Assembly (NCBI GenBank): GCA_016858145.1
Contig: JAEHOE010000083.1
Span: 248,001-312,000, forward strand
DNA from: Edaphochlamys debaryana
Lineage: Eukaryota > Chlorophyta > Chlorophyceae > Chlamydomonadales
Direction: 5' to 3'
DNA: 64,000 nucleotides
How positions within the stretch are numbered: the stretch's first letter is position 1; each line of letters begins with the position of its first letter. The translations under genes and the position numbers were made by a program. The notes beneath the pieces are model-generated. The model made no database searches, was not told the origin of the DNA, and was given only the letters and a program-made list of their open reading frames with translations. Positions 1 to 64,000 of the stretch are shown in pieces.

Positions 1-3000
1 GTGTTGCATGCCGGGGCACACTTGTCCGTGCGCCAGGGCACGCACTTGTCCACAGCACACCCACGGTCTGCAGGGCTGGGCTGTGCAGTTCTAGAACGTA
101 GCGGGTGGGGTGTTGCATGCCGGGGCACACTTGTCCGTGCGCCAGGGCACGCACTTGTCCACAGCACACCCACGGTCTGCAGGGCTGGGCTGTGCAGTTC
201 TAGAACGTAGCGGGTGGGGTGTTGCATGCCGGGGCACACTTGTCCGTGCGCCAGGGCACGCACTTGTCCACAGCACACCCACGGTCTGCAGGGCTGGGCT
301 GTGCAGTTCTAGAACGTAGCGGGTGGGGTGTTGCATGCCGGGGCACACTTGTCCGTGCGCCAGGGCACGCACTTGTCCACAGCACACCCACGGTCTGCAG
401 GGCTGGGCTGTGCAGTTCTAGAACGTAGCGGGTGGGGTGTTGCATGCCGGGGCACACTTGTCCGTGCGCCAGGGCACGCACTTGTCCACAGCACACCCAC
501 GGTCTGCAGGGCTGGGCTGTGCAGTTCTAGAACGTAGCGGGTGGGGTGTTGCATGCCGGGGCACACTTGTCCGTGCGCCAGGGCACGCACTTGTCCACAG
601 CACACCCACGGTCTGCAGGGCTGGGCTGTGCAGTTCTAGAACGTAGCGGGTGGGGTGTTGCATGCCGGGGCACACTTGTCCGTGCGCCAGGGCACGCACT
701 TGTCCACAGCACACCCACGGTCTGCAGGGCTGGGCTGTGCAGTTCTAGAACGTAGCGGGTGGGGTGTTGCATGCCGGGGCACACTTGTCCGTGCGCCAGG
801 GCACGCACTTGTCCACAGCACACCCACGGTCTGCAGGGCTGGGCTGTGCAGTTCTAGAACGTAGCGGGTGGGGTGTTGCATGCCGGGGCACACTTGTCCG
901 TGCGCCAGGGCACGCACTTGTCCACAGCACACCCACGGTCTGCAGGGCTGGGCTGTGCAGTTCTAGAACGTAGCGGGTGGGGTGTTGCATGCCGGGGCAC
1001 ACTTGTCCGTGCGCCAGGGCACGCACTTGTCCACAGCACACCCACGGTCTGCAGGGCTGGGCTGTGCAGTTCTAGAACGTAGCGGGTGGGGTGTTGCATG
1101 CCGGGGCACACTTGTCCGTGCGCCAGGGCACGCACTTGTCCACAGCACACCCACGGTCTGCAGGGCTGGGCTGTGCAGTTCTAGAACGTAGCGGGTGGGG
1201 TGTTGCATGCCGGGGCACACTTGTCCGTGCGCCAGGGCACGCACTTGTCCACAGCACACCCACGGTCTGCAGGGCTGGGCTGTGCAGTTCTAGAACGTAG
1301 CGGGTGGGGTGTTGCATGCCGGGGCACACTTGTCCGTGCGCCAGGGCACGCACTTGTCCACAGCACACCCACGGTCTGCAGGGCTGGGCTGTGCAGTTCT
1401 AGAACGTAGCGGGTGGGGTGTTGCATGCCGGGGCACACTTGTCCGTGCGCCAGGGCACGCACTTGTCCACAGCACACCCACGGTCTGCAGGGCTGGGCTG
1501 TGCAGTTCTAGAACGTAGCGGGTGGGGTGTTGCATGCCGGGGCACACTTGTCCGTGCGCCAGGGCACGCACTTGTCCACAGCACACCCACGGTCTGCAGG
1601 GCTGGGCTGTGCAGTTCTAGAACGTAGCGGGTGGGGTGTTGCATGCCGGGGCACACTTGTCCGTGCGCCAGGGCACGCACTTGTCCACAGCACACCCACG
1701 GTCTGCAGGGCTGGGCTGTGCAGTTCTAGAACGTAGCGGGTGGGGTGTTGCATGCCGGGGCACACTTGTCCGTGCGCCAGGGCACGCACTTGTCCACAGC
1801 ACACCCACGGTCTGCAGGGCTGGGCTGTGCAGTTCTAGAACGTAGCGGGTGGGGTGTTGCATGCCGGGGCACACTTGTCCGTGCGCCAGGGCACGCACTT
1901 GTCCACAGCACACCCACGGTCTGCAGGGCTGGGCTGTGCAGTTCTAGAACGTAGCGGGTGGGGTGTTGCATGCCGGGGCACACTTGTCCGTGCGCCAGGG
2001 CACGCACTTGTCCACAGCACACCCACGGTCTGCAGGGCTGGGCTGTGCAGTTCTAGAACGTAGCGGGTGGGGTGTTGCATGCCGGGGCACACTTGTCCGT
2101 GCGCCAGGGCACGCACTTGTCCACAGCACACCCACGGTCTGCAGGGCTGGGCTGTGCAGTTCTAGAACGTAGCGGGTGGGGTGTTGCATGCCGGGGCACA
2201 CTTGTCCGTGCGCCAGGGCACGCACTTGTCCACAGCACACCCACGGTCTGCAGGGCTGGGCTGTGCAGTTCTAGAACGTAGCGGGTGGGGTGTTGCATGC
2301 CGGGGCACACTTGTCCGTGCGCCAGGGCACGCACTTGTCCACAGCACACCCACGGTCTGCAGGGCTGGGCTGTGCAGTTCTAGAACGTAGCGGGTGGGGT
2401 GTTGCATGCCGGGGCACACTTGTCCGTGCGCCAGGGCACGCACTTGTCCACAGCACACCCACGGTCTGCAGGGCTGGGCTGTGCAGTTCTAGAACGTAGC
2501 GGGTGGGGTGTTGCATGCCGGGGCACACTTGTCCGTGCGCCAGGGCACGCACTTGTCCACAGCACACCCACGGTCTGCAGGGCTGGGCTGTGCAGTTCTA
2601 GAACGTAGCGGGTGGGGTGTTGCATGCCGGGGCACACTTGTCCGTGCGCCAGGGCACGCACTTGTCCACAGCACACCCACGGTCTGCAGGGCTGGGCTGT
2701 GCAGTTCTAGAACGTAGCGGGTGGGGTGTTGCATGCCGGGGCACACTTGTCCGTGCGCCAGGGCACGCACTTGTCCACAGCACACCCACGGTCTGCAGGG
2801 CTGGGCTGTGCAGTTCTAGAACGTAGCGGGTGGGGTGTTGCATGCCGGGGCACACTTGTCCGTGCGCCAGGGCACGCACTTGTCCACAGCACACCCACGG
2901 TCTGCAGGGCTGGGCTGTGCAGTTCTAGAACGTAGCGGGTGGGGTGTTGCATGCCGGGGCACACTTGTCCGTGCGCCAGGGCACGCACTTGTCCACAGCA

Positions 3001-6000
3001 CACCCACGGTCTGCAGGGCTGGGCTGTGCAGTTCTAGAACGTAGCGGGTGGGGTGTTGCATGCCGGGGCACACTTGTCCGTGCGCCAGGGCACGCACTTG
3101 TCCACAGCACACCCACGGTCTGCAGGGCTGGGCTGTGCAGTTCTAGAACGTAGCGGGTGGGGTGTTGCATGCCGGGGCACACTTGTCCGTGCGCCAGGGC
3201 ACGCACTTGTCCACAGCACACCCACGGTCTGCAGGGCTGGGCTGTGCAGTTCTAGAACGTAGCGGGTGGGGTGTTGCATGCCGGGGCACACTTGTCCGTG
3301 CGCCAGGGCACGCACTTGTCCACAGCACACCCACGGTCTGCAGGGCTGGGCTGTGCAGTTCTAGAACGTAGCGGGTGGGGTGTTGCATGCCGGGGCACAC
3401 TTGTCCGTGCGCCAGGGCACGCACTTGTCCACAGCACACCCACGGTCTGCAGGGCTGGGCTGTGCAGTTCTAGAACGTAGCGGGTGGGGTGTTGCATGCC
3501 GGGGCACACTTGTCCGTGCGCCAGGGCACGCACTTGTCCACAGCACACCCACGGTCTGCAGGGCTGGGCTGTGCAGTTCTAGAACGTAGCGGGTGGGGTG
3601 TTGCATGCCGGGGCACACTTGTCCGTGCGCCAGGGCACGCACTTGTCCACAGCACACCCACGGTCTGCAGGGCTGGGCTGTGCAGTTCTAGAACGTAGCG
3701 GGTGGGGTGTTGCATGCCGGGGCACACTTGTCCGTGCGCCAGGGCACGCACTTGTCCACAGCACACCCACGGTCTGCAGGGCTGGGCTGTGCAGTTCTAG
3801 AACGTAGCGGGTGGGGTGTTGCATGCCGGGGCACACTTGTCCGTGCGCCAGGGCACGCACTTGTCCACAGCACACCCACGGTCTGCAGGGCTGGGCTGTG
3901 CAGTTCTAGAACGTAGCGGGTGGGGTGTTGCATGCCGGGGCACACTTGTCCGTGCGCCAGGGCACGCACTTGTCCACAGCACACCCACGGTCTGCAGGGC
4001 TGGGCTGTGCAGTTCTAGAACGTAGCGGGTGGGGTGTTGCATGCCGGGGCACACTTGTCCGTGCGCCAGGGCACGCACTTGTCCACAGCACACCCACGGT
4101 CTGCAGGGCTGGGCTGTGCAGTTCTAGAACGTAGCGGGTGGGGTGTTGCATGCCGGGGCACACTTGTCCGTGCGCCAGGGCACGCACTTGTCCACAGCAC
4201 ACCCACGGTCTGCAGGGCTGGGCTGTGCAGTTCTAGAACGTAGCGGGTGGGGTGTTGCATGCCGGGGCACACTTGTCCGTGCGCCAGGGCACGCACTTGT
4301 CCACAGCACACCCACGGTCTGCAGGGCTGGGCTGTGCAGTTCTAGAACGTAGCGGGTGGGGTGTTGCATGCCGGGGCACACTTGTCCGTGCGCCAGGGCA
4401 CGCACTTGTCCACAGCACACCCACGGTCTGCAGGGCTGGGCTGTGCAGTTCTAGAACGTAGCGGGTGGGGTGTTGCATGCCGGGGCACACTTGTCCGTGC
4501 GCCAGGGCACGCACTTGTCCACAGCACACCCACGGTCTGCAGGGCTGGGCTGTGCAGTTCTAGAACGTAGCGGGTGGGGTGTTGCATGCCGGGGCACACT
4601 TGTCCGTGCGCCAGGGCACGCACTTGTCCACAGCACACCCACGGTCTGCAGGGCTGGGCTGTGCAGTTCTAGAACGTAGCGGGTGGGGTGTTGCATGCCG
4701 GGGCACACTTGTCCGTGCGCCAGGGCACGCACTTGTCCACAGCACACCCACGGTCTGCAGGGCTGGGCTGTGCAGTTCTAGAACGTAGCGGGTGGGGTGT
4801 TGCATGCCGGGGCACACTTGTCCGTGCGCCAGGGCACGCACTTGTCCACAGCACACCCACGGTCTGCAGGGCTGGGCTGTGCAGTTCTAGAACGTAGCGG
4901 GTGGGGTGTTGCATGCCGGGGCACACTTGTCCGTGCGCCAGGGCACGCACTTGTCCACAGCACACCCACGGTCTGCAGGGCTGGGCTGTGCAGTTCTAGA
5001 ACGTAGCGGGTGGGGTGTTGCATGCCGGGGCACACTTGTCCGTGCGCCAGGGCACGCACTTGTCCACAGCACACCCACGGTCTGCAGGGCTGGGCTGTGC
5101 AGTTCTAGAACGTAGCGGGTGGGGTGTTGCATGCCGGGGCACACTTGTCCGTGCGCCAGGGCACGCACTTGTCCACAGCACACCCACGGTCTGCAGGGCT
5201 GGGCTGTGCAGTTCTAGAACGTAGCGGGTGGGGTGTTGCATGCCGGGGCACACTTGTCCGTGCGCCAGGGCACGCACTTGTCCACAGCACACCCACGGTC
5301 TGCAGGGCTGGGCTGTGCAGTTCTAGAACGTAGCGGGTGGGGTGTTGCATGCCGGGGCACACTTGTCCGTGCGCCAGGGCACGCACTTGTCCACAGCACA
5401 CCCACGGTCTGCAGGGCTGGGCTGTGCAGTTCTAGAACGTAGCGGGTGGGGTGTTGCATGCCGGGGCACACTTGTCCGTGCGCCAGGGCACGCACTTGTC
5501 CACAGCACACCCACGGTCTGCAGGGCTGGGCTGTGCAGTTCTAGAACGTAGCGGGTGGGGTGTTGCATGCCGGGGCACACTTGTCCGTGCGCCAGGGCAC
5601 GCACTTGTCCACAGCACACCCACGGTCTGCAGGGCTGGGCTGTGCAGTTCTAGAACGTAGCGGGTGGGGTGTTGCATGCCGGGGCACACTTGTCCGTGCG
5701 CCAGGGCACGCACTTGTCCACAGCACACCCACGGTCTGCAGGGCTGGGCTGTGCAGTTCTAGAACGTAGCGGGTGGGGTGTTGCATGCCGGGGCACACTT
5801 GTCCGTGCGCCAGGGCACGCACTTGTCCACAGCACACCCACGGTCTGCAGGGCTGGGCTGTGCAGTTCTAGAACGTAGCGGGTGGGGTGTTGCATGCCGG
5901 GGCACACTTGTCCGTGCGCCAGGGCACGCACTTGTCCACAGCACACCCACGGTCTGCAGGGCTGGGCTGTGCAGTTCTAGAACGTAGCGGGTGGGGTGTT

Positions 6001-9000
6001 GCATGCCGGGGCACACTTGTCCGTGCGCCAGGGCACGCACTTGTCCACAGCACACCCACGGTCTGCAGGGCTGGGCTGTGCAGTTCTAGAACGTAGCGGG
6101 TGGGGTGTTGCATGCCGGGGCACACTTGTCCGTGCGCCAGGGCACGCACTTGTCCACAGCACACCCACGGTCTGCAGGGCTGGGCTGTGCAGTTCTAGAA
6201 CGTAGCGGGTGGGGTGTTGCATGCCGGGGCACACTTGTCCGTGCGCCAGGGCACGCACTTGTCCACAGCACACCCACGGTCTGCAGGGCTGGGCTGTGCA
6301 GTTCTAGAACGTAGCGGGTGGGGTGTTGCATGCCGGGGCACACTTGTCCGTGCGCCAGGGCACGCACTTGTCCACAGCACACCCACGGTCTGCAGGGCTG
6401 GGCTGTGCAGTTCTAGAACGTAGCGGGTGGGGTGTTGCATGCCGGGGCACACTTGTCCGTGCGCCAGGGCACGCACTTGTCCACAGCACACCCACGGTCT
6501 GCAGGGCTGGGCTGTGCAGTTCTAGAACGTAGCGGGTGGGGTGTTGCATGCCGGGGCACACTTGTCCGTGCGCCAGGGCACGCACTTGTCCACAGCACAC
6601 CCACGGTCTGCAGGGCTGGGCTGTGCAGTTCTAGAACGTAGCGGGTGGGGTGTTGCATGCCGGGGCACACTTGTCCGTGCGCCAGGGCACGCACTTGTCC
6701 ACAGCACACCCACGGTCTGCAGGGCTGGGCTGTGCAGTTCTAGAACGTAGCGGGTGGGGTGTTGCATGCCGGGGCACACTTGTCCGTGCGCCAGGGCACG
6801 CACTTGTCCACAGCACACCCACGGTCTGCAGGGCTGGGCTGTGCAGTTCTAGAACGTAGCGGGTGGGGTGTTGCATGCCGGGGCACACTTGTCCGTGCGC
6901 CAGGGCACGCACTTGTCCACAGCACACCCACGGTCTGCAGGGCTGGGCTGTGCAGTTCTAGAACGTAGCGGGTGGGGTGTTGCATGCCGGGGCACACTTG
7001 TCCGTGCGCCAGGGCACGCACTTGTCCACAGCACACCCACGGTCTGCAGGGCTGGGCTGTGCAGTTCTAGAACGTAGCGGGTGGGGTGTTGCATGCCGGG
7101 GCACACTTGTCCGTGCGCCAGGGCACGCACTTGTCCACAGCACACCCACGGTCTGCAGGGCTGGGCTGTGCAGTTCTAGAACGTAGCGGGTGGGGTGTTG
7201 CATGCCGGGGCACACTTGTCCGTGCGCCAGGGCACGCACTTGTCCACAGCACACCCACGGTCTGCAGGGCTGGGCTGTGCAGTTCTAGAACGTAGCGGGT
7301 GGGGTGTTGCATGCCGGGGCACACTTGTCCGTGCGCCAGGGCACGCACTTGTCCACAGCACACCCACGGTCTGCAGGGCTGGGCTGTGCAGTTCTAGAAC
7401 GTAGCGGGTGGGGTGTTGCATGCCGGGGCACACTTGTCCGTGCGCCAGGGCACGCACTTGTCCACAGCACACCCACGGTCTGCAGGGCTGGGCTGTGCAG
7501 TTCTAGAACGTAGCGGGTGGGGTGTTGCATGCCGGGGCACACTTGTCCGTGCGCCAGGGCACGCACTTGTCCACAGCACACCCACGGTCTGCAGGGCTGG
7601 GCTGTGCAGTTCTAGAACGTAGCGGGTGGGGTGTTGCATGCCGGGGCACACTTGTCCGTGCGCCAGGGCACGCACTTGTCCACAGCACACCCACGGTCTG
7701 CAGGGCTGGGCTGTGCAGTTCTAGAACGTAGCGGGTGGGGTGTTGCATGCCGGGGCACACTTGTCCGTGCGCCAGGGCACGCACTTGTCCACAGCACACC
7801 CACGGTCTGCAGGGCTGGGCTGTGCAGTTCTAGAACGTAGCGGGTGGGGTGTTGCATGCCGGGGCACACTTGTCCGTGCGCCAGGGCACGCACTTGTCCA
7901 CAGCACACCCACGGTCTGCAGGGCTGGGCTGTGCAGTTCTAGAACGTAGCGGGTGGGGTGTTGCATGCCGGGGCACACTTGTCCGTGCGCCAGGGCACGC
8001 ACTTGTCCACAGCACACCCACGGTCTGCAGGGCTGGGCTGTGCAGTTCTAGAACGTAGCGGGTGGGGTGTTGCATGCCGGGGCACACTTGTCCGTGCGCC
8101 AGGGCACGCACTTGTCCACAGCACACCCACGGTCTGCAGGGCCGGGCTGTGCAGTTCTAGAACGTAGCGGGTGGGGTGTTGCATGCCGGGGCACACTTGT
8201 CCGTGCGCCAGGGCACGCACTTGTCCACAGCACACCCACGGTCTGCAGGGCTGGGCTGTGCAGTTCTAGAACGTAGCGGGTGGGGTGTTGCATGCCGGGG
8301 CACACTTGTCCGTGCGCCAGGGCACGCACTTGTCCACAGCACACCCACGGTCTGCAGGGCTGGGCTGTGCAGTTCTAGAACGTAGCGGGTGGGGTGTTGC
8401 ATGCCGGGGCACACTTGTCCGTGCGCCAGGGCACGCACTTGTCCACAGCACACCCACGGTCTGCAGGGCTGGGCTGTGCAGTTCTAGAACGTAGCGGGTG
8501 GGGTGTTGCATGCCGGGGCACACTTGTCCGTGCGCCAGGGCACGCACTTGTCCACAGCACACCCACGGTCTGCAGGGCTGGGCTGTGCAGTTCTAGAACG
8601 TAGCGGGTGGGGTGTTGCATGCCGGGGCACACTTGTCCGTGCGCCAGGGCACGCACTTGTCCACAGCACACCCACGGTCTGCAGGGCTGGGCTGTGCAGT
8701 TCTAGAACGTAGCGGGTGGGGTGTTGCATGCCGGGGCACACTTGTCCGTGCGCCAGGGCACGCACTTGTCCACAGCACACCCACGGTCTGCAGGGCTGGG
8801 CTGTGCAGTTCTAGAACGTAGCGGGTGGGGTGTTGCATGCCGGGGCACACTTGTCCGTGCGCCAGGGCACGCACTTGTCCACAGCACACCCACGGTCTGC
8901 AGGGCTGGGCTGTGCAGTTCTAGAACGTAGCGGGTGGGGTGTTGCATGCCGGGGCACACTTGTCCGTGCGCCAGGGCACGCACTTGTCCACAGCACACCC

Positions 9001-12000
9001 ACGGTCTGCAGGGCTGGGCTGTGCAGTTCTAGAACGTAGCGGGTGGGGTGTTGCATGCCGGGGCACACTTGTCCGTGCGCCAGGGCACGCACTTGTCCAC
9101 AGCACACCCACGGTCTGCAGGGCTGGGCTGTGCAGTTCTAGAACGTAGCGGGTGGGGTGTTGCATGCCGGGGCACACTTGTCCGTGCGCCAGGGCACGCA
9201 CTTGTCCACAGCACACCCACGGTCTGCAGGGCTGGGCTGTGCAGTTCTAGAACGTAGCGGGTGGGGTGTTGCATGCCGGGGCACACTTGTCCGTGCGCCA
9301 GGGCACGCACTTGTCCACAGCACACCCACGGTCTGCAGGGCTGGGCTGTGCAGTTCTAGAACGTAGCGGGTGGGGTGTTGCATGCCGGGGCACACTTGTC
9401 CGTGCGCCAGGGCACGCACTTGTCCACAGCACACCCACGGTCTGCAGGGCTGGGCTGTGCAGTTCTAGAACGTAGCGGGTGGGGTGTTGCATGCCGGGGC
9501 ACACTTGTCCGTGCGCCAGGGCACGCACTTGTCCACAGCACACCCACGGTCTGCAGGGCTGGGCTGTGCAGTTCTAGAACGTAGCGGGTGGGGTGTTGCA
9601 TGCCGGGGCACACTTGTCCGTGCGCCAGGGCACGCACTTGTCCACAGCACACCCACGGTCTGCAGGGCTGGGCTGTGCAGTTCTAGAACGTAGCGGGTGG
9701 GGTGTTGCATGCCGGGGCACACTTGTCCGTGCGCCAGGGCACGCACTTGTCCACAGCACACCCACGGTCTGCAGGGCTGGGCTGTGCAGTTCTAGAACGT
9801 AGCGGGTGGGGTGTTGCATGCCGGGGCACACTTGTCCGTGCGCCAGGGCACGCACTTGTCCACAGCACACCCACGGTCTGCAGGGCTGGGCTGTGCAGTT
9901 CTAGAACGTAGCGGGTGGGGTGTTGCATGCCGGGGCACACTTGTCCGTGCGCCAGGGCACGCACTTGTCCACAGCACACCCACGGTCTGCAGGGCTGGGC
10001 TGTGCAGTTCTAGAACGTAGCGGGTGGGGTGTTGCATGCCGGGGCACACTTGTCCGTGCGCCAGGGCACGCACTTGTCCACAGCACACCCACGGTCTGCA
10101 GGGCTGGGCTGTGCAGTTCTAGAACGTAGCGGGTGGGGTGTTGCATGCCGGGGCACACTTGTCCGTGCGCCAGGGCACGCACTTGTCCACAGCACACCCA
10201 CGGTCTGCAGGGCTGGGCTGTGCAGTTCTAGAACGTAGCGGGTGGGGTGTTGCATGCCGGGGCACACTTGTCCGTGCGCCAGGGCACGCACTTGTCCACA
10301 GCACACCCACGGTCTGCAGGGCTGGGCTGTGCAGTTCTAGAACGTAGCGGGTGGGGTGTTGCATGCCGGGGCACACTTGTCCGTGCGCCAGGGCACGCAC
10401 TTGTCCACAGCACACCCACGGTCTGCAGGGCTGGGCTGTGCAGTTCTAGAACGTAGCGGGTGGGGTGTTGCATGCCGGGGCACACTTGTCCGTGCGCCAG
10501 GGCACGCACTTGTCCACAGCACACCCACGGTCTGCAGGGCTGGGCTGTGCAGTTCTAGAACGTAGCGGGTGGGGTGTTGCATGCCGGGGCACACTTGTCC
10601 GTGCGCCAGGGCACGCACTTGTCCACAGCACACCCACGGTCTGCAGGGCTGGGCTGTGCAGTTCTAGAACGTAGCGGGTGGGGTGTTGCATGCCGGGGCA
10701 CACTTGTCCGTGCGCCAGGGCACGCACTTGTCCACAGCACACCCACGGTCTGCAGGGCTGGGCTGTGCAGTTCTAGAACGTAGCGGGTGGGGTGTTGCAT
10801 GCCGGGGCACACTTGTCCGTGCGCCAGGGCACGCACTTGTCCACAGCACACCCACGGTCTGCAGGGCTGGGCTGTGCAGTTCTAGAACGTAGCGGGTGGG
10901 GTGTTGCATGCCGGGGCACACTTGTCCGTGCGCCAGGGCACGCACTTGTCCACAGCACACCCACGGTCTGCAGGGCTGGGCTGTGCAGTTCTAGAACGTA
11001 GCGGGTGGGGTGTTGCATGCCGGGGCACACTTGTCCGTGCGCCAGGGCACGCACTTGTCCACAGCACACCCACGGTCTGCAGGGCTGGGCTGTGCAGTTC
11101 TAGAACGTAGCGGGTGGGGTGTTGCATGCCGGGGCACACTTGTCCGTGCGCCAGGGCACGCACTTGTCCACAGCACACCCACGGTCTGCAGGGCTGGGCT
11201 GTGCAGTTCTAGAACGTAGCGGGTGGGGTGTTGCATGCCGGGGCACACTTGTCCGTGCGCCAGGGCACGCACTTGTCCACAGCACACCCACGGTCTGCAG
11301 GGCTGGGCTGTGCAGTTCTAGAACGTAGCGGGTGGGGTGTTGCATGCCGGGGCACACTTGTCCGTGCGCCAGGGCACGCACTTGTCCACAGCACACCCAC
11401 GGTCTGCAGGGCTGGGCTGTGCAGTTCTAGAACGTAGCGGGTGGGGTGTTGCATGCCGGGGCACACTTGTCCGTGCGCCAGGGCACGCACTTGTCCACAG
11501 CACACCCACGGTCTGCAGGGCTGGGCTGTGCAGTTCTAGAACGTAGCGGGTGGGGTGTTGCATGCCGGGGCACACTTGTCCGTGCGCCAGGGCACGCACT
11601 TGTCCACAGCACACCCACGGTCTGCAGGGCTGGGCTGTGCAGTTCTAGAACGTAGCGGGTGGGGTGTTGCATGCCGGGGCACACTTGTCCGTGCGCCAGG
11701 GCACGCACTTGTCCACAGCACACCCACGGTCTGCAGGGCTGGGCTGTGCAGTTCTAGAACGTAGCGGGTGGGGTGTTGCATGCCGGGGCACACTTGTCCG
11801 TGCGCCAGGGCACGCACTTGTCCACAGCACACCCACGGTCTGCAGGGCTGGGCTGTGCAGTTCTAGAACGTAGCGGGTGGGGTGTTGCATGCCGGGGCAC
11901 ACTTGTCCGTGCGCCAGGGCACGCACTTGTCCACAGCACACCCACGGTCTGCAGGGCTGGGCTGTGCAGTTCTAGAACGTAGCGGGTGGGGTGTTGCATG

Positions 12001-15000
12001 CCGGGGCACACTTGTCCGTGCGCCAGGGCACGCACTTGTCCACAGCACACCCACGGTCTGCAGGGCTGGGCTGTGCAGTTCTAGAACGTAGCGGGTGGGG
12101 TGTTGCATGCCGGGGCACACTTGTCCGTGCGCCAGGGCACGCACTTGTCCACAGCACACCCACGGTCTGCAGGGCTGGGCTGTGCAGTTCTAGAACGTAG
12201 CGGGTGGGGTGTTGCATGCCGGGGCACACTTGTCCGTGCGCCAGGGCACGCACTTGTCCACAGCACACCCACGGTCTGCAGGGCTGGGCTGTGCAGTTCT
12301 AGAACGTAGCGGGTGGGGTGTTGCATGCCGGGGCACACTTGTCCGTGCGCCAGGGCACGCACTTGTCCACAGCACACCCACGGTCTGCAGGGCTGGGCTG
12401 TGCAGTTCTAGAACGTAGCGGGTGGGGTGTTGCATGCCGGGGCACACTTGTCCGTGCGCCAGGGCACGCACTTGTCCACAGCACACCCACGGTCTGCAGG
12501 GCTGGGCTGTGCAGTTCTAGAACGTAGCGGGTGGGGTGTTGCATGCCGGGGCACACTTGTCCGTGCGCCAGGGCACGCACTTGTCCACAGCACACCCACG
12601 GTCTGCAGGGCTGGGCTGTGCAGTTCTAGAACGTAGCGGGTGGGGTGTTGCATGCCGGGGCACACTTGTCCGTGCGCCAGGGCACGCACTTGTCCACAGC
12701 ACACCCACGGTCTGCAGGGCTGGGCTGTGCAGTTCTAGAACGTAGCGGGTGGGGTGTTGCATGCCGGGGCACACTTGTCCGTGCGCCAGGGCACGCACTT
12801 GTCCACAGCACACCCACGGTCTGCAGGGCTGGGCTGTGCAGTTCTAGAACGTAGCGGGTGGGGTGTTGCATGCCGGGGCACACTTGTCCGTGCGCCAGGG
12901 CACGCACTTGTCCACAGCACACCCACGGTCTGCAGGGCTGGGCTGTGCAGTTCTAGAACGTAGCGGGTGGGGTGTTGCATGCCGGGGCACACTTGTCCGT
13001 GCGCCAGGGCACGCACTTGTCCACAGCACACCCACGGTCTGCAGGGCTGGGCTGTGCAGTTCTAGAACGTAGCGGGTGGGGTGTTGCATGCCGGGGCACA
13101 CTTGTCCGTGCGCCAGGGCACGCACTTGTCCACAGCACACCCACGGTCTGCAGGGCTGGGCTGTGCAGTTCTAGAACGTAGCGGGTGGGGTGTTGCATGC
13201 CGGGGCACACTTGTCCGTGCGCCAGGGCACGCACTTGTCCACAGCACACCCACGGTCTGCAGGGCTGGGCTGTGCAGTTCTAGAACGTAGCGGGTGGGGT
13301 GTTGCATGCCGGGGCACACTTGTCCGTGCGCCAGGGCACGCACTTGTCCACAGCACACCCACGGTCTGCAGGGCCGGGCTGTGCAGTTCTAGAACGTAGC
13401 GGGTGGGGTGTTGCATGCCGGGGCACACTTGTCCGTGCGCCAGGGCACGCACTTGTCCACAGCACACCCACGGTCTGCAGGGCTGGGCTGTGCAGTTCTA
13501 GAACGTAGCGGGTGGGGTGTTGCATGCCGGGGCACACTTGTCCGTGCGCCAGGGCACGCACTTGTCCACAGCACACCCACGGTCTGCAGGGCTGGGCTGT
13601 GCAGTTCTAGAACGTAGCGGGTGGGGTGTTGCATGCCGGGGCACACTTGTCCGTGCGCCAGGGCACGCACTTGTCCACAGCACACCCACGGTCTGCAGGG
13701 CCGGGCTGTGCAGTTCTAGAACGTAGCGGGTGGGGTGTTGCATGCCGGGGCACACTTGTCCGTGCGCCAGGGCACGCACTTGTCCACAGCACACCCACGG
13801 TCTGCAGGGCTGGGCTGTGCAGTTCTAGAACGTAGCGGGTGGGGTGTTGCATGCCGGGGCACACTTGTCCGTGCGCCAGGGCACGCACTTGTCCACAGCA
13901 CACCCACGGTCTGCAGGGCTGGGCTGTGCAGTTCTAGAACGTAGCGGGTGGGGTGTTGCATGCCGGGGCACACTTGTCCGTGCGCCAGGGCACGCACTTG
14001 TCCACAGCACACCCACGGTCTGCAGGGCTGGGCTGTGCAGTTCTAGAACGTAGCGGGTGGGGTGTTGCATGCCGGGGCACACTTGTCCGTGCGCCAGGGC
14101 ACGCACTTGTCCACAGCACACCCACGGTCTGCAGGGCTGGGCTGTGCAGTTCTAGAACGTAGCGGGTGGGGTGTTGCATGCCGGGGCACACTTGTCCGTG
14201 CGCCAGGGCACGCACTTGTCCACAGCACACCCACGGTCTGCAGGGCTGGGCTGTGCAGTTCTAGAACGTAGCGGGTGGGGTGTTGCATGCCGGGGCACAC
14301 TTGTCCGTGCGCCAGGGCACGCACTTGTCCACAGCACACCCACGGTCTGCAGGGCTGGGCTGTGCAGTTCTAGAACGTAGCGGGTGGGGTGTTGCATGCC
14401 GGGGCACACTTGTCCGTGCGCCAGGGCACGCACTTGTCCACAGCACACCCACGGTCTGCAGGGCTGGGCTGTGCAGTTCTAGAACGTAGCGGGTGGGGTG
14501 TTGCATGCCGGGGCACACTTGTCCGTGCGCCAGGGCACGCACTTGTCCACAGCACACCCACGGTCTGCAGGGCTGGGCTGTGCAGTTCTAGAACGTAGCG
14601 GGTGGGGTGTTGCATGCCGGGGCACACTTGTCCGTGCGCCAGGGCACGCACTTGTCCACAGCACACCCACGGTCTGCAGGGCTGGGCTGTGCAGTTCTAG
14701 AACGTAGCGGGTGGGGTGTTGCATGCCGGGGCACACTTGTCCGTGCGCCAGGGCACGCACTTGTCCACAGCACACCCACGGTCTGCAGGGCTGGGCTGTG
14801 CAGTTCTAGAACGTAGCGGGTGGGGTGTTGCATGCCGGGGCACACTTGTCCGTGCGCCAGGGCACGCACTTGTCCACAGCACACCCACGGTCTGCAGGGC
14901 TGGGCTGTGCAGTTCTAGAACGTAGCGGGTGGGGTGTTGCATGCCGGGGCACACTTGTCCGTGCGCCAGGGCACGCACTTGTCCACAGCACACCCACGGT

Positions 15001-18000
15001 CTGCAGGGCTGGGCTGTGCAGTTCTAGAACGTAGCGGGTGGGGTGTTGCATGCCGGGGCACACTTGTCCGTGCGCCAGGGCACGCACTTGTCCACAGCAC
15101 ACCCACGGTCTGCAGGGCTGGGCTGTGCAGTTCTAGAACGTAGCGGGTGGGGTGTTGCATGCCGGGGCACACTTGTCCGTGCGCCAGGGCACGCACTTGT
15201 CCACAGCACACCCACGGTCTGCAGGGCTGGGCTGTGCAGTTCTAGAACGTAGCGGGTGGGGTGTTGCATGCCGGGGCACACTTGTCCGTGCGCCAGGGCA
15301 CGCACTTGTCCACAGCACACCCACGGTCTGCAGGGCTGGGCTGTGCAGTTCTAGAACGTAGCGGGTGGGGTGTTGCATGCCGGGGCACACTTGTCCGTGC
15401 GCCAGGGCACGCACTTGTCCACAGCACACCCACGGTCTGCAGGGCTGGGCTGTGCAGTTCTAGAACGTAGCGGGTGGGGTGTTGCATGCCGGGGCACACT
15501 TGTCCGTGCGCCAGGGCACGCACTTGTCCACAGCACACCCACGGTCTGCAGGGCTGGGCTGTGCAGTTCTAGAACGTAGCGGGTGGGGTGTTGCATGCCG
15601 GGGCACACTTGTCCGTGCGCCAGGGCACGCACTTGTCCACAGCACACCCACGGTCTGCAGGGCTGGGCTGTGCAGTTCTAGAACGTAGCGGGTGGGGTGT
15701 TGCATGCCGGGGCACACTTGTCCGTGCGCCAGGGCACGCACTTGTCCACAGCACACCCACGGTCTGCAGGGCTGGGCTGTGCAGTTCTAGAACGTAGCGG
15801 GTGGGGTGTTGCATGCCGGGGCACACTTGTCCGTGCGCCAGGGCACGCACTTGTCCACAGCACACCCACGGTCTGCAGGGCCGGGCTGTGCAGTTCTAGA
15901 ACGTAGCGGGTGGGGTGTTGCATGCCGGGGCACACTTGTCCGTGCGCCAGGGCACGCACTTGTCCACAGCACACCCACGGTCTGCAGGGCTGGGCTGTGC
16001 AGTTCTAGAACGTAGCGGGTGGGGTGTTGCATGCCGGGGCACACTTGTCCGTGCGCCAGGGCACGCACTTGTCCACAGCACACCCACGGTCTGCAGGGCT
16101 GGGCTGTGCAGTTCTAGAACGTAGCGGGTGGGGTGTTGCATGCCGGGGCACACTTGTCCGTGCGCCAGGGCACGCACTTGTCCACAGCACACCCACGGTC
16201 TGCAGGGCTGGGCTGTGCAGTTCTAGAACGTAGCGGGTGGGGTGTTGCATGCCGGGGCACACTTGTCCGTGCGCCAGGGCACGCACTTGTCCACAGCACA
16301 CCCACGGTCTGCAGGGCTGGGCTGTGCAGTTCTAGAACGTAGCGGGTGGGGTGTTGCATGCCGGGGCACACTTGTCCGTGCGCCAGGGCACGCACTTGTC
16401 CACAGCACACCCACGGTCTGCAGGGCTGGGCTGTGCAGTTCTAGAACGTAGCGGGTGGGGTGTTGCATGCCGGGGCACACTTGTCCGTGCGCCAGGGCAC
16501 GCACTTGTCCACAGCACACCCACGGTCTGCAGGGCTGGGCTGTGCAGTTCTAGAACGTAGCGGGTGGGGTGTTGCATGCCGGGGCACACTTGTCCGTGCG
16601 CCAGGGCACGCACTTGTCCACAGCACACCCACGGTCTGCAGGGCTGGGCTGTGCAGTTCTAGAACGTAGCGGGTGGGGTGTTGCATGCCGGGGCACACTT
16701 GTCCGTGCGCCAGGGCACGCACTTGTCCACAGCACACCCACGGTCTGCAGGGCCGGGCTGTGCAGTTCTAGAACGTAGCGGGTGGGGTGTTGCATGCCGG
16801 GGCACACTTGTCCGTGCGCCAGGGCACGCACTTGTCCACAGCACACCCACGGTCTGCAGGGCTGGGCTGTGCAGTTCTAGAACGTAGCGGGTGGGGTGTT
16901 GCATGCCGGGGCACACTTGTCCGTGCGCCAGGGCACGCACTTGTCCACAGCACACCCACGGTCTGCAGGGCTGGGCTGTGCAGTTCTAGAACGTAGCGGG
17001 TGGGGTGTTGCATGCCGGGGCACACTTGTCCGTGCGCCAGGGCACGCACTTGTCCACAGCACACCCACGGTCTGCAGGGCTGGGCTGTGCAGTTCTAGAA
17101 CGTAGCGGGTGGGGTGTTGCATGCCGGGGCACACTTGTCCGTGCGCCAGGGCACGCACTTGTCCACAGCACACCCACGGTCTGCAGGGCTGGGCTGTGCA
17201 GTTCTAGAACGTAGCGGGTGGGGTGTTGCATGCCGGGGCACACTTGTCCGTGCGCCAGGGCACGCACTTGTCCACAGCACACCCACGGTCTGCAGGGCTG
17301 GGCTGTGCAGTTCTAGAACGTAGCGGGTGGGGTGTTGCATGCCGGGGCACACTTGTCCGTGCGCCAGGGCACGCACTTGTCCACAGCACACCCACGGTCT
17401 GCAGGGCTGGGCTGTGCAGTTCTAGAACGTAGCGGGTGGGGTGTTGCATGCCGGGGCACACTTGTCCGTGCGCCAGGGCACGCACTTGTCCACAGCACAC
17501 CCACGGTCTGCAGGGCCGGGCTGTGCAGTTCTAGAACGTAGCGGGTGGGGTGTTGCATGCCGGGGCACACTTGTCCGTGCGCCAGGGCACGCACTTGTCC
17601 ACAGCACACCCACGGTCTGCAGGGCCGGGCTGTGCAGTTCTAGAACGTAGCGGGTGGGGTGTTGCATGCCGGGGCACACTTGTCCGTGCGCCAGGGCACG
17701 CACTTGTCCACAGCACTACCCACGGTCTGCAGGGCCGGGCTGTGCAGTTCTAGAACGTAGCGGGTGGGGTGTTGCATGCCGGGGCACACTTGTCCGTGCG
17801 CCAGGGCACGCACTTGTCCACAGCACACCCACGGTCTGCAGGGCTGGGCTGTGCAGTTCTAGAACGTAGCGGGTGGGGTGTTGCATGCCGGGGCACACTT
17901 GTCCGTGCGCCAGGGCACGCACTTGTCCACAGCACACCCACGGTCTGCAGGGCTGGGCTGTGCAGTTCTAGAACGTAGCGGGTGGGGTGTTGCATGCCGG

Positions 18001-20135
18001 GGCACACTTGTCCGTGCGCCAGGGCACGCACTTGTCCACAGCACACCCACGGTCTGCAGGGCTGGGCTGTGCAGTTCTAGAACGTAGCGGGTGGGGTGTT
18101 GCATGCCGGGGCACACTTGTCCGTGCGCCAGGGCACGCACTTGTCCACAGCACACCCACGGTCTGCAGGGCTGGGCTGTGCAGTTCTAGAACGTAGCGGG
18201 TGGGGTGTTGCATGCCGGGGCACACTTGTCCGTGCGCCAGGGCACGCACTTGTCCACAGCACACCCACGGTCTGCAGGGCTGGGCTGTGCAGTTCTAGAA
18301 CGTAGCGGGTGGGGTGTTGCATGCCGGGGCACACTTGTCCGTGCGCCAGGGCACGCACTTGTCCACAGCATACCCACGGTCTGCAGGGCCGGGCTGTGCA
18401 GTTCTAGAACGTAGCGGGTGGGGTGTTGCATGCCGGGGCACACTTGTCCGTGCGCCAGGGCACGCACTTGTCCACAGCACACCCACGGTCTGCAGGGCTG
18501 GGCTGTGCAGTTCTAGAACGTAGCGGGTGGGGTGTTGCATGCCGGGGCACACTTGTCCGTGCGCCAGGGCACGCACTTGTCCACAGCACACCCACGGTCT
18601 GCAGGGCCTGGGCTGTGCAGTTCTAGAACGTAGCGGGTGGGGTGTTGCATGCCGGGGCACACTTGTCCGTGCGCCAGGGCACGCACTTGTCCACAGCACA
18701 CCCACGGTCTGCAGGGCTGGGCTGTGCAGTTCTAGAACGTAGCGGGTGGGGTGTTGCATGCCGGGGCACACTTGTCCGTGCGCCAGGGCACGCACTTGTC
18801 CACAGCACACCCACGGTCTGCAGGGCTGGGCTGTGCAGTTCTAGAACGTAGCGGGTGGGGTGTTGCATGCCGGGGCACACTTGTCCGTGCGCCAGGGCAC
18901 GCACTTGTCCACAGCACACCCACGGTCTGCAGGGCTGGGCTGTGCAGTTCTAGAACGTAGCGGGTGGGGTGTTGCATGCCGGGGCACACTTGTCCGTGCG
19001 CCAGGGCACGCACTTGTCCACAGCACACCCACGGTCTGCAGGGCCGGGCTGTGCAGTTCTAGAACGTAGCGGGTGGGGTGTTGCATGCCGGGGCACACTT
19101 GTCCGTGCGCCAGGGCACGCACTTGTCCACAGCATACCCACGGTCTGCAGGGCCGGGCTGTGCAGTTCTAGAACGTAGCGGGTGGGGTGTTGCATGCCGG
19201 GGCACACTTGTCCGTGCGCCAGGGCACGCACTTGTCCACAGCACACCCACGGTCTGCAGGGCTGGGCTGTGCAGTTCTAGAACGTAGCGGGTGGGGTGTT
19301 GCATGCCGGGGCACACTTGTCCGTGCGCCAGGGCACGCACTTGTCCACAGCACACCCACGGTCTGCAGGGCTGGGCTGTGCAGTTCTAGAACGTAGCGGG
19401 TGGGGTGTTGCATGCCGGGGCACACTTGTCCGTGCGCCAGGGCACGCACTTGTCCACAGCACACCCACGGTCTGCAGGGCTGGGCTGTGCAGTTCTAGAA
19501 CGTAGCGGGTGGGGTGTTGCATGCCGGGGCACACTTGTCCGTGCGCCAGGGCACGCACTTGTCCACAGCATACCCACGGTCTGCAGGGCCGGGCTGTGCA
19601 GTTCTAGAACGTAGCGGGTGGGGTGTTGCATGCCGGGGCACACTTGTCCGTGCGCCAGGGCACGCACTTGTCCACAGCATACCCACGGTCTGCAGGGCCG
19701 GGCTGGGCAGTTCTAGAACGTAGCGGGTGGGGTGTTGCATGCCGGGGCACACTTGTCCGTGCGCCAGGGCACGCACTTGTCCACAGCACACCCACGGTCT
19801 GCAGGGCTGGGCTGTGCAGTTCTAGAACGTAGCGGGTGGGGTGTTGCATGCCGGGGCACACTTGTCCGTGCGCCAGGGCACGCACTTGTCCACAGCACAC
19901 CCACGGTCTGCAGGGCTGGGCTGTGCAGTTCTAGAACGTAGCGGGTGGGGTGTTGCATGCCGGGGCACACTTGTCCGTGCGCCAGGGCACGCACTTGTCC
20001 ACAGCACACCCACGGTCTGCAGGGCTGGGCTGTGCAGTTCTAGAACGTAGCGGGTGGGGTGTTGCATGCCGGGGCACACTTGTCCGTGCGCCAGGGCACG
20101 CACTTGTCCACAGCACACCCACGGTCTGCAGGGCT
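1..20135. repeat. 109-bp satellite array, about 184.7 head-to-tail copies
   Basis: The unit begins gtgttgcatgccgggg and recurs every 109 bp from base 1. There are 184 complete monomers, then 77 bp of the next, which breaks off at cagggct before a T run. Two monomers are 110 bp: an inserted T near 17716 and an inserted C near 18608. Each monomer holds an internal near-repeat (ggcac.acttgtcc twice), SphI, PstI and XbaI sites, and the palindrome ttctagaa. The first 74 or so copies look identical, while point variants gather in the right-hand 3 kb. Because 109 is not a multiple of three, the 69- and 98-codon open frames seen in every copy are by-products of the repeat and not genes. The array runs off the left edge, so its full length is unknown. 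A centromeric, pericentromeric or subterminal location is possible but not shown. Confidence 0.98.
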
Positions 20136-20376
20136 TTTTTCGACAATTCCACAAGGTAGGAACTGGGTATAATATGCTAAGGCACACCTATCCATGCGCC
20201 AGGGCACAGCAGGGGGAAAGGGGGGAAGGGGGGAAGGGGGGGGGGGGCAATTCACTCGTCGTCCGTCACGCGCGCAAGGGTCGCCGGGGCAGCGGCAGGG
20301 GGGATGGAGCAGGTCTTTTATAGAGCTCGCGGGGTGTCGCAAACTGGGGCACATCCGTCCGTGCGCCAGGGTAGCG
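20136..20376. repeat. Decayed satellite monomers at the array edge
   Basis: Beyond the last clean copy the sequence can still be aligned to the monomer. 20143-20216 follows the end of one unit and the first 44 bp of the next (ggcacacctatccatgcgcc against ggcacacttgtccgtgcgcc). A second remnant lies at about 20333-20376 (ggggcacatccgtccgtgcg). Between them is a G-rich stretch with a long G run near 20230-20247. This pattern of a homogeneous core and eroded edge is normal for satellites that turn over by unequal exchange. Confidence 0.7.
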
Positions 20377-21532
20377 CCCCTCCTCCTCGAGCTCATGAGC
20401 TCATGCGCTGGACGTGCATAGAAGTTTGGCTGGGCAAACTTATCCATCGCCTTCATTCTCACATTCTCCTACACATGTCATATGGTTACACTTGCTTTGA
20501 ATACTGAATTCAGCAACTCTGCCCCTTGCAGATGTGCCTGCTGCAGCTGTAGCTTTGCTCTTCCTGCCTTGCTCACCCTCAATCAAGAATCATGTTTAAT
20601 GCTCAATCTGATGCTCTTAGTTATCGGGAAAGGCTGAAGCGCAAGACTTCGCAAAGATTCAAACGTCTGCCGGGAGTGCGAGTCAGCAGCCGCACCATCA
20701 CTAGATGTCTCGGTTGATAAAGGCGCAACGCTGAAGGCTGGTTCTGGTTGCTCGCGTCGCGGCGATCGCCACGAGCCTCACTTCAGCTGCAGCAGATGGC
20801 GGTCCAGCGCTCTGAAAAAGCCGCTGTTTGATCTGCGGGCACGAAGGTAAAACACTGGGGGTATAGCTTCAGAAGGCAAGCCTTCCACTGCAGTGGTGGG
20901 ATGTGACTTGGGTGTGGGCAGCGGCACACGCTCGTAAGAGCAAGCTTGCTCAGGTTAGATGTGGGCGGAGCCGATAAAGCCTTGCGCGGGGAAGCTTCCA
21001 AGCCGTCCTGAGTACCCTTCCTGTTGGCATGCAGGGTGCCAGCGCAAGCTGGCGGGGCTACCCTTCAGGGCTTCTGGCCAGCACCATGGTAGGTGGATAG
21101 CTGGAGAGCGTGCGTGGAAGAGGCAGCAGCACAGCGCACAGCCTCGGCCCTTGGCTGGAGGATACTGCGGACACCGTGGCAGGCTGTCTGTCTCTGGAAT
21201 CCTGCAGTCCCAGCCCACACGCGCTTCGCCACCCACTTCCCCTCCCCACCCTCCGTGCACGCCCACCAGCCCGCCCGCCCGCACCCCTCCTGCACCTCCA
21301 CGTCCACCCTGCCCACACGCCGGATTGGGACTTTGGCTTCGCAGCATGTGGGGGACTCGCGTCTTGGGTCTCGGATGGGCTCAAAAAAACGACGCCCAAG
21401 CGCACCGCGGGGTCTGAGATGGGTGGAATGGGCTGGGTTGCAGACTTCAGCATCCACACCTTCGAACCAGCTGGCTCTCCGCTGTGCCTACTCTATTCCG
21501 GCTTACAATCGCACACCCACTGCTCCCTGCAG
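20377..21532. other. No gene recognised; possible upstream exons
   Basis: This stretch is less GC-rich in its first part (to about 20650) and holds no open frame with coding-like third positions. Several splice-like sites occur from 21030 on (an acceptor near 21034, a donor after 21090, an acceptor near 21443), so 5' exons of the gene at 21533-22486 may lie here. I could not place them with confidence. Confidence 0.35.
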
Positions 21533-22486
21533 GGCCTCACCGTCTCACGGCCTGTGCATCTCGAGATGGACGATGGGAGAAGGTAGGCTGGGGGCCTGCT
21601 GGATGTGGAGACGGCAGAGCGGCTTTGTGGTTTACGGATGGGTGGTGCCACGGCTGGGGGGGTGATGCAGCTGGCGCAACGCGGGCGAGCCCACCCTGAA
21701 GGTGCTGCCCCAGCCAGCTGCCTGAAGAGCCCTCCTCAAACCCTGCAGGTGGCCCAAGTCTCCGCCAGGTAGAGTGGCTCGAAGCTCATATGTCTATAGC
21801 ACATCGCGTGCTGACTCTGTCTTCTGCCCTTCTCCCACCTATGCAGACGCTGCCAGGAGCTTCATGACCTACCTGTGGGACCCCTGCAAGGAGCTGCAGC
21901 CCCAGCTGACTGGGCTCACGGAGACGATCATCAACAACAGGGTCAAGGAGATGGAGGCCAAGCACGGCGCGCCCGCTGCCGGGCCCGCCGACGCGGCGGC
22001 TGCAGGGGGGGCGCATACGCCGGGGGTCGCCACGGCGACGGGGCGGCGGCGGTGGGGAACGCGGGCCGCGGCGGCAGAGCGGGCCGCGGCGGCGACGGGG
22101 CAGCGGCAGCGGGCGGCGCAGGCGGCACGGCCTCTGATGGGGCAGCGGAGTCGGAGGAGGAGGAGGAGGACCAGCCGCAGCCCAACACGCGGCTGCCGCA
22201 GCCCAACACGCGGCTGCCGCAGGCCAACACGCGGGCCGCACGGGAGCGGGAAGGGGATGGGGAGGAGGAGGTGCCGCTGCCAAAGCGCCCCTCGAGGCCC
22301 AGCAGGCGGGCATTGGCCGCCGCGGAGGCAGTTGCAGCTGTAGAGGAAGCTATCGCTTCCGGTGGCGAGGGAAGTGGGGAGGAGGGCGGGAAGAAGGGGA
22401 AGGGCAAGAAGGCGGGGCGCTCGACAGGGGCAAACCTGGTGGCCAAAGCCGCGGACATGCAAGCGAAGGGAAGGGGCAAGAAATAG
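21533..22486 (+). CDS. 3' exons of an unrecognised gene; one-base frame break in a G run
   Basis: Two exons are visible: 21533-21582 (acceptor ccctgcag, donor AG|gtaggc) and 21847-22486 (acceptor ctatgcag). The second starts in a frame with almost all G/C third bases (AARSFMTYLWDPCKELQPQL, then a helical EMEAKHG segment). That frame loses coding character after a run of seven G at 22005-22011. One more G would join it to the frame that is clearly coding up to the stop at 22484-22486. The second part carries an acidic run, three copies of a seven-residue repeat (QPNTRLP, from a 21-bp DNA repeat at about 22168-22230) and a Lys-rich tail ending KGRGKK. The basic tail suggests a nuclear or nucleic-acid-associated protein, but this is inference. 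The 5' part is not resolved and I recognise no family. Confidence 0.5.
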
Positions 22487-23118
22487 GGGGTTTAGGGCGC
22501 CGCGGGGGGGGGGGGGGTAAGGGGCTGTGGGACAGTAAGAACAATGGGCAAGGGCGGCTGGGGTTGCAGACTGGCAATCAACTCCTGACGGCTTCACATA
22601 ACTGACTATAACAGCACGGGCACGTGGATGCCTGGTTTACGCATGGATGATGCATCAACATATGTTTGCTTGGCAAGTTTCCGAATGGATGGAGCTTGCC
22701 TGGTTTGCGCTTGGATGGATGCCTGGTTACACGTGGGCGTGTGCCTGCTTGCTGGTTACTGCTGCTTGACTGAGAGCGCATTGATTGCTGCCTGTTAGGC
22801 TGGTTTTGCACAGCTGGACGGAAGGATGCTTGGCGGACTGCTGCAGGCTGGTTACACGGGTCGTATTACGGGTCGTGGTACGTGCTGCTCGTGTAACGGA
22901 TCGTGGTACGAACGCCCCTCGTAACACAGGGGGGGTCGTTGTACAGGTCGGGTTAAACAGGGGGGCGTACTACGAGATAACCCGTTGTATGGGTCGGGTT
23001 AGGGAGGAAGCCGTAATACGGGGGCAGGTCGTGATACGGGAGAGGGTCTTATTCGGGGCGTAGGACGCTACCCCGCTCCCATAGGGCTGGGCCAGGCGGA
23101 TCTGGCCGTCCGTGGGCT
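22487..23118. repeat. Degenerate short-repeat spacer
   Basis: No gene is seen. From 22620 to 22760 loose copies of a tggatg/cctggtt motif recur. From about 22857 to 23060 a degenerate 10-20 bp motif around gggtcgtaatacg recurs with many substitutions, like an old minisatellite. A G run lies near 22504-22516. Confidence 0.5.
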
Positions 23119-25065
23119 CTATGTGGGATGGATGGGGCAAGCCGGGGTCAGGCACGTTAGGGAGCTGCAACAAGTCACACAGAGGGATTCCCGCTGCGCC
23201 TCACCCGCCTCCCAGCTGAGCTCCAACTCCAGCCAGGGAGCGCCGTCTGAAGGCCGCTTGCTGGCAGGCCGGTAGGTGTACGAGCCGACGTATGCGGCGG
23301 TGGTGGGGTTGCACTGGTCCTCGATGGCCTTCTTCAGCTGCTCCAACTGCAGTGCCACGTCAGCACCCCGCCTGGTGCGCTTGACGGTCTTGACCACCTG
23401 GGGGAGGGGGGTGTCCAATGCCGGGCACAGCCTGAAGCAGTTGCCAGGAGGACACCTGTGCACCACAGCCAGCCCCCGGGCCTGCACACGTGCCCGTCAC
23501 ACACACAGCAGCACACGGCACACCCGCTGAAGGACCACGAGCTCACGGACCTTGCCGCCCCGGGTCACAGTCAGTGCGAGCTTGAAGCGCAGCTCAGCAT
23601 CGGCAGTCACGGTGTCGGCGTTGGTATCGTTGCCGGTCCAGGCGCAGACGTGGAAGGTCGAGGCGGGTGGTCGCTCCTTGGAGGCCGGCCACCGAACGCT
23701 CTCAGCGTTTATCAGCGCTTCGAGGTTGTCCCCGCTGTACGGCACCGCCGAAGCGCCCCCATCCCAGGGTGTGGTTGGCGGCGCATAGCTGCCGTCCCAG
23801 CTGACAAAGATGTTGATGTCGTAGATGTCCAAGGGCTTGAACGGGGTACCGGGAATGGCGTCTGGTCCAGGAGGAGCGTCCAGGTCTGGGGCAACAGAGG
23901 CAGCGGGGGTGACCAGGCCGTTGGTGGAGCAGCACGGTCCCACAGCACCACGGACCCACAGCATGGGGATCTCCAGTTCGGGTACTCAGCTACCCCCAAG
24001 ATGCATTAAGCAGGCGTGCCTGGTGCGCTGGCTAGAGTTGGCGAGGGCCTGCTCGCCTAGACTCGCGGGCTGTCCGAGAGTCCCCGGCTTCACGCATCAA
24101 GCCCGAACGGTAAGGCATACGCAGAACGCACCAAGGACTTACCCGATGCTCTAGTCGATGGTACTGCTAGCGTCACGTCCGGGGGTGGTGTAAGGACTTC
24201 CAAGTCCGCCGAGTCCGGCGGTGGCGTGGCATCTGGCGGTGGCGGGTCTGCCAATGAGCGGGATCCCGGTCAGAAATGTCAAAGGGTGCATGCCATGTCT
24301 CAAATTCATCTATCATTGCAGTAAAGCGAGTTGGCACCTTGGGAGCGCGATTTGCTGCCCGCCGGTCGAGCGACCGGCCTTGACATGCTTTGACCAGCCA
24401 GGCACGCGCTGATTTGATGGAGCTGTTGACGCAGACAACAGCTTTGTAACGCTAAACTTCTAACTCACAAGCCTTGAAAGCGTGTAGCTCTGGTGCGCGA
24501 ACCGCATCGCATTTGCTGTGGCCGAGCGGGACATCCTTCCTTCAACGAGCATGATTCTGACAGTGTATAAGTGCGCTGGCGTATGCCGAGCCAGCAGTTG
24601 CGGGTTGGGGTCCTTGCGCAGTTATGCGGGTTAGCCTCTGTGTGCCTCCCCCGCACCCCCTCGGGGCCCGCACGCTCGCACCCCCGCTCATCCCTCGGGT
24701 CGAGGCGCACCGCATCTCACGGAAGATGCGCACACGCGATCATGCCAGGCTACAAACGCTGGAAAGGGATTGCTTTGAGCGTTTGCTCCAGCTGTTGACT
24801 TTGCATCCCAGCAGGCCGGGCCATCTCTGTGAAAGCTCGCCGGAAGACCAACGCAGCCCAATCCATCATCAACCATGCCCTAAAGGCATATGTCCTTTGC
24901 GAAGAGCGAGCGGTCGGGCAATCGCTACTCGCCATCCTGGTGCGCCATCCGCCCCGAGTCATGCCGCATACCTGGTCTCCTTGTGGTCTTGGCCGTGGTC
25001 AGGCCTAACAAGCAAACTATCGCTACAGCTGCAGCGAGCAGCGCTCGCGAGGTGGCGCGGGTCAT
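23119..25065 (-). CDS. Small secreted protein of unknown function
   Basis: My model has three exons on the minus strand: 25065-24972, 23885-23524 and 23397-23119. Phases agree (94 + 362 + 279 nt), giving 244 residues. Exon 1 encodes a clear signal peptide: MTRATSR, then a hydrophobic core (LLAAAVAIVCLLGL) and TTA as the likely cleavage region. The donor is CAG|gtatgc and the next acceptor is gttgccccag. Exon 2 has few cysteines and reads as a folded domain (PLDIYDINIFVSWDGSY, then NLEALINAESVRWPAS). Exon 3 has a helical part (LQLEQLKKAIEDQ), then a short beta-like stretch (WLELELSW) and a Cys-containing tail that may instead be read-through of a donor at 23204. I do not recognise the family. 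An extracellular or vacuolar location follows from the signal peptide only. The 1.1-kb first intron is long for this locus, so a missed exon is possible. Confidence 0.5.
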
Positions 25066-25846
25066 CGTCAGCTCCTCGTAAGGTCTGCGAAAGAGGTCAC
25101 CACTGCAGCCCTCGATCGCTGAGTAAGTGATAGAGTTGGGCGCGAAGCTGGTTGGCCTTACCTCTGCGCGCAACAGTAATCCTTGCCGTACCATTTTGCG
25201 GCTGTGAACGCTGCCTGGCACGCAAAGCAGCGCTCTCTGCGTGAATGGTTTAGGGATACGGGCGAATCGCCGGGGGCGCCGGTTTTGGTGGATGTCGGGC
25301 GGGACATCGGGATGGCTCTCGCGCAAAGCCAAGTCGCCGTCGGCACAGCGACCTGATACCAGAGTGCAGCAGTCACATGACTACCCTCAATGCCGCCCTC
25401 AACACCCCGGCCGCCAGCAAGTACAGAACCCCGGCCCCCAGCCTCACCACCACACGATGTGGCTTCTTGCCACGTTGTTCTCGTCAAACCCCAGCCTCAC
25501 GCCCTGGCTGCCCCCAAGCCACCACGGTGGAAGCAGTCGGCTCTTGGGCAGCAGTTTTGTCAGGACATATCGGAGGATAGCAAGGCGTCGTTCATAAGGG
25601 CTGTGGACAGAAGATTTGATCTCTAGTTTGGGAAGATGAAGCCCGCTGCTGGCCGCCGCCCGGAGCGTTGTGTTTTTGGGCTGAGCCGCCGCCGTTAGGC
25701 TCTTCGGGCGGCGAAGCCCCCCGGGATTACCCCGTGTTGCGTGCGTGCGTGCCTGTGTCACACATTATCATTATCCCTATCGCTTGTGATTAAGAGCGTG
25801 GAAAGTTATCGCGACGGCGTGGAGCGGGCGTGTGGCGGCCCTGCAG
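25066..25846. other. Spacer between secreted-protein gene and Fanzor gene
   Basis: Short open frames occur on both strands, but none has the third-position G/C bias of the real exons here. It must hold the promoter of the minus-strand secreted-protein gene, and it is where the missing N-terminal coding part of the Fanzor gene would be expected. I cannot identify that part. Confidence 0.4.
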
Positions 25847-27393
25847 TCAGCTGACGCGGCGCCGCCCGAGACGTATACGCAGGAGGAGCTGGCCCGCATG
25901 TTGGTGGTGGGCGTTGATCCGGGAGCGGGGCGCAGCTGGTTCACGGCGGCCTCAAGCCCTCTGTACGCGCCCACGGAATGGGCGTGGCGAGGATGCGCGC
26001 ACGACAGCGACAGCGTCGGCGGCAGTGACAGCGACGGGTCTGAGGCCGGCAGCAGCGAGGGCAGCGAGGGCAGCGGCGGCAGCGGGGGCAGCAGCGAGGG
26101 CAGCGGCGGCGAGGACAGCGACGGCGGCGGCGGTGGCAGCGGTGGCGGGGCCAGGGCCTGCCTGGAGTACCTGCATGACCAACAGCTGAACGGATACGAC
26201 GATACTGTGAGGTTGCCGCCTCAGCCCCGCCGCCCCGTGCGCGCGGGGACAACAGCCAGACGCAGGCGGCGCCGGGGGGGCAAGCGGCGCAAGCAGTCAA
26301 AGCACTGGCAGCCGCGAGGGGCTACGGCCAAGCGCAGGCGCCAGAGGCGCGGCTGCTATCGCATGTCCATGGGACATTGGCGGCAGATGGCTGGCCTCGG
26401 GCCAGTCAGGGCTGTTGACCTCCAGGCTCCACCAGAGCTGCAGCGGTACATTGCCGCCATCCCTACGGCGGCAACCGCCTCCTCTGCGCGGTACGAGGTG
26501 CACCTGCGCTACCTCGCTCTTCGGCAGGCCGGCAGCGGCAGCTGATGCGGGGCCGTCGGGCGCGGGGCCGTCGGGCGCGGGGCCGTCAGGCGCGGGGCCG
26601 TCGGGTGCGGGGACGTCGGATGCGGGGCCTCCGGGCCCAGCGCTGGGTGTGGTGGATGTGCTCTGGCACTACCACACCTCGGCGTTCCGCCGCAAGCGCT
26701 GGGCCGCCTTCATCCAGCGCGACCGCGCACTGCACCGCGTCGCCCAGCAGCTCACGCGCGGGCGGCGGCAGGAGGAGGTGGTGGTGGGCTGGGGGTCGTG
26801 GGCTTTCGGCGGGGGACAAGGGGGCTCGCCCATTCGACCAAGGGCGGGCGCGCCCCCACCGGGCGGTTAATAAAGCTGCTCCGCGAGCGATACGCGAAGC
26901 ACGTCCTCGTCATCGACGAGTACAGGACTAGCAAGGTGGGCGGGGCGCATCGGTACCAGCCAGGCGAGAGGGGCGCTTCATTAGGTCTTGCAGTCGCATC
27001 CTTCCTTCTTCGACCCCCTCCTACGTGCGCACACCCACACCGCAGACGTGCTACAACTGCGGGCACCAGGACATGGTGCTGAGGAACGGACTTGCGGGCC
27101 TACGGGATGGCCAGCGGGCCTGGTCGGTGAAAGACTGCAACAGTTGCTTCACAACCTGGGTAGGTGCGGGTGGGTGGGTGGGTTGGGGACGGTCCGTTGG
27201 GGCTTGGCGGCGTTGGTGTGGCGGAGGGCTGGTTGGGTAGACTTGGCTGGACTGACCCGCACCCCTTCCCACGCCCCCTCAGAACCGCGACGTCTCCGCT
27301 GCCAACGTGATCCGCATCCTCCTCTTGCTGAAGCTGCTGGGCTTCAGCCGGCCGGTCGCGCTGGAGCGGCCGCCGGCCGTGGACCCGGGCTGA
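25847..27393 (+). pseudogene. Fanzor: eukaryotic TnpB-like RNA-guided endonuclease, frame-broken
   Basis: The nuclease core of the OrfB/TnpB-Fanzor family is readable in order. RuvC-I is MLVVGVDPGAG (25900-25932). A Ser/Gly-rich insert and a basic region follow, then the helical part (VLWHYHTSAFRRKRWAAFIQ), GWGSWAFGG, KGGRAPTGRLIKLLRERY and RuvC-II as LVIDEYRTSK. Splicing at AAG|gtgggc (26935) to ccgcag|ACG (27046) yields EYRTSKTCYNCGH. The second zinc-ribbon pair is KDCNSC. Splicing at 27159 to 27283 adds RuvC-III, NRDVSAANVI, and a stop at 27391-27393. In the known family an RNA transcribed from the element guides DNA cutting in the nucleus. Two frame changes are needed inside the first exon: one extra base near 26510-26545 and one missing base near 26805-26850, perhaps in a G run. 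No intron of credible size explains them. The N-terminal part is not found, so this is probably a decayed or 5'-truncated copy. Confidence 0.85.
26549..26625 (+). repeat. 15-bp minisatellite inside the Fanzor gene
   Basis: gggccgtcgggcgcg repeats about five times with drift at the end. In the coding frame it gives Gly-Pro-Ser-Gly-Ala units, a linker between the beta-rich RuvC-I part and the following helices. One of the two frame changes sits just before it. Confidence 0.75.
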
Positions 27394-28614
27394 GCGCCCA
27401 AAAGCAGCGGCGGCGGCGGAGGGAGAGATGGAGCGGGTGGCGTGTGGGCAGGAGCGGATTGGAGACGGACATCTTCTCTTTCTATCTTTTGGAGGGTGCA
27501 TGTGAATGTGCGCCCAACCCAACCGGCAAAGTCCGGCATTGCGGGGTTGCGAAGGCCCCCAACTTAGGCGGCGTGGGTTTAGTCCGTGCGCTGTGGGGCG
27601 TAGTGCTTGATTGCGCGGCCCCAGTGCTGCCCGGCCTCGCGGGGTTTGGGGCTCAGCCCTTTTCCCTGTCCTGAGGAGGGACAGACACCCTTGTTTCCTG
27701 CACCTGGTTTGGGACGAAGGCTTGTTGGGACGAAGGCTTGTTGGGACGAAGGCGTTTTGGGACGAAGGCTTCCCATAAGGTAAGGTCATGGTCTGGTCAT
27801 TGACAGAGTTGAGGCGAGAACCTCTTGTCAGAACATCTCAAGGCAGCAGGTGACAGCTTCCGGCGGTCAACTCAGACCGCCAACACCGATGTCCTGTTGC
27901 CCCTGAAGTGGCTTGCCCCAAGCCAAGTCGACCCCTCCACGAAAGCCACGACGCCTTGCATACAGACCCACTGCCTAACCATTGTGCGCTGGTTCTCCGG
28001 TCTCTGCGTCTACCACTCCGTCTATTCCCTGCACCCCTCCCCCACTACCCCCACGCCCCATGGCTAGGGTGCATCAGAAGGCGAAGCAGGCACCACCCCA
28101 TCCAAGCGCCTTCGGCCCTCACGCCACGCATGGAGCTCGTCACTCCGCGGCTCCGAGTGAAGGGCAGCCGCTCGCCCGGCAACCAGCAACTGGCTCGCAA
28201 GCAAGGGCAACAGGAAGGAAGTCGGCTCAGTTCCAAGCTGGAGTGCGCAAAACCGTCGAAGCGACCACGTTACATGTGCAAGGAAGAGCCTGTAGCCGCC
28301 GGCAGGCCGGCAGACAGGGTGCTCGATGCAGCCCTCACCTTGCGTCCTCGCCACGACCAAGGGATCCTTCCGCCTGGGCTCCGGAGTACGAAGGCATGCA
28401 TCACGGCCCCTCCTCCCGGTGCACAGCGGACTGCTCCTGACAGCCAAAGGCACAATGCGGACCGCTGTCCCCGTCACAGCACGTAGGGCAGGGGCCGGGG
28501 CGGTCGCAGGCCTTGGTGGGAGTAGGTCCAGCCCCGGTGGCCCAACACATACCTAGGTGGGAGGGCGACCGAGGCAAGCGGGGCGCCACAGTAAGGCAAC
28601 TCATAAGCTCGACA
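27394..28614. other. Fanzor 3' flank and intergenic spacer
   Basis: No coding exon is supported here. In TnpB and Fanzor loci the guide RNA commonly starts within or just after the 3' end of the nuclease gene, so the first 300-400 bases are where one would look for it. I see GC-rich self-complementary stretches but cannot fold them. The four 16-bp repeats at 27709-27772 lie in this spacer. Splice-like sites on the minus strand at 28450-28610 might mark alternative 3' exons of the SprT-like gene. Confidence 0.4.
27709..27772 (+). repeat. Four 16-bp direct repeats downstream of the Fanzor gene
   Basis: The unit ttgggacgaaggcttg occurs twice exactly and twice with changes in its last bases, without gaps. 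It starts 316 bp after the Fanzor stop codon. It could be a chance minisatellite, a subterminal repeat of the element, or part of its guide RNA region. Nothing else in the sequence decides between these. Confidence 0.9.
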
Positions 28615-30966
28615 TCATCCGTACTCTCCTGATAGCGTAGCGCAGGTCAAGGCGCACAGGCGAACCAAGTCCCCCCCTGGCCATCCACGAGTAGCCCAGG
28701 CCCCGTCAGCCCCCGCCGGGGCGCACCAGTTGAGCATGAGGAAGTTGTAGCCGTGCCCCTGCGGGTCGAGGACCAGCGCAACAGTAGGAGGCAGTGCAGT
28801 GCAGTGGGAGACTGGTGGGCTCCAAAGGCCTGGCGAGCATTCGCCCGAGCCTCCGGGTCCATGCCACACAAACAGACCCCCGACGGCCTGGCTTGCCTGC
28901 AGCGACATGTTGGCCGGCGCCTCCCGGGCAAAGGGCTCGCACATTGAGAACAGCATGGCGTGCAGCATCTCGTGCGCCACCGTGTGGGCCAGCCAGGACA
29001 GCCTGCGGGGCGGTGGGTGCCGGTGCGGGTAGGAGGGCGCGGGCCACGAAAGGTCAGGTGGGGCTAATGTTGAGGGCGAGACGGGATCGGGGCGACGTAG
29101 GGTATCGGCACCTGGTCGATGCAGGGTTGCGGTGCAGAGGGGTCCTTGCGCCCTCCGACCCGCGGCCCCACCCACCCACCGGGAGGTGCACACCACGCCG
29201 TCTAACCGCACCGGCCGCCCCACACTGGGCAGCCAGGAGCCCCAGACCTGGGGGAAGGCGGGAGGAGGGTCATGGCGACCGGCCGGGACGCTCGTGCTCG
29301 CGGCCACCGTGCAGGTTCGCAGCCCCCAAGCGCTGCAAGGTGTGGTCGCCCCTCGCACCTCGCGCCACAAGATGACTTCCCCCGTGCGGTGCCGGTACGT
29401 GGCGCTGGGGCCGGAGACCGGGGCCTGCCCGGCCTGCGGAGCGTCCCCAGCGGGTCCCTCCGCACCGTCGCCCCGGTCCCTTTGTTGGCCCCGCTGCCAC
29501 CACCTCCGACCGCCGCCCCCTTGCGCCGCCGGTTCACAGCACTCTCGCCCGCTGCCACCGCTGCTGCCTGGCCCGTGCCCGGGACCCTGTGCCTGCACTG
29601 CTGCGGCCTGCGGCGCCGGCGCCGCCGGCCCCGGGGGCTGCGGCCGCACCAGCACCAGCGGCGCCACGCCCAGACGCCACTCCTTGGCGGCAAGCCGCTC
29701 GCGCGCGGAGGACGGGGAGGAGTAGGAGGACACCACCTGCTCACACGCGCGGAACGGTATGCAAGAGAGGGTCGGCGGGCCTGAGGGTGCCTGCATTACA
29801 GGAGCAGCGGCGCGCTGCTGTCCACGCCTCGCTGCTGGGCTGGCGCACACATCCGCATGTCCCAATCCCGAACTTGCCGCGTCACCCGTGGGCGCGCCGG
29901 CACCCTCCAGTCGGTAGTCCGCCGACACGTAGGACAGCCGCCGGCGCGTGCGCCTGCGGGGCGCGGGGACCATACCGTTCAGCGGTTCGCGGCGGACACG
30001 TGTCTTGGCAGCAGCGAGACACATTGCTACAGCCCAGCGAGGCAAGCCAGCGGCCTAGCCCGGGTCCCGGCGCCAAGTCCCAGCTTCACGGTGCATCGCG
30101 CGCGGCGGCAACCGCAGCTTTGGCGGAGGCATCAGCCCTTCCTCCCCCCGCGGCGCACCTGCTCAGCTCTCGGTGGAAGGTGCCCTGGAAGAACTCCGAG
30201 TCAATGACGCGGGCCAGCGCCTGCAGCCATGCACGTAGGGGCAGGGCCCCAGAGGCACACGGACGATCGGGACGACGTGGGCCGACGGGTAGGCACGGGC
30301 GGGGTGCAGACCGCAGCAGTGGGCGCTTGCCTCCAGATTGCCTCGCTGCTGCACACGGCTAGTTCTCCCTCCCCAGGCCCCCCGATGTCGTGTGCTGTGC
30401 CGCCTGCGCACCTGCAGGCGCCAGGGGGTCATGTCCTCGACCTCGAAGTCCGCCCGCCAGCTGCCGCCCTCGGGCGAGGCCGCGCGCCGCATCACCGCCG
30501 CCCATTTGGCCCTCCGCGACAACAGCCGTGGGAGGGAGCGCGCCTCGCCCTTGGGCACGCGGCCCCAGCACACCTGGGAGACAGTGTGGAGCATGGGGGT
30601 GGGTGGCGGGTTGAGAGCGCGGAAGGGGGCCTGTGGGAAGCCAAGCGTCCGCGCCAATTTGGCTGCCGCTCACAGGGGCCACTCTAACGTTCACCCGCAT
30701 CATCAGCGCCCGAGAGTGTCCAAGCACTGACCTTGGCCCAGTCCTGATCGTCCAGCCGAAAGTCAAACTGCCTCTGTTGGGAACGGAAGAGGGAACAGGA
30801 AGGGGAGCTTTACAGCGTTGGGAACGGAAGAGGGAACAGGAAGGGGAGCTACACAGCGTTGGGAACGGAAGAGGGAACAGGAAGGGGACAGCGTTGCCAC
30901 AGACGCCGGCGTCACCCCTGGCTTACGTCCGAGCTTGGGCGGGACGCCGAAGAGGTCAGGCTCCAT
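28615..30966 (-). CDS. SprT/Spartan-like zinc metalloprotease
   Basis: My model has nine minus-strand exons: 30966-30916, 30773-30732, 30573-30412, 30220-30159, 29953-29851, 29736-29359, 29247-29180, 29002-28897 and 28758-28615. Phases agree throughout and give 371 residues. The SprT signature is clear: ALARVIDSEFFQGTFHREL near residues 86-104, VRLDGVV before the active site, then the HExxH helix (VAHEMLHAMLF, His299, Glu300, His303) and the third zinc ligand in GHGYNF (His326). SprT-like proteases such as SPRTN and Wss1 degrade proteins cross-linked to DNA, and that role is inferred here. A Gly/Gln-rich insert (exon 6) separates the N-terminal part from the catalytic core. The intron between the HExxH exon and the GHG exon begins with GCAAGC, a GC-AG intron. 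The last exon end is uncertain: a donor at AACTG|gtgcgc would give a shorter, different tail. Exons 5-6 are the weakest part. Confidence 0.72.
30776..30892. repeat. Three 35-41-bp tandem repeats in intron 1 of the SprT-like gene
   Basis: Two copies of 41 bp and one of 35 bp start gttgggaacggaagagg. On the gene's strand each copy is a pyrimidine-rich tract ending like the true acceptor at 30774, but only the last one keeps the AG. The repeat thus multiplies the polypyrimidine tract of the intron. Confidence 0.85.
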
Positions 30967-31528
30967 CCCAGCACCATTGGCTGGAGCTGGCCTTGATGGA
31001 TGCAGGCCGGACCGCCGACGGCAGGGTGCGAAGGGGCGGGGGCGAGGGGGCAAAGCCCTGCGGACCCGCCGCCAGTGCTGGTTGTTCGCGTGCCGGTTCA
31101 AGCCGGCAGAGACCCTGTCTTTGAGTGTCCACGGTCGCCGTTGATATTAATTACCGCCAGTCGGGTCAAGCGCGGCGCGCGCCGCTCGTGTTCGCATGCC
31201 AAGTGGCCTAAGTGTGCGGGAGAGCCAGTGCTCGCACCGTTGCTTGAAGCATGCGGTGTGCATCAAGCAGTATGCTAAAGCGACTCAGGAATGTGGGGAG
31301 TGCACGTAAAAAGCGATGTTCATCGTTTTCTGGCCCGCTTACGGGCTTACCTGGCCGGTGAAGCCTATACCCCATTGTCAACAACACAGCAAACCTAGAT
31401 ACGCGCACTTTCAGCTGCAAACGTGCCCAACGTGCAAGTCCTGACCGTGCGAGTCCCGAGCCCAAAGCTTGCGCTTGTTGCGTATCTACGCTTGCTGAAC
31501 GTACCTCAGCTTAGGCCCTACTGGGGCC
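30967..31528. promoter_or_regulatory. Divergent spacer between SprT-like and SAM/EF-hand genes
   Basis: The two flanking genes are transcribed away from each other, so this stretch must carry both promoters unless a 5' exon was missed. I see no coding exon and no element I can name. Base composition drops from GC-rich to mixed between 31130 and 31500, as is common upstream of genes in this window. Confidence 0.35.
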
Positions 31529-33477
31529 ATGCTGTGCCGCCACGCGGCGCCCTGCCAACGGAGCTCTGGGAGGCATGGCCCAGCCCCGGCAAAATGTGTG
31601 CTCTCCTCACGCCCGTTGACAGCGGTGGCCTATGCGGCGGGACCATCTTCATCACAGCTTGCAGTAGCGGCGGCAGCGTCCGCGTTCAGCGACTCGACAG
31701 ATGGGAAGGGGGCAAAGCCCGCGCCAGTGCAAGTCACGCGGCCGACCTTGCCGTGTGACAAGCCCCTGCCCATGGCAAACGTGATGGTGAGATGTGTGCT
31801 CGGGAGGTGCGGGGCTTACGTCTTCTGCAGCCTCTCGAGTACCCGGCTCGAATACCCGGCCTCGTGCCCTCACCTCCCCCCTCCTCCCCCTCCCCGCAGG
31901 AGGTCCAGCGGCTGCTGTACCTGCTGGAGGCGCCCGAGTACTGCATGCGCGCCTTCCGCGAGCACGGCGTCAACGGGCAGGACCTGCTGGTTCTGCAGGA
32001 GGAGGACCTGGAGGACGCGCGCTTCAAGTTCCCAAAGCACGTGCAGCGGAAGGTGGGCTCCGAGCGGTGGACCTTTAAGGGGTTGTCCACGGCAGAGACG
32101 CGCAAGCGGGGTTGCCGGAAAAGAGGCTGGGCAGGGAGCAGCGCGAGGGGCACCCCGGGGAACGGGCCCACCTGTTGTGCTGGGCGGTTGGCGCTGATAG
32201 GTGCCGCAGGGAGCAGAGATGAGCGAGCTGGGGCAGGTGCCCACAGCCCAGGCTCTATGCCCGCCTCTTGCGGCTCAGACGCCTCCGCACCCTCCTCCCT
32301 GTCCTGAGCTCCTACTGCGCCTCCTCGGCTGCAGGTGATGCGCATCCCTGCCGCGTGGCGCGTGTTTCAGAGCATCACGGGCAGCCCCGGGCGGCCGGCC
32401 ATCACCATCGACCAGTACGTGGGGTACTACAGCCAGGGCAGGTGAGGCGGCGGTGCTGCGGGGGGTTGGGATGGAGAGCTGCCGACACGCCAGGGTCGTT
32501 CGGCAGAGGAAGCAGGGCGCATGCCGCATGCCGCATACAGCATTCGCAGCCAGGCATACCCCTGCAGCCAGGAAAACCCCGAGGGAAGCCGGTCTGCACA
32601 CGTGTGGAGTCCTGCACACACCTGCTCGCGCAGGCTCTCGGTCGTCTGCCAGCGCGGCGCGGCAACAGCTAGCAGACTCGCCCTGACGCCCCCGGGTTCG
32701 CACGCCACGCCTCGGCTGTGTTCCCGCCCATCCAAACCCTCCCCCCGTGTCCCGTCTCCTTGCCTTAAGACCTGAAGCCAGCCCCGTCTCCCTCACACAC
32801 TCCACCTCGACTCCCAGGGCTTTCGGTTCCGTATCTACGACCGGCCGGCTAATTACCGCGCCTACGCTTTCCCTGGCCTTTACACGAGCAGCCCTGAACA
32901 CTCCACCTCGTACCCCTCCTCCGTCCAGGTTCAACGAGACGGTGGTGAGCCAGCTGCAGGCGGCCTACCGGGCGGTGGACGCCAACAATAACGGCAACCT
33001 CACGTTTGAGGAGTTCCTGGTGGGCTTCTCATTCCTGGACGCAGCAGGTGCGCGGGAGGGCCGTGGGAAGCAGGCGGGGCGGGGCGTTGTGCGTCGAGGC
33101 AGGGGGCTCAAGGCCTTGGGCGGGGTTGACTCGGGCGTTGGTTGAATGGTTGCAGGGAGGAATGTTGAGGGGGTGAGCGAACGGACTGCAGATGGGTGGG
33201 GCGTGGGGTGCCGAGGGAGGGTACCTGTTGGCGGCAGGCGACACGTTGAGCCGTTCAGGCCTTAGTTCTTACGAGGCTGCCTGCTTGCCCATGACCCTGC
33301 CTTCTCTCAGTGGCGGAGACGCGGAGACCTCACTTCGCCACATCGGAGGGTGCTGCGCCTGCCCCGGTCAGCAGCAGCAGCAGCAGCAACCCCGGGGCGA
33401 GCAGCAGCGGAGCCGGCGCCGGTGCTGCCCCGGAGAAGCCCAAGGAGGGCGGCTTCTTGGGCTGGCTCTTTGGCTGA
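31529..33477 (+). CDS. SAM-domain and EF-hand protein
   Basis: Five exons (31529-31786, 31900-32052, 32335-32441, 32929-33047, 33311-33477) join in phase to 267 residues. The first Met is the least certain point; an upstream exon may exist. Residues 87-137 resemble a SAM domain: VQRLLYLLEAPEYC, AFREHGVNGQDLLVLQEEDL and an HVQRKV helix. This fold mediates protein-protein or lipid contacts. Residues 190-201 are a canonical EF-hand loop (DANNNGNLTFEE, calcium ligands Asp190, Asn192, Asn194, Glu201), preceded and followed by helices. A Ser/Gly/Ala linker leads to the C-terminal tail EKPKEGGFLGWLFG. The role is probably a calcium-responsive adaptor; target and location are unknown. Only one EF-hand loop is obvious, although such loops usually pair, so a second degenerate hand (around VFQSITGSPGRPAITIDQY) is possible. 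Confidence 0.78.
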
Positions 33478-34881
33478 GGCCGCGGCGGACCGCGCGCCGT
33501 TGGCTGGTGCAGCGGTGGGCACCGCGCTAGATGCGACCTGGCAGCATGGTGATCTTGGTGGGGCAAACCAAGCGTTGTGCGTGTCGTCCCGTCCATGTAG
33601 GGAAGCGGCTGCGGAGAGGCTGGGCGTGAGCGCTGGGGGCCTCAGGGGCGGGGACGTGGTTTTGCTGAGCAGGTGGAGTGTGGGACGCGGGAATTGGCGA
33701 TAGCAGGGCTACACTGGGACTTGTGTGCTGCGCGGGTTTGTGCGGCGTGATGAGTGCCTGACTCACATTCGTGGCTGGGGCCGGCATGCCCGCGCGCCCA
33801 CGGCCGGGGGCACTGACGCCGGGGGCTGCGCTGTCGAGGTGGAGGCTGCGGACCTACTCGGACGTGATACTAAACCTTTGTACGGGGTGTGATTCATCGT
33901 GACTGGGGGCTAGGCGCTGATGCCCGAGGCAGCTTGAGGGGGGCGGTTTGCTGGGTGCAAGAAGGGTCAGGGCTGGGGAGGAGCGCTGTAGGTGACGTGC
34001 GCTTTGATATGTGTGTTGGGGCAGGATGCTGTCGATTACGCACTATGCCTGCGGTGACTGTTATGCCACGCGTGCACCCTTGATCTGCTAATGCGCGCAC
34101 GGTGAAAGCAGAGAGCTGACGGCTGGATGTGATCAAATTGATGGAAGTTGGCGATTGTGTACATGGATGGGGGGGCACGGGATGAGACCTCAGAACTTAC
34201 AGCGGCATAGCTTTGGTGCAACCAGGACACTCACAAGAAGGGTATGCGCCAACAACAAGTTGTAATGCTGACGGGCGGTATCCGCCGGGCCCCAACAAGC
34301 AACGTGCCGCCCTTGTGTAGTGCACGATTCTGCATTATTCTAAGCCCGTCGGCGCCGCAATGGGCCCCGCTGCCTCCCACACTGTCCTCTTGTGGCCAGT
34401 GCCCAGCCATCCACGTAACCCCACTCATGAGCTACAACACATACAGCTCATGGGTGGGCCTATCTATCGGCTCCGCTGGCCTATGCCGGACTCAGCCCCT
34501 CGGCCGGCTTGGAGCGCCAGTGCACACAGGCGCTGGCGGCGGCGCTCATGAACTCTGCCGTACGCTCTACGCCACCTGCCGGCCGATGAGCGACAGCAGC
34601 CGGCGCCCCAGGGACACCGCAAATGAGTTGCTCACTGGGGCAGGGGGTGGGGGGGGGGAGATGGAGGGGGGGGGTAGGGCAGGTCCTCATAACACGACAA
34701 GAAGGGCACCCACTAACAGCACGGTAAGCCCCAGGTCAGCAGGACGACTGGGCCCTGCAAACCCCTCAGGGGATCCCAGTCAGGGTCCAGGCCCGGTCCG
34801 GATCAGGCTTCCTCTTGCCCTCGATCGCGGCAAGCTCCCTTGCCCCCCCCCCCCGCCCTGAGCTAGTAAACCTCCTGTCCA
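33478..34881. other. Intergenic spacer, nothing recognised
   Basis: This lies between two converging genes. No open frame has coding-like third positions. A G-rich run lies at 34638-34676 and a C run near 34844-34856. The 3' untranslated parts of both neighbours must fall here. Confidence 0.5.
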
Positions 34882-35433
34882 TCAAGTCCCAAGCCCCGAC
34901 CCACGTGCGACAGATGACGCCGGCTTGGCCAGCCCCAGGCCGCAGCCCAGCAGGCCGCAGCCCAAGCCGCCGCCGCCGCCGGCACCGGCGCTGGCGCTCG
35001 AGCTAGCGGAGGCCTGGCTGCCGCCGCCGCCCACGGGGTAGGGGGCGGGGTTGGGGACGTAGACGGGAGTAGGCACGTACACGACCGGCGGAGGGGCGGG
35101 AGCGGGGGCGGGGACGAGGTACACGGGAGCGGTACCGCCGCCGCCGCCGCCGCCGCCGCTGTTGGCGTTTGCGTTGGCGGAGGCGGAGGCCTGGCTGCCG
35201 CCTTGCGGGTACCAGCCGCCGCCACCATTGGACGAGGCGGAGGCCTGCGCGCTCGCCTGCGCGCTCGAGTACTGGGACAGCCCGCGGAGCTGGGCCAGGC
35301 CGCGACCCGCGGCCGCAGCAGGGGCGGGGCCGGTGGCCAGGAGGGCGGCGGCGGCCAGGAGGGCCAGCGCGGGCAGCAGCAGGCGCGGGGCGGGACCGCG
35401 GACGCCGGCACGGGCTGCGTTACGGCGCGACAT
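34882..35433 (-). CDS. Silk-like secreted Gly/Ser/Ala-rich protein A
   Basis: A single exon encodes 183 residues from the ATG at 35433. The start is supported by a basic N-terminus followed by a long Leu/Ala hydrophobic core, a typical signal peptide, ending at about PAAAAGRGL. After AAGRGLAQLRGLSQ come low-complexity blocks: SAQASAQASASS, YPQGGSQASASANANAN, a Gly run, a Pro/Val/Tyr-rich block (APAPAPPPVVYVPTPVYVP), another GGSQASASSSASAGAG block and a Cys-containing GLGCGLLGCGLGL. The motif after cleavage and the GGSQASAS block are shared with gene C, and the AAGRGL motif with gene B. Secretion to the cell wall or extracellular matrix is the natural inference. No catalytic domain is present. 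The C-terminus may hide an intron like those in B and C, but I could not place one. Confidence 0.62.
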   Translation of the reverse strand: MSRRNAARAGVRGPAPRLLLPALALLAAAALLATGPAPAAAAGRGLAQLRGLSQYSSAQASAQASASSNGGGGWYPQGGSQASASANANANSGGGGGGGGTAPVYLVPAPAPAPPPVVYVPTPVYVPNPAPYPVGGGGSQASASSSASAGAGGGGGLGCGLLGCGLGLAKPASSVARGSGLGT

Positions 35434-36381
35434 GCTGCTTGCTGGAGGCCCTACAGCTGGGAGGTGTGTAGCTGGGGTGCTGCCAGAAGGGTTGGAGAGA
35501 GGGGGCCGGCGCTACCAGCGCAGGGGCGTGTGGCGAAGGGCGTGTGGCTGCAGGAGGTGGCGAGCGGGCAAGCCGAGGCGGAGCGCTACTCGGGGCTGGG
35601 TCTGTGAAGAGTTCCGGAGTTTGCGCAGCGCTATGAAGGCCTCCGAGATGCGGCGGCCGAGGCGGGGGGTGGCCGAGGTGGGGGCTGGCGAACTGGAGCC
35701 ATCAAGCTCCAGGCGAAGCGCCGGGCCGCACCGCGCGAGGCGACCAGACGGCTCGTGTGCTCATCAACTCGTCAGCTGTTACACGCTCTCGCCGTTCGAG
35801 CTAATGCAGCGGACCGCACTTTGGCACGCAGCCGTGGCCCGCGGGTTCGACACTCAACTGCCTCCCGCCTCAACCCCACCCGCGCCTCGCCAGGGCTCAA
35901 CTCGCCCCCCGATCTTCATAAATGGATACGAACTACCCTACCTGAATACCCTAGCTAGTATCTGGCAAACCTGCTTATGCCATCGGTTGCTACGCTAGCT
36001 ACCTGCTTGCCAAGCCATTATGTACATCCAGCGCTGGCTCCTCGCTAGGCACAGCTGCCTGCCGCTCCGGCGCCACCCCAGGGCACACCGTCTATGATGG
36101 TACACTCAGCCTGCGGAGAGGAGGACAGGGGGGGGAGGCGTGGTGAGGGGTTTAGGAAGCTGCCGTCGAAGGGGTGCGTGGCGTGCCGGATGCAAGTCAC
36201 GAAGTCCGCCGCCGGCAGCGTACCAGCCCCAGCCCTAGCCCGGGTCACGGCGGCCCAACACCAGCCAGCCCAGGGTCCGGCTGAACTGACAACCATGCAT
36301 GCTGCACACAATTCCCGAGCCCCACGCTCCCACCTGCTTGCCACGACATCCCCCGGCAGCGCTTGAGCCCCGTTAGGCGCT
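35434..36381. other. Spacer upstream of silk-like gene A
   Basis: No exon is supported. It contains the promoter of gene A and the 3' flank of gene B. Composition is mixed, and short open frames here lack third-position bias. Confidence 0.4.
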
Positions 36382-37226
36382 TCAGCCAGACCTGGACCCG
36401 GCGTCGGCCCCTGCAAAGGACATGAGGGGCAGGGGGCACGTGGGCATGAGAAGGGGGTCGCGTGATCTTCACGGGCTTTGGGGCATCTGGCTGCACCGAA
36501 AGTACGGTTACTAAGCTAGCTGATTTGTCAGGTGAATCGAGGCCTTCGCTCACCCGCCAGTGCGCCTGCGTCGGCCCCCGCGTAGCCGCCCGGCAGGGTC
36601 CCGAAGTTGGGGCCGCTGTTGGAGTTGGCGGCGCCGCTGGCGATGGCGGAGGCCTCGGCCTTGCTGCCCGCATTGCCCCCGCCGTAGCCGCCGTTACCGT
36701 AGCCGCCAGCGCCAGCGCGGGACGAGGCAGCGGCCTGAGCGGAGGCGGAGGCGCCGCTGTTGCCGAAGCCGCCGCCGCCACCGCCAGCGCCGCTCTGCGC
36801 GCCGGCGCCAGCCTGAGCGCCGGCACCCGCACCCGCGCCGCCGTTGTTGTTGCCGCCGCCGCCGCCCTGGGCCCCAGCCCCGGCCTGCACGCCCGCACCC
36901 GCCTGCGCGCCAGCGCCGCCGCCAAGGCCGCCGCCAGAGCCGGCGCCCGCACCAGCGCCAGCCTGGGCGCCCGCGAAGGCGCCGCTCTTCGCACCGCCGC
37001 CGCCGCCATAGTAAGGGAAGTTCTGGAGCCCAGCGGCGCGGCTCGCGGCCTCAGCGATCGCGACTGCCTCAGCGCTGGCGCCGCTGCCGCTGTTGCTGTT
37101 GCGCAGGCCACGGCCCGCGGCAGCGCTGGGCGCGGGAGCGCAGGTCAGGAGCAGCAGCACGCCGGCGGCGAGGAGGGCGCCGGGAAGCAGCCGGGAGCGG
37201 CGGGGGGTGCAGCTGGCGAGCGACAT
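36382..37226 (-). CDS. Silk-like secreted Gly/Ala-rich protein B
   Basis: Two exons, 37226-36554 and 36410-36382, give 233 residues. MSLASCTPRRSR followed by a Leu/Ala/Val core is a signal peptide, with cleavage near APSAAAGRGL. The mature part is almost wholly Gly, Ala, Ser and Asn, with repeated AGAGAGAQAGAG, GGGGNNNGG and SASAQAAASSRAG units and scattered YGNGGYGGG. No cysteine is apparent after the signal peptide. The exon ends GCG G|gtgagc and rejoins at ttgcag|GG, giving the tail AGADAGSRSG. Gene C has an intron at the same place and a similar tail (AGAQAGSSSFGH), which supports both models and their common origin. Such composition is typical of structural extracellular proteins (fibroin- or glycine-rich cell-wall-like); function is inferred only from this. 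Confidence 0.65.
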
Positions 37227-38109
37227 GGCGCTCGCTTGGGGGTGTGGAAGGAGTGCGTGCGGGGCCCAAAGGGTGGGTGTGGAAGCGGCTGGTCCGGTGC
37301 GTGCTCGAACAGCACTGCTGCCTGTGGACTGAACAAGCTGGGGGGCGGGGCTAATGAGGGCTGGAGCTTTGCGGCAACGTTGAGAGCTGAAGGCGACGAG
37401 AGTGAGGGGAGGCGGAGCTGGCGGAAGGCCGGCCCAAAATGTGGGGGAGCTGGGGACCCGCGGGACACGGCGACTCGCTAGCAAGCGCAACGCAGAGGCG
37501 CCTTACAACACACAGGCGCGGTGCCCTACCCCTCAACCCTTCAAGGCTTCAACCCCTACCTCGTGCCTTCCCGCATTCCCCCCTCGATAATGCCTCCGCA
37601 ACACCCACAGTGACGGCCTGCTACAGCCTACCTGAATGCTCTACCCTCCCTCTGCGCAACGGCAGAACTTGCCTAGCTGTCCCCATCGTGCTCCCAACGG
37701 CAACTCCCTTTAGCGGTAGCTCTCGTCTTCTCTAGCTAGGGCCGGTGCTACTGCCTCCCGTCCTACTCCATTATCCCTGCCGCGTCGTCCTTCCGTCCCC
37801 TTGACCCGGCTCCCGCCGCGGCAACAGCCAACTAACCAACACCCCTACCAACGCATGCGTAGCTTGTCCTACGCTGCTCCCAGGATCTTGGGGCGTGCTG
37901 AAACTGCTGATGCCTGAGGGACACAACAGGAAGGGGGGAAAATGGTGGGGTGTTACGTACGGGCTAGGGGTTTGAAACAGAAGCAGAGGGGTGAGGGGAC
38001 GCGGGTGTGCACGTCAGGGCAGCCCCTCAGCAGCTCAGCCACACCCAGCGCCAGCACTACCGCCCACCTGCTCCATCAGCCTGGCCGGTGCAGAGTAACG
38101 CCCGAGGCT
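37227..38109. other. Spacer between silk-like genes B and C
   Basis: No exon is supported. It should contain the promoter of gene B. 37500-37900 is AC/CT-rich on the plus strand with no long open frame of coding character. Confidence 0.4.
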
Positions 38110-38749
38110 TCAGTGGCCGAAGGAGCTGCTGCCGGCTTGCGCGCCTGCATGCAAGAGATAGGGGGACACAGGCAAGAGACTTCGAACACAAGCGTCTCCC
38201 AAATGCACCTAGATAGACGGGACAGGTGGGTATCTTCACCACTTGCTTGTGCTTCCCGTCACAGCCCCGCCCCTTCCTGTACTCGCCTGCAAACGCGCTG
38301 GCGCCAGCGCCTGCGCTGCCGGGCAGTCCCAGGTTGGCGCCGCCAGCACCAGCAGCAGCGCGGGCAACGGCCGAGGCGTCAGCGCCGCTCATGCCGTAGG
38401 GGCCGCCGCCGAAGCCGCCAGCGCGAGACGCCGCTGAAGCCTGAGCAGCCGCACCCGCGCTGGCGCCGTTCAGGCCGCCCTGCGGGTAGCCGTAGCCGTA
38501 TCCGCCACCGCCGAAGGTGTTGGAGCGCGCCGCGGCCTCGGCGGCGGCGCTGGCGCTGGCCTGGCTCCCGCCCACCGGGTAGCCGTAGCCGTAGCCGTCG
38601 TTGTTGTGGCTCAGGCCGCGAAGGTGGGAGAGGCCGCGGCCCGCGGCGTCGCTGCGCGCAGGGGCGCAAGCCAGGAGCAGGCAGGCCGCAGCCGCGACGG
38701 CGGCAAGGACCGGCAGCACGCGGCAGCGCGAGGCAAAGGCGGTGGCCAT
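38110..38749 (-). CDS. Silk-like secreted Gly/Ala/Tyr-rich protein C
   Basis: Two exons, 38749-38287 and 38144-38110, give 165 residues. The N-terminus (MATAFASRCRVLPVL, then an Ala/Leu core) is a signal peptide ending near ARSDAAGRGL. The mature protein starts with SHLRGLSHNN, close to AQLRGLSQ of gene A. It then alternates YGYGYPVGGSQASASAAAEA, YGYGYPQGG and Ala/Ser/Gly blocks. The intron donor is G|GCGAGT, a GC donor, exactly where gene B has G|GTGAGC. The acceptor is tgcatgcag and the tail AGAQAGSSSFGH ends at TGA. Tyr-rich GYGYP units could be cross-linked by oxidation in a wall or matrix, which is inference. Reading through the intron would add a long Cys/Arg-rich tail unlike the rest of the protein, so the spliced form is preferred. 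Confidence 0.65.
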
Positions 38750-39439
38750 GGTTGCTAGGCTGCCGGGTAAGAGCTCGTTTGGCAGGTGGGAAGCTGGGGG
38801 AGGAAGCTTGCGGGGCTGCGGGGGCGCGGGGCTTTTGAAGGCACAGGCGGTCCGGGAGTTGGAGGGGTGAGGCACTCGAAACAAGGACCCGGCGACGGAC
38901 CCACGGGCCGCCCGCGAGCCCGGTCGCGGCTCCGCTTGCTTCCCGCTCCAGTCGGTATAGAAGCAAGTGTAAGTCGCTTGGGCCAGGGACGACAGGGGCC
39001 CGCGAGCTGGAGTCAACGCGGGAGGTGTTGCGCCCCGCGACCGACAACCCGCGCGTCAGCAGCTGAGCTTCTCAGCATGCGTGTCAAAGCACGATGCTTT
39101 TGTAGTTCACATCGTTTGGAGCACAGCTCCCCACACGAGAATGCGCGTGCACCGGTGCCGAACCGAACTTTCCCCAGCGCTTCCACGAGAGCCCGCTGCA
39201 CTCCTAGTGACCTCTAGGACCAGAGCTGTGTCTTAAGACAGCTCGCGGCTGAGCAGAGGCTCTGCCCTAGAAAACCGGGTCATCGGCGTGGTCACGACCT
39301 GGCGTTGAGCGAGCCGGGCGCCAGCCGACGTTGAGCACATGGAGGTCACTGCTGTGTCTTATCGAGGAGCCGCAACCAGGGGCGCTGGGTGGAGGCGCTA
39401 GTCGGCCCGTCGTGCGCGTGCACCTCGGGCTCCGGCACC
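38750..39439. promoter_or_regulatory. Divergent spacer between silk-like gene C and Piezo
   Basis: The 690 bp separate two start codons on opposite strands and must hold both promoters and 5' leaders. No element can be named with confidence. The segment around 39070-39200 is less GC-rich than the flanking exons. Confidence 0.4.
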
Positions 39440-42400
39440 ATGGCGCGGAGATACTCCGGCCGGGCCCTGCTTGCGGCAGCGGCGCTTGCCGCAGCTGCGT
39501 ACAGCAACACATGTCCTGCTGGTGCGTTCGGCCTGGGCTTCTTCTTTGTGCTCCCTGCCGCAGCTGTCGCTGCGACGATCGCCCCCGACCCCGACCCTGC
39601 ACCCGCTCTCCATCCCTTCCCGCAGGCGCCTGCTACCTCCTGCTGTTCCTGGCATGGGGCCTGGTGGCCACCCGCCGGGCCGCGGGCGCCTCGCCGCGCG
39701 CCGCCGTCGCGCTCTGGTCGCTTGCGTGCGCCGCCTCCGCCGCGGCCCTGCTGACCCAGCTGGTCGTCCCCCTAGTGGCGCTGTCAGGGGGCCGCGCCGC
39801 TGCGGCGGTGGGGCCGGGGTCCGTGGCGTGGTGGGTCCTGGGGCTGCGGGACCTCACGGCCTCCGGCAGCGTTTGGCAGCTGCTCGCCATCCTCCTACCC
39901 CCCCTGGTGCTGGCCCTGGCGTCACTCTCCGAGGCGCAGGACGCTTACGCAGCCTGCGTCGCCAGCCGCCGGACCGCCAACGGCAGCGGAAGCGCCTCCG
40001 GCGGCGGCCGCAGGGAGGCTGCCGCCGCCAGGCTCGACCCGAACTCGGCGGCGGCAGCAGGGTCCAGGGCCGTAGCGGGGCAGCCGCCGCCGCCGCCGCA
40101 TCCGCGACGCGATGTGGGTCGCGGCAGCGGCGGCCACACACTCCCAAGCCACGCGCCGAACGAGGTGGCGGGGGCCCTGGCGGGACTGCTGTTGGCCCTG
40201 GCGGCGCTGCTGTGGCCCGCGGCCTTCAACGTCCCATGGCTGGCGGTGGCCTCACTGGCTGTGGGCCTGTGGTCTGCAAGGGCCCAGGTGGCGCAGTCCT
40301 GGCGCGCGCCGCTACTGCGGCTGTGCCAGTGCTACTGCGGCGCCTGTCTGGCTGCTCTGTACGGCTGGCAGCTGCCGCCGCCGCCGGGGCACGGTGACAC
40401 GTGGCCGCCAGCCGCCGCGGAGAAGGCGGCACGTGCGCTGGGCCTGTACCGCCTGGATCCAGCCGAGGAGCCGCTGTACAACTTCGTACCGCAGGTCCTG
40501 CATCTGGCGGCGCTGACGGCACTGTACGGCGCACTGGGCTTTGCGGCCCGGGCCGCGGGCGAGGCCTGGCGGCGCCGCCACCTCCGCCACGTGTCGTCCC
40601 ACCGCTCGGCCGTGGCGCCACTGTCAGCCGCCACCTCCCTCACACCGGCGCCACCGCCAGCATCCGCCCCGGGCTCCGCGGCTCTGACGCCCGTCACTAG
40701 CGGCACCGCAGACAGGCCCTCAGCTCTTGCCGTCGAGCCCCCGCCCGTCCTCCAGCCCCTGCACGTCCCCGGCAGCCGCCACGCCCGTCCCCACTCCTTC
40801 TCCGGCCCCCACCACGGCCCGCCCCACCTCTCCCGCCACGCCCAGTCCTTCTCCGCCCCACACCACCCACGCGACCCCGGCGGCGCTCCGTCCGGTCCAT
40901 CTGGGTCGGGTCGCGGCGTGGCGACGCGGCTGCTGGCGGCGTGGGAGGCGCTCAGCGCGCACCCGGGCCTGGCGGCGGTGCTGCTGGCGTGCCTGAGCCT
41001 GGTGGAGGTGTCTGTGGTGGGGTGGGGCATGCTGGCGCTGGGCATGTGGACGCTGCTGGCACCGGGCAGGTGAGGGCTGGAGGCAGTGCCTGGTCGGGTG
41101 TGTTCGACTCATAAGGGGCTTGGGGCGCCGGGTGGTGCATTGGCCCCAGGAGCCTTGTTTGGGTCTGAGCAGGCATTGTTGAGCAGATGCTACTGGCCCG
41201 TTGTTGGTGCAGGTATGGCCGCCGCGTGCTCCGGCGCGCAAGCCCCGGCCTGACGGGCGTACTGCTGGGCTGGAACGCGGCGGTGTACGTCCTCACGTGC
41301 CTGGCCGAGTCGTACCCCGACCTGCTGCCGCCCGTACTGCACTCGCTGGGGCTCTTCATGTTCACGCCGCCGCCGCCCGCCCTGCTGCCGCTGGCGGGCC
41401 AGGCTTTAGTCATCCTGGCGGTGGCGGGGCTCGCACGCAGCACGCGCTGCGAAGCAGCCGGCGGCGACCACGAAGCCGGCGGCGCCAGCACCAGCGCCGC
41501 CAGCGGCGGTGACGGCGGCAGGGCAGCGCCAGCTGCTAGCGGCGCCGGGCAGGGGCAGGGCCTGGGCGTGGCGGGCAGCCCGCTGGGTCTGACTCTGGTG
41601 TTGCTGCTGTACCACGGGCTGCACGTGCTCGTCCCGCTGGCCTGGATCCTGGTGGGCGCGTACCGCCTGGATCTGCTGCACGCCGCGTACATGGCTTGGG
41701 CGCTGGTCTACTGCGGAGCCACGGCGCTGCGCCTCAGCCCCAGCCCCCGCGTCGGCGCAGTCCTGCCGGACGCGTACGACTACGACACGGACGAGCGTAC
41801 GGCAGGCAGTTGTACGGCAGGCATGAGCAAGCACCCGCCGGCGCCAGGGGCCGTGCGGGCCTCGTACGGCGGGCGGCAGCCCAGCGGAGCCCCTGGGGAC
41901 GCGCCGTTTGGCGAATCTACGGCCTCACTCACGGAGCCCCTGCTGTCCCCTTCCGCCATGCCCGCCGGGGCCTCACCGCCGTCGGGGCTCAAATCCTCTC
42001 CGCCGCTGCCGCTGCCCGCCACGCCGCCAGCGCACCGGCTGCTCCGCTTCTACGCCTCCGTACACCTCCTGGCCCTGTACGGCGGCCTGTGTGTGCAGCT
42101 GCCGGGGCTGGGGGCGCTGCAGCGGCCCGACTGGCAGCGGGCGCTGGCGCTGGTCGGACTGTGGGCGCCGGACCGGCTGGGGGACTGCCTGCCGCTGCTG
42201 GCGGCGCTGGTCCTCGCCACCGCCCACGCCGTCGCCGGCAAGATCCTGCAGCGCGCCGCCGGCGCTGCCTCCGCCGCGTCCGTCGCGGCAGCGGCAGCTG
42301 CCGATTCTTCGGCTGACGCTGCGGCATCGCCGGGGGCGGGTGCCGGCGGCGAGGCGGCGGCCATGGAGGGGCTCGGCGGGCCGCGGACGGCGGGGGCTTC

Positions 42401-45400
42401 AGCGCCGGGCGCGCACCCTGGCCCGCCGGTGGAGGTGCAGGCGTGGTTGGTGGCGCTGGGGAGCTGGCTGGGGGGCTCGGTGGCTTCGCTGGGCGGGCTG
42501 CTGGTGGCGGCGCTGCTGTACTCGCTGGCGCTGGGCGACCCGCGCCTGGGGCTGGCGGGGCTGGGGTACGTGGGCCTGGGGTTGCCGCTGCTGCTGGCGC
42601 CGCCGCTGCGGCAGCAGTACGCGGCGCGGCTGAGGCTCAGCCACCACCGGTGAGTGTCGGTAAGGGCACATGATGAACGGGGGCAGAATGAATGGTTTGG
42701 TCCGCGGGGCTTGGGGCTCGGGACCGACATGATTGGATGGGTATGCCACGCCCGGGTGTGCTGGTACTGACTGACCCCACCTGCTTTCTGGTGTCCCGCC
42801 CCGTCCTTCCCAACAGCACCCGTCCCGGTCAGCCCCTGCCGTACCTCTACCTGTCAGCCACGGCCGCGCCCGGGCAGCACTCTGACGCGGCCATGCGCTG
42901 GCTGGGGCCCGCTGCCCTCGCACTGTACGGCGCCGCCGACTTGGTGCTGTCGTACACGGCCGCCACCGTCTGGTCGTACGAGGTGGCTGCGGGCGGCGAC
43001 GATGCTGTCCCAGCCGACACGTGGTGGCGGCGCCTCATCATCCTGCTGTACGGCGGAGAGCCGTACGGCCAGGGCGCGCGGCTGATGCTCGTGCTTGTCC
43101 GGCCTGCATGCCTGCTGCTGGCTCTGCAGCTGTACAGGTGCGTGCGCAAGGGCCATGAAGAGGTGCTGTTTCATGTAACTTATTCTATGCGCACACACAA
43201 CGACACACAAGCATAGCAACGACTTGACGTTGCCTTCATCCCCGCCGCTTGTGCGCAGGTGGGTGTTTGCCGCTGCCGCGGTGACCAAGTGGCTCTACGG
43301 CGGCGCAGGGCCACGCAGAGCAGCTGGATCGGCAGCACCGCCGCCGGCCGCTGCCGCCGCCGCCGCCGCCACCGCCGCCTTGCTGGCCCGCCGCCTGGCC
43401 AAGCAGGCCTCCGCGGCCTGGCTGCTAAAGCGCTGGCTCATCCTCAACCTGGACGTCCTCACGTGCCTGCTCGTCTTCGCGGCGGTGATGCAGTCGCCCG
43501 GGGCGCTGGCGGCGGCCTTCCTGGGTGCAGGTGAGGATGCAGCCAGGCTGCATGGAGGCATGCCCGCGTGGTTTCCTGCGCTTTTGCGTCATGCATCATG
43601 CAAACACTCCCGTACGTCAGCGAATTAATTGCTGCTGGTGGCTGCTGCTGCTGCGACCCCAGGCATTGTGGCCGCCGTCCTGGGCGCCTGGGCCGCCGCC
43701 GCCAAGGTCCGCCGGGCGCGGCGCGAGCCGCGGCCTTCCCAAGGCGGCGGCGGCGCGTTCGAGTTTGAGTTCGAGGATGCCGCCGATGATGACGAGGAGG
43801 CGATGGCCGTCAGGTCCGAGGCGGAGGCCGCCGCTGCGGCGGCGGCGCGCGCGTGCCGCGGTCGCATCGGTGACGCTGCGGTGGCGGCGGGGTTCTGGGC
43901 GGCGGCGGAGCTGGCACTGGCGGCGTGGCTGCTAGCTCTGTACGCGCTGCAGCTGGAGCCCGTTTCGAGGTGAGTCCTACCGCGGACGAAGCAGCGCTTG
44001 TGCTGCGGCGAGTGAGGCGAATGGGTTACGAATACGTCCACCCTGTAACTGCCCGCTTGGCGCTTTGGTTACTTATGGTACCGGTCTAGGTGCTTCGCTC
44101 ACTCACGGTACTGATGCTTACCTTCGCAGGTGGCTGCGCAGCCACTCCCTGGTCCCGGCGGGAGGCGACCACCCGGCCGGCGCCTGGGCCCCCTGGAGCC
44201 CGGCCGCCGTCCTGGACTGGCTGGGCCTGCCCACCTGCACGCCGCTGGAGGCCCCGGCAGGCCCAGCCGGGCCCGCGGGCCTGGCCTGGGCATGGTCCGT
44301 GCTGGGTGGCGTGCTGAGCATGCTGAGCGCGGATGGGGCTGATGCTGGGGAGGGCGGCCTGGCGGGCTGCACGCCCGCGCCCTGGCTGCGGCGGCGCCTA
44401 GTCGCTCTGCTGCTGACTTTGTCGGCGCTGGCGCTACGGCGCAAGGCGAACAGGTGCGTGCTTGATGGATGTTTGCCTGCTACCAAGGGACTGCAAGGCA
44501 CTGCATAGCGGCCTGCCATGTGTTTGACCATTAGGGTAGTGACCTACGACGTGCTGATGTGCGGTAACCCATGTCCCGCACTGCCCCCGGTCACACCCGC
44601 AGCTGGCGCTCCAAGCTCCCGCCACAGCTGGTGCTGGCGGCAGCGCCGGGGCAGCCGTGCTGCCTGCTGTGGCCCCCGCCCTGGGCGCGCCCTGACTCCG
44701 CCATCCTGCCCTGGCTGGGACCCTCCGCGCCGCTGCGGCGGGCGCTGCGCCGCGTCTTCGCTCCGCCCGCGGCCGCCGTCAACACGGCGCTCAACGCGCT
44801 TGGGCGGGGCGCCTACGGCGTCCTCAAGGTGGGTGGTAGGGCGGGTGGGTGTGTAAATGGATGGATTTCTCATGGCTTCCCCTTTCCTCTTGCTCGCCTC
44901 CGTGCCTCCCACTTCCCACCTGCCCCCTGCCGCCCTCCATCCCCGCAGGCCATGGACGTCCCCGCCGACCAACTGGTACCCGCCAGCGACGGCGGCGCGG
45001 GGGGCCCTGAGGCCACCGCCGACGTCGGCCCCGAGCCGCTGGGCCGCCGCCCTACGGCCGCCATGCCGCCAGGCACCGGGCTTGCGCCGCCGGCGGCGAC
45101 TCAGGGGCGACTGTCCAGCTTCAGCAGGAGCCTGTCGGCTCGGGGCGGTCTAGCCGGGATCGGTCTGGGGGTGGGGATCGGCCGAGGGGCAGGCCCGGCT
45201 GGGCCCGCCGTCCCTGCGGCTGCGGCGGCTAAGGGACTTGGGCCGGGGGTCCCGGGCGCAGGGCTGCCGCCGACCCAGCCGGCCGCGGCCGCCTCTGCCT
45301 TTGGCTCTCTGCCTGGTGCTGGCGCGGTGCCGGCGGAGGAGCGCGCCTCTGCGCCCTTTGCATCCGCCGCCGACTGGGACGCAGAGGGCGGCTGGTGGCT

Positions 45401-48400
45401 CCTGCTCATGCGCCTGGTAGGCACTTGGTTCTCGCCGCTTCACAACCATCGGCTATGCATGGCCAACATGCGTGGCCTATTCAAGATGCATCCCTTGTAG
45501 CCGTCCGGCCTTCCCTCAGAACTTGAATGTCCTTCCTTTTTTCCGGCCCTCGGCAGGTCATCCGCGGCTGCATGGAGGCCGCCGAGACCGCCTGGCTGCA
45601 CTGGGGCGGCGAGGCGGCGCTGCTGGCGCTGCTGGCAGCCGCCTTCACGGCCTGCTCCGCGCTCAGCCTGCCGCTGCTGGGGCTGCTGGGGATGGGCATG
45701 GCGGCCAGGTGGGCGACGGGGGTGGACTGGGCAGGAAGGGTGCATTCGTACGCCCGTACTGTCCCCATATGCAGGGGTTGCGTCAGCCCGGGCCAAGGGT
45801 CCAGATCCTGCAGTGCCAACAGCAACGTTACACCTGCTGCTTTCCTCCACTCGTCCCCCTGGCAGGCCCGCGGCGCACGCCAGCCTGCGGCGGGGCCTTG
45901 TGCTGCCCCTGCTCGCGGCCGCCCTGCTGTACCAGTACTGCGCCTGGGTGGGCCTCACGCGCCTGGCCCTGCGGCCCACCCGCGGCGGGCCCGGCGCGCC
46001 GCCGCTGCCCGACGCCGCCGCCTGGCTGGGGCTGCACCCCGCCCTGGCGGCCTGGCTGGGGCTGCAGGGCGCGGGGCCGCTGCTGGTGTGGACGCTGTTC
46101 GGGGCGCTCATGGCGTGCGTCATGCAGGCGCGTGGCTCTGTGTGTTGGGCTTGTTGGCGGCTTGACCAAGGCCATCCTAAGCAGCATGTAGCTCCCGCAC
46201 CATTGGCGGGCATCCGCTTAGGATGCCTTGTGCAGAGATTTGGCTAGCGCGTGTGTGGACTTGCCGCTTGTGAGAGCACCGCGCCCATGGCCCCCCTAAC
46301 GATGCGACTCCGCCGAACCACCCGCCAGGTCAACACCGAGCTGAACCAGCACTGGGGCGCGGAGGGCGCGGAGGAGTGGCTGCCGCCGCGCCTGCTGCGC
46401 GCCAGCCTGGGCCGCATGGGCCTGGGCGCCGGCAGCGTGCGCTGGCTCCGGCGCATGTCCTTCCGGGCGGGATCCCCGCGGCCCGACGGCGGCGGCGGCG
46501 GCACAGACAACGACCTGGAGGCGCCGCTGCTGTCCCAGGAGCCGCCGTCAGGAGAGCTGCCGCCGCCGCCGCCAGACCGCGGCAGCGGCAGCCTAGGCCC
46601 GGGGTTGCGTCCCCGGCCGTCGCCGCTCCAGGTCGCCGAGGCGAGCCGCATCCAGCTGGCGGCGGCGGGCGGGGGCCGTGTGAGCGGCGGCGGCGGCGCT
46701 CGGGCGAGCGCGAGCAGGAGGGTGAGCGCCAGCGGCGCCGCCGGCCAGGCCCAAGCCCAGGCCCAGGTCCAGGGCCGACGCACGCTGCTGTTCTCGCCCG
46801 TGGAGGTGTGGGCGCAGCCGTACTGGGGCGTGCTGGACTGGGCGCGGTACTACATGGTAAGCAGGGGCCGCCTGCCACCAGATGGAGCTTGCGGGGGCCC
46901 ATGAAGCTTTTGCACTTTTGAGACGGGGTGGATCGTGCCTCTGCTCTTACCTGGAGTATTTGTGAAGAGCTCTTTCACCCGTTAACTAGACCCGTCGCTT
47001 CTGGCCGGGACCTGGCCGCTCCTCAGCTCCTGCACGTCTCACCCCATGTGCGCCCTCGTTGTGCCTCCCCACCCCCAAGGTGCGCCACGCCGCCGACCTG
47101 CTGCTGGTGGCGCTGGTGGGGCTGGTGGCGCTGCAGGTGGGGGGGGGGCGGGAAGGACAGACGCCTGCTATGTGAGGAGATTGGGAGAGATCGCGCTGGT
47201 CGGGGCAAGAGTTCGCCCGCATAAATGATTGCGCCAATGCAGCCTCCCTGGCCTTGTGCCCACGGCCTTCTCCTCCCCCTCTGCCCCAGCGCGACCTCCT
47301 CCGCGCCGGCTACCTGGCCATTGCGCTGCTGCTCTTCCGCCGCCGCCCCGAGCTCCGCGCGCCGCGGCCGGCAGTTGCGGGCGAGGGCGAGGGCGGGGGC
47401 AGAGGCCCGGCCGGCGTGGGCGGGGGCGGGGCGCTGTTCGGGCGGCTGGTGGGCTTCAACTTCCTGGTGCTCCTCCTTGAGGGCCTGTTCCAGGTGCGGG
47501 GGGGCGAAAGTGGATAGCGTCGATTGACATGGAATGTGCTGTGCCGCTGTGCATACGGCGCCGGAGGTGGTAGACGGTGGTCTATGGTGCGTCAGGCGCT
47601 GAAGTGCCACTGCCTGCCCGCGCGTGCCACCCTCGCAGGCCCCCTGGCCGCTGTTGCTGGGCCCCGCATGGGCACTGCCGTGCTCCGCCGTCGCTGCCGC
47701 CAGCCCCGACGCCGCCGCGGCGCCGGCCTGCACCCTGCCGCGCCTGCTGGGCCTGTGCCGGCTGCAGCCCGGCCGCGACGACTGGACCGGGACCTTGTCC
47801 TGGGCCCGGCTGGGCCCCCTCGTCGCGTCCTTTGCTTTCTCTGCCCTTGGCGCTCCCGACGGCCCGCCGGCGCCCGGCTTGTGGGAGCCCTGGCGCGCGC
47901 TGCTGACCTCCCCCGTTGCGGCCGACGTGGTGGTGTGGGTGCTGCTGCGCCTGTACGTGCGGTGCCTGCGCTCGAGCCTGTTCACGGCGGTGTCGCGGGT
48001 GGAGGCCAACACGCAGCTGAGGCGCCTGGCGGCGGCGCGGCGGGCGGGGCGCGACGAGCTGGAGGCGGCGGCGCGGGGCGCGCTGGCGGCCAGCCATGCC
48101 CGCGCGGTGCGGGCGCGGCGCATCGCCAAACTCAAGGCCCTGCTGCTGCTGCCGGGTGGGTTGCGATCAGGGTTAGCAGCGAGTCTGAGTTGTCTGACGA
48201 GGGCGTCTTGGAGCTGTTTTGAAGGGTCTGGAGGGATCCCAAGCGCGTTATGTGCGAGGCGACGATGGGGTCATGGAAGGCTTGTGTTTTGGCCACGCTG
48301 CAGGTGACGCCGCGCCGTCGGATGGTCCCGGCGGAGGTGCGCTCGGCTCTCTCGCTACAACCGAGGCGGCGGCGGCCTACGTGCGGGCCATGCGCTCCTC

Positions 48401-51400
48401 TTCCATCACTGGCGGCGGCGGCAGCGGCGGCCAGCTGCTGTTTGCGACCGGCGGCGGGCCCATGGTGGCGGGGCTGGCGGAGCTGCTGGATGCTGACGTG
48501 GACCTGGCGGAGGTGGCGGCAGCGGCGGCGGCCGCTGGCGGTGACGTCGAGGCGCTGCAGCGGCAGCACATGGCCCGCCGCCGCCGACAGCAACTGGTGG
48601 CCGCTGGCGGCGGCGGCGGGGCTGGCGCGGGGCAGGCGGACCGGCCCTTCAGCGAGGGCGGCGCGGTGCGCTGGGGTGTTCCGGAGCAGAGGATGGCCAT
48701 GCAGGTGAGACGCAGGGACTGCTGAACCCTCTGCCACCTCTCCACCTTACCTTTGTCCTACTGTGTTTCAAGCGTCGTGCTGGTTTCACGATTCGACCAA
48801 GCTGTATTTTGAACGCCCGCATGAGCGTAACTGTCGCAGTGCCAACTTCCCTTGCCGGCGTTCCCTTCCTAACTGTCCCATCCCGGCCCCCTCCAGGACG
48901 CCATCCACGAGGGGGACGCCGAGGGACTCGACCTGGCCGGCACCGCCAGCGGGCTCGGCGGCGGCGGCCTGCCCCGCTCCGGCGCGCACCGCCGCGTGCG
49001 TTCCACCACAGACCTGCCGCTCTTCGCAACCGACGACGACGCCACTCCGGCCGCCACGCCGCTAGGCACCTCCCCCAGCGGCCTGGGCGGCAGCGGCGGG
49101 CTGCTCGGCGACGCTGCGCAGTCCAGCTCCGCCTCCGCCGCCGCCACGCCCGGCGGCGCGGCGGCCTTGTCGCGGCAGCGCAGTGGCGGCGGCGCGCAGC
49201 ACCGCCGCCAGCTGTCGGCGGAGACGCTGGAGTCCGCGGCGGCGGGGCTGTGGGCCGAGCCGCTGCTGGCGGGAGCCGGCGGCGGCCGGAGGGATTCGGG
49301 GCTGGGGAGGCCGACGCCGCTGGACTCAGTCGCCGACGCTGAGATTGAGCCGCTGGCGGCGGGGGCGGCGGCAGGCCCGGGAGTGGCGACGCGCGCCGGC
49401 GGCGGCGGCGGGGGCGGCGGCGGGCCGCGCCGCCGGCGGCCGCTGTCCTGGCCGCCGATCCTGGTGTGGCTGTACGGCAGGACGGTCGCGCCGGTGCTGG
49501 CCTTTGCGCAGCGGCGGCGCAGCGGCGACAGCGACGACTCCGTCACCGCCTACGCCGCCTTCCTAGTCTTCTTCCTGGCGTGAGTGTCCGCTGTCCACAT
49601 CTTTAAATGTTTCCTCGTGATCATTGCAGTGTACCTTACCAGTGTTAATCATCGACTTCAAGGGCCCAGGGCACGGCCAATATGACCCGCAAGGTGGAAG
49701 CAGGCCCTGGCCAGGCCCGCACGCGAGTCGCCCCGTCCCAAGCTCTGCCCCCCCCCGGCCCCGCCTCCCGCCCGCGCAGGGACATGTCCGCCTCCGCGGC
49801 CGTGCTGCCGCTGTCCATGTTCCTGTACGCCCTGCTGCTGAGGGTCAAGCCGCGGCGGTACTGGCAGGTGCGGGCCGCACGTAGGAGCCATGGGTGTCGA
49901 GAGGCAGAGGCGCAGGCCCTAAGGCCCGCGAATGGTGAAACAGCGAGGGCTTGGGGCTCCCAGTTGGGTGAAACAGCGAGGGCTTGGGGCTCCCAGTTGG
50001 GTGCCTGCCTCCGCCCCGCCACCATGCTCCTTTACCCCACGGCCATCCCCTTCCTTCCCCCAGGGCGCGCTGCTGTACGCAGAGGCGCTGCTGATTGCGC
50101 AGTACGGCTACCTGGTGCTGGGCCGCTGCCTGTGCGGGGAGGCGGGCGGGAGCGGCGGCGCGAGCGGCGGGGCGGGCGGCAGGGGCAGCTGCATCTGGGT
50201 CTTTGGGCGCCGCGACTTCCTCTTCTGGGTGCAGGTGGGTCGGGGGGAAGAAGCGCTCTAATGAGGTATGGTGGGCCTGGACAAGATGGGCCCAGGATGG
50301 GTCCATGACCCCCAGCCAGGTGCCCCACCAATACCATGGTCGCCCTCCTGCATACTCCTCGCCCAACTCATGGCTGTCATGGCTGTCATGGCTGTCATGG
50401 CTGTCATGGCTGCCCTCCTGCATGCTCCGCAACCTCGTCTCTCTCCCCCGTCCGACCGCCCCTTCCTCCGCCCGCAGGCCCTGGGGCTGCACGACGACCC
50501 CCTCCGCGCGCTGCCGCTGTTCCTGGTGTACCTGGCCACACTCATGCACACCTACAGCCTCGACCGGGTGGGGGTGGGGGTGGGGGCGGGGTGGGAGGCT
50601 CGACACGCGGGACAGGACCGGGCTGCAGCCCAACGCCCTTCCCTTTTCCCTATGTCGACGCCTGCATTGACACGCCGCGCATCCTCATCATCCGACCCCA
50701 GGTCTACGCTGCGGTGTCAGGCCCGCCCCTGTATATGCAGCTGCCGGGGTCCGGCCCCGGGGGGCCGCTGGGGGCCGCGGGGCGCAGCGGCTCGGGCTCC
50801 AGTGCGGGCGGCGCCGAGGGCGGCGCGTGGCTGTCCTGGAGGCGGCTGCGGCGCAGCCTGCGGCGGGCGGCGGCGGTGTGCCGAGCGCTGGCGCTGCACC
50901 TGAGGGCCGTGTACGGGTGAGCAGGATCTAGGGCGTCCAAACGACCAGGCGCCAGGGGTTACTTGTCTTCGCAATCGGCTGGATGGCGTGCTGTCGTTTC
51001 CGCTCCATTCCCAATGTGTTTGTCAGCCGCTTGTGGGCCCCGTGCGCTCCCCGCAGGCTGGTCACGGCCCCCCACGAGGTCGGGCCCTACTGGGTGAAGC
51101 TGCAGCTGCAGCGCCCGCTGCCCTCCGCCCCCCGGCCCCCCACCGCCATGCCCTCGGGCCTACCCTCCGCCCCCGCCTCCGCCGCGGGTCGCGCCACATC
51201 ACCGGCGGAGCTGCAGCCAGGGAGCAAGGAGGCTGCGGGCGGCAGCGTGGGCGCTTCCGGACTGCCGCCCCGGCCCCGGCCGGCCTCAGCGCCGCCGGAG
51301 GTGGTGGCTGCGCCCGCGGCCCTTCAGCCACCGGTCGAGGGCGTAGCCCCAGCGGCTGGGGCCGCTCAGGCCCCTGCAGACCTGGGCGCCTATTGGCGGG

Positions 51401-54400
51401 CAGGGCCCGTCACTGCCGCCGTCGCCGCGTCCCTGGGCGACGCGGGCGGCGAGGGACGGGGCTTGGCGCCCGCCGGCCTTCCGCCACCCTCCGGCCTACA
51501 GCAGCCCTTCGGGGCTGCCGCGGTGCCCTCGGCTGCGGTGCCGGGGCTGGCTGCGGGCGGCCCCGGTGCGGCGCTGGTGATGTCTATGCAGGACATGGTG
51601 GGGGCGGTGTACAGCTACGGAGAGGCGGTGCGGCGGTCGCGGGAGGCGGCGGAGGAGGCGCGGCGGGAGCGGCGGCGGCGGAGGGCGGTGTTGCGCGAGG
51701 TGGGCTGGGGGGCGGGTCAAGGGTGCCCCGGGATCCCGGACATGCCTGTTTCACCTTGACTCTTCAAACTCCCGCCCTGACCCTTCCGCGAGGACGCCGT
51801 CCGCGAGTCAACAGCTGGTGGTCTGAGCGCTCAGAACTCTTCCGTCATACCTGTAGCTGCCTCCAACCCCATACCTTGCCATGTGTGCAGGTGTTTGACG
51901 GCGAGGACGTCAGCGACGACCGCTCCAGCACCGGCGAGCGATCCGACGACGAAGGCAGCGGCAGCGGTAGCGGCGGCCGCAGCGGCAGCGGTGGCGCGGC
52001 AGCAGCGGAGCCCGCCGCCGCCGCCGTCGCCACGCGCGCCGCCGCCTACACCCTGCCCCGGCTGCGGCTGCAGCACGAGGCTGTGGCGGCCTCGGGCGCA
52101 TCGGTGCACGTGCTGCTGCAGGTGCTGCCGTGGACGGGCTCCGGCGGCGGCGGCGGCGGCGGCGGGAGGGGTGCTGGAGGGCTGGCGGCAGCGGCAGCGG
52201 CGGCAGGAGGCGGCGGGGCGGTGGACGAGGAGGGGCTGCGGGCGCTGCAGCCCAGCCCCACGCCCGCCAGGGACGTGGCGGCGATGCTGCAGTGCGCCGC
52301 GGAGGCGACCAAGAGGTGAGGGCGCGGAGCGTTCCCAGCGCAGGGTCTAGGCGCTGTTCGTGACTGTAGCTAGTGTTTCAAGTTTCGGGGGGTTGTGATA
52401 AGGTCGATGCAACGTGTGTTATGGAGGTGGGCATCCGCCTTGCTGACCCGCCTCTGGCCCCTTCCTACCGCAGGCAACGGCTCGCGGCCCTGTCCGTGCC
52501 GCCCTTCCGCGGCCAGCCCGGAGGCTCCGGCGCCGCCAGCGCTGCACCGAGCGGCGAGCTGCCGCCCCTGGTCGGCCCGGGAGGCGCCCCGGAGCCGCCC
52601 CCACCGGACACCGCCGCCGCCGGCCTGCACCGCCGAGGAACGCGGCCCTCGCCTCCCCCTCCCGCCCCGCCTCCCTCCACCTCCACAGCACCCCTACCCC
52701 CACCCCCGCCCTCCCACCGCCGCCAGCCCAGCCTCGGCGCCGCGTCCGATGTCTCCGCCTCCTCCGCCGTGCCGCCGCCCCCGCCGCCGCCGGCCCCGCC
52801 GCCGCCCGAGCTGCGCCTGCCCGACGCCGCCGCGCTGCCCGCCATTCTGTCCGTGGAGCACCACGCGGCCCCCGCCCGCGACTTCTACACCGCCACGGCC
52901 TTCCTCGACATCCTGTCCTTCCTCTACGTAGGCCGGGGCTGGGGGCGTGGAGGGGACGTGGCGTGGAGAGGACGTGGGGCGTGGGTCTGTTTGCCCGTAT
53001 GCGGCCGAAGTGGGGCTGGGGATAGTGGCGGAGCGGGGTATTTCGTATGGCAGTGACCACCTTCACTCCTGTGTCGGCTCACCCTCCGACACCGCCTCTC
53101 TCTCGCCCCGCCCACCCAACCGCCCAACCCCCGGCCCGCCCCAGGCGCTGGTGTTCTACCAGCTGGTGGCCTCGTCCGCCGCCAGCCTGGCGGACATCGC
53201 AGACGCGGACCGGAGGTGCGGAGCGGGGGGTGGGTGGGTGCTTGGGGAGGCGGCCAGAGGCAGGTGTTCAAGGGACGAATGTGTAGGGTCTCAAGGTGTT
53301 AGTGGTACCAGTAACCCTCCCCTCGGCCGCGCAGCCCACCGGACAGCTCCATCCCCACACCCCGACCCCCCACCGACCCCCAGGCTGCCCCTGGACTACC
53401 TGGCGGCCCTCATGCTGCTGTTCGCCCTGCTCGTGGCGGAGCGGGCCGTGTACGTGCTGGGCTGGCCAGGGGCCAAGATGGCGCTGCACGTGGCGTCGCA
53501 GGTGCGCAGAGAGGGCGGCGTGTGGGCTCGATTGCTCGTGAGCGTGTCCCGGCTCCCCACCCACCCTTGCACTGTTTCATCCTACGCGTCCCTCTGTCTC
53601 GGCCTCCATGTTTGTCTACAACCCTTCCGCGCGCAGGCGCTGGTGCTGGGTTGGAGCCTGGGCGTCTACTGGCGCAGCGTCGCGGCGGACGCGGGCGTGG
53701 GGCGGCATGTGCCGGCGTCGGGCGGGCACGGAGGCGGCAGCGAGGGCGTGCGGTCGCACCTGCGCGTGTTCGTGCTGCTGCGATGTCTGGGCTTCTGCCT
53801 GGGTGAGTAGTAGGGTTCGGGGAGGGAGGGGAGTGCAGGGCACCAGGGCCCTGTGGACCGGCTGGCAATGCTTGCATGTCGCTTGATGTGCGCGGGTTCG
53901 GGCACACCCGAGCAGACGCCCGCCAGCGCGTTGCATTTACAGTGCGGTATATTGACCTTTTGTGTGTTCACAAGAACGTTTGATTGCTGTGCGAAGACGA
54001 AGACGGAGACATGCGGTCATCTGGCGATGTCGCCTTGCGCAAACCGCTGTGCTCACGCCTTGTCAGTAGTCAGGAAACGCAGTCCGAGCGACTCAGGTGA
54101 CTCTGCGCCAAGTTGCTCCGCGCGAGCCCTCGCGCACCCTAAAACAGCAACCGCATGCCTAAGCCGCAGTCCCATTAGGCGCGATTTAGGCGCAAACGTG
54201 TTTCTGTTTATGTCGCGGACACTTTGCACGCCGCGCATGAGCTTTGGAAGACTGTGTCGCTGCCGCGCGTTGAGAAGTCCGTTAGGCCCGCGACAAGCCG
54301 TAACGTCGGCCTCAACTTCTGGGGGCCGCCATAGGCAGCTTACACGCATACGTCTGTATAATGCGGATGCGGTGCGACTGTCGGGGGGCCCGTTTTGTGT

Positions 54401-57400
54401 CGGCCTCGGGACTTCACTCTGCAGGGGCGAGGGTTTTGCGGCGTCCGACACAAAAGGGGGCCATTTCGGCGATCAAGGGTCAACGATAATACCGCTGGAT
54501 TGCTCCTGAGCTCATGGACGCAAACTCAGTGACTGGCCCCCTTCCCCCTCCTCCAGGAGCGCTGCAACTCCGGGACGGCTACCCGCCCCTTTCGGCGCCA
54601 GGACCGGCGGGAGGCGGGCGGCACGCGTCCTTCTTCTACCGCCGCGCTGACTGGGCCCACAACCTGGCCTTCAATGTCTTCTACAGCCGTGAGTGGGGAT
54701 CACATGGTCTAGGAGAAGACGGGACTCCGCTTCTCTTGTGTTTTAAAAGGGCAGGAGAGCGTGGGAGACCTGGCGCCACGCCTTTGTGCCCTTTGTGCCC
54801 GTACAACTCCCCTGCAGTGCCGTTCCTGTACGAGATCCGTACGTTGCTGGACTGGACGTGCGTGACCACCTCGCTGGACTGGTACAGCTGGCTCAAGCTG
54901 GAGGGTGCGTGCTGGGCTCTGGGGTGGGACGCGTGGAAGGGGCTGGCCGGAGGGCCTCGTGGGAGGTCTGGGGCTCTTCGCCGCGTGTGGCTGGAGTGTG
55001 GCCGACCAGCGTGCGCCCCTGTCCCCGCCCTCCCGCAGACATCCGTTCCAGCCTCTTCGTGGCCACCTGCCGCAACCAGTGAGCGCGGGGTGGAAGAACT
55101 GGCTTTGCAGGCTAGCCCGTTGCACAGCGTAGACGGGTTGGGACCCGCTCGTCGGTTCGGAACGGGTCTTGCCTGTCAGTCGGGGCGTTCTTGCCTGACA
55201 GACTCCCCCCTTGCTGCACCCGATCGCAGATCCAACAAGCACCGGCGCATCGGCGAGCGAGTGCCCCGATACGTCAAGGCGTCACAGGTGTGCGCAGGCC
55301 CGGGGCCGAAACGGCAAGCCCCCCTGCTATGCCCCTGGCAACCCTCGTGCTGTACCCCGGCGGGGACCGCGAGGGCGTGTGGCACACTTCACAGCCCCAA
55401 AGTCATGTGCAAAATTAGCCCACTGACAGCAGTGTGCCGGGACCAAGCACCCGCCTCCACGCATGTCACCCCCCCGTGCAAGCCACTCTGCAAACCCCCT
55501 TGCAAACCCCCCTTGTAACCCCCCTTGCAAGCCTCCTTGCAACCCCCCTCTGCAAGCCCCCTCTGCAACCCCCGGTTGCACGCTCCCCTTGCAACCCCCT
55601 CAGCCCCCTCTGCAACACCCCACCCCCCCTGCAACCCTCATCTGCAAGCCCCCCTTGCAACCCTCATCTGCAACCCCCCTCCGCAACCCCCCTCTGCAAC
55701 ACCCCTCCGCAACACCCCTTGCTACCCCCCCCTGCTACCCCCCTTGCAGTCCCCTTGCTACCCTCCTTGTAACCCCCCCTGCTAGCCCCCGTGCTATCCC
55801 CCTTGCTATCCCCCTTGCTGTCCCCCCTTGCTAGACCCCCCTGCAACCCCCGTCTTGCAACCCCCCCTGCGAACCCGTCTGCAACCCCCCTTGCCAACCC
55901 TCTTGCAACCCCCCTTGCCAACCCCCTTGCAGTCCCCCTTGCAAACGCCCTTGCAAACCCCCTTCCCTATCCCTCCTACAACCCCCCTTGCTATTCCCCC
56001 TTGCTATCCCCCCTTGCAATCCCCTGTGCAACCCCCTCGCTATACTGGTACCCCGGGCTGACCTCCCCTGCCCCCTCTTCCCTCCTCCCCCCCCCCAGGG
56101 CGTGCTGGCGCTGGCCGCGCTGCTGCTGGTGCTGTGGCTGCCGCCGCTCTTCTTCTCCAGCGGTGCGCCCACCTACCAGGTGCCCTCGCTGCAGGACGTG
56201 CGGGTCAACGTGTCGCTCGCGCAGGTGGGGGTGGGGGGCGGAGGGGGGCGTAGAGGGGATGGGCGAGCGGGACATGCAGCCCACAAAGGGTGGAGGATAT
56301 GTTGGTCATGTGCCTTGGGGCGGGGCTGCGATGGCCTTGGGATGCAGCAAGGCGGCAGCAAGCTAGCAACCAGACGGCCGGCTGTCCTCAGCTGCGCATC
56401 CGGCGTCCTGTGCCTGCCCGCGCTGGCTTCCCCCACCGACTGTGCCGCCTGCTCCACCCCGCGCTGGCGCCCCAGGTTTTCGGCGGATCGGACGCCGCCT
56501 CCGTGCAGCGGTTCCCCATCTTCGCAGCCGGCGACCGCAGAGCCATCTTCCGCTGGACCGTCCCCGAGCCGCCGCCGCCGCCGCGGCCCCCTGCGCCGCC
56601 GCCCGCCGCGCCGCTCCACCCGCCCGCACCCTCTCCCGCTCAGCCGCCCAGGCCCCGCCTGCCACTGAGCCCCCAAAGCCCGGGGGCCGAGGCCCCGCTC
56701 GCCCCCGAGAAGACGGCCTCAGTGCCGGACTGGCTTCATGCAGGCAGCGAGGCACCCCAACCCGCGGGTGTCCTTACGGCGCCAAATCGGAAGGAAACGG
56801 CGGCGGAGAGGCGCGGCCTGGCGGAGGTGGCCGCTGGGGGCGGCGGGGGCGGCCTGCCACGTGCCCTGGCGGGGTACGCTCCGGAGCAGGTGTGATGAGG
56901 GGGAGGTTGCGTGGGGGCGTGGATGGGCGACAAGTGGGAGGGCGGCCGCGCGTCCGGGGACCACGGGCAGGGGCAAGTGTCCGCGCAGCGCAGATGCAGA
57001 ACGCATCGTCAGGCCATCGCCGTCGTCCGATGCATTGCACCCGTCCATAACCCTCTCTAGGGAGAGGGAGACCTCAACCCTCTTACTCCGGCTTCTCACC
57101 TCCGGAACCTACCAAACCCACCCTTGCAGGCCATGGCTGGCTGTTTCGCCCCCGAGTCCGACTCCACCTGGCGGGCCTCGCCGCCCGCGCGGGCGGCCCT
57201 GGCGGCGGCGCTGGCGGCGGAGGCTGACCCGGGGCAGAGCGGGGACCCTGCGCCCGTGGTGCTGGAGGTGGGTGCAGCGGAGCGCAAACGGGTGGGGGGT
57301 ATGCGGGGCATCCGTGACTCGCAACCCTTCATCAAGTTGGCTTGGCCTCGTGTTTCTCGTCCCGGCCCTCCGCAGGTGCGCTGGCTGCTGACCCGCTCTG

Positions 57401-59230
57401 CGCCGCTGAGCTCTGCCAAGGGTGGCCCGGGCTGCGCTGGGGGCGTCTCGGTACCGCTGTCACTGCCGTCCCGAAAGGGCCTGGCCCAGGTGGGGAGATA
57501 CAGGCCGTTTCCAGCGGTGGACGGTTGCCAAGCTCGGTGGCAAACAGCCCCATCGCCGGGGCCTGCCTGACTTGCTCTGTGTCAACTACATGCCTCCATA
57601 GCACCCGGCCGCGCCATATCAGTAACCGTCACCATCAGTGATACGGCTTAGGCATCTCTGGTAGAGAAAGCGGCCGCCTTACCAATGCGCACTCAGGAGC
57701 TCCGTTCGAGTGTGCTGGACAGCACGGTCACGGAGCGACTGCGGCGTCCCAAGCGTTGGACGGTCGCCAAGATCTGCCAGGCCGCTACCCTTCCGCCGGT
57801 CGGACCAGTCCCAGGCTCGATGCCGCATCATCCTATTGACGTCCCCCCTCCCTCGGGGGCCCCGCTCCCCGCCTGGGCCCCGCCCCCCGCCCCGCAGCTC
57901 CTCGTCGGAGCAACCAACCGCACCCTCCTCACCGCCGCCAACGCCACCGACCCCGCCGCACACGGCTCTCCGGGCCTGTTCCCGCTCTTCCTGCGCCTGC
58001 GCGGCGACGCCTGCAGCGTGCGGCTGGGGCTGCAGGGCGACGGAGGCGGCGGCAGCGCCACGCCGCCGCTCACCGGCCGAGGCCCCCAGCAGTCCCTTGC
58101 TGCTGCCAGCCAGCGACGACGGGGTCTGCTCGAGAGGTTGGGCTGGGGCGCCTGGCGCAGGAGCAGGGGCGGCGTTGACGCGGTCCCGGCTGCCAGCGAG
58201 GAGGCGGACCGCTGGGGCGATGCGATGGTGGGGTGCTACGCAGTGCTGGCCTCAGAGGGCGGTGGAGGGGGCTGGGGCGAGTGGTGGTCGCTCGAGTGCG
58301 GCGCGCTGCTGCCGCCGGGCCCCGGCGGCGACGGCGATGCCGACGCTGACGATGGCGCCGCCAAGGCCCAGCGCAGGCGGCGGGGCCTGGCGGCCGCCTC
58401 GGCGCCTTTGCTGGCGCCGTCCCCAAGCCCGAGTCCGGCTCCACAACCGGACCCGGATCCGGATCCGAGTCCGGAGCTGCTGGACGCCTGCGCGGGCGCC
58501 CCGGGCGGCTCCCGGGCGCTGCAGGGGCCTCCGCTGGTGGCGGTGCTGGAGCCGGTGCAGAGCGGACTGCTGGTGGGTGGGGCTGGCGCTTGGGGTGTGG
58601 GGGCGGGCCGTGGAGGCTGGAGGACTGCGGGAGGCAAGGAGCCCGCCAGTCGCCCCGTGCTTTCCTGGCCCTTCCTCGTCTCGCAGCAATTGCTCGTTTA
58701 CCCCGCCCCCGCCCTCCCCGCGCCCCAGGGCGAGACGCTCTCCCGCTTCGGCATCACGGGCCTCTACATCACCTTTGTGCTGGCCATCGGCCGCTTCCTG
58801 CGCCTCTCCGTGTCCAGCCTGCGCCTGCGCATCCCCACAGAGGACCTGCCCTCCACGCGGCGCCTCGTGGCGCTGTGCCAGGACGTGGCGGTCGCACGGG
58901 CGGAGGGTGAGTCGCGTGCGCGGTCCCCCTGCCTCGTACGTCGTAGGGTGGCGCGTGGAGCTTGAAGGGATGGGAATGCGGACGCGGCGGCGAAACGCCG
59001 GGGCCCAGTGGTGACTCATATACCGGCACGCTCGGCCTGGGTTGTAACTATGGGGCTCGTTGGGGATGGCCTGTTGGCGTTGAAGCCGCTGACTTGAACC
59101 CCGACCCGTGTGCGCGTTACCGACCACAGGCGAGCTGGTCCTGGAGGAGCAGCTGTTCCGGGCGCTGATCAACGTGTACCGCTCGCCCGAGCTCCTGTTC
59201 GAGCTGAGCAAGAAGCACAAGCAGGCGTGA
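39440..59230 (+). CDS. PIEZO: Piezo mechanosensitive ion channel
   Basis: Thirty-eight exons join in phase to 4129 residues: 39440-39521, 39626-41069, 41213-42649, 42817-43137, 43259-43530, 43663-43969, 44130-44453, 44603-44828, 44949-45416, 45557-45708, 45866-46127, 46329-46856, 47080-47136, 47290-47493, 47639-48155, 48304-48704, 48897-49579, 49780-49867, 50064-50234, 50478-50567, 50702-50916, 51057-51699, 51891-52315, 52474-52927, 53145-53215, 53384-53501, 53637-53802, 54557-54688, 54818-54904, 55039-55078, 55230-55287, 56099-56224, 56476-56889, 57130-57267, 57376-57489, 57697-58572, 58729-58906, 59130-59230. Family marks are FYTATAFLDILSFLY; PFLYEIRTLLDWTC with WLKLEDI (about 3420-3450); the outer helix (3482-3523); a cap; and the pore-lining inner helix GITGLYITFVLAIGRFLR plus RIPTEDLPSTRRLVALCQD and YRSPELLFELSKK at the C-terminus. 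Piezo forms a trimeric, force-gated cation channel. Most earlier exons are hydrophobic blade helices separated by low-complexity loops. The length far exceeds the usual 2500-2800. Exon 11 may end in a GC donor. Confidence 0.94.
49934..49999 (+). repeat. Two 33-bp direct repeats in Piezo intron 18
   Basis: ggtgaaacagcgagggcttg and the following 13 bases are repeated exactly, head to tail, inside the intron between exons ending at 49867 and starting at 50064. Confidence 0.9.
50370..50412 (+). repeat. 9-bp tandem repeat in Piezo intron 19
   Basis: The unit atggctgtc is repeated about four to five times, between the exon ending at 50234 and the one starting at 50478. The period is a multiple of three, but the stretch is outside the phased exon model. 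Confidence 0.85.
54387..54463. repeat. Imperfect inverted repeat in Piezo intron 27
   Basis: gcccgttttgtgtcgg near 54388-54403 faces ccgacacaaaagggggc near 54445-54461, leaving a loop of about 40 bp. The host intron (53803-54556) is several times longer than most others in the gene and less GC-rich, so a small transposon-derived insertion is possible. Confidence 0.6.
55440..56040 (+). repeat. C/T-rich tandem tract in Piezo intron 31
   Basis: About 600 bp are built from variable short units such as ccccccttgcaac and cccccttgctatc, with almost no G except in the TTGC/CTGC core. It fills most of the 811-bp intron between 55287 and 56099. The sense strand is pyrimidine-rich, so splicing must ignore many weak acceptor-like sites. 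Confidence 0.9.
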
Positions 59231-60133
59231 GGGCGGCGGGGCGGAGCAGCAGGCGGGGAGCGCGAGGGAGGGAGGCAACGCAGGTTTGTGCGTGTTGGGA
59301 GGGTGCGTGGAAGGGGCGGGGTAGCATGTAGGCCGGGGTGGGGGAGGGGCACGCAGGAGGGGGCAAGCTGAGTCAGGGTGCTCAGAGAGGCATTGCATGC
59401 GCCATTGGAACGTTACAAGTGACTTGAGTTGACTGTTGCGCTGCGCCCGAGACCCCGAGACCCGCGCAAGGGGTGGCCGAAGCTGACATCCGCAGGCCAG
59501 TGGGCATATGCAAACCCAAGGCATCGCGATGATGGTTGAAAGTTGAACCGCCGAGGACCGCGAGGCCGAGAACTGCAAAACCGACCTAAGATGGCCAATC
59601 AAGCACTTGCAGTAAGGTTTACGCGTACATACCCGTGATGCCTTCTGTGCCACGAAGCAGCGATGGCCGCAACTTAAAGGCGCGGGCGCCGGTTCCGGCA
59701 GCCCTTCGACAAGCCCTTCTAACATGACCTTACGACTCGATGAATGCCACGCTGTTGTCATCACACCTCGGCAAGTGCCCCAGCACGTCTGCGCGCGTTC
59801 CAGCGCTCGAGCAGCCTAAGCACGACGACATGTCGCCTTCGGCCGTTTTTCCCACTCCTGAAACCTATCGTAACCTTACCTGACGGTCGAGATGCAGCTG
59901 TTTAACAAGGCGACAGACACGAACACTTAGCTTTACCTTACTCTGAACCCAACCGAATAGAAATAAGGACGGCCAATCAACTGCACGCGCACTAGCGAGC
60001 GCACTGGCGTCGTGACCCCCTAACGCCGAGCGACCTTGTGACCTTGTGACCTTGCTAGACGTCTGAGAAGGTAGACGGCGTCGCAGTCGTTTGTCGCCCG
60101 CCGACTGCTGTCGGGCACGACGAGCGAGCGAGG
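59231..60133. other. Spacer between Piezo and the TmcB-like gene
   Basis: The first part is the Piezo 3' flank (G-rich to about 59360). 59600-60120 is clearly less GC-rich, with several inverted short motifs but no coding exon, and should contain the promoter and leader of the next gene. Confidence 0.45.
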
Positions 60134-63100
60134 ATGGGCGCGCGCTCAACAGCCGGCTCGAGCTACGCGGGCAGTGAAGCCTCTTCCCACTCATCGCGAA
60201 AAGGCAAAGGGTAAGCCTGCGTCCCACGCGCTGAGTCGCGCGCTCGGATGCAGCGGCGCTGCGTTGCGGCGGAGTCGTCACGACGGGCGTCTGTCTTATA
60301 AGTGTCGCACTGATGGCATCGCGCGCGCATCTTGAGGGCACCGTGGAGTCGCTGGCCGTATGGTGCTTTGATGTACGCGTACGCTGGCGGGGTATGCCGG
60401 CATCGACCTGCTGACGATGGCATATTTATCTCGCACAGCGCTTTCGTGGACGCTCAAGAGGGTCATGGCGAGGACCTGCTGGATAAGGGCTCGACGCTCG
60501 AGGTAAGCACTTGCCGCGCGCAGCGCTGTTTGCCGCCGCCACGGTGTCCTGCCGGCCGGCTGGGACGTATCGGCACGTCTTCTCCGCCCGCCTTGCGTCA
60601 CGACTGCTTTGTTCCCCTCCTCCGACTTGCCCCCTCAGAATGGCATCTTTGGCGTCCTCTTCACGCTCAGGTTCGTCCGCCGCGTTCCAGAGAAAGAGCC
60701 ACATTTTGCAGAGGCCTGTACTGGCGCACGTCTTGGTATTCGGTATTCGTTAGGCGCGTGCTGTGCCCGTGACCTGCCCTCGCTGGAGTCCCTCGGCTCT
60801 GGCCTATGGCCCTTGCTGCCTACCAGCAGCACCATCTCCTGCCTCCTCCCCCTTCCCGCAGCAAGGAGAGCAGCGAGAGCCGCATCCGGTATCGCTGGAT
60901 CCTTCTCAAGATCCTTCTGGATGCCTGGCAGCTTTTCGCCACGGTGGTCAACCCTGCCAAACAGGGATGGGACATTGATCCAGACGGACCGTGAGCAGGA
61001 ACCGAGGGGCGACTGGGGGGGGCAGAGAACAGGTGGAGGGGCCCTTGTCATGACAGGAGCAAGAGGGGCTTGAGCTGCAAAGAAGATCGGAGCGACGGAG
61101 CACAACCCTTGGCCTTGGCCTTGAGTCCAGCCCTCCGCCTGAATGGGACCTACGTGAAAGGCCGCCACCCTTTCCCCCGCTTGCAGGGCGTGGACGGTGG
61201 TCGGCGTGCTGAACTTTGTCTGGCTGTCGGATCTGGTGAGCGCAATGGCCGGGAATGGCGTCAGGGCCGCAGTTCGGGAGCGCTCAATGCATCGTATCAC
61301 ACTCGCACGTGACCCCTGCAGGGCTATGGCGTGTACCTTCTACTTCTGTACGCAATGGTGCGTATGGGTGGGGTGGCGGGAGCAAGCCAGATACCCCTGG
61401 AGCGTGGGCGTGGGAAGGGGTGAGCGGGGACCGAGCGGTGCGCCGCCGACCTGCTCCGCCTTCTTCCTGTGCGTTCCCCCTCAGGTGTTTCTCCTGGTCA
61501 TCAACGTCATGCTGTGCGTGTGGGTGGCCTGGTGCTTCAGCGAGCAGAAGTTCCCCGTGGTGTGGCCCATCAAGGCAAGCGAAGGGGAGGGGCAGGGGCG
61601 GAAGCGGGCTGTGATCGTACCCCTGGTCGACGCGGGGTGCTCACAACAGGCGCTTGGCCCTCCCACGCGCTCACCCGCCCGCTCCCTCGCACGGCCGCCT
61701 CTTCCCGTATCCAGGTGCTCCGGGTCTTCAGCTCCGTCTTCTTTCAGGCCTTCGATGTGGCCTGCCTGAACCTCTTGCAGGTGGGGTCACATGGGCAGGG
61801 TGATGATGCGTAGCGCCCGCTGTCCTGAGTAGAGGTGGACCCCGCCGGGATTCCTCCATGTGCTTAACCTTGCCTCCTGCTGCCCCCCTCCGCCTCGCTT
61901 CACCGCAGCTGGGCATTGCGTGCCGCTACACCGGCCCCCAGCCGCACCTGTACATGAGCACGTTCATGGCGTACAGTGAGCAGGGCCGCGCGAGGGCCGA
62001 CATTGGCGGGGCATCAGATCCACCCCAGGGCCCTCAGAGCGCCCACCCCCTTTAGCCAAGCCTGCCCCTACCGTGGACCTGCCCTCCTCTGCGCCCCCCC
62101 TCCACCCTGCCAGGCTGCGCCTCCGCCCCCCACCTCATCCACGCCGTCGTCAGCGCCCTGGCCCTCATCCTCTTCGTGGCCATCGCCCTGCTCCTGAACA
62201 TGGCCGAGGTGGAGGTGAACCCCACCTCCCGGCGCCCCTTTGCGCTGGGGCACAGCGGCGCCGAGGTGGCGGCGTTCGCTGTCAAGGTGCTGCTGACGCT
62301 GGTGGACGTGTTCCTGGGCTGGAACAAGGTGGCGGCGGTGGCCTACCTGGTCCTGTCACTGGCGCACGCGTGGCCCTACCTGCGGAGGGTGAGCGGGCAG
62401 CTCTTGGCTAGGCTGAATATTGCTTGCCCTTACTGGTAGCACCGTCTCTTCCGGCGCCGCTTGATACCCCCGTTCCCCACCGGTCCGCCCCCAGAACCCT
62501 CACCTGGTGCTGTGGGTCAACTGCCTCAAGTCCGGGGTGGCCATGGCCATCGCCTGGGTGTCCACGTGCCTGGTCCTGCTCGTGTTCGAGCCGGGCGTGG
62601 ACGGGCCCGCGGAGCAGGCGGACTGGCAGCACAACATGACCGTCATCATGCTGGCGGGCCTGGGGCCCACGGCGCTGCTGGGGGTGGCGCTGTCGTACAC
62701 TGTCGTACACCGGATGACGGTCTCGGCGCTCAGGGCCTTGTCGTGAGTGGGATAGGGCAGACGGGGCTTGATGAATGCCGGGCCGAGCCCGGAAGCTCGG
62801 GGACCTGACATCTTTCCTCCAACACCCGGGCACCCGTCTTGCGCCCAGCAATGCCAAGCCCCTCGTACTCCTTTCCTCCCCCAGCAATGCCAAGCCCGAG
62901 ACCCCTCTCAAAGACGTGTGTGACTCCATTGATGACCCGAGGGACGTGGAGGTCGTGGCCAGGTGGGCACTAGGGCGTAGGGGATTGCCTTTGCCCCCCG
63001 GAGCCCCCGCATCGGCCGCATGCCTCGCCTCGCCAGGGCCATCCCTCACAGCCTTGACCCTTGCACTGCCTCCCATCCTTGCTCCCCATCTCCTCAGGTG

Positions 63101-64000
63101 CGGCCGCGTGTGGCGCGACCGCTACACCCTTGACCCCGAGGCCGTGGCGCGGGCACACCAGGTCATCAAGGCCGGCCTGGCCATGTTCCCCAGCTCCGCC
63201 TTCATGGTGCTGCTGCACGCCAACTTCATGATCGACGTGCTGGGCGTGCACCAGAGCGGCAGCCGGCGCATCGAGGACGCGCGCAAGCTCAGCCCCAGCC
63301 TCATGTGCAGGTTCATCATGTTTGTGCGGCACCAGCAGGCCACGGTGAGCGAGGCGGTGGCCGTGCGGGGGCGCTGACGGGTGGGGTGCGTGGCCAGTCG
63401 ACTGAGCTCTCATTGCTTGCTGTAAACACGCAACTGGGCGCGAGGTCTGAGGCTTGTGCTTCCTTTATCTGTCCCGCAGCAAAAGGCGGCTGGCAGCAAC
63501 GCCAACGACGGCGCCTCCATGGACCTCCTCGAGTGAGCGGGGGAAGGGGGCACGCGGGAGCACTATCAAAGCAATTACTCAAGCCGTAGGAGAACCCCTT
63601 CCCTCTTCCTGCCCCCACCTCACTCTGCTCTGCCCTCCCCCCCCCCAGCTACGTGGAGTACCAGCGCAAGCAGCGCATGGTGGTGCGGCTGCACAAGGAG
63701 GCGCTGCAGGCCATGTGCGCGTTCTGGTGAGCACATGCCCCGCAGCTGCACGCACGCATTTCGTGGGGTTTCTGGCGGGGCGCCCCTGCCTTTGTCGCCC
63801 TACCTTCTTAACTTCTTTCCGGCACCACCGGACCTCCGCCCCGGCCCCAGGCGCGCGCTCGACTCTTCCACGGTCTCTTTCGTCAAGCTGAGCAAGGCCC
63901 TGGGCAGCATCGAGCGCTCCGTGTCTCAGGCGCAGACCGCGTACCGGGTGGTCCTCGAGAGCTACGGCAGGGACCCCAAGCTCGTACGGCTGTACGGCAA
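60134..64000 (+). CDS. TmcB-like multipass membrane protein, N-terminal part
   Basis: The gene runs off the right edge. Sixteen exons join in phase to about 579 residues: 60134-60210, 60439-60502, 60639-60670, 60862-60990, 61187-61235, 61322-61357, 61485-61574, 61715-61780, 61909-61975, 62114-62388, 62495-62742, 62885-62962, 63098-63344, 63480-63532, 63649-63726 and 63851 onward. The start MGARSTAGSSYAGSE was chosen for its donor AAAGG|gtaagc. Hydrophobic segments follow (WTVVGVLNFVWL, VFLLVINVMLCVWVAWCF, the long exon 10, exon 11). Next come IDDPRDVEVVAR, an ARAHQVIKAGLAMFPSSAF helical repeat, ARKLSPSLMCRFIMFVRHQQ, YVEYQRKQRMVVRLHKEAL and AYRVVLESYGRDPKLVRLYG. This matches the TmcB-like family known from algae and protists. 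In that family the N-terminal membrane region can be followed by PAS and nucleotide cyclase domains; whether that holds here lies outside the window. Intron 7 begins GCAAGC. Confidence 0.8.
62841..62898 (+). repeat. Duplicated splice acceptor of TmcB-like exon 12
   Basis: cccagcaatgccaagccc occurs twice, 36 bp apart. Both copies have a CAG directly before CAATGCC, so exon 12 could start at 62849 or 62885. The two choices differ by exactly 12 in-frame codons. Confidence 0.7.

Follow-up and report, generated by a model that had tools for sequence, protein, structure and literature searches.

A probable relic of a Fanzor1-encoding, Helitron2-type transposon in the genome of Edaphochlamys debaryana

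The window, a 64,000-nucleotide stretch of the Edaphochlamys debaryana nuclear genome (contig JAEHOE010000083.1, positions 248,001 to 312,000 of the forward strand), contains the remains of a gene of the Fanzor type within a 2.0-kb element (Table 1). The first-pass annotation had placed a gene for a Fanzor, an RNA-guided nuclease of the eukaryotic TnpB type, at 25847..27393, and the element reaches past both of these limits. The five motifs on which that claim was built (GVDPG, IDEYRTSK, TCYNCG, a second CxxC reading CNSC, and NRDVSAAN) are all found at their places. The two canonical introns drawn between the motifs stand as well: both predicted introns run from GT to AG and fall between codons, and their splice sites are conserved.

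Table 1. Features of the Fanzor-bearing element, in window positions.
Feature	Position	Strand	Remarks
Element containing the window copy	25677..27693		2.0 kb
TTTTT at left junction	25673..25677	+	First four T are the target motif; last T (25677) taken as element base 1
5' untranslated end	25677..25811	+	Common to other copies; stops at internal deletion junction
5' asymmetric terminal inverted repeat GGGCTGAGCC	25678..25687	+	Perfect 10-bp inverted match to 3' end
Predicted 5' hairpin	about 25678-25720	+	Starts with 5' terminal inverted repeat
Internal deletion junction	25811..25812	.	Coding start, N-terminal region and TDG motif missing here
Remains of large exon	25847..26935	+	Includes DPG (Asp codon 25916-25918) and EYRTSK (Glu codon 26918-26920); frame broken twice; IDEYRTSK stretch ends at 26935
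GVDPG motif	25910..25924
Predicted intron, GT..AG, 110 bp	26936..27045	+
Exon with four zinc-ribbon cysteines (TCYNCG ... CNSC)	27046..27159	+	TCYNCG begins at 27046
Second CxxC (CNSC)	27136..27147
Predicted intron, GT..AG, 123 bp	27160..27282	+
Last exon, NRDVSAAN to stop	27283..27393	+	NRDVSAAN begins at 27283; last catalytic Asp codon 27289-27291
Stop codon	27391..27393
3' non-coding end	27394..27693	+	Kept in nearly all copies read; expected place of a putative Fanzor guide-RNA scaffold
3' asymmetric terminal inverted repeat GGCTCAGCCC	27650..27659	+	Perfect inverse of 5' repeat
3' terminal hairpin and end ...CACCCTTG	27664..27693	+	Shortly after 3' repeat

The exons are real coding sequence, as the contrast in drift between two sister copies, L031 and L035, and their dN/dS ratio demonstrate. 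Between the two copies the introns are 66% and 58% identical, whereas identity in the last two exons reaches 96.5% and 99.1%; dN/dS over the exons (456 codons) is 0.275, and the two wrong frames give 1.29 and 1.67. A tblastn comparison with the Chlamydomonas reinhardtii protein P0005, of which residues 387-665 align to the large exon, yields an E-value of 5.5e-36 for window positions 25847-26935, and the similarity is therefore not a product of chance. The assignment to an algal nuclear genome is borne out by the conserved splice sites, the C. reinhardtii homologs and the Volvox relatives of a Piezo exon in the window.

Homology confirms the Fanzor family and narrows it to the kind carried by Helitron2 elements of Chlamydomonas. 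The protein closest to that of L031 is C. reinhardtii P0001 (53% identity over 95% of the query, E 6.5e-149). All nine matches of the L031 protein search come from C. reinhardtii (7989 candidates scored), as do all 12 proteins recovered by a profile search for distant relatives (among 7989 candidates scored). Profile matching, one of the checks proposed by the first-pass annotation, finds the Cas12f1-like TNB zinc ribbon (PF07282) in the spliced tail of the window copy (E 1.5e-10; 41.5 bits, cut-off 26.3) and in L031 (E 2.2e-9). A Pfam scan of four unspliced open reading frames of the window gave no matches because the introns split the zinc ribbon. Only two solved chains match the L031 protein at E up to 1, and both are Fanzor1 proteins. 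The best is Guillardia theta Fanzor1 (GtFz1; PDB 9cer), yet this match is weak (E 0.057, best stretch residues 389-501), and so is that of Spizellomyces punctatus Fanzor1 (SpuFz1), at E 0.2 with L031 and 0.019 with P0005. In another profile search SpuFz1 appears only at E 0.24, not far from a TnpB-like protein of mimivirus type (0.48) and a ribosomal protein (0.65). An AlphaFold2 model of P0005 built from nine sequences has a mean pLDDT of 37.5, too poor for use.

A hand count along the structure-chain alignment of L031 sets the Glu of DEYRTSK on E541 of SpuFz1 and the Asp of NRD on D606, both catalytic residues of that enzyme (PMC11423790). The suggested alignment of the RuvC acidic residues with characterised Fanzors holds for these two; the Asp of GVDPG, the expected counterpart of SpuFz1 D383, lies outside the scored alignment and is matched only in a sub-threshold alignment to GtFz1. 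Fanzor and TnpB proteins are recognised by a RuvC D-E-D triad with DPG and an alternative Glu position (PMC10711439); here the Glu in its alternative position and the last Asp align to SpuFz1, and GVDPG is present. L031, L035 and six aligned C. reinhardtii proteins, P0001-P0005 among them, carry the WED-domain motif TDG, which has been described as marking Fanzor1 (PMC10711439). The C-terminal motif given for the family, D-X(125,275)-[TS][TS]XX-C4 zinc finger-X(5,50)-RD (PMC3627910), is present in its residues and order in L031 and the window pieces under a widened pattern: the D-to-TS spacing is 252 in P0005 and 338 in L031, where Ser/Gly and AGPSG repeats push it beyond the upper limit of 275. 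On this sequence evidence, the motifs and introns are those of the C-terminal half of a Fanzor1-type protein.

The element ends are those of a Helitron2. Bao and Jurka list asymmetric terminal inverted repeats and 5' and 3' hairpins as marks of Helitron2 ends (Bao & Jurka, 2013; PMC3627910), and the window copy has asymmetric inverted repeats, a 5' hairpin and a 3' hairpin just past the 3' repeat. A control for the terminal repeats reached a 10-bp inverted match in 31 of 20000 random placements within the window. Several copies have the sequence up to 25811 in common. The C. reinhardtii elements insert after TTTT (PMC3627910). The 5'-terminus pattern occurs at 244 genome sites at up to one mismatch and at none when read backwards. 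These ends, and the copies, identify the carrier of the Fanzor gene as a eukaryotic, non-IS607 transposon. The first-pass annotation had ventured that the gene was "possibly once carried by a transposon", which proves right and too weakly put, given a multi-copy element with Helitron2-type ends.

Copies were sought in the genome by a DNA search (40 scored of 534 candidates). Of 34 places fetched, 31 extend with the window to a common 3' end, while L052, L061 and L062 do not. Most copies read are 5'-truncated: the 5' terminus is present in 9 and absent in 23 of the 32 (31 fetched places plus the window). The flanks of L029 and L030 are 99.7% identical over 1051 bp, and the pair look like one duplicated site; the L057 copy is also located within L040. 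Of the 23 copies lacking the 5' terminus, 5 have target-site duplications of at least 8 bp (1 of 504 among mismatched flank pairs), as do none of the nine copies with it. A second set of 20 more copies, taken from the 40 best 3'-end matches, repeats this pattern, with duplications of at least 8 bp in 9 of 18 copies without the 5' terminus (5 of 306 mismatched pairs) and in neither of the two with it; L065, in this set, seems 5'-complete at one mismatch, and the 18 are not all independent, since L068, L069, L083 and L084 have one flank in common. These four truncated copies, on contigs C440, C306, C470 and C179, have identical flanks and probably belong to a duplicated region. Where found, duplications are 8-17 bp long, and at 13 of the 14 duplicated sites (by eye) the duplication begins inside or directly behind a run of at least four T, the exception being L076. 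In 5'-complete copies the T-run belonged to the search pattern, so the preference for TTTT was judged on copies without the 5' terminus. The search for other copies and the comparison of their ends, as had been proposed, thus return many copies, a common 3' end and Helitron2-type termini.

LINEs characteristically leave copies that are truncated at the 5' end, complete at the 3' end and flanked by variable target duplications, and the family might accordingly have spread by LINE-type reverse transcription of RNA, with no Helitron involved. The duplications of at least 8 bp, present in the pooled sets at 14 of the 41 copies that lack the 5' terminus (controls 6 of 810), would suit such a process, as would the one 3' end common to nearly all copies read. 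However, no duplication is found in any of the 11 copies with the 5' terminus, intron sequence is retained in all 14 copies compared, none of the 32 ends examined has a poly(A) or simple 3' tail, and the inverted repeats and hairpins at the ends are those of Helitron2. Spread by the LINE route is accordingly quite improbable.

The nuclease might also be a TnpB or a Fanzor2 of the IS607 kind instead of Fanzor1, which appears very unlikely. TnpB models do score the TNB zinc ribbon, below cut-off, and an IS607-like locus lies elsewhere in the genome: in L002 (G000:C61:102118-105315), a resolvase-family serine recombinase frame (PF00239) is followed by a TnpB-like TNB domain, and the whole looks like an IS607/Fanzor2 element. 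Against this, the element in the window has Helitron2 ends, the solved chains matched are Fanzor1, and TDG, as a described Fanzor1 mark (PMC10711439), is present in L031 and its C. reinhardtii relatives.

As a member of a Helitron2-borne Fanzor1 family, the window copy is badly decayed, and "nuclease gene" was too strong a term for it. The first-pass annotation did not remark that the segments with DPG and EYRTSK are not in one open frame, which is broken twice between them: relative to L031, the window has four extra bases near 26515-26519, with a stop codon (26543-26545) after them, and it is one base shorter near 26833, which restores the frame. Two more frame-changing indels are counted before DPG, next to the deletion junction, in a part that aligns uncertainly. 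Some 440 bp present in L031 past the point matching 25811 are missing from the window copy, and the TDG motif, the WED-domain mark of Fanzor1, is absent with them. L031 can be read in a single frame from an ATG to beyond both DPG and EYRTSK, and its N-terminal half is also missing. The N-terminal part of P0005 aligns credibly to L035 and, partly, to L064 only; matches of P0005 residues 95-260 in other loci were discounted by judgement as Ala-rich. Across the window and 36 loci (L029-L064), the N-terminal region, DPG and zinc ribbon occur together in L035 only, and L035 carries a stop codon and a frame break. A search with P0005 for an intact copy (60 of 114 candidates scored, two more loci read) found none among the loci read. 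With its N-terminal half missing and its frame broken, the window copy can hardly encode a working enzyme and, as far as the alignments tell, is a relic. It is hardly credible that it is an intact, working, domesticated Fanzor host gene with introns: it does retain all three acidic residues of the catalytic site, together with the zinc cysteines and good splice sites, but the N-terminal half is gone, two frame breaks separate the motifs, and the copy is one among many with transposon ends.

Very probably, the window contains a copy, with an internal deletion and a broken frame, of a non-autonomous transposon of the Helitron2 type that encodes Fanzor1 and is the counterpart, in another volvocine alga, of CRe-1, CRe-2 and CRe-3 of C. 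reinhardtii. In the proposed mechanism, a Helitron replicase supplied in trans would copy the element by rolling circle from its 3' end, and insertion would follow TTTT, the target and ends being those observed in E. debaryana copies. Copies reaching the 5' terminus would insert with no target duplication, and early stops would yield 5'-truncated, often duplicated copies, which is the observed pattern. By analogy with characterised Fanzors and TnpB, working copies would make a Fanzor1 that binds RNA from the element 3' end with flanking DNA as its guide; the enzyme would cut the matching empty site, and repair would copy the element in. As a relic, the window copy would take no part in this process. 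Helitron_like_N has 32 matches in the E. debaryana genome, and for the 20 compared by eye with listed 5' termini (contigs C1-C151, 100 of 244 termini), none has such a terminus within 10 kb upstream. The match on C37 has a 5' terminus 6.5 kb downstream. We infer an autonomous Helitron partner, none having been found among these 20 of 32 replicase matches.

It is improbable that the one-ended insertions are driven by Fanzor cleavage itself. TTTT would then serve the Helitron as its target and the Fanzor as its target-adjacent motif, and every copy, keeping its 3' end whatever its truncation, would specify a guide directed at its own empty site (TTTT plus flank or duplication). The truncated, duplicated copies would represent RNA-guided breaks repaired by partial copying. 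If this were true, the family would be a two-engine mobile element maintained in at least two volvocine genomes.

In characterised Fanzors, the guide-RNA scaffold sits at the 3' end of the element (PMC10432273, PMC10711439). The last 300 bases of L033, L035, L036, L037 and L039 are 92-97% identical to those of L031, while the first intron in these copies has drifted to 66-75%. In copies close to L031 (L029, L030, L032 and L040), the 3' end is 92-94% identical against 97-100% for the introns; the figures are 92% against 100% and 98% in L032, and 93% against 100% and 97% in L040. This lower identity of the 3' end in the close copies would speak against a special 3' constraint, and sub-family mixing may explain the identity figures. 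When the last 300 nt are shuffled, 157 of 200 shuffles fold at least as well; for the last 136 nt, 9 of 200 do, so this part folds slightly better than shuffles. The 3' ends are nearly identical among copies, with too little variation for covariation, and Rfam at gathering cut-offs finds nothing in the window.

The closest known systems are the Fanzor1 elements CRe-1, CRe-2 and CRe-3 of C. reinhardtii (Bao & Jurka, 2013; PMC3627910), and we infer that P0001-P0005 are the CRe proteins. As described there, the CRe elements share with the E. debaryana family a Fanzor1 gene with introns, Helitron2 ends and insertion after TTTT, together with 5' truncation, a constant 3' end, internal deletions, and target duplications on truncated but not on 5'-complete copies (PMC3627910). 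The E. debaryana family differs in belonging to another genome, in a protein (L031) 53% identical to its C. reinhardtii homolog, in an acidic Ser/Gly-rich insert behind the DPG motif, and in having no intact copy among those read. SpuFz1 resembles the family in the order of the alternative-position Glu, zinc ribbon and last Asp and in its multiple copies, and shorter "ghost" loci of its element likewise retain the 3' guide-RNA end (PMC10432273, PMC11423790), although the two match only weakly in sequence (E 0.2 to 0.019). In the Spu-1 element, unlike that of E. debaryana, the inverted repeats are 30 nt long and the TAM is CATA (PMC10432273). Activity has been demonstrated for SpuFz1 (PMC10432273, PMC11423790), whereas for the E. 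debaryana family it is putative.

Among the papers searched, none pairs Fanzor with Edaphochlamys. The family is a new relative of the already described C. reinhardtii elements, and the CRe pattern of 2013 is repeated in a second genome. The partnership of Fanzor1 with Helitron2, known from C. reinhardtii, is thereby extended to a second volvocine genome, odd insertion pattern included. Since a second genome has a like pattern, these insertions seem to reflect an enduring trait of the family rather than a peculiarity of a single species. In an alga related to a standard laboratory organism, the E. debaryana family offers a natural place for testing the roles of Fanzor proteins for transposons.

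Other features of the window and genome lie apart from the element. More TNB-domain clusters (L001 and L003-L008) occur at about 788-836 kb of G000:C10 and about 122-138 kb of G000:C115; some of their TNB matches adjoin ankyrin-repeat-like and intein-like frames (by eye), resembling giant-virus-derived insertions. On the reverse strand of the window, 28957-28980 encodes VAHEMLHA, a metallopeptidase-like stretch of the HExxH type (by eye), in frame inside an open frame (28615-30045) that has no Pfam match at 1e-3. Window positions 1-20135 are filled by a satellite array in which a 109-bp unit is repeated in tandem about 185 times (99% matches), up to the left edge of the window; a centromeric or subtelomeric array would be a guess. 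At 54514-58965 on the forward strand, frames match the Piezo mechanosensitive channel (PF24874, PF12166), and the closest named relatives of the PF12166 frame are in Volvox.
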